Virus record (IMG/VR): IMGVR_UViG_3300017969_002940
Coordinates: 1-22,235 of that record
Reading direction: 5' to 3' (one strand)
Source of the DNA: a virus
Length of the DNA stretch: 22,235 nt
Positions 1 through 22,235 of this stretch are shown here, piece after piece. The notes under the pieces were generated by a model. It was given only the letters and a program-made list of their open reading frames with translations, searched no databases and had not been told where the DNA came from. A program made the translations under genes and the position numbers. Each line of letters begins with the position of its first letter. The first letter of the stretch is position 1.

Positions 1-89
1 AACATTAGTTTACCGCAGTACTTGTCGTTAGTAGCCCATATTAGTTCACGGCCCCAACCTTTTTCTTGAACACCATTAAGCTGTGTCAT
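1..89 (-). CDS. Cupin-type sugar-metabolism protein (N-terminal fragment)
   Basis: This is the first 29 codons of a leftward gene that runs off the window. The start at 87-89 is preceded by a good Shine-Dalgarno (AAAGGATG on the minus strand). The visible peptide contains GWGRELIWATNDKYCGKL, which resembles the opening of small cupin proteins related to the C-terminal domain of type II mannose-6-phosphate isomerases, often found beside sugar-nucleotide genes. It overlaps the end of the heptose kinase/nucleotidyltransferase gene by 14 bases, so it is probably the third gene of the same operon and acts on the same sugar pathway. The metal-binding cupin motifs lie outside the window, so the family call rests on the N-terminal motif and the context only. 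Confidence 0.5.
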   Translation of the reverse strand, partial: MTQLNGVQEKGWGRELIWATNDKYCGKLM

Positions 90-1227
90 ATTGCATCCTT
101 TCGATAGTACTTGTTGAACTGTATCCTTTAACAGTAGGTACAATATGCACAGGTGCTAAATCGTGTCCTACAATTTCTTCTACAGTATAATCTCCGCCCT
201 TGACAATCATGTCAGGCTTTATTTGTTTAATTAATTCGTATGGAGTGTCTTCTTCAAACACAATCACTTCATCTACATAAGGTATAAGATCAAGTTGCTC
301 TAGTCTTGTTTGTTGATCGTTAATAGGACGACTGTTTCCTTTAAGACGTTTAACACTTTCATCACTATTTAATCCTACAACTAATTTGTCTCCTAAACTG
401 CGAGCTTCTTTGAGTAATGTTAAATGTCCTTTGTGTAATACATCGAAACATCCATTGGTGAATATTACACGTTTTTGTAAATCTTTTTCTTTAAGAATGT
501 ATGTACCAACGTGTTTTACACTTTCGGTTGAACCTTTGACAGATAGTTCTAATGCTTTTTGATAATCATATCCTTTAGTAAGTGCATATACAAATGCCGC
601 TAAGAAACAATCACCTGCACCTGTTACATCTGATACTTCGACAGGATCAACTGGCACGGTATAATACTGTTTGTCTATTTCTGCTATGACAGGCTTAGAT
701 GCATTTGTTGTTATAATATTACCAAGCCACTTTGTAAAACCTAAGCCTTCAAACTCTGCACCATTGGGTTTAACTAGCCACGCATCTTTATAATATTGCG
801 CTGGTCGTTTTGGATCTACAATAGTATAACAACCTGCACTATTTGCCATAGCTATGATTTCTTCAGCAAAATCTAGTACACCTTTATTGTAGTCACTTAA
901 TACAACATAGTCATAGATACTAAAATCTAATCCTCTAAGATCTTCTAGTATTTCATAACCGTCAGCATAATAGTCTTTGTCGATTCTTGTAATGTAATGA
1001 CCATCACACATTACACGAGTTTTAATACTTTTAGGTTGATCGTAATCATACAATGCTGCATTAACACCAAGACTACGCAAATTTTCATATACTAATCCTG
1101 CACCACCAATTGTTTCTTTAATTTCATTTTGTGTAACAACTGGAACAGGAGCTTCGGGGCTTAGTCTGGTGCTTGTACCGTAAATGTATTCATCTAAGAT
1201 AATATCACCTATAACTAGTACTTTCAT
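76..1227 (-). CDS. hldE: Compact bifunctional HldE-like heptose-7-phosphate kinase / heptose-1-phosphate nucleotidyltransferase
   Basis: The protein has two domains in the HldE (RfaE) order. Residues 1-245 are a PfkB/ribokinase-type sugar kinase, with an HldE-like opening (GDIILDEYIYG, then RLSPEAPVPVV), LSDYNKGVL near 110-118, VDPKRP at 138 and DVTGAGD at 200-206, whose last Asp is the usual catalytic base. Residues 254-383 are a nucleotidyltransferase with TNGCFDVLHKGH (HxGH at 265-268) and GLNSD. In the ADP-heptose pathway these domains phosphorylate heptose-7-phosphate at C1 and later transfer a nucleotide to heptose-1-phosphate. It is 383 aa against about 475 in Escherichia coli; the kinase domain is shortened, mainly between the GGAG motif and the substrate-arginine region. 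Its start overlaps the epimerase stop by 4 bases (ATGA), and AAAGG lies upstream. Both active-site motifs look intact. The exact sugar and nucleotide cannot be read from sequence. Confidence 0.88.
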   Translation of the reverse strand: MKVLVIGDIILDEYIYGTSTRLSPEAPVPVVTQNEIKETIGGAGLVYENLRSLGVNAALYDYDQPKSIKTRVMCDGHYITRIDKDYYADGYEILEDLRGLDFSIYDYVVLSDYNKGVLDFAEEIIAMANSAGCYTIVDPKRPAQYYKDAWLVKPNGAEFEGLGFTKWLGNIITTNASKPVIAEIDKQYYTVPVDPVEVSDVTGAGDCFLAAFVYALTKGYDYQKALELSVKGSTESVKHVGTYILKEKDLQKRVIFTNGCFDVLHKGHLTLLKEARSLGDKLVVGLNSDESVKRLKGNSRPINDQQTRLEQLDLIPYVDEVIVFEEDTPYELIKQIKPDMIVKGGDYTVEEIVGHDLAPVHIVPTVKGYSSTSTIERMQYDTA

Positions 1228-2093
1228 ATATTCGCCTTTACAAATTCTTCTGGAGTAATAAATTTATAATCTCCTATTAGTTTTAGTAATTGTGTATTGT
1301 TACTTCGAGTATACATTTGATAGATACCTTTTAATTCTTCTGGAACATCAATATATATGATTTTTGCACCATATGTTTTTGCAATCAAATCTCCCCAGTT
1401 TTGAAAACTGTAGGTATTGCCTGTTCCTAAATTACATGTAAATGATGTAGGAATTTTCATGTGTGTTTCATACATAATTTTAACAACATCATCTACACAA
1501 ATAAAGTCTCTGTGTACTGATTGACTGTTTCTAAATAACTTAATTGAAGAGTTTGTTTTTGCTTGATGTACAAAGTTGCTGTAAGGGCTTGCCATACCTG
1601 CATATACTTTGTGTTGTTCTCTATTGCCATATACATTAAAAAAGCGCCAGCTTTGTGTTTTACCAGAAGCTTTTGCAAGTATGTTGTCGCACATCATTTT
1701 AGTTGCAGCATACATATTTTTTGGTGCTGCATTACTAGATACCTCTTCGGTATCTTCATTGTCTCCATAAACACTAGCACTACTAGCAAACACTATGTCA
1801 GTTGCAGTTTCTAATAACTGTCGAGTGTACATAACGTTACTTTGATATATACTATCCCAGTCGTTGCTACTAGTTTTACTGTTAGCACCTAAATGCCAAA
1901 CAGTATCTTTGCTTAAATCTCGACTTAGTAGCTCGCTTGGATGTATAAAATCCTCAAACTCTAAACCTGCTAGATTTGCTACTTTGTGCGGGTTAAGCGT
2001 ATCAGCACAAATGATATCTTTGTGTCCTTGGCTGTTTAAGTACGCAACCATATTGCTGCCAACAAAACCAGCAGCTCCTGTTACAATATGCAT
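1224..2093 (-). CDS. hldD: ADP-L-glycero-D-manno-heptose 6-epimerase-like SDR protein
   Basis: This is an NAD(P)-dependent extended SDR epimerase most like HldD (RfaD). It has the Rossmann motif TGAAGFVGSN at the N-terminus, FASSASVYGD (catalytic Ser region), the YxxxK pair in YAATK, RFFNVYGNRE, HRDFICVDDVV and NLGTGNTYSF. These follow the order seen in HldD, as does the C-terminal segment LKGIYQMYT. The family inverts C6 of ADP-heptose. I place the start at 2091-2093 and not at the in-frame ATG at 2109-2111: the downstream ATG has AAAGGAG (2100-2106) at ideal spacing, and the upstream ATG abuts the -10 box and lies before the predicted transcript start. That gives 289 aa, slightly shorter than the roughly 310 aa of bacterial HldD. 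It heads the leftward operon with the HldE-like gene and the cupin. GmhA and GmhB partners are not in the window. Confidence 0.88.
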   Translation of the reverse strand: MHIVTGAAGFVGSNMVAYLNSQGHKDIICADTLNPHKVANLAGLEFEDFIHPSELLSRDLSKDTVWHLGANSKTSSNDWDSIYQSNVMYTRQLLETATDIVFASSASVYGDNEDTEEVSSNAAPKNMYAATKMMCDNILAKASGKTQSWRFFNVYGNREQHKVYAGMASPYSNFVHQAKTNSSIKLFRNSQSVHRDFICVDDVVKIMYETHMKIPTSFTCNLGTGNTYSFQNWGDLIAKTYGAKIIYIDVPEELKGIYQMYTRSNNTQLLKLIGDYKFITPEEFVKANI

Positions 2094-2111
2094 ATGTGAC
2101 TCCTTTAACAT

Positions 2112-2140
2112 ATTATAAGCACTTTATCACTAAATGTCAA
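2112..2140 (-). promoter_or_regulatory. Perfect sigma70-type promoter of the heptose operon
   Basis: On the minus strand TTGACA (2140-2135) and TATAAT (2117-2112) are separated by exactly 17 bases. Both boxes match the sigma70 consensus fully. The predicted start, about 2104-2106, falls on the Shine-Dalgarno of the epimerase gene, giving a leader of only about 12 bases. Confidence 0.85.
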
Positions 2141-2144
2141 GATA

Positions 2145-2152
2145 CATAAATA
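2145..2152 (+). promoter_or_regulatory. T4-type late promoter motif upstream of the DUF454-hemA-pcyX operon
   Basis: CATAAATA matches the T4 late consensus TATAAATA at all but the first base. It lies 28 bases before the ATG of the DUF454 gene, with AAAGGA between. No convincing sigma70-type pair is visible for this rightward operon, so late expression is the simplest reading. Confidence 0.5.
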
Positions 2153-2180
2153 ATTATCTTAGTAGTTAAAGGATTAAACA

Positions 2181-2597
2181 ATGAACATTCAAAAGTATTT
2201 GTATATGGCATTAGGAATTTTCTGTGTAGGAATGGCGTATATAGGCTTTGTTGTTCCTGGCATTCCTTTTAGCATCTTTCTTGTTATAGCAGCATGGGCT
2301 TTTGCAAAATCAAGTCCTAGATTACATAACTGGTTATATAATCATCCTTGGTTTGGAGAGTTTCTTACAAATTGGACATACAAAAAAGTATTCCCAACCA
2401 AAGGCAAATATTTAATGATAGGTGTCATGTCAAGTAGTTTAGCGTTCTTATGGTTTAGTACGGGTAATATCAAAGCAGTTGCGTTTAGCGGAGCGTTTAT
2501 GTTAGGTGTTGCTGTATGGGCTTGGAGATATCCAGGTTCAGTTGAAGAACAAGAACGTAGATTAGCAGCAGGTGAAAAGATTGCTTGGCTTAAATGA
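2181..2597 (+). CDS. DUF454 (YbaN-like) integral membrane protein
   Basis: This small membrane protein of 138 aa has four likely hydrophobic segments, at about residues 7-25, 27-43, 77-94 and 97-115. Between the first and second pairs it has AFAKSSPRLHNWLYNHPWFG, which is the hallmark of the DUF454/YbaN family of bacterial inner-membrane proteins. The family's biochemical role is not established. The start has AAAGGA at 2167-2172. Its stop overlaps the start of the hemA gene in an ATGA arrangement (2594-2597), so the two are translationally coupled. In bacteria DUF454 genes sometimes sit near heme or iron genes, so a role in heme or precursor handling at the membrane is possible, but that is inference from neighbourhood only. 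Confidence 0.85.
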   Translation: MNIQKYLYMALGIFCVGMAYIGFVVPGIPFSIFLVIAAWAFAKSSPRLHNWLYNHPWFGEFLTNWTYKKVFPTKGKYLMIGVMSSSLAFLWFSTGNIKAVAFSGAFMLGVAVWAWRYPGSVEEQERRLAAGEKIAWLK

Positions 2598-3778
2598 TAG
2601 ATCAAAGTAAGTTCCAAACAGTTATTGACAATTTAAAAAGTCAAGGCAATTATCGAGTGTTTAATGACATTCTCAGAGAACGTGGAGAATATCCACAAGC
2701 AATTTACTATGGCCCTTACAATATCAAAAACATTGTAAACTGGTGTTCAAACGATTATTTAGGCATGGGACAAAACAAAGTTGTCTTAGATGCAATGCAT
2801 ACTGCATTAAATCAAACTGGTGCAGGTAGTGGCGGAACAAGAAATATCAGTGGTACTAGTCATTATCATGTAGCATTAGAATACGAACTTGCACAGTTAC
2901 ATAAAAAATCCAAAGCATTATTATACTCTAGTGCATATGTTGCAAACGAATGGAGTTTAATAGCACTTAGTAAAATTATAACAGATATTGAGTTTGTTAG
3001 TGACAGTAAAAATCATGCATCACTCATTCAAGGTATAAGACATAGCCAGGCACCAAAACATATATTTGCTCATAATGATTTAGTAGAACTTGAAACTATA
3101 CTAAAAAATATAAAGGGTACACCGTGTATAGTATTTGAAAGTGTCTACAGTATGGACGGATTTGTCAGTGATATAAAAGGTATTGTTGAACTTGCAGACA
3201 AGTATAATGCAATTACTTACATTGACGAAGTTCATGCTGTTGGTTTATACGGAAACCAAGGTGCAGGCTATCTTGAGAAGTTAGGACTACAAGATAAAGT
3301 TGACTTTGTAAACGGAACACTTGGGAAAGCATTTGGAGTACAAGGTGGCTATATTGCCGGAGACAGTGTTGCTATTGATGCAATAAGAAGTGTAGCAAGT
3401 GGATTTATTTTTACTACTAGTTTAAGTCCTGTAATTTGCGCAGGCGCACTAGCAGCTATAAAATATTTGCGCAGTGATAATGGTGTCGAACTTAGAAAAC
3501 AACATCAACAAAGAGCTAATAAACTTAAACAACTTCTTAAAGAAAATAACATAGATGTTGTCGACAACGAAACACATATTGTTCCTGTATTAATAAGAGA
3601 TGCAGTTCGTTGTAAACAACTAAGTGATATATTAATAAACGAATATAACATATATGTACAAGCAATTAATTATCCTACAGTTGATGTAGGCACTGAAAGA
3701 CTGCGATTTGCACCTACACCGTTACATACTGATGCAATGATAAATGATCTAGTAGATAAGTTAAAGGAAATATTATGA
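2594..3778 (+). CDS. hemA: 5-aminolevulinate synthase (ALAS)
   Basis: This PLP-dependent enzyme of the alpha-oxoamine synthase family condenses glycine and succinyl-CoA to 5-aminolevulinate, the first committed step of tetrapyrrole synthesis in alphaproteobacteria. Visible features in order are an Arg at 21, CSNDYLGMG (51-59), GAGSGGTRNISGTSHYH (76-92), KNHASLIQGI with His141 for cofactor stacking, FESVYSMDG (181-189), YIDEVHAVG with Asp211 and His214, GTLGKAFGVQGGY with the PLP lysine at 245, and INYPTVDVGTERLRFAPTP with Arg371 near the C-terminus. The NISGTSHYH and YPTV-GTERLR motifs separate it from KBL and BioF. At 394 aa it is close to the normal bacterial length and appears catalytically complete. 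There is no clear Shine-Dalgarno; the ATGA overlap with the upstream gene implies coupled translation. It is followed directly by a bilin reductase gene. Confidence 0.95.
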   Translation: MIDQSKFQTVIDNLKSQGNYRVFNDILRERGEYPQAIYYGPYNIKNIVNWCSNDYLGMGQNKVVLDAMHTALNQTGAGSGGTRNISGTSHYHVALEYELAQLHKKSKALLYSSAYVANEWSLIALSKIITDIEFVSDSKNHASLIQGIRHSQAPKHIFAHNDLVELETILKNIKGTPCIVFESVYSMDGFVSDIKGIVELADKYNAITYIDEVHAVGLYGNQGAGYLEKLGLQDKVDFVNGTLGKAFGVQGGYIAGDSVAIDAIRSVASGFIFTTSLSPVICAGALAAIKYLRSDNGVELRKQHQQRANKLKQLLKENNIDVVDNETHIVPVLIRDAVRCKQLSDILINEYNIYVQAINYPTVDVGTERLRFAPTPLHTDAMINDLVDKLKEIL

Positions 3779-4446
3779 GTGAAATATGGGATAGAATGAT
3801 AGCATGCGAAACAGCCATTATTGAAAAATGTGCTGCCCATGGAGAAGAACAATTTGATGATCCAGAATTTGGTTGGTTAAACCGTGTATTCAAAGGAGAA
3901 CACTTTCGTCGAGCTCATATAGATAGTGTAGATGCAAGAGATACAAAAGGACTGTATATGAGTCACATTTGTATTTTTCCAAATTGGGATAATGATGCTC
4001 CTATATATGGATTTGATATTATTTGTGGACGTAACAAAGTAACAGGCGCCTTTCATGATTATTCTCCTACAGTAGATTGGGAACATCCAATGGTCAACAT
4101 GTTTGGAGATTTTGTAAGTAACTTAGAATGGCGAAAAGAACGTGAACTTCCGCCGTGGGCAAAAGCCATATTCAGCAAACACATGGTAGCCGCTTCAAAT
4201 ATTAATACCATTGAAGAAATGGAGCAAGTTGTTACTATGGCATTAGACAATTTGGATACCTATATAGCCGAACTTCCAAAGTATACTACATCTAGTGCCA
4301 ATCAGACGTTAATTCGTGAAAAACAAAATAGATATTGTTATTATCAAAAGCAGAATCCCCATACACCTAAAGTTATGGAAAGTTTAGGATTGCCAGCAGA
4401 CGATATTCGTGTTTTTATTGAAGAATGTTTGTTTCCAGAAGTTTAA
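3775..4446 (+). CDS. pcyX: Ferredoxin-dependent bilin reductase, PcyX/PcyA/PebS family
   Basis: The family reduces biliverdin IX-alpha to a phycobilin using electrons from ferredoxin. Visible family features are HIDSVDARD (48-56) in a substrate-side segment, IFPNWDNDAPIYGFDIICG (67-85), the conserved catalytic-type Asp at 95 in FHDYSP, EWRKERELPPWAKAIFSKH (118-136), NRYCYYQKQNPHTPKVMES (185-203) and a terminal FIEECLF. At 223 aa it is slightly shorter than cyanobacterial PcyA. The PebS and PcyX subfamilies are known from phages; the viral PcyX clade has been reported to make phycoerythrobilin. The product here, and the exact subfamily, cannot be assigned by eye. The start overlaps the hemA stop (ATGA at 3775-3778) and has AAAGGA upstream. 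The stop shares TTAA with the convergent Nudix gene. No heme oxygenase or ferredoxin gene is in the window. Confidence 0.92.
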   Translation: MSEIWDRMIACETAIIEKCAAHGEEQFDDPEFGWLNRVFKGEHFRRAHIDSVDARDTKGLYMSHICIFPNWDNDAPIYGFDIICGRNKVTGAFHDYSPTVDWEHPMVNMFGDFVSNLEWRKERELPPWAKAIFSKHMVAASNINTIEEMEQVVTMALDNLDTYIAELPKYTTSSANQTLIREKQNRYCYYQKQNPHTPKVMESLGLPADDIRVFIEECLFPEV

Positions 4447-4901
4447 AAAGTATCTAACCAATTTGGTAGGTCTAGTTTATCTTTTTTACTAGAGTATATT
4501 GTTTTTATTTTTTCTACCATTTCTTTGTTTTCTAGTACAAGCCTTGCGCCTCTGTGTAGTGGACGAGGCCATCCATTTATACCAACCCAAGCATATCCCG
4601 CACTTTCATGATTACATTGAGGAATAAATTCTTCAAATACAGTTATACAAAAGGCATTGTATGTAAATTTTTTGTCATCGCTAATAAATGTGTGTAAAGG
4701 ATAAACTTTTTCTAAATCTGGAAGTATGCCAAGCTCTTCTTTACATTCACGTAGTAGTGTTTCTATCGGACGTTCGCGTTTAAGAGCTTTACCTCCCCAA
4801 AAACTCCATGTAAGAGGATGACTCCCTTGTTTACTTCTTTGTTGTAGCATGATTCTGCCTGTGTCTAAGGCAAGAAAACAGCATCCACTTGCTTGTATCA
4901 T
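4443..4901 (-). CDS. Nudix hydrolase
   Basis: The protein has a complete Nudix box at about residues 37-59. It begins GKALKRE, continues through the invariant RE (REC) and ends KEELGI, so the pattern GX5EX7REUXEEXGU is satisfied with Cys at the first hydrophobic position. The N-terminal LQQRSKQGSHPLTWSFWGG is typical of small MutT-like enzymes of about 150 aa. The family cleaves nucleoside diphosphates linked to another moiety; candidate substrates include oxidised dNTPs, nucleotide sugars and dinucleotides, and the sequence does not decide among them. Its ATG shares one base with the gp15 stop (TAATG at 4899-4903), so it is the last gene of the leftward gp14-gp15 operon. Its stop interlocks with that of the bilin reductase on the other strand. 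Confidence 0.9.
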   Translation of the reverse strand: MIQASGCCFLALDTGRIMLQQRSKQGSHPLTWSFWGGKALKRERPIETLLRECKEELGILPDLEKVYPLHTFISDDKKFTYNAFCITVFEEFIPQCNHESAGYAWVGINGWPRPLHRGARLVLENKEMVEKIKTIYSSKKDKLDLPNWLDTF

Positions 4902-6298
4902 TATAGATATAATCGCCAGTATCCTGGATTATATGTTCCTTCGAATGTATTAATCCACTGACTTCCGTCCCATTTTAAATGATCTAATGTTGTTGTGTTT
5001 GTAATATATTCAACAGTAGATATAGTGCTTGCATCAAACACAACGTCCCAGCTTGTACCGTTAAATTCAATAATGTCATTGGTATTTGCTGTACTTCCAA
5101 GCCAGCCTGTGCCACTAGCAACATCATTTAATATTAGATATCTATCACCTGTTGTTGCTGCGGTTAATGTGCCGTCGCCTGGATAGTTTAGTTGAGGATC
5201 GATTGCAGCGTCTACTGTACCTTGTGTATTTCCTGGTAGTGTTGTTGAATCTATTGTAATGTTAAGTAAGTTTGGATTTGTAGTGTTTACTACTACTGAT
5301 CCTACAATATCGTTTAGTGTTATGCTAGGATCTGTAGTTTGTTTTAAGCGTATTTGACTAACACTATCTCTAAATTCACCAATGCCTTTTAGTATGTTAA
5401 CCCAATTTAGTATATTACCATTGGTGTCCAAGTTACTGCCGTTTCTATTAAGCAGTTGAGCAGTAGCGTTGCCTGTATTGTCGACTTCAAACTTCATTTT
5501 GTACTGTTCTAGTGTAACAACTTGATAACTTGTAAACAATGGAGTATAACTGCCGCCCGCCCGCAAACTTTCTAGCCCTTCATCAGTAACTTCGTCGATG
5601 TTGTCGATAATAGTATGAATAACTGTATTGCGTATAACTTTAGCAGGTGGGTTAATTAATACAGGCATTTGGAAAGTAAGTGCGCTGATGTCAATGATAT
5701 CATCAACACCGCTAGGTATTGCTCGCATACTCCAGGTTGTACTGATTAATTCAACTGTGCTTAGTGTACTCCAGTCTAGTGGGTTATTGTTTGTATGAAT
5801 ATTCAAACTAGGATTAAACAACACAAGTATTTGTTCAAGTAGCTGTAGTTTTTGCTCTGTATTACTAGTCCATATATCAACTTGCATTGTAAGGTTATAT
5901 GGAACAGGCTGGTGCCGTTTAATAGCATATTGATTGCCTACTTCGTTAAGATATTGTCCTGTAGCTTCGTCGAATTTTTTCTCATAAACTGGCATAGTTT
6001 CTTCATACTGAGGAAATGTTCTGCTATTAGGAGCAGTTTCGAGTCCTGTTACATGACAACTAATAAATGGAGTTGTTTGTAACATGTTTTCACTGTTTTC
6101 TCTAACAATATGTGCAGCCATACGACTAACATCACCATAACGAACTGGAACAGTTTGATAAACTAATGTGCCGTCACTTTTTGTATGCATTGCAACTTGG
6201 AAGCCTGCAAATATTCTAATAAACTGCTGAATATATTTTCGCAGTTGCTTATCATAAAAGTAAGGTACCGCTGTTATTTTTGAATTACTATAAGCCAT
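4901..6298 (-). CDS. 15: Tail sheath stabilizer and completion protein gp15, with C-terminal extension
   Basis: This resembles T4 gp15, the hexameric tail terminator that caps the sheath and tube and joins the neck. Matches are the N-terminal FYDKQLRKYIQQFIRIF, the VPVRYGD segment, VYEKKFDEATGQY, QVDIWTSNTEQK and LLEQILVLFNPSLNIHTNNN, corresponding to T4's IVEQILPYF region. At 465 aa it is much longer than T4 gp15 (272 aa). Beyond about residue 270 there is extra sequence, and residues 384-465 form a Trp-rich module with GDRYLIL, FNGTSWDV and WDGSQWINTF. This resembles modules in the sheath and gp14 of this phage and may be a surface decoration. Translation is probably coupled to gp14 through a one-base TAATG overlap. 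In T4, genes 13, 14 and 15 run in one direction; here 14 and 15 are inverted relative to 13. Confidence 0.85.
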   Translation of the reverse strand: MAYSNSKITAVPYFYDKQLRKYIQQFIRIFAGFQVAMHTKSDGTLVYQTVPVRYGDVSRMAAHIVRENSENMLQTTPFISCHVTGLETAPNSRTFPQYEETMPVYEKKFDEATGQYLNEVGNQYAIKRHQPVPYNLTMQVDIWTSNTEQKLQLLEQILVLFNPSLNIHTNNNPLDWSTLSTVELISTTWSMRAIPSGVDDIIDISALTFQMPVLINPPAKVIRNTVIHTIIDNIDEVTDEGLESLRAGGSYTPLFTSYQVVTLEQYKMKFEVDNTGNATAQLLNRNGSNLDTNGNILNWVNILKGIGEFRDSVSQIRLKQTTDPSITLNDIVGSVVVNTTNPNLLNITIDSTTLPGNTQGTVDAAIDPQLNYPGDGTLTAATTGDRYLILNDVASGTGWLGSTANTNDIIEFNGTSWDVVFDASTISTVEYITNTTTLDHLKWDGSQWINTFEGTYNPGYWRLYL

Positions 6299-7392
6299 TA
6301 TGAATTATCCGCTTTTGGTTTAATTACGTTGCTCATTGCTTGTTGCTCATTAAACTCTTGTCCGTCGACTATAGTTGTGCGATTGTTGTTATTGATATAA
6401 TCGCTAGCATTGTATGTTTGATCTGTCCAAGTTTTCTCGCTAATGTTATCATATAGCCTGTGCCACTTAGTGCCACGACGAACAAACAATCTATGAGGAA
6501 CAAAATCATTTCTAATAAAATATTGTCCTTCTTGTGGAGTACTTGGAAATTGATCACCTGTGTCAATAGCTTCTCCATAATCCCATGTTTCTTCTTGATT
6601 AACAATACCGCCGCTTGTTGCATGGTCATACCCGAACAAATGATCTCGTAAACTTTTTCCAGTAGGATCTTCTTGATCAGCGGCAGCAATGATAGCATCG
6701 CTAATGTTGTATTCAGTTTTGTATGTACTAAGATCATTTTTAAGAGTATTTGCTTCTTCTCCGTCTCCAAGTATATCGTAGTATTCTTGGCTGTCTGTTA
6801 GTGGCGATAGCTTAACTCTCCAAATATGAGGATACCATGTTTGTGAAAAACCTTCTGCACCTCTGTTAGCATCATTAACAACATAGTACTTGTTAACAGC
6901 ACTTTTTTCTGCATTTAATAATAATGCATCTCTGAGATGAGGAAGTTCTAGCACATCTCCGGGCATAAGACGTCTGCCCATAATTTCAACCATTTCATTC
7001 ATGTGAAATGTCATGTATAACATGTCATTACTAAGAAAAAGTCCAAACTGTGTTAAGTCAAAATCTGTGTCTTGTACATTATATACACCTCTAAGTTCAT
7101 ATATGTCCGGATCATATTTACGATCTCTGTTTTCCATAAACAACAAATCTTGTATTTTTGTTTCGTTTAGGATCCCTTCGACATTAATAAATTCTCCACT
7201 TAGTGGATCTATTTCTCTACCATCGATATAATTAGGTTGACTTGGATCGTTTTTATCAGGTGTAACTGCTGGTCCAACATACTTGTGAACGTGTACACCT
7301 GTACCGCCGATACTGAATTGTTCACGGATATTGCGATCCATGTAGTAGTAATCATTTGTCTTTGTAGGTTTGTATAAACTTAATCTTGGCAT
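6298..7392 (-). CDS. 14: Neck protein gp14
   Basis: This is likely the gp14 neck protein, which with gp13 forms the connector between portal and tail. The core from FMENRDRKYDPDIYELRGVY through FGLFLSNDMLYMTFHMNEMV, GRRLMPGDVLELPHLRD and FSQTWYPHIWRVKLSPLTD is the pattern I know from gp14 of marine T4-like phages. It parallels the T4 gp14 segment where a GD motif precedes a structural strand. From the ATG at 7390-7392 it is 364 aa, against 256 in T4. A TTG 33 bases upstream is in frame, but I prefer the ATG because a late promoter motif ends 4 bases before it. There is no Shine-Dalgarno. A Trp/Gly module near residues 280-315 (EGQYFIRNDF ... GTKWHRLYDN) resembles those in gp15 and gp18. Confidence 0.75.
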   Translation of the reverse strand: MPRLSLYKPTKTNDYYYMDRNIREQFSIGGTGVHVHKYVGPAVTPDKNDPSQPNYIDGREIDPLSGEFINVEGILNETKIQDLLFMENRDRKYDPDIYELRGVYNVQDTDFDLTQFGLFLSNDMLYMTFHMNEMVEIMGRRLMPGDVLELPHLRDALLLNAEKSAVNKYYVVNDANRGAEGFSQTWYPHIWRVKLSPLTDSQEYYDILGDGEEANTLKNDLSTYKTEYNISDAIIAAADQEDPTGKSLRDHLFGYDHATSGGIVNQEETWDYGEAIDTGDQFPSTPQEGQYFIRNDFVPHRLFVRRGTKWHRLYDNISEKTWTDQTYNASDYINNNNRTTIVDGQEFNEQQAMSNVIKPKADNS

Positions 7393-7396
7393 ATGT

Positions 7397-7404
7397 ATAT
7401 TTAG
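7397..7404 (-). promoter_or_regulatory. Late promoter-like motif of gp14-gp15-Nudix operon
   Basis: On the minus strand CTAAATAT ends 4 bases before the gp14 ATG. With the T4 spacing from TATAAATA to the start site, transcription would begin at or next to the ATG. There is no Shine-Dalgarno, so this gene is a candidate for leaderless translation. Confidence 0.4.
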
Positions 7405-7418
7405 CTGGATCTTAGAAC

Positions 7419-7446
7419 TTGACAAAACAGAGAATGGTGCTATTAT
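7419..7446 (+). promoter_or_regulatory. Sigma70-type promoter
   Basis: TTGACA (7419-7424), a 16-base spacer and TATTAT (7441-7446) form a near-consensus promoter pointing at the unrecognised gene at 7473. The predicted start is about 7453, leaving a 20-base leader that contains the GGAG ribosome site at 7463-7466. Confidence 0.7.
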
Positions 7447-7472
7447 AAGTATGTAACAGTTTGGAGATAATC

Positions 7473-8627
7473 ATGGCGAGAAGTGTAACTAAACGTAAAA
7501 AACCTAGAGTACAACGTAGAGCTAATGCTTGGGACCAGTTGCCAATGGATAAAGGTTGGCATGCTGTACAATATCATATCCACTATTTGATCGAAGCAAA
7601 AGAATGGCTTAACAAAATCAAAGGCTACATCAAAAAGAATTATGACAAAAAAACAATTGCTAATATTAACAAACTTCCGGACTGGAAAATAGGTGGCAAA
7701 AGTCATTATGCAACTGCTGCACACTTTGAAGAAAACGCTCCTGATCAAATACATCCTGCATATGTAGGTAGACTTGACAAGTGGATTAAAGAACTTGCGG
7801 ATGAAGGTGCAAAAATAGTAGCAGAGAAAAAAGCTGAAGAAAAACAAAAAAAGCAAGTATATGTTCCTACTATTCAAGAACGTCTTAAAGAAGCAACCAT
7901 TGACAAATTAGAAGAACTAGACGACTGGTTAGACGATTGGTTGCGTGACAGCAAAAAGAATCCTTTGATAAAATGCAATCCGCTAAACTATTTTAGAAAA
8001 CAAGAAATGAATCTAGGACATTTGCGGTTTGTAGATCAATTCTACAGAGGACAGTATGAAGAACTGCAAGAACTAAATGATCTTCCTCCTGCTAAAAAGC
8101 AAGACGATATGCAACAACAACTTGCAGAAGGTTATAACACTTACAGTAAAAAAGAAATCAAAGAACTAACTGATTTCTACAAACGCTTGTTTGATGGAAT
8201 TGAAATCATTAAAGCAGAGAAAAAACAAACACGCTCTGTTCGTAAGCCTAAACAAAAGTCAGCGGCTGATCTTGTTAAAAAGCTAAAGTTCAAAGCAAGT
8301 GATGGAGATTTTGGTCTTAGTAGTATTCCTCCTGCGGAAATCATTGATGCAACAGTGCTAGTAGTGTTTAATACTAAAAATCGTAAACTAGGTGTTTACT
8401 ATGCACAAGACCATTCTACGTTCAAAGTTAAAGGAACAACTTTACAGTTTTTTGATGAGAATCGTAGTGTACAAAAAACAGTACGTAAGCCCGATGAAGT
8501 ACTTCCTAATTGGAAAAAGATTACTAAGCACAAACTTGGTCCACAGTTTGGATATCTAAAAACAACTGAAACAAAACTTAACGGTAGATTTAATGATGAT
8601 ACAATCATCTTAAAAGCCTTCAAGTAA
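7473..8627 (+). CDS. Conserved-looking basic protein of unknown function
   Basis: I do not recognise a characterised family. From the ATG at 7473 (GGAG six bases upstream, preferred over an in-frame TTG at 7461) the protein has 384 aa. It opens with a very basic segment (RKKPRVQRR, residues 8-16), then Lys-rich helical sequence. A charged helix-rich stretch at about 120-155 includes EKKAEEKQKK and a WLDDWL repeat-like motif. A second basic patch (RSVRKPKQK) lies near 250. The C-terminal third looks like a beta-rich domain, with VVFNTKNRKLGVYYAQD and a Lys-rich end. It sits between divergent gp14 and co-directional gp13, yet is served by a sigma70-type promoter, so it may be expressed earlier than its structural neighbours. 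Basic charge suggests nucleic-acid contact, but that is inference. Confidence 0.75.
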   Translation: MARSVTKRKKPRVQRRANAWDQLPMDKGWHAVQYHIHYLIEAKEWLNKIKGYIKKNYDKKTIANINKLPDWKIGGKSHYATAAHFEENAPDQIHPAYVGRLDKWIKELADEGAKIVAEKKAEEKQKKQVYVPTIQERLKEATIDKLEELDDWLDDWLRDSKKNPLIKCNPLNYFRKQEMNLGHLRFVDQFYRGQYEELQELNDLPPAKKQDDMQQQLAEGYNTYSKKEIKELTDFYKRLFDGIEIIKAEKKQTRSVRKPKQKSAADLVKKLKFKASDGDFGLSSIPPAEIIDATVLVVFNTKNRKLGVYYAQDHSTFKVKGTTLQFFDENRSVQKTVRKPDEVLPNWKKITKHKLGPQFGYLKTTETKLNGRFNDDTIILKAFK

Positions 8628-8633
8628 TAAATA
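8626..8633 (+). promoter_or_regulatory. T4-type late promoter of gp13
   Basis: AATAAATA overlaps the stop codon of the preceding gene and ends 5 bases before the gp13 ATG. T4 spacing puts the transcript start on the ATG itself, and no Shine-Dalgarno is present. Confidence 0.6.
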
Positions 8634-8638
8634 GTTGT

Positions 8639-9379
8639 ATGGCACTAGTAGATGATTTAATCAGAGAAATAGAACTAAGATTAGGTGGTCAGATGGTCGA
8701 CGTTGAACTCGACCCTGAGCACTATGACTTGGCTATTAAGAAAAGTTTTGAAAAATATAGACAGCGTAGTGAAAACGCTGTCGAAGAAAGTTTTGTTACC
8801 TTAAACTTGCAAGAAGATATTGCTGAATATACACTAGACAGTGATGTTATCGATGTTTACGATGTTTATAGACGCAGTAGCGGTACACTTAATAGTGCGA
8901 GTAGTGGAGACATTGAGCCATTTGAAACTGCATATCTGAATAATTATCTATTATACAGTGGTCGTGCAGGCGGCATGGCAACTTATGATTTCTTAGCACA
9001 GAACAGAGAAACATTGGGTAGACTGTTTGGAGAAAATTATACATTTACTTGGAATACTGTAACTAAAAAATTATTGTTACACAGAAAAGTTAAAGCCGCT
9101 GACACTGTTTATTTGCATGTTTACAAATATAGAACAGACGAAGAACTATTAACAGATCCTTACAGTAGTCCGTGGGTAAAAGATTATGCACTAGCACATG
9201 CTAAGTTAATGCTTGCTGAAGCACGTGGTAAGTTTAATACTATTGCAGGGCCACAAGGTGGAACTAGTTTAAACGCAGACGCATTACGTATGGATGCGCA
9301 AGCAACTATTGATAAACTTGAAGATGACCTAAAATATTATGCAGAAGGCCAAGCAGGTCTTGGTATAATTATAGGTTGA
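8639..9379 (+). CDS. 13: Neck protein gp13 (head-tail connector)
   Basis: This resembles the gp13 neck proteins of marine T4-like phages, which bind the portal and close the filled head before tail joining. It opens MALVDDLIREIELRLGGQM, a feature of the gp13/connector family. Further matches are LAIKKSFEKYRQRSENAVEE, VIDVYDVYRR, a central beta-rich region with FTWNTVTKKLLLHRK, and a helical C-terminal end with VKDYALAHAKLMLAEARGKF. At 246 aa it is shorter than T4 gp13 (309 aa). The ATG at 8639 has no Shine-Dalgarno and lies 5 bases after a late motif. The last codons contain the -35 box of the next gene's promoter. Gene order 13 then 18 is broken by a nucleotide kinase-like gene. Confidence 0.8.
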   Translation: MALVDDLIREIELRLGGQMVDVELDPEHYDLAIKKSFEKYRQRSENAVEESFVTLNLQEDIAEYTLDSDVIDVYDVYRRSSGTLNSASSGDIEPFETAYLNNYLLYSGRAGGMATYDFLAQNRETLGRLFGENYTFTWNTVTKKLLLHRKVKAADTVYLHVYKYRTDEELLTDPYSSPWVKDYALAHAKLMLAEARGKFNTIAGPQGGTSLNADALRMDAQATIDKLEDDLKYYAEGQAGLGIIIG

Positions 9380-9404
9380 CAAATATGCCTGATCCTATTA
9401 TTAT
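9376..9404 (+). promoter_or_regulatory. Sigma70-type promoter giving a predicted leaderless transcript
   Basis: TTGACA (9376-9381) and TATTAT (9399-9404) are 17 bases apart. The -35 box overlaps the gp13 stop codon. The -10 box ends only 6 bases before the ATG at 9411, so the normal initiation distance lands on the ATG. There is no Shine-Dalgarno. Confidence 0.72.
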
Positions 9405-9410
9405 CTAAAT

Positions 9411-9923
9411 ATGAAATTAAAGTTGTTAGTGATTGGTCATGGACGCCATGGCAAAGATACTGTCTGTGAAATTCTCAGAGACAAGTATGGTTATAGTTTT
9501 GAATCTAGTAGTCAGTTTTGCAGTAAGTTGTTCATTTATAACGACTTAAAAGACAAATACGGATATTCAAGTGAAGTAGAATGTTATGCAGACAGGCACA
9601 ATCATCGTAAAGAATGGTATGATGCTATTTGTGATTACAATGTTCCAGATCCTGCTAGATTAGGACGAGAGATTTTTTCAGCACATGATATCTATTGTGG
9701 GTTACGAAATAAAAAAGAATTCCATGCAATGAAGAATACTGGTGTATTTGATTACTGCATTTGGGTAGACCGTAGTGATCACTTGCCACCTGAAAGCAAA
9801 CACAGTATGAGTCTTGAACAATGGATGTCAGATTTTACTATTGATAATAACGGTACATTAGAAGATTTAGAATTTAATGTACATGCTCTTATTAGTCACA
9901 TTGATAGCTACAGTGCTAGTTAA
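9411..9923 (+). CDS. P-loop (deoxy)nucleoside monophosphate kinase-like protein
   Basis: The N-terminus MKLKLLVIGHGRHGKDT carries a P-loop (GHGRHGKD, residues 9-16) of the kind found in T4 gene 1-type dNMP kinases and related AAA-like NMP kinases. The C-terminal IDNNGTLEDLE also resembles the end of that family (an Asn-Asp/Asn-Gly-Ser/Thr-Leu-Glu motif). The family phosphorylates dNMPs for phage DNA synthesis. At 170 aa it is shorter than T4 gp1 (241 aa), so the lid or base-recognition part is reduced, and the substrate is uncertain. The central RHNHRKEWYDAICDYN stretch is distinctive. It lies in the middle of the structural cluster with its own sigma70-type promoter and is followed by an inverted-repeat-rich gap. 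Confidence 0.75.
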   Translation: MKLKLLVIGHGRHGKDTVCEILRDKYGYSFESSSQFCSKLFIYNDLKDKYGYSSEVECYADRHNHRKEWYDAICDYNVPDPARLGREIFSAHDIYCGLRNKKEFHAMKNTGVFDYCIWVDRSDHLPPESKHSMSLEQWMSDFTIDNNGTLEDLEFNVHALISHIDSYSAS

Positions 9924-9961
9924 TTAACTACGTGGTTAACCTCTATATCCCCCCTGATATA
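9924..9961 (+). repeat. Two short inverted repeats between the kinase-like gene and gp18
   Basis: TTAACTACGTGGTTAA (9924-9939) is a 16-base palindrome apart from one T-G mismatch. TATATC and GATATA (9944-9961) flank a C-rich six-base loop. Neither is followed by a T run, so a normal intrinsic terminator is not supported. They could be an mRNA 3' end stabiliser or a protein site. Confidence 0.35.
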
Positions 9962-9971
9962 TAGCAACTCT

Positions 9972-9979
9972 GGTAAATA
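9972..9979 (+). promoter_or_regulatory. Late promoter-like motif of gp18
   Basis: GGTAAATA keeps the TAAATA core of the late motif. It lies 35 bases before the gp18 ATG, leaving room for AGAGGAG at 10001-10007, an unusually strong ribosome site that fits a very abundant product. Confidence 0.5.
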
Positions 9980-10014
9980 GTTTTAGCAAATACTTTTATC
10001 AGAGGAGCAAGAAT

Positions 10015-12522
10015 ATGGCATTAGTATCTCCAGGTGTTGAGGTCCAAGTAGTAGATGAAAGTGCATACGGTGCACCAGGTGCCGGCACAGTACCACTACT
10101 ATTGGTAGCAACACATCAAGACAAAACAGATCCGACAGGCAGTGAAGCAGACGGTATTGCCAAGTATACAAAAAGTCAGTATGCAGGTGAAGTAATTAAA
10201 GTTACTAGCCAGCGTGAGCTTACACAGTATTTTGGTAATCCAACATTTACAATGGATGGATCAGCAGTAGTACAAGGCAGCGAAACCAGTGAATATGGTA
10301 TTATGGCTGCATACAGTTACTTAGGTCAAGGCAATCAAGCATACATTGTACGTGCAGATTTAGATCTAAATGAATTAAACGCAACAACAACTGCACCAAC
10401 AGCAAAGTGGTCAACAGCTAATACTATTTGGCTGGACTATGATGAATCAAAGTTTGGTATTCATCAATGGAGTGCAGCAACAAACAAGTGGGTTGAACAA
10501 ACACCTCTTGTTGAAGTTAACGCAGACGATGGTTCAGACATTGCAGGTGGTGTACACACACCAACAACTACAGTAGTAAACGGATCATTCCTTGCAGTTG
10601 TACACGTTGACAACGAAATAAGTGTAACCGCAGTACGTCAAATGTCAGTAGAATATTTTTACGGTGTTAGCGGCGCATGGGAAGTAGTTGATCAATCAAC
10701 AGGTATCAGTACAGGCGAAGCAGTAACATGGGATGCACACTACAATGCACCAGCAGGACCTAGCAATGGTGATATTTGGGTTAAAACAACACGCCCAGGT
10801 AATGGTCTTAACTTAGCCCTATACAGTTACGACTCAACATTTAACATGTTTACACCACTAACAGTAGAAGGTGTTAGCACTACACAAACAGCAGGTGCTG
10901 CTGGTATTGGTGACTTTGTAGCACAAGATGGCTCAAGTACAACAGCACTAACAGCAGGCGGTGTCTCTGTTGGGAATATTTTACTTGATCAAGAAGCAGC
11001 AACAGCCGCAGTTATTATTATTAGACCTATAACAGCAGGTGGTGCAGTTGGCACAGACCTTACAGCAGGTTCTTATACAACAGCACTAGCAATGGCAGAC
11101 ATTCCTACAGGAACTCCTGCGAACGGTACATACTGGTATGATAATACTATTGGCGCATTGGATGTATATTCAGTACAGCCAGGCGGATTTACACCTGTAA
11201 CTCCTACATATAGTACAACTGCTCCAACAGGTGCAGTATTAGGCGATGTTTGGATTGACACAACATACGCAGGTGAAAACATGGCAAACGAACGTGCTTA
11301 TCCTGCAATTAATGTATGGAATGGTGCAGCATGGATTGCACATGACAACACAGACCAAACTACTACAACTGGTGTTCTTTTTGATGACATCACTGATACA
11401 GCAGCTGACACAAGTAATGGTGGTAGTGCAACAGTTATTACAGGTGGTCCTAACCCAGCGTTATATCCAAACGGTATGATTGCAGTTAACATGGCACAAA
11501 GTAAAAATACTGTAAGAGAATACAACAGTGTAGCAGGTGCATGGAGAAATGGTGCAGCTAATCACGCAGATGGCAGCGGACGGTTTGGTCGCTATGCACA
11601 GCGTGGTGTTATTGCAACAGCAATGCAAGCGGTTGCGGCAGGTACAGATTTACGTGATCCACAATTCCGCTTTAGCTTAATTGCAGCACCTAACTATCCA
11701 GAACTAGTTGACGAAATGGTTAACCTTAACGCAGACAGAGGCGAAACAGCATTTATTATTGTTGATAGTCCACTTCGTAAAAACCCAACTGATGTTATTA
11801 ACTGGGTTCAAAACGGAAATGTTGCAAGTGAAAATGGCGAAGATGGATTGGTAACAAACAATACATACAGCGCAGTTTACTATCCAGCAGGTCAAACAAC
11901 TGAACCATTAAATGGTAACACAGTTGTTGTTCCTCCTTCACATATGGCACTATACACATATGCATATAACGACAACATTAGCTTCCAATGGTTCCCACCA
12001 GCTGGTCTAACACGTGGTGTTGTGCAAAACGCAACTAGCGTTGGTTATGTTACAACTGAAGGCGAGTTTAAAGCAGTAGCACTAAGTCAAGGACAGCGTG
12101 ATGCAATGTATACAGCTAAATTAAACCCGATTACAACATTTGTTGGACAAGGTACAATTGTATTTGGTCAGAAAACACTACACACTACTACAAGTGCGTT
12201 AGATCGTGTTAACGTTGCAAGACTTGTTGCATATCTAAGAGATCGTTTTGATGAACTAGCTCGTCCGTTCTTATTTGAAATCAACGATGCACAAACAAGA
12301 GCAAGAGCTAAAATTGCATTTGAAAGATTCTTAGCAGATATCTTAAGCCGCAGAGGTCTAAACGACTTTGCAGTTGTATGTGATGAATCAAACAACACAC
12401 CAGCAAGAATTGATCGTAATGAATTTTATGTTGATGTTGCTATCGAACCAGCAAAAGCAGCAGAATTCATTTACATTCCAATCAGATTGGTTAATACAGG
12501 TGCTCTTTCAGAGACAAATTAA
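10015..12522 (+). CDS. 18: Contractile tail sheath protein gp18 with a large inserted domain
   Basis: The N-terminal MALVSPGVEVQVVDES and the SRELTQYFG-like and AYSYLGQGNQAYIVRADL segments are hallmarks of myovirus sheath proteins. The C-terminal 300 residues carry the conserved sheath core, including WFPPAGLTRGV, LNPITTFVGQGTIVFGQKT, NVARLVAYLRDRF and PFLFEINDAQTR. The protein polymerises around the tube and contracts to drive it through the envelope. At 835 aa it is larger than T4 gp18 (659 aa). The surplus lies at about residues 120-520, an outer insertion rich in Thr, Ala and Gly. It contains several copies of a Trp-centred motif (WVKTTRPGNG, YWYDNTIG, VWIDTTYAG, WNGAAWIAHD, AGAWRNG). It has its own late motif, and a strong terminator follows. 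Confidence 0.95.
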   Translation: MALVSPGVEVQVVDESAYGAPGAGTVPLLLVATHQDKTDPTGSEADGIAKYTKSQYAGEVIKVTSQRELTQYFGNPTFTMDGSAVVQGSETSEYGIMAAYSYLGQGNQAYIVRADLDLNELNATTTAPTAKWSTANTIWLDYDESKFGIHQWSAATNKWVEQTPLVEVNADDGSDIAGGVHTPTTTVVNGSFLAVVHVDNEISVTAVRQMSVEYFYGVSGAWEVVDQSTGISTGEAVTWDAHYNAPAGPSNGDIWVKTTRPGNGLNLALYSYDSTFNMFTPLTVEGVSTTQTAGAAGIGDFVAQDGSSTTALTAGGVSVGNILLDQEAATAAVIIIRPITAGGAVGTDLTAGSYTTALAMADIPTGTPANGTYWYDNTIGALDVYSVQPGGFTPVTPTYSTTAPTGAVLGDVWIDTTYAGENMANERAYPAINVWNGAAWIAHDNTDQTTTTGVLFDDITDTAADTSNGGSATVITGGPNPALYPNGMIAVNMAQSKNTVREYNSVAGAWRNGAANHADGSGRFGRYAQRGVIATAMQAVAAGTDLRDPQFRFSLIAAPNYPELVDEMVNLNADRGETAFIIVDSPLRKNPTDVINWVQNGNVASENGEDGLVTNNTYSAVYYPAGQTTEPLNGNTVVVPPSHMALYTYAYNDNISFQWFPPAGLTRGVVQNATSVGYVTTEGEFKAVALSQGQRDAMYTAKLNPITTFVGQGTIVFGQKTLHTTTSALDRVNVARLVAYLRDRFDELARPFLFEINDAQTRARAKIAFERFLADILSRRGLNDFAVVCDESNNTPARIDRNEFYVDVAIEPAKAAEFIYIPIRLVNTGALSETN

Positions 12523-12543
12523 TAAAAAATTAACATAATACTT

Positions 12544-12573
12544 AATTAGGCGTCATACGGCGCCTAATTTTTT
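12544..12573 (+). terminator. Rho-independent terminator after gp18
   Basis: AATTAGGCG (12544-12552) and CGCCTAATT (12561-12569) form a perfect 9-bp stem with an 8-base loop, and the T run extends through 12573. It separates sheath from tube transcription. Confidence 0.9.
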
Positions 12574-12583
12574 GACTAGAAAT

Positions 12584-12591
12584 AATAAATA
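12584..12591 (+). promoter_or_regulatory. T4-type late promoter of gp19
   Basis: AATAAATA is followed by AGAGGAG (12608-12614) and the gp19 ATG at 12621. With the upstream terminator it makes the tube gene an independent late unit. Confidence 0.65.
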
Positions 12592-12620
12592 CTACTAGCC
12601 GGTATTAAGAGGAGATTTCG

Positions 12621-13220
12621 ATGGCAGTAATTACAACTTTAGGCGTTCCCGATAATCAAGGAAACACAACAACAATTATGCCCAAACTACAGTATCGCTT
12701 TAGAGTAACTTTCATTGGTGAAGCATTCAGTGGTACTCCAACTCGTAGTGTTATTAGTGTAACTAGACCAAGTATTACACACGATGAGGTAGTTGTAGAC
12801 GCATATAATTCAAGAATTTACCTAGCAGGTAAACATACGTGGGATCCAGTAACAGTGGTCCTAAGAGACGATGTTGACAGTGCGGTATTAAAAGAAATCA
12901 ACAATCAATTAAATTTCCAAGTGGATCATGCTAACCAATCAAGCCCAAGAGCAGGTAGTGGTTATAAATTCCAAATGGTTGTTGAAAGTTTAGATGGTGC
13001 AAACCCATCACCAGGTGTACTAGATACATTTGAACTAGCAGGTTGCTATCTTGCAAACGTTCAATATGGTGATATGGCATATAATAGTAGTGAACAAGTA
13101 CAAGTTACATTAAGTGTACGCTACGATAATGCTGAAATTTATGATGCAGCTGGTAACGCTACGCTAACAGGCGCAACACCTGATCAAACTCGTAGTAACG
13201 CAACAGGCGCTGGTACCTAA
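12621..13220 (+). CDS. 19: Tail tube protein gp19
   Basis: The protein matches the T4-type tail tube family, which stacks in hexameric rings inside the sheath. Features are YRFRVTFIGEAF near the N-terminus, SVTRPSITHDEVVVDAYNSR, YLAGKHTWDPVTVVLRDD, GSGYKFQMVVESLDG and LAGCYLANVQYGDMAYNSSE, followed by VQVTLSVRYDNAEIYD. At 199 aa it is slightly longer than T4 gp19 (163 aa), mainly through a low-complexity Thr/Ala/Gly tail. AGAGGAG provides a strong ribosome site. It is followed after 13 bases by a second tube-fold-like gene, with no promoter motif between, so the two are probably co-transcribed. Confidence 0.93.
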   Translation: MAVITTLGVPDNQGNTTTIMPKLQYRFRVTFIGEAFSGTPTRSVISVTRPSITHDEVVVDAYNSRIYLAGKHTWDPVTVVLRDDVDSAVLKEINNQLNFQVDHANQSSPRAGSGYKFQMVVESLDGANPSPGVLDTFELAGCYLANVQYGDMAYNSSEQVQVTLSVRYDNAEIYDAAGNATLTGATPDQTRSNATGAGT

Positions 13221-13233
13221 TAGGACATAACTA

Positions 13234-14103
13234 ATGGGATTGATTAGCAATACCGGCCCTTATAATGCTGCCGCTGATAAATTTAATATTCAGCACGGAA
13301 GTAATGTACTCTTAGGTGCACCAAGACTGAAATATAATTACAGCGTTGATTTTATATTAAACGAATCAATCCCGCTAATGGACGAAAGTTTTGGAAGAGC
13401 CTTTACATTTGATAGAGTTTCAAGTGTAGGCCTTCCAGACTACGACTATAATGTTGTTAGAGTAAATCAATATAACAGACCTAGATATGTTCCTACTAGA
13501 ATGGATACTAGTCCTGTTAGTATTATTTTTTATGATACTAAAGATAATCAATTTAATTTTTTACACATGGCATATGCTAGACACTACTTCAATGGACACG
13601 AGCTTGAAGGACTAGCTGGTTATAATGTTATAACTCCGCAATTTAGCACAGGTGCGGGACAAGACTTTGGCGCACAATCTGTTCCTCATAGTCAAAGATT
13701 TTTCTTTCAAGAAATTATTATTAAACAACAAGATACTGCACAAGGTGGCAGATCTATACATTTACACAATTGTATGATGACAAGTGTTAATCATGACAGA
13801 TTAGATTATAGCGATAGCAATCCTGTCACTTATAATGTTCAATTTCAACCAGAGCATGTTAACATTAAACCGTTAGCAGCATCTAGCACAGCAAATGCCG
13901 CAGCTCAAGCAGCAACAGGCGGTAGTGAAGCTGGGACTGTAGCAAATAGAACTGGTAATAGTGGCACTGTGTCAACAGGTACAGCCGCAACTTCTACACA
14001 AACTCCTGAAGCACAAGGACTTAGACCATTTACTGGCACACTACAAACTGGAGAAGTGTTGCGTAATATCGATGGCAGGACATACGTGGTTCCGGCCTCT
14101 TAA
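13234..14103 (+). CDS. Second tail-tube-fold-like protein (gp19/gp54-like candidate)
   Basis: The layout parallels gp19: an N-terminal YSVDFILNESIPLM strand, VSSVGLPDYDYNVVRVNQYN and PVSIIFYDTKDNQFNFLHM. The second and third recall the SISRP...NSR and DPVTVVLRDD strands of tube proteins and the corresponding region of T4 gp54, the baseplate tube initiator. A later FFFQEIIIKQQD ... IHLHNCMMTSVNHDRLDY ... VTYNVQFQPEH matches the final tube strands. Residues 210-289 are a low-complexity Ala/Thr/Gly tail with a final GEVLRNIDGRTYVV. I infer a tail-tube initiator, terminator or specialised ring protein. It has AGGA upstream and is coupled to gp19. Structural prediction would separate gp54-like from an extra tube protein; by eye I cannot. 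Confidence 0.6.
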   Translation: MGLISNTGPYNAAADKFNIQHGSNVLLGAPRLKYNYSVDFILNESIPLMDESFGRAFTFDRVSSVGLPDYDYNVVRVNQYNRPRYVPTRMDTSPVSIIFYDTKDNQFNFLHMAYARHYFNGHELEGLAGYNVITPQFSTGAGQDFGAQSVPHSQRFFFQEIIIKQQDTAQGGRSIHLHNCMMTSVNHDRLDYSDSNPVTYNVQFQPEHVNIKPLAASSTANAAAQAATGGSEAGTVANRTGNSGTVSTGTAATSTQTPEAQGLRPFTGTLQTGEVLRNIDGRTYVVPAS

Positions 14104-14110
14104 TAGTATC

Positions 14111-14118
14111 GATAAATA
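14111..14118 (+). promoter_or_regulatory. T4-type late promoter of gp4-gp16
   Basis: GATAAATA lies 8 bases before the gp4 ATG. The predicted transcript start is within a few bases of that ATG, and no Shine-Dalgarno is visible. Confidence 0.6.
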
Positions 14119-14126
14119 CTGTTAGA

Positions 14127-14564
14127 ATGGCACATAAATTTCAACAAGGTATATATGAAGTAAAAAACCCACAAAAATATGTGGGTAAACACCGTCCACG
14201 TTATCGTAGTGGATGGGAATTAAAATTTATGCGTATGTTAGATACACATCCTAATATACTTGCATGGGCAAGCGAAGCACATAGAATACCTTACAGAAAC
14301 CCAGCAACAGGAAAAAACACACATTATGTTCCAGACTTTTTTATAGTATATGAAGATAAGTTTAAGAACAGAAAAGCAGAAATGATTGAGATTAAACCTG
14401 CTGGACAAACATTGTCGCATGCAAAAAGTACTGCACAAAAAGCCGCAGCTATTGTAAACGAAGCTAAATGGCAAGCCGCTAAAGTATTTTGCGATAGACA
14501 AGGAGTTGGATTTAGGGTGCTAACAGAAAACGAATTGTTCAACCAACCCAGAAAGAGGAAATAA
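14127..14564 (+). CDS. 4: Head completion protein gp4 (TnsA-N-like nuclease fold)
   Basis: This 145-aa protein resembles T4 gp4 (also called gp50/65 head completion), needed to finish DNA-filled heads before tail joining. The N-terminus MAHKFQQGIYEVKNPQKYVG is characteristic. A PD-(D/E)xK nuclease pattern is visible: Glu31 in SGWELKF, Asp70 in HYVPDFF, and Glu88/Lys90 in MIEIKP. The C-terminal EAKWQAAKVFCDRQGVGFRV matches the helix and strand that end the TnsA-N-like fold. All catalytic positions look present, so nuclease activity is plausible, perhaps trimming DNA at the portal. The ATG lacks a Shine-Dalgarno. The gp16 gene begins 2 bases after the stop. Confidence 0.85.
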   Translation: MAHKFQQGIYEVKNPQKYVGKHRPRYRSGWELKFMRMLDTHPNILAWASEAHRIPYRNPATGKNTHYVPDFFIVYEDKFKNRKAEMIEIKPAGQTLSHAKSTAQKAAAIVNEAKWQAAKVFCDRQGVGFRVLTENELFNQPRKRK

Positions 14565-14566
14565 AC

Positions 14567-15064
14567 ATGAACAAAAAAATCGAAGATGTATTTGATTTAC
14601 CTCCAATGGAAAAAGAATACAACGATGAACCTATACAGCAAGAAGAAACAGGGTTAGATCTAGCACAGTTACAACAACAGTTGGAGGTAGCAGATAAAAT
14701 TGATGCTGCTCTGCCAATGGTTAAAGACTTAGATGCACTTGACAAAGATATGGATGATTATGCACAAAAAGCAATGCATGCATTTCAGGACTTAATGGAT
14801 TTAGGGCAAAACGTAGAAGACCGTCATGCCGCAGCTATATTTGATACAGCAAGCAAAATGATGACTAATGCTATTACTGCTAAAACTGCTAAGATGGATA
14901 AAAAGCTCAAAATGGTACAACTACAACTACAAAAAGCCAAATTTGATGCACAAGAATCTAAATCTCGTGGAGATGTTGGTATACAAGGCGAAGCAGAAGA
15001 GTTCGAAGATCGCAATGCATTAATAAATGCAGTGATTGCTAAAATGGGCCAAACGGATAAATAA
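14567..15064 (+). CDS. 16: Small terminase subunit gp16
   Basis: This 165-aa, strongly helical, charged protein matches T4 gp16 in length (164 aa) and plan. It has an acidic N-terminal segment, then a long central coiled-coil region of about residues 60-125. There MHAFQDLMDLGQNVEDRHAA and SKMMTNAITAKTAKMDKKLK correspond to the T4 helices that oligomerise into a ring. A short C-terminal tail with EDRNALINAVIAKM ends the protein. The small subunit regulates the ATPase and nuclease of gp17 and recognises DNA for packaging. AGAGGA precedes the ATG. Its last two codons and stop contain a late promoter motif. In T4, gene 17 follows directly; here three other genes and a terminator intervene. Confidence 0.83.
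   Translation: MNKKIEDVFDLPPMEKEYNDEPIQQEETGLDLAQLQQQLEVADKIDAALPMVKDLDALDKDMDDYAQKAMHAFQDLMDLGQNVEDRHAAAIFDTASKMMTNAITAKTAKMDKKLKMVQLQLQKAKFDAQESKSRGDVGIQGEAEEFEDRNALINAVIAKMGQTDK
15056..15063 (+). promoter_or_regulatory. T4-type late promoter embedded in the gp16 stop region
   Basis: GATAAATA spans the final Asp-Lys codons and stop of gp16. It drives the three-gene cassette from 15085, which has AAGGA at 15073-15077. Confidence 0.6.
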
Positions 15065-15084
15065 CTACAGTTAAGGAAATCGCG

Positions 15085-15585
15085 ATGAAAAGTTTGAAAC
15101 AATATCTAGCTGAATCTGAAAAAACATATGCGTTCAGACTTCGCAGTCTGAATGAGATTTCAGATGAACATATGGATCGTATCGAGACACATATGAAAAA
15201 ATATGCCATGGAAAGCATGGGTGCTCCTAAGAAAACAGTTATGCACAAACCACGTGGTTTTGCAGATGTAGGTGCACAAGAAGTTTACATTTATGATTTT
15301 ACAACTAAATTACCAGCAACCCCTAACAGTCTGCACGAAGAAATTGCAAGCATCTGTGGTTGCAACTTAGGTTCAATGATTGTAAACAACATGAATGAAG
15401 CAAAAGAATTATGGGACATTGAAGAATCAGAGGATGATGACAGTGAGCCAACTAGCGTACTAGCAGACGCAGATTATAGTGAAGCTGAAAAAATCAAAGT
15501 AGAAGATCATTTTGGTGATGCATATAATGAAAAGATGCTAAAAAATGCTCCAAAGAGCGAATTACAAAAAGAATACAAGGTGTAA
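15085..15585 (+). CDS. Putative prohead-internal protein with capsid-targeting-like N-terminus
   Basis: The 166-aa protein opens MKSLKQYLAES. T4 internal proteins that enter the prohead (IPI-IPIII, Alt) begin with a similar basic, amphipathic capsid-targeting sequence, cleaved by the gp21 protease after an L/I-x-E. Here LAE ending at Glu9 fits. The following KTYAFRLRSLNEISDEHMDR is a conserved-looking alpha/beta domain known to me from unassigned phage virion proteins: it resembles small domains with a KTYEFRIK opening and a C-terminal GDAY/GDSY motif (here HFGDAYNEKML). Residues 110-135 are very acidic. Function is unknown; packaging into or assembly of the head is inferred from the N-terminus and from its position in a late operon between the terminase subunits. 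Confidence 0.65.
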   Translation: MKSLKQYLAESEKTYAFRLRSLNEISDEHMDRIETHMKKYAMESMGAPKKTVMHKPRGFADVGAQEVYIYDFTTKLPATPNSLHEEIASICGCNLGSMIVNNMNEAKELWDIEESEDDDSEPTSVLADADYSEAEKIKVEDHFGDAYNEKMLKNAPKSELQKEYKV

Positions 15586-15590
15586 AGATT

Positions 15591-16868
15591 ATGGATCTAA
15601 ATGACTTAATTAAACTGGCAGGAGTTGCAAAGTCAGACACACCGGTGCAAGAACAGCCAAATGACGGCATGAGAACACTAATTGCATTGGTTACTCCTGA
15701 GCAGCTAAATCAATTGCAAGGCAGTGTTGAAGAACAAGAAGTTGATGAATGGGCAAATACTCCAGATGGATATCAAGGAGAGCCCCAAGATTACAAAGGC
15801 ACACTAGGTAGTCCTGCTGACCTAAGTTTACGCCGTTACTTAAAATCAAGAGGTGATCACGTTACTGTAGATGAAAGTGAAAATCTTTACCCAGACCATA
15901 CAGTAGAAGACATCACTGAGGCATATGCAGCATTTAAAAAATCAGCTGTTGAAGAATCAATGGTTCCCAGTGACGAAGAATGGTCAAAGTTACTTAAAAT
16001 TCCTAATAGAAAAAGTTGGGAAAAACTGATTAGAAACGAAGATGCACCAGATTACAATCCAGCAAAAGCAAGTGCCGGCGGACCAGGTTATGCTAGTATG
16101 CCACAGCAAATTAAACTTGCAGGCGACAGTATTTGGGACAAAGAAGGCACTAATCCAGAAACAGTTACAGTCACTGACTATGAAGTAGTTGAAGATGGCG
16201 ACGGCATGATCAGCGTCACTGTAGAGCACGATGGTCCTTGGACAATCTACACAGACAGTGGTTTTGAAAAAGAAATCAGTGAAATGATTGGCACGGAAGT
16301 TGAGTTTAGTGAACAGGGCATGCAAGAAGATGGCAGAGCACACCTAGAAGGCGAAGTAGAAACTTCAGAATCAGTGGAAGTGGATGAGCCAGCAGTTGAT
16401 GAAAATGCATTCAACCAAGCAGCCGCAGCCGCAGCTCGTGCTGGTAAAGATGAATTTGAATTTGATGGTAAAACATACAAAACCAAAATGGACAAAGACA
16501 CTGCACACAAACTAGACGACGATGTTAATATGCTACGTAAACTAGCAGGTCTTGAAGAAATGGGCAGAATTGATCCAGCTGACAGATCAGAACGTCCTAG
16601 AACTCCTAGTGTGCTTGATATTAAAAACGCTGATGGTGTACCAAAATATCTACCGTACAGTGGTGATGATTGGGGCGGCGGCTTTTTCCCAAACCCGGAC
16701 TACACTTTAAATCCAGGCGAAGAATTTGATATAAAAGGCGATCAAGACAGATTGAGGTTTAATTACAAAAATCCAGGCCCAAGCATTCCAATGCCAATTC
16801 CTAGTCGACCATCAAATCCTTTTAAAGGAAATCCGAGACCGCGCATAGATACAAGGACACTACGCTAA
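15591..16868 (+). CDS. Acidic, modular protein of unknown function (putative head-internal/assembly protein)
   Basis: I do not recognise a characterised family. The 425 residues are acidic and modular. The N-terminus has LIKLAGV (6-12), echoed by QIKLAGDS (173-180) and LRKLAGLEEM (315-324). A beta-rich domain at about 190-260 contains TVTVTDYEVVEDGDGMISV and GPWTIYTDSGFEKEIS. Residues 273-310 have an Ala-rich helix followed by DEFEFDGKTYKTKMDKDTA, a short motif also seen in other marine phage proteins. The last 60 residues are rich in Pro, Gly and Asn with a basic end. LEE at 321-323 fits the gp21 L-x-E cleavage pattern, so proteolytic maturation is possible. It is co-transcribed with the preceding gene, with AAGG just before the start. 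Confidence 0.7.
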   Translation: MDLNDLIKLAGVAKSDTPVQEQPNDGMRTLIALVTPEQLNQLQGSVEEQEVDEWANTPDGYQGEPQDYKGTLGSPADLSLRRYLKSRGDHVTVDESENLYPDHTVEDITEAYAAFKKSAVEESMVPSDEEWSKLLKIPNRKSWEKLIRNEDAPDYNPAKASAGGPGYASMPQQIKLAGDSIWDKEGTNPETVTVTDYEVVEDGDGMISVTVEHDGPWTIYTDSGFEKEISEMIGTEVEFSEQGMQEDGRAHLEGEVETSESVEVDEPAVDENAFNQAAAAAARAGKDEFEFDGKTYKTKMDKDTAHKLDDDVNMLRKLAGLEEMGRIDPADRSERPRTPSVLDIKNADGVPKYLPYSGDDWGGGFFPNPDYTLNPGEEFDIKGDQDRLRFNYKNPGPSIPMPIPSRPSNPFKGNPRPRIDTRTLR

Positions 16869-17444
16869 ATGCCTACAAGCCAAGAGATGAAAGTTAAAAA
16901 TACATTTGAAAATGTATCAGCTGAATTAGATCGTTACATTCAAGTTTTTCGTAGCGGTGGTCTAATGTGGAAAGCAGTAGACGAAATGGGTGGTGATACT
17001 GCTTGGCTAGTAGACGTAGTTGATGCACTAGGTAAAGCAGCAAATGCAGTTGATGAAGCAAATATGAGTACATTCAGCAACACTGAAGAAAGTGTTAAAG
17101 AAGGATGTGGTTGCGGCTGCGGTAGCAAAACATGTGACTGTAAAGAAGAAAATCCAGTGCTAGTGAGAATTAAATCATTAGCAGGCATTAGTGAAGCAAG
17201 TGTAGATCAACAATATGCTGATGTATTAGCTACTAATAATCAAATTAAAATTAATGCATTTTTACAAGGATTAGATGCAAACACAGCATCAAGACTAACA
17301 GGCGGTGTAGCACAAACTAGTAAAATTAGTTCAGATGGGCAGTCATTTGAACCAAGTGGAGAACCATATGTTCATGGTCAGCCAGCTCTATCTCCACAAA
17401 CAATAAGAATGACAAAACCTGTCAGTAACAGATACAAGAATTAA
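16869..17444 (+). CDS. Unknown protein with a CxCxC cysteine cluster and LAG motif
   Basis: This 191-aa protein has no family that I recognise. It begins one base after the upstream stop (TAAATG), so expression is coupled. Residues 10-65 are predicted helical (FENVSAELDRYIQVFRSGG and LVDVVDALGKAANAVDEA). A cysteine cluster follows: Cys80, 82, 84, 89 and 91 in CGCGCGSKTCDC, a metallothionein-like or metal-binding pattern that is unusual in a phage late protein. Directly after comes VRIKSLAGISEA (99-110), sharing the LAG motif with the upstream gene; ISE fits a gp21 cleavage site. The C-terminal part is polar and low-complexity. After the stop another reading frame encodes RIKKLAGI, suggesting repeat decay, a frameshift, or an alternative C-terminus. 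Confidence 0.68.
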   Translation: MPTSQEMKVKNTFENVSAELDRYIQVFRSGGLMWKAVDEMGGDTAWLVDVVDALGKAANAVDEANMSTFSNTEESVKEGCGCGCGSKTCDCKEENPVLVRIKSLAGISEASVDQQYADVLATNNQIKINAFLQGLDANTASRLTGGVAQTSKISSDGQSFEPSGEPYVHGQPALSPQTIRMTKPVSNRYKN

Positions 17445-17470
17445 AAAATTAGCAGGCATTTAACTACAAA

Positions 17471-17498
17471 GGGGCAGTGAAATACACTGTCTCTTTTT
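17471..17498 (+). terminator. Rho-independent terminator between the cassette and gp17
   Basis: GGGGCAGTG (17471-17479) pairs with CACTGTCTC (17485-17493), including two G-U pairs, around a 5-base loop. TTTTT follows at 17494-17498. It insulates large terminase expression from the upstream late operon. Confidence 0.85.
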
Positions 17499-17500
17499 CT

Positions 17501-17508
17501 GATAAGTA
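17501..17508 (+). promoter_or_regulatory. Variant late promoter of gp17
   Basis: GATAAGTA differs from the GATAAATA form by one base. It ends 5 bases before the gp17 ATG, directly after the terminator, so gp17 mRNA would start near its ATG. There is no Shine-Dalgarno. Confidence 0.4.
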
Positions 17509-17513
17509 TTAAT

Positions 17514-19064
17514 ATGGCAGTTGATACAAATTTAATTAAATCTCCTTACAAGAAAGAAAAGTTCAATCAACAACAGATTGAAGAAATTGTAAAGTGTACA
17601 CAAGACCCTATTTATTTTATTGAAAACTTTGTTTGGATTCAACACCCAGTCAAAGGCAGAATGAAGTTTGATTTGTTCGACTTTCAACGGGGATTGTTAG
17701 ACGCTTATCATAATCATCGTTATAGTATTGCACTTATTAGTAGGCAAATGGGCAAGTCAACCGCCGCTGCCGCATATTTGTTATGGTATGCTATGTATGT
17801 ACCTGACCAAACTATTCTTATTGCGGCACACAAATACAGTGGTGCTCAAGAGATTATGCAACGTATACGTTTTGCATATGAACTGTTACCTGATCATGTA
17901 CGTGCAGGTGTAACAGCATATAACAAAGGATCACTAGAATTTGATAACGGTAGTCGTATTATTGCACAAGCAACTACAGAAAACACAGGACGTGGTTTAT
18001 CTATATCTCTAGCATACTTGGACGAATTTGCATTTGTTAGACCTACAATTGCACGTGAGTTTTGGACATCATTATCTCCAACACTGTCAACTGGTGGTAA
18101 ATGTATTATTACAAGTACACCAAACCAAGACGATGATCAGTTTGCACAAATATGGCGTGGTGCTTGTAACACATTAGACGAATTTGGAAATGAAAAAGAA
18201 ACAGGAAAAAACGGTTTCAAAGCATACAGTGCAGATTGGAAAGCACACCCAGACAGAGATCAACACTGGGCAGACGAAGAACAAGGTAAAATTGGCGAAG
18301 AACGTTTTAGACGTGAACATTTGAATGAATTTATTGCTTATGACGAAACATTGATTAGTAGTCTTAAACTTGCCATTATGGAACACAAAGAAGTGTATCG
18401 TAAAACTGGACAAGTACGATGGTATAAAAACATACAAAAAGGCAAAACATATATTGCAGGGCTTGATCCAAGTTTAGGTACAGGCGGAGACAATGCTGCA
18501 ATACAAATATATGAACTTCCTGGCATGAGACAAGTGGCAGAGTGGATGCATAATAAAACACCTATTACAGATCAAATTAGAATACTAAGAGGGATGCTTC
18601 TAGAAATTCAAGAAGAAGCCCCTGATTCAGAAATATACTGGAGTGTAGAAAATAATACGCTAGGAGAAGCAGCTCTTGTAGTAATAGCAGAAGTAGGCGA
18701 AGATAACATTCCTGGTACACTAGTAAGTCAACCTCGAAGTGCTAATAGAGGCTTTAGAAAAGGATTTACTACTACGAACAAAAGCAAACTGGCAGCATGT
18801 AGCAAACTCAAAACATGGGTTGAAACAGACAGAATGGAAATTGCTAGTAGTGCATTACTCAGAGAGATTAAAACGTTTATTGCTAGAGGTCAAAGTTTTG
18901 CTGCCAAAGACGGTGAAACAGACGATTTAGTAATGGCAGCAATTCTTGTAGTTAGAATTACACAACAAGTAGCACAATATGATGAAGGTGCATATGACGA
19001 GCTTAAAGATAGTTTTGGCGACGAAGACTTAATAGAGCCTATGCCTTTTGTGTTTCTAACATAA
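17514..19064 (+). CDS. 17: Large terminase subunit gp17 (packaging ATPase/nuclease)
   Basis: This is the motor that pumps DNA into the prohead and cuts the concatemer. The N-terminal ATPase has the adenine-side DFQRG (56-60), Walker A SRQMGKST (76-83), Walker B LAYLDEFA with Asp170 and Glu171, and the coupling motif TSTPN (200-204). The C-terminal RNase H-like nuclease has acidic residues at Asp318 (IAGLDPSLGTGGDN), Glu379 (SVENN) and Asp470/471 (ETDDLVMAA). All are intact. At 516 aa it is shorter than T4 gp17 (610 aa), as is common in marine T4-like phages. The ATG lacks a Shine-Dalgarno; the promoter motif just upstream suggests a leaderless transcript. It is separated from gp16 by about 2.4 kb. 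Confidence 0.97.
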   Translation: MAVDTNLIKSPYKKEKFNQQQIEEIVKCTQDPIYFIENFVWIQHPVKGRMKFDLFDFQRGLLDAYHNHRYSIALISRQMGKSTAAAAYLLWYAMYVPDQTILIAAHKYSGAQEIMQRIRFAYELLPDHVRAGVTAYNKGSLEFDNGSRIIAQATTENTGRGLSISLAYLDEFAFVRPTIAREFWTSLSPTLSTGGKCIITSTPNQDDDQFAQIWRGACNTLDEFGNEKETGKNGFKAYSADWKAHPDRDQHWADEEQGKIGEERFRREHLNEFIAYDETLISSLKLAIMEHKEVYRKTGQVRWYKNIQKGKTYIAGLDPSLGTGGDNAAIQIYELPGMRQVAEWMHNKTPITDQIRILRGMLLEIQEEAPDSEIYWSVENNTLGEAALVVIAEVGEDNIPGTLVSQPRSANRGFRKGFTTTNKSKLAACSKLKTWVETDRMEIASSALLREIKTFIARGQSFAAKDGETDDLVMAAILVVRITQQVAQYDEGAYDELKDSFGDEDLIEPMPFVFLT

Positions 19065-19067
19065 ATA
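19060..19067 (+). promoter_or_regulatory. T4-type late promoter overlapping the gp17 stop
   Basis: CATAAATA covers the gp17 stop codon. AAAGGA at 19073-19078 and the ATG at 19085 follow, so the next gene can be expressed independently. Confidence 0.6.
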
Positions 19068-19084
19068 CATTAAAGGAATACATT

Positions 19085-20440
19085 ATGATCGACAGTAATA
19101 CAGTTGCAAATAATATTTTTAAAATTCTCAAAGGTAGCGGTGCTATCGTTGAGTTATATACTGACGAAGGTGAAAACACTGTTGATCCAGAGCAGGCTAG
19201 AAGATTTTACTTACCTAAAGTAGGTAGTATGGTTAACTTAGACGAAACAGATAACAAACGTGAAATTCGTGTAAGTATCAATCAAAATGCTGATTTAAAC
19301 GAATTTAAAGATACTTTATTTCAGCTTAAAAATTTAGCCAATCGTAGTATCATTGAATATACACTTAAAAGTTTTACAAAAGAAATAAAACCAAAAGATC
19401 AAGATTACCAAGCGCAAAAGGTGAGAGACATGAATGTAACAGAAGGTATTAGTCCAGCATACGGTACTAGCAAGAGCAGCTATCAAAAACTAGAAAGTGC
19501 TAGATTAATTATTAAACACACAAAAGCAGTGAACGAAGAATCACGTGGAAGCCGTAGCAGAAATATTAGTGCTATCTACATTGAAAATGAAGATGGTGAA
19601 CGCTACAAGATGCCAACTAATAATTTAGCAGGAGGTCGTGCAATGCTACGCCATGTTAAAGAAGGCGGATCACCACATGATGATTTTGGACTATACATTC
19701 AAGAACAAACTGTAGAACTAAAAAAGCTCAAAGAGTTTGCAAACTACAGTAAGCGCAATGGTTTAGTAAATGAAGATACAGCAGAAATCGTAGAAGCAGT
19801 CTCTCAACGTATTGTTAGTATCAGAGAAACAATCAACAAATTAAAAGGTTGCAAGTGCTACAACGAAACCAAAGAAAAGTTTGAAGCACGTGAAGTAAAG
19901 ATCAATGAAACAGATCGTACAAAACTTCGCAATCAGTTTACAGTGCGTACATTTGACGAAAGTTTAAATGATGCATTACCATATGTTAACGCAATAGTAA
20001 AGGAAATGAAAGCTCTTAAAGAAGCTGACGACTTTGCTAAAGAAACACTTGACAGTCTTGTTAGTGCTATTGAATCAATGGACACTGTTAGACTACGTAA
20101 AGGCGTTGACATTAAAAATGATCCTGAAAACCCACTTGTAAGTAAAAGACTTACAGGTGCTCCTATGCAAGCACAAATCGGTGCTGTAATGGAGTATCTT
20201 AGCGGCGCAATCGACGGCGGCAAAGATCAGGATCAACTATCAGTTTTACTTGCTAGATTCAATGATGTGGTTGACAATGTTAAAGATGGTGCTATGCTTA
20301 AACAAGCAGTGAATGCTATCAAAACATTAATGCCTAAACTATCAGCAAAAGCAAGTGAAAGCGTGAAGTCTAGTGTGGACTACGAAGCAACATTCGAAAA
20401 CAAATTTAACAAATACGAATTTGATGAACTTTTTAGTTGA
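19085..20440 (+). CDS. Conserved-looking helical protein of unknown function, probably virion-associated
   Basis: The 451-aa protein is not a family with a role I can name, although I recall related unassigned proteins near the terminase in marine T4-like phages. The N-terminus (VANNIFKILKGSGAIVELYTDEGENTVDPEQARRFYLP) appears to be a small alpha/beta domain. It is followed by SARLIIKHTKAVNEESRGSR and a region on residues about 150-200 with IYIENEDGERYKMP and GGRAMLRHVKEGG, read as a second domain. Residues 200-350 are helical and charged, with a KGCKCYNE motif. The remainder is helical with MDTVRLRKGVDIK and a Lys-rich coil ending FDELFS. It has its own late motif. The stop codon overlaps the -35 box of the gp32 promoter. 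A structural or head-packaged role is inferred from the late promoter. Confidence 0.72.
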   Translation: MIDSNTVANNIFKILKGSGAIVELYTDEGENTVDPEQARRFYLPKVGSMVNLDETDNKREIRVSINQNADLNEFKDTLFQLKNLANRSIIEYTLKSFTKEIKPKDQDYQAQKVRDMNVTEGISPAYGTSKSSYQKLESARLIIKHTKAVNEESRGSRSRNISAIYIENEDGERYKMPTNNLAGGRAMLRHVKEGGSPHDDFGLYIQEQTVELKKLKEFANYSKRNGLVNEDTAEIVEAVSQRIVSIRETINKLKGCKCYNETKEKFEAREVKINETDRTKLRNQFTVRTFDESLNDALPYVNAIVKEMKALKEADDFAKETLDSLVSAIESMDTVRLRKGVDIKNDPENPLVSKRLTGAPMQAQIGAVMEYLSGAIDGGKDQDQLSVLLARFNDVVDNVKDGAMLKQAVNAIKTLMPKLSAKASESVKSSVDYEATFENKFNKYEFDELFS

Positions 20441-20465
20441 CACGCTAAATAACACGTTATATACT
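20437..20465 (+). promoter_or_regulatory. Sigma70-type promoter of gp32
   Basis: TTGACA (20437-20442) and TATACT (20460-20465) are exactly 17 bases apart, with a single mismatch in the -10 box. The -35 box includes the stop codon of the upstream gene. The predicted start, near 20472, lies inside an inverted repeat. Confidence 0.82.
20444..20451 (+). promoter_or_regulatory. Late promoter-like motif nested in the gp32 promoter spacer
   Basis: GCTAAATA sits within the 17-base spacer of the sigma70-type promoter. It suggests both early and late initiation for gp32, as T4 uses several promoters for this gene. The short core makes a chance match possible. Confidence 0.4.
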
Positions 20466-20485
20466 GTGACAATATAAGTTGTCAC
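20466..20485 (+). promoter_or_regulatory. Perfect inverted repeat at the gp32 transcription start (candidate operator)
   Basis: GTGACAA, six bases, then TTGTCAC form a perfect 7-bp dyad. It starts immediately after the -10 box and straddles the predicted start site, the classic place for a repressor operator. If transcribed from a late start it would instead be an RNA hairpin in the gp32 leader, recalling the structured translational operator of T4 gene 32. Confidence 0.65.
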
Positions 20486-20488
20486 AAA

Positions 20489-20530
20489 GGCAAACTTAGG
20501 CAAAAACATAGGCAAAATATAGGAGAATAA
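20489..20530 (+). repeat. GGCAAA direct repeats in the gp32 leader
   Basis: GGCAAA occurs at 20489-20494, 20499-20504 and 20511-20516, each after A/T-rich bases, and is followed by the ribosome site AGGAGA (20521-20526). The leader is unstructured and A-rich. T4 gp32 represses its own translation by cooperative binding to an unstructured leader beside a folded element, so a similar role is likely. Confidence 0.55.
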
Positions 20531-20532
20531 CT

Positions 20533-21579
20533 ATGGCAACATTGGCAGAAATTCGTGCAAAATTGCAAGAGCAAGAAAACCGCGGCGGCGGATCATCTAG
20601 TGCAACAGGTGGTGATAACGCTATCTTCCCATTTTGGAATATCCCTGAAAATTCAACAAGTGTACTTCGCTTCTTACCAGACGGTGATGCGAGCAATACT
20701 TACTTTTGGCGTGAACGTCAAATGATTCGTTTGGAATTTGCAGGAGTTAAAGGACAACCAGATAGCCGTAAGGTTACTGTAAATGTTCCTTGTAATGAAA
20801 TGTGGGGACCGGTAGGTAGCTGTCCTGTACTAGCAGAAGTACGCAATTGGTTCAAAGATCCTGCACTTGAGGATATGGGACGCAAATATTGGAAAAAACG
20901 CAGTTATGTGTTTCAAGGATTTGTAGCTGAAAGCAGTCTACAAGAAGATAGTACTCCGGAGAATCCAATTCGTCGGTTTATTATTAATCCAAGTATCTTT
21001 AATATTATCAAAGGTGCGCTAATGGATAGTGACTTTACTGAACTACCAACTGATATTGAGCAAGGCACTGATTTCCGTCTTACAAAGACAACCAAAGGTC
21101 AGTATGCTGATTATTCAACTTCAAGTTGGTCTCGTAGAGAGCGTAGTTTGGATGCAAACGAACGTGCAGCTATTGAACAATATGGGTTGTTTAATCTAAA
21201 CGATTATCTTCCTAAACAGCCAAGTGAAGCTGAACTATCAGTGATTGGTCAAATGTTTGAAGCAAGTGTAGATGGACAAATGTATGATCCAGAACTTTGG
21301 GGCAACTTTTATCGTCCAAGTGGTGTACAAATTGACACTAGCAATAGTGCGCCAAACACAGGCAGTGCACCAGCAGCCAGTCCTGCACCACAGCCTCAGG
21401 CTACGCCAACTCCTGCTCCTGTAGCAGAAGCGGCACCTGAGCCAGCACCTGCACCAGTTACTCCTCCTGCACAGCAAGAGCAAGTAGCTGAAACTGTAGC
21501 GGCAACTGCACCAGCAAATGGCGAAAAGCCAAGTGCGCAGGATATTTTAGCAGCAATTCGTAACCGTAACAACGGATAA
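20533..21579 (+). CDS. 32: Single-stranded DNA-binding protein gp32
   Basis: This is the T4-type ssDNA-binding protein used in replication, recombination and repair. The N-terminal basic helix (MATLAEIRAKLQEQENRGGG) matches the cooperativity (B) domain. The core begins FPFWNIPENSTSVLRFLPDGD and continues with TYFWRERQMIRL, VPCNEMWGPVGSCPVLAEV, KYWKKRSYVFQGFV, RRFIINPSIFNIIKGAL and DFRLTKTTKGQYADYSTSSW, as in marine T4-like gp32. T4 gp32 binds zinc with one His and three Cys; here only two Cys are visible in the corresponding loop, so the zinc site is probably missing. A Pro/Ala-rich linker (about 270-330) leads to a short tail, PSAQDILAAIRNR. The usual acidic C-terminal tail that recruits partners is not obvious. 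Confidence 0.93.
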   Translation: MATLAEIRAKLQEQENRGGGSSSATGGDNAIFPFWNIPENSTSVLRFLPDGDASNTYFWRERQMIRLEFAGVKGQPDSRKVTVNVPCNEMWGPVGSCPVLAEVRNWFKDPALEDMGRKYWKKRSYVFQGFVAESSLQEDSTPENPIRRFIINPSIFNIIKGALMDSDFTELPTDIEQGTDFRLTKTTKGQYADYSTSSWSRRERSLDANERAAIEQYGLFNLNDYLPKQPSEAELSVIGQMFEASVDGQMYDPELWGNFYRPSGVQIDTSNSAPNTGSAPAASPAPQPQATPTPAPVAEAAPEPAPAPVTPPAQQEQVAETVAATAPANGEKPSAQDILAAIRNRNNG

Positions 21580-21590
21580 TAAAACTTAAT

Positions 21591-21622
21591 GTAGGCGGCA
21601 ATAGTCGCCTACTCTGCTTTCT
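21591..21622 (+). terminator. Hairpin, probable weak terminator, after gp32
   Basis: GTAGGCG (21591-21597) and CGCCTAC (21606-21612) form a perfect 7-bp stem with an 8-base loop. The following TCTGCTTTCTT is T-rich but not a clean run, so partial read-through into uvsX is likely. The AGGCG/CGCCT stem matches the gp18 terminator. Confidence 0.65.
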
Positions 21623-21633
21623 TGGAGATAATT

Positions 21634-22235
21634 ATGGCAAAACCATTTGACGTAAGTAAATTCCGCAAAAGTATTACAAAAAGCGTACCTGGGCTTAGTA
21701 GCGGATTTAGAGATCCCGACACATGGATCTCAACAGGTAACTATACACTAAACAAACTTATTAGTGGAGACTTTCATAAAGGCGTCCCGTTAGGTAAAGT
21801 TACAGTGTTTGCAGGTGAATCTGGAGCAGGTAAAAGTTTTATTTGTTCAGGAAACCTAATCAGAGAAGCACAAAAGCAAGGCATCTTTTGTGTGCTTATT
21901 GATAGTGAGAACGCACTAGACGAAGGTTGGCTCAAAGCACTTGATGTTGACACTAGTGAAGACAAACTTCTCAAACTAAACGTAGCAATGATTGATGAAG
22001 TTGCAAAAATTATTAGTGAATTTATGAAAGACTACAAAGCACAATTCGCTGATAAAGAAGAAGAAGATCGACCCAAGGTACTGTTTGTAATTGACAGTTT
22101 GGGTATGATGCTAACTCCCACAGATATTGACCAGTTCCAAAAAGGTGATATGAAAGGTGACTTAGGACGTAAACCTAAAGCACTTACAGCACTTGTTCGT
22201 AACTGTGTGAACATGTTTGGTGATTACAATGTTGG
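21634..22235 (+). CDS. uvsX: UvsX recombinase (RecA/RAD51 family), N-terminal part
   Basis: The gene runs off the right edge after 200 codons. It encodes the T4-type strand-exchange recombinase. Walker A is GESGAGKS (61-68), the catalytic Glu lies in DSENALDEGW (90-99), and Walker B is VLFVIDSLGMM (149-159). The opening FRKSITKSVPGLSSGFRDPDTWISTGNYTLNKL is interrupted by no frameshift and matches the N-terminal region of marine UvsX proteins. GGAG at 21624-21627 sets the start. It works with gp32 and UvsY to start recombination-dependent replication, and its adjacency to gp32 fits that role. A hairpin separates the two genes, and no independent promoter is obvious, so it probably depends on read-through. 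Confidence 0.93.
   Translation, partial: MAKPFDVSKFRKSITKSVPGLSSGFRDPDTWISTGNYTLNKLISGDFHKGVPLGKVTVFAGESGAGKSFICSGNLIREAQKQGIFCVLIDSENALDEGWLKALDVDTSEDKLLKLNVAMIDEVAKIISEFMKDYKAQFADKEEEDRPKVLFVIDSLGMMLTPTDIDQFQKGDMKGDLGRKPKALTALVRNCVNMFGDYNV

Follow-up and report, generated by a model that had tools for sequence, protein, structure and literature searches.

Why a phage would join the entry enzyme of tetrapyrrole synthesis to a bilin reductase, with a small membrane protein gene in front of both, is the question raised by this locus. The window, meaning the whole stretch of DNA that was analysed, is a 22,235-base virus record and a fragment of a larger phage genome. The relevant features are as follows.

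1224 to 2111, minus strand: heptose-epimerase-like gene, divergent flank (PF01370; TIGR02197 below cutoff)
2146 to 2152, plus strand: ATAAATA, possible T4-late-like promoter, 28 nt upstream of the operon
2181 to 2597, plus strand: DUF454 (YbaN-like) small predicted membrane protein, 138 aa (PF04304, E 3.7e-29; all-helical model)
2594 to 2597, plus strand: ATGA stop/start overlap between DUF454 and ALAS (read from the sequence)
2594 to 3778, plus strand: 5-aminolevulinate synthase (ALAS, vAlaS), 394 aa, PLP lysine K245 (TIGR01821, 555.6 bits; PDB 7x98, 3e-125)
3775 to 3778, plus strand: ATGA stop/start overlap between ALAS and FDBR (read from the sequence; an overlap of 4 or 8 nt is kept in 27 contigs)
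3775 to 4446, plus strand: PcyX-type ferredoxin-dependent bilin reductase (FDBR), 223 aa (PF05996, E 3.2e-19; PcyX structure 5owg, 1e-62)
4443 to 4901, minus strand: NUDIX gene, convergent flank, overlapping the end of FDBR by 4 nt (PF00293)

DUF454, ALAS and FDBR form one co-directional unit of overlapping genes, and both ATGA junctions described in the initial annotation are present. Two further assemblies contain the region, about 99.97% identical along 10-12 kb, so the locus is neither a product of chance nor an assembly error. Counted once per contig name, 27 distinct public viral contigs from all scans together retain the overlap between ALAS and FDBR, and dN/dS values of about 0.05-0.14, from pairs with unsaturated dS, indicate purifying selection on all three genes alike. 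The NUDIX and heptose-epimerase-like genes are conserved borders in related contigs and lie outside the operon. An HldE-like kinase/nucleotidyltransferase gene accompanies the latter, the two together lying within 76-2111 (minus strand); both are kept beside the operon in relatives and may represent a phage pathway of ADP-heptose type.

The phage origin assumed at the outset is borne out by phage structural genes within the same window. The terminase is 57% identical to that of the PA5oct group of Pseudomonas jumbo phages, and the tail sheath and sheath-completion proteins are nearest to the same group, Sinorhizobium phage Phosso and Agrobacterium phage Atu_ph07. Judged by these sequences, the phage is related to the jumbo myoviruses PA5oct, Atu_ph07 and Phosso. 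The largest close relative record with the ALAS-FDBR pair (G021) spans 197,947 bases, whereas the window itself is a fragment.

The first enzyme had been named as ALAS with an apparently complete active site. It shares its fold family with BioF and KBL, whose profiles match it as well, and a misidentified BioF or KBL was therefore weighed. The equivalog profile TIGR01821, however, is passed far above its cutoff of 338.55 bits, and the next-best profiles, glycine C-acetyltransferase (309 bits) and BioF (306 bits), score about 250 bits lower; the best PDB match, 7x98, is itself a 5-aminolevulinate synthase. In the tree (a quick method with SH-aLRT support only), the comparison that had been proposed to separate ALAS from BioF/KBL, the window sequence falls inside a phage ALAS clade (support 97) and not with BioF/KBL. 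Position 82 is the ALAS-type Thr, where two BioF/KBL-like outgroup rows carry Ser. A BioF or KBL identity was rejected on profile scores, PDB match, tree and residues, and is hardly credible. K245, D211, H214, R21, T82, R371 and other PLP and substrate residues are present, and we take them, from the alignment, to be the counterparts of R. capsulatus K248, D214, H217, T83, R374 and others. With catalytic residues uniform across 52 aligned viral rows, the active site is complete, as had been supposed.

The phage ALAS clade also contains Pelagibacteraceae MAG sequences and one Neisseriaceae sequence. The latter lies on a Neisseriaceae chromosome (PsAf; L102, 6001-7188) in a genome that also carries the heme oxygenase gene hemO, and, as it nests among phage ALAS, a phage may possibly have passed it to the bacterium. 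In one Rhodobacteraceae bin, three contigs (L103, L106, L157) each carry a phage-like ALAS with DUF454 adjoining or about 300 nt away; these could be either phage contamination or real bacterial copies. Matches to ALAS in sequenced phages were BioF/KBL-like genes only, under 36% identity. ALAS occurs on at least 591 stretches in IMG/VR, a number which suggests that phages commonly control heme supply.

Regulation of the enzyme by heme may also be altered. Wegner et al. 2024 (PMC11480375) name His342 and Cys400 as the heme-feedback residues of bacterial ALAS. In the alignment, the window protein carries R339 at the R. capsulatus His342 position and stops before the Cys400 position. The His is missing from many bacterial ALAS in the sequence set of this analysis too, so the loss of feedback residues is not specific to phages.

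The second enzyme had been called a ferredoxin-dependent bilin reductase, an identity sustained by PF05996 (70 vs 31 bits) and by a closest solved structure, 5owg, that is a PcyX, with PcyA well behind (2e-15). According to the main text of PMC11480375, CB_2 makes PCB rather than PEB, which is tied to a missing PcyX Asp55; by our own mapping from the alignment, Asp50 of the window protein would be this Asp55. Aligned to PcyA, Glu76 is replaced by Asp50, while His88 and Asp105 correspond to His64 and Asp81. The PcyX-type Asp at the Glu76 place occurs in all 40 sampled FDBR rows adjoining ALAS or DUF454 (duplicates included) and in the PcyX of Pelagibacter phage Mosig, to which the window FDBR is 47% identical. 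In cyanophage PcyA the residue is Glu, as it is in about half of the viral FDBRs linked to hemO. The tree that had been proposed for this enzyme places the window sequence with PcyX, in a 17-row clade that includes Mosig PcyX (98/97), with PcyA rows separate at 100/100. A single clade (100/99) unites the ALAS-linked FDBRs; Mosig PcyX lies close to it and cyanophage PcyA far away. On sequence grounds, the FDBR is PcyX-type. Given the Asp and the single ALAS-linked clade, its predicted product is phycoerythrobilin (PEB).

Heme oxygenase catalyses the obligatory step between the two enzymes, from heme to biliverdin. No hemO was found in the 22,235-base window, and the idea that one is hidden there was rejected; none adjoins ALAS in the 72 sampled viral loci, and the gene is absent from the overlapping ALAS-FDBR unit of the relatives examined. 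In G021 it is a lone gene of 174 aa about 20 kb off, and in G284 it lies about 24 kb off. A stop flag had pointed to a broken hemO in G284, a reading that was rejected since the ORF is intact at 177 aa. With hemO solitary at about 20-24 kb in these two relatives, the middle step of the proposed heme-to-bilin route lies outside the gene pair. In a neighbouring lineage (L274/G293) the gene order is ALAS, kinase-like gene, hemO, FDBR, and the simplest story is that hemO departed from the cluster in the lineage of the window, although the direction of this change is itself our reading. Near this ALAS-hemO-FDBR row, a reading of the ORFs in L274 shows a CHASE2-type nucleotide cyclase-like protein and a PiT-like phosphate transporter (2635-4671 and 9926-10885). 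Neither a phage ferredoxin (PF00111) nor a ferrochelatase (PF00762) was detected in 10 and 13 related records, respectively, so the host would have to supply both ferredoxin and the heme enzymes. In Pelagibacter phage Mosig, a ferrochelatase is annotated (L340, 1354-2124) five genes upstream of the hemO-pcyX pair. The initial annotation had linked ALAS to bilin within one operon; both enzymes are there, but the complete route is not, as hemO is missing from the window and from the ALAS-FDBR unit.

We regard it as reasonably probable that the operon represents a rearranged form of the valaS/pcyX tetrapyrrole module already published for phages, in a relative of jumbo T4-like myoviruses, and that it serves a route from 5-aminolevulinate to PEB with DUF454 as a helper. 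During infection, ALAS would form 5-aminolevulinate from glycine and succinyl-CoA despite the presence of heme, and host enzymes would carry it on to heme. Phage HemO, or a host one, would then yield biliverdin, which PcyX could reduce to phycoerythrobilin with host ferredoxin. DUF454 would probably act as an inner-membrane helper in heme or iron handling under the raised flux.

How far ALAS and FDBR belong together can be seen from their neighbours, counted among the nearest 80 relatives of each query (72 viral-contig ALAS loci and 70 viral DUF454 loci) and thus not in a random draw. The initial annotation had proposed counting how often the two adjoin: FDBR is directly downstream of ALAS in 22 of the 72 loci, five of which also have DUF454 upstream, and the 27 contigs with the overlap come from all scans together. 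The commonest arrangement, 39 of the 72, has DUF454 directly downstream of ALAS and no FDBR beside ALAS; the remaining 11 have neither gene adjoining. ALAS therefore often serves something besides bilin in its own operon. Perhaps, then, ALAS and DUF454 keep heme for cytochromes up in a dying host, while FDBR clears biliverdin or is a passenger; support of respiration was also proposed by Wegner et al. (PMC11480375, main text). The overlap of ALAS and FDBR in 27 contigs, together with purifying selection on FDBR and its conserved catalytic residues, speaks against this explanation, which we consider rather unlikely. For the same reasons FDBR is not a decaying passenger.

The initial annotation assigned DUF454 no function of its own. 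The protein scores 101.5 bits on PF04304 against a gathering score of 35.1, and its model is predicted to be all helical (mean pLDDT 88.9), with no match among PDB folds. DUF454 is the most recurrent neighbour of phage ALAS, abutting it in 44 of the 72 sampled loci, where most of the pairs overlap or are no more than about 20 nt apart, and conversely ALAS abuts DUF454 in 41 of the 70 viral DUF454 loci. Another 28 of these 70 have neither ALAS nor FDBR adjoining, and a strict bond to ALAS was rejected on this count; three of the 28 (G315, G318, G320) carry hemO and FDBR elsewhere in the record. Upstream of the ALAS-FDBR pair, the window and L003 share one DUF454 lineage and L260-L262 have another, up to 95% identical to the DUF454 of ALAS-DUF454 phages, so this place has been filled at least twice. 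In L052-L056, with ALAS missing from this place, DUF454 overlaps FDBR directly through the same ATGA.

Among isolated phages DUF454 is nearly absent, with five matches in 50,697 records. One is an unannotated 3.3 kb record; the other four, with bacterial annotation, go under the name 'Acinetobacter phage MD-2021a'. Two records filed under that name, CAKLQH020000002.1 and CAKLQH020000010.1 (L167, L168), carry bacterial chromosome genes (tRNAs, cysJ, fecA, hemO).

Bacterial DUF454/YbaN proteins belong to the same Pfam family and have an iron- or heme-linked regulation or neighbourhood; in phages, unlike in these, the gene shares a start/stop overlap with ALAS. The ybaN gene of E. coli is a member of the Fur regulon (PMC7157518, PMC10164565). 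In Avibacterium, iron restriction upregulates DUF454 (PMC7970244), T11SS clusters co-occur with DUF454 as well as with haem oxygenase (PMC12282271), and an Acinetobacter TonB/heme cluster has hemO followed directly by DUF454. In ten Gammaproteobacteria loci from 229 genomes (1.5 kb flanks) the two genes never adjoin, and a general adjacency in that class was rejected; the Acinetobacter case and the T11SS survey still stand. A heme or iron role for DUF454 is likely. The regulon, the response in Avibacterium and the Acinetobacter cluster could also suggest that release of heme iron is the purpose of the whole operon, with ALAS refilling heme, HemO freeing the iron, FDBR clearing biliverdin and DUF454 acting in iron/heme homeostasis. 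This is quite improbable, since heme that is made and then degraded brings zero net iron gain, hemO lies outside the operon, and a four-electron PcyX exceeds what biliverdin clearance needs. Chances are about even that phage (and bacterial) tetrapyrrole metabolism has in DUF454 a working part that has gone unrecognised, such as a membrane protein for handling heme, porphyrin or iron, and that phages have taken it up again and again and tied its translation to that of ALAS. For a family whose function has been obscure, this provides a testable job, as it recurs beside phage ALAS and its bacterial copies are Fur-regulated and found beside heme oxygenase.

Much of this setting has precedent. The main text of Wegner et al. 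2024 (PMC11480375) already describes ALAS in phages as linked to hemO and pcyA/X, active and deprived of the feedback residues, and the characterised phage ALAS and PcyA/X, including those of phage CB_2, are active enzymes. Coexpression of phage HemO and FDBR in E. coli did not reduce porphyrin accumulation there, which speaks against the route to PEB. Three forms are described there: the full cassette, hemO and pcyA/X together with valaS nearby, and valaS alone. The window resembles these in that its ALAS keeps the catalytic residues, lacks those for heme feedback and is encoded close to a PcyX-like FDBR. Measured against the three-gene valaS-hemO-pcyA/X cassette, valaS and pcyX are together in a phage, but hemO is absent in and beside the cluster; here valaS and pcyX overlap directly and hemO is elsewhere. 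The contigs of Wegner et al. group with pelagiphages by neck protein, whereas the nearest isolates here are the jumbo phages of the PA5oct group, Atu_ph07 and Phosso. The marine-phage PcyX proteins (5owg; Mosig) are like the window FDBR in sequence, in the PcyX-type Asp and in the conserved His and Asp, but there the partner gene is hemO and here it is ALAS. The hemO-pcyA-alaS island of Bradyrhizobium ORS278 (via PMC11480375) likewise groups ALAS with an FDBR; it is bacterial, however, includes hemO and a phytochrome gene, and its FDBR is of PcyA type.

DUF454 does not come up in the main text of PMC11480375 (figure labels and supplements, where it may appear, set apart), and no report was found in a literature search for DUF454 with heme or phage. 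Compared with that text, the overlap of valaS and pcyX free of hemO, the jumbo-phage-related setting and DUF454 as a recurrent partner were not found described. Whether the coupled operon was new had been left open initially: the combination of ALAS and bilin reductase in phages dates from 2024, and the parts that appear new include the hemO-free overlap and the partner DUF454. The phage tetrapyrrole module extends to a lineage other than the pelagiphage-like one, with entry enzyme and bilin reductase physically coupled and heme oxygenase apart.

In the window, L003, L053, L058 and L260, a TAAATA core precedes the operon by about 28-45 nt and might resemble a T4 late promoter. Over the whole window, ATAAATA is not enriched relative to shuffles, which makes this a weak reading. 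All six plus-strand copies of ATAAATA (at 2146, 8627, 12585, 14112, 15057 and 19061) sit 5-30 nt upstream of a plus-strand gene start.
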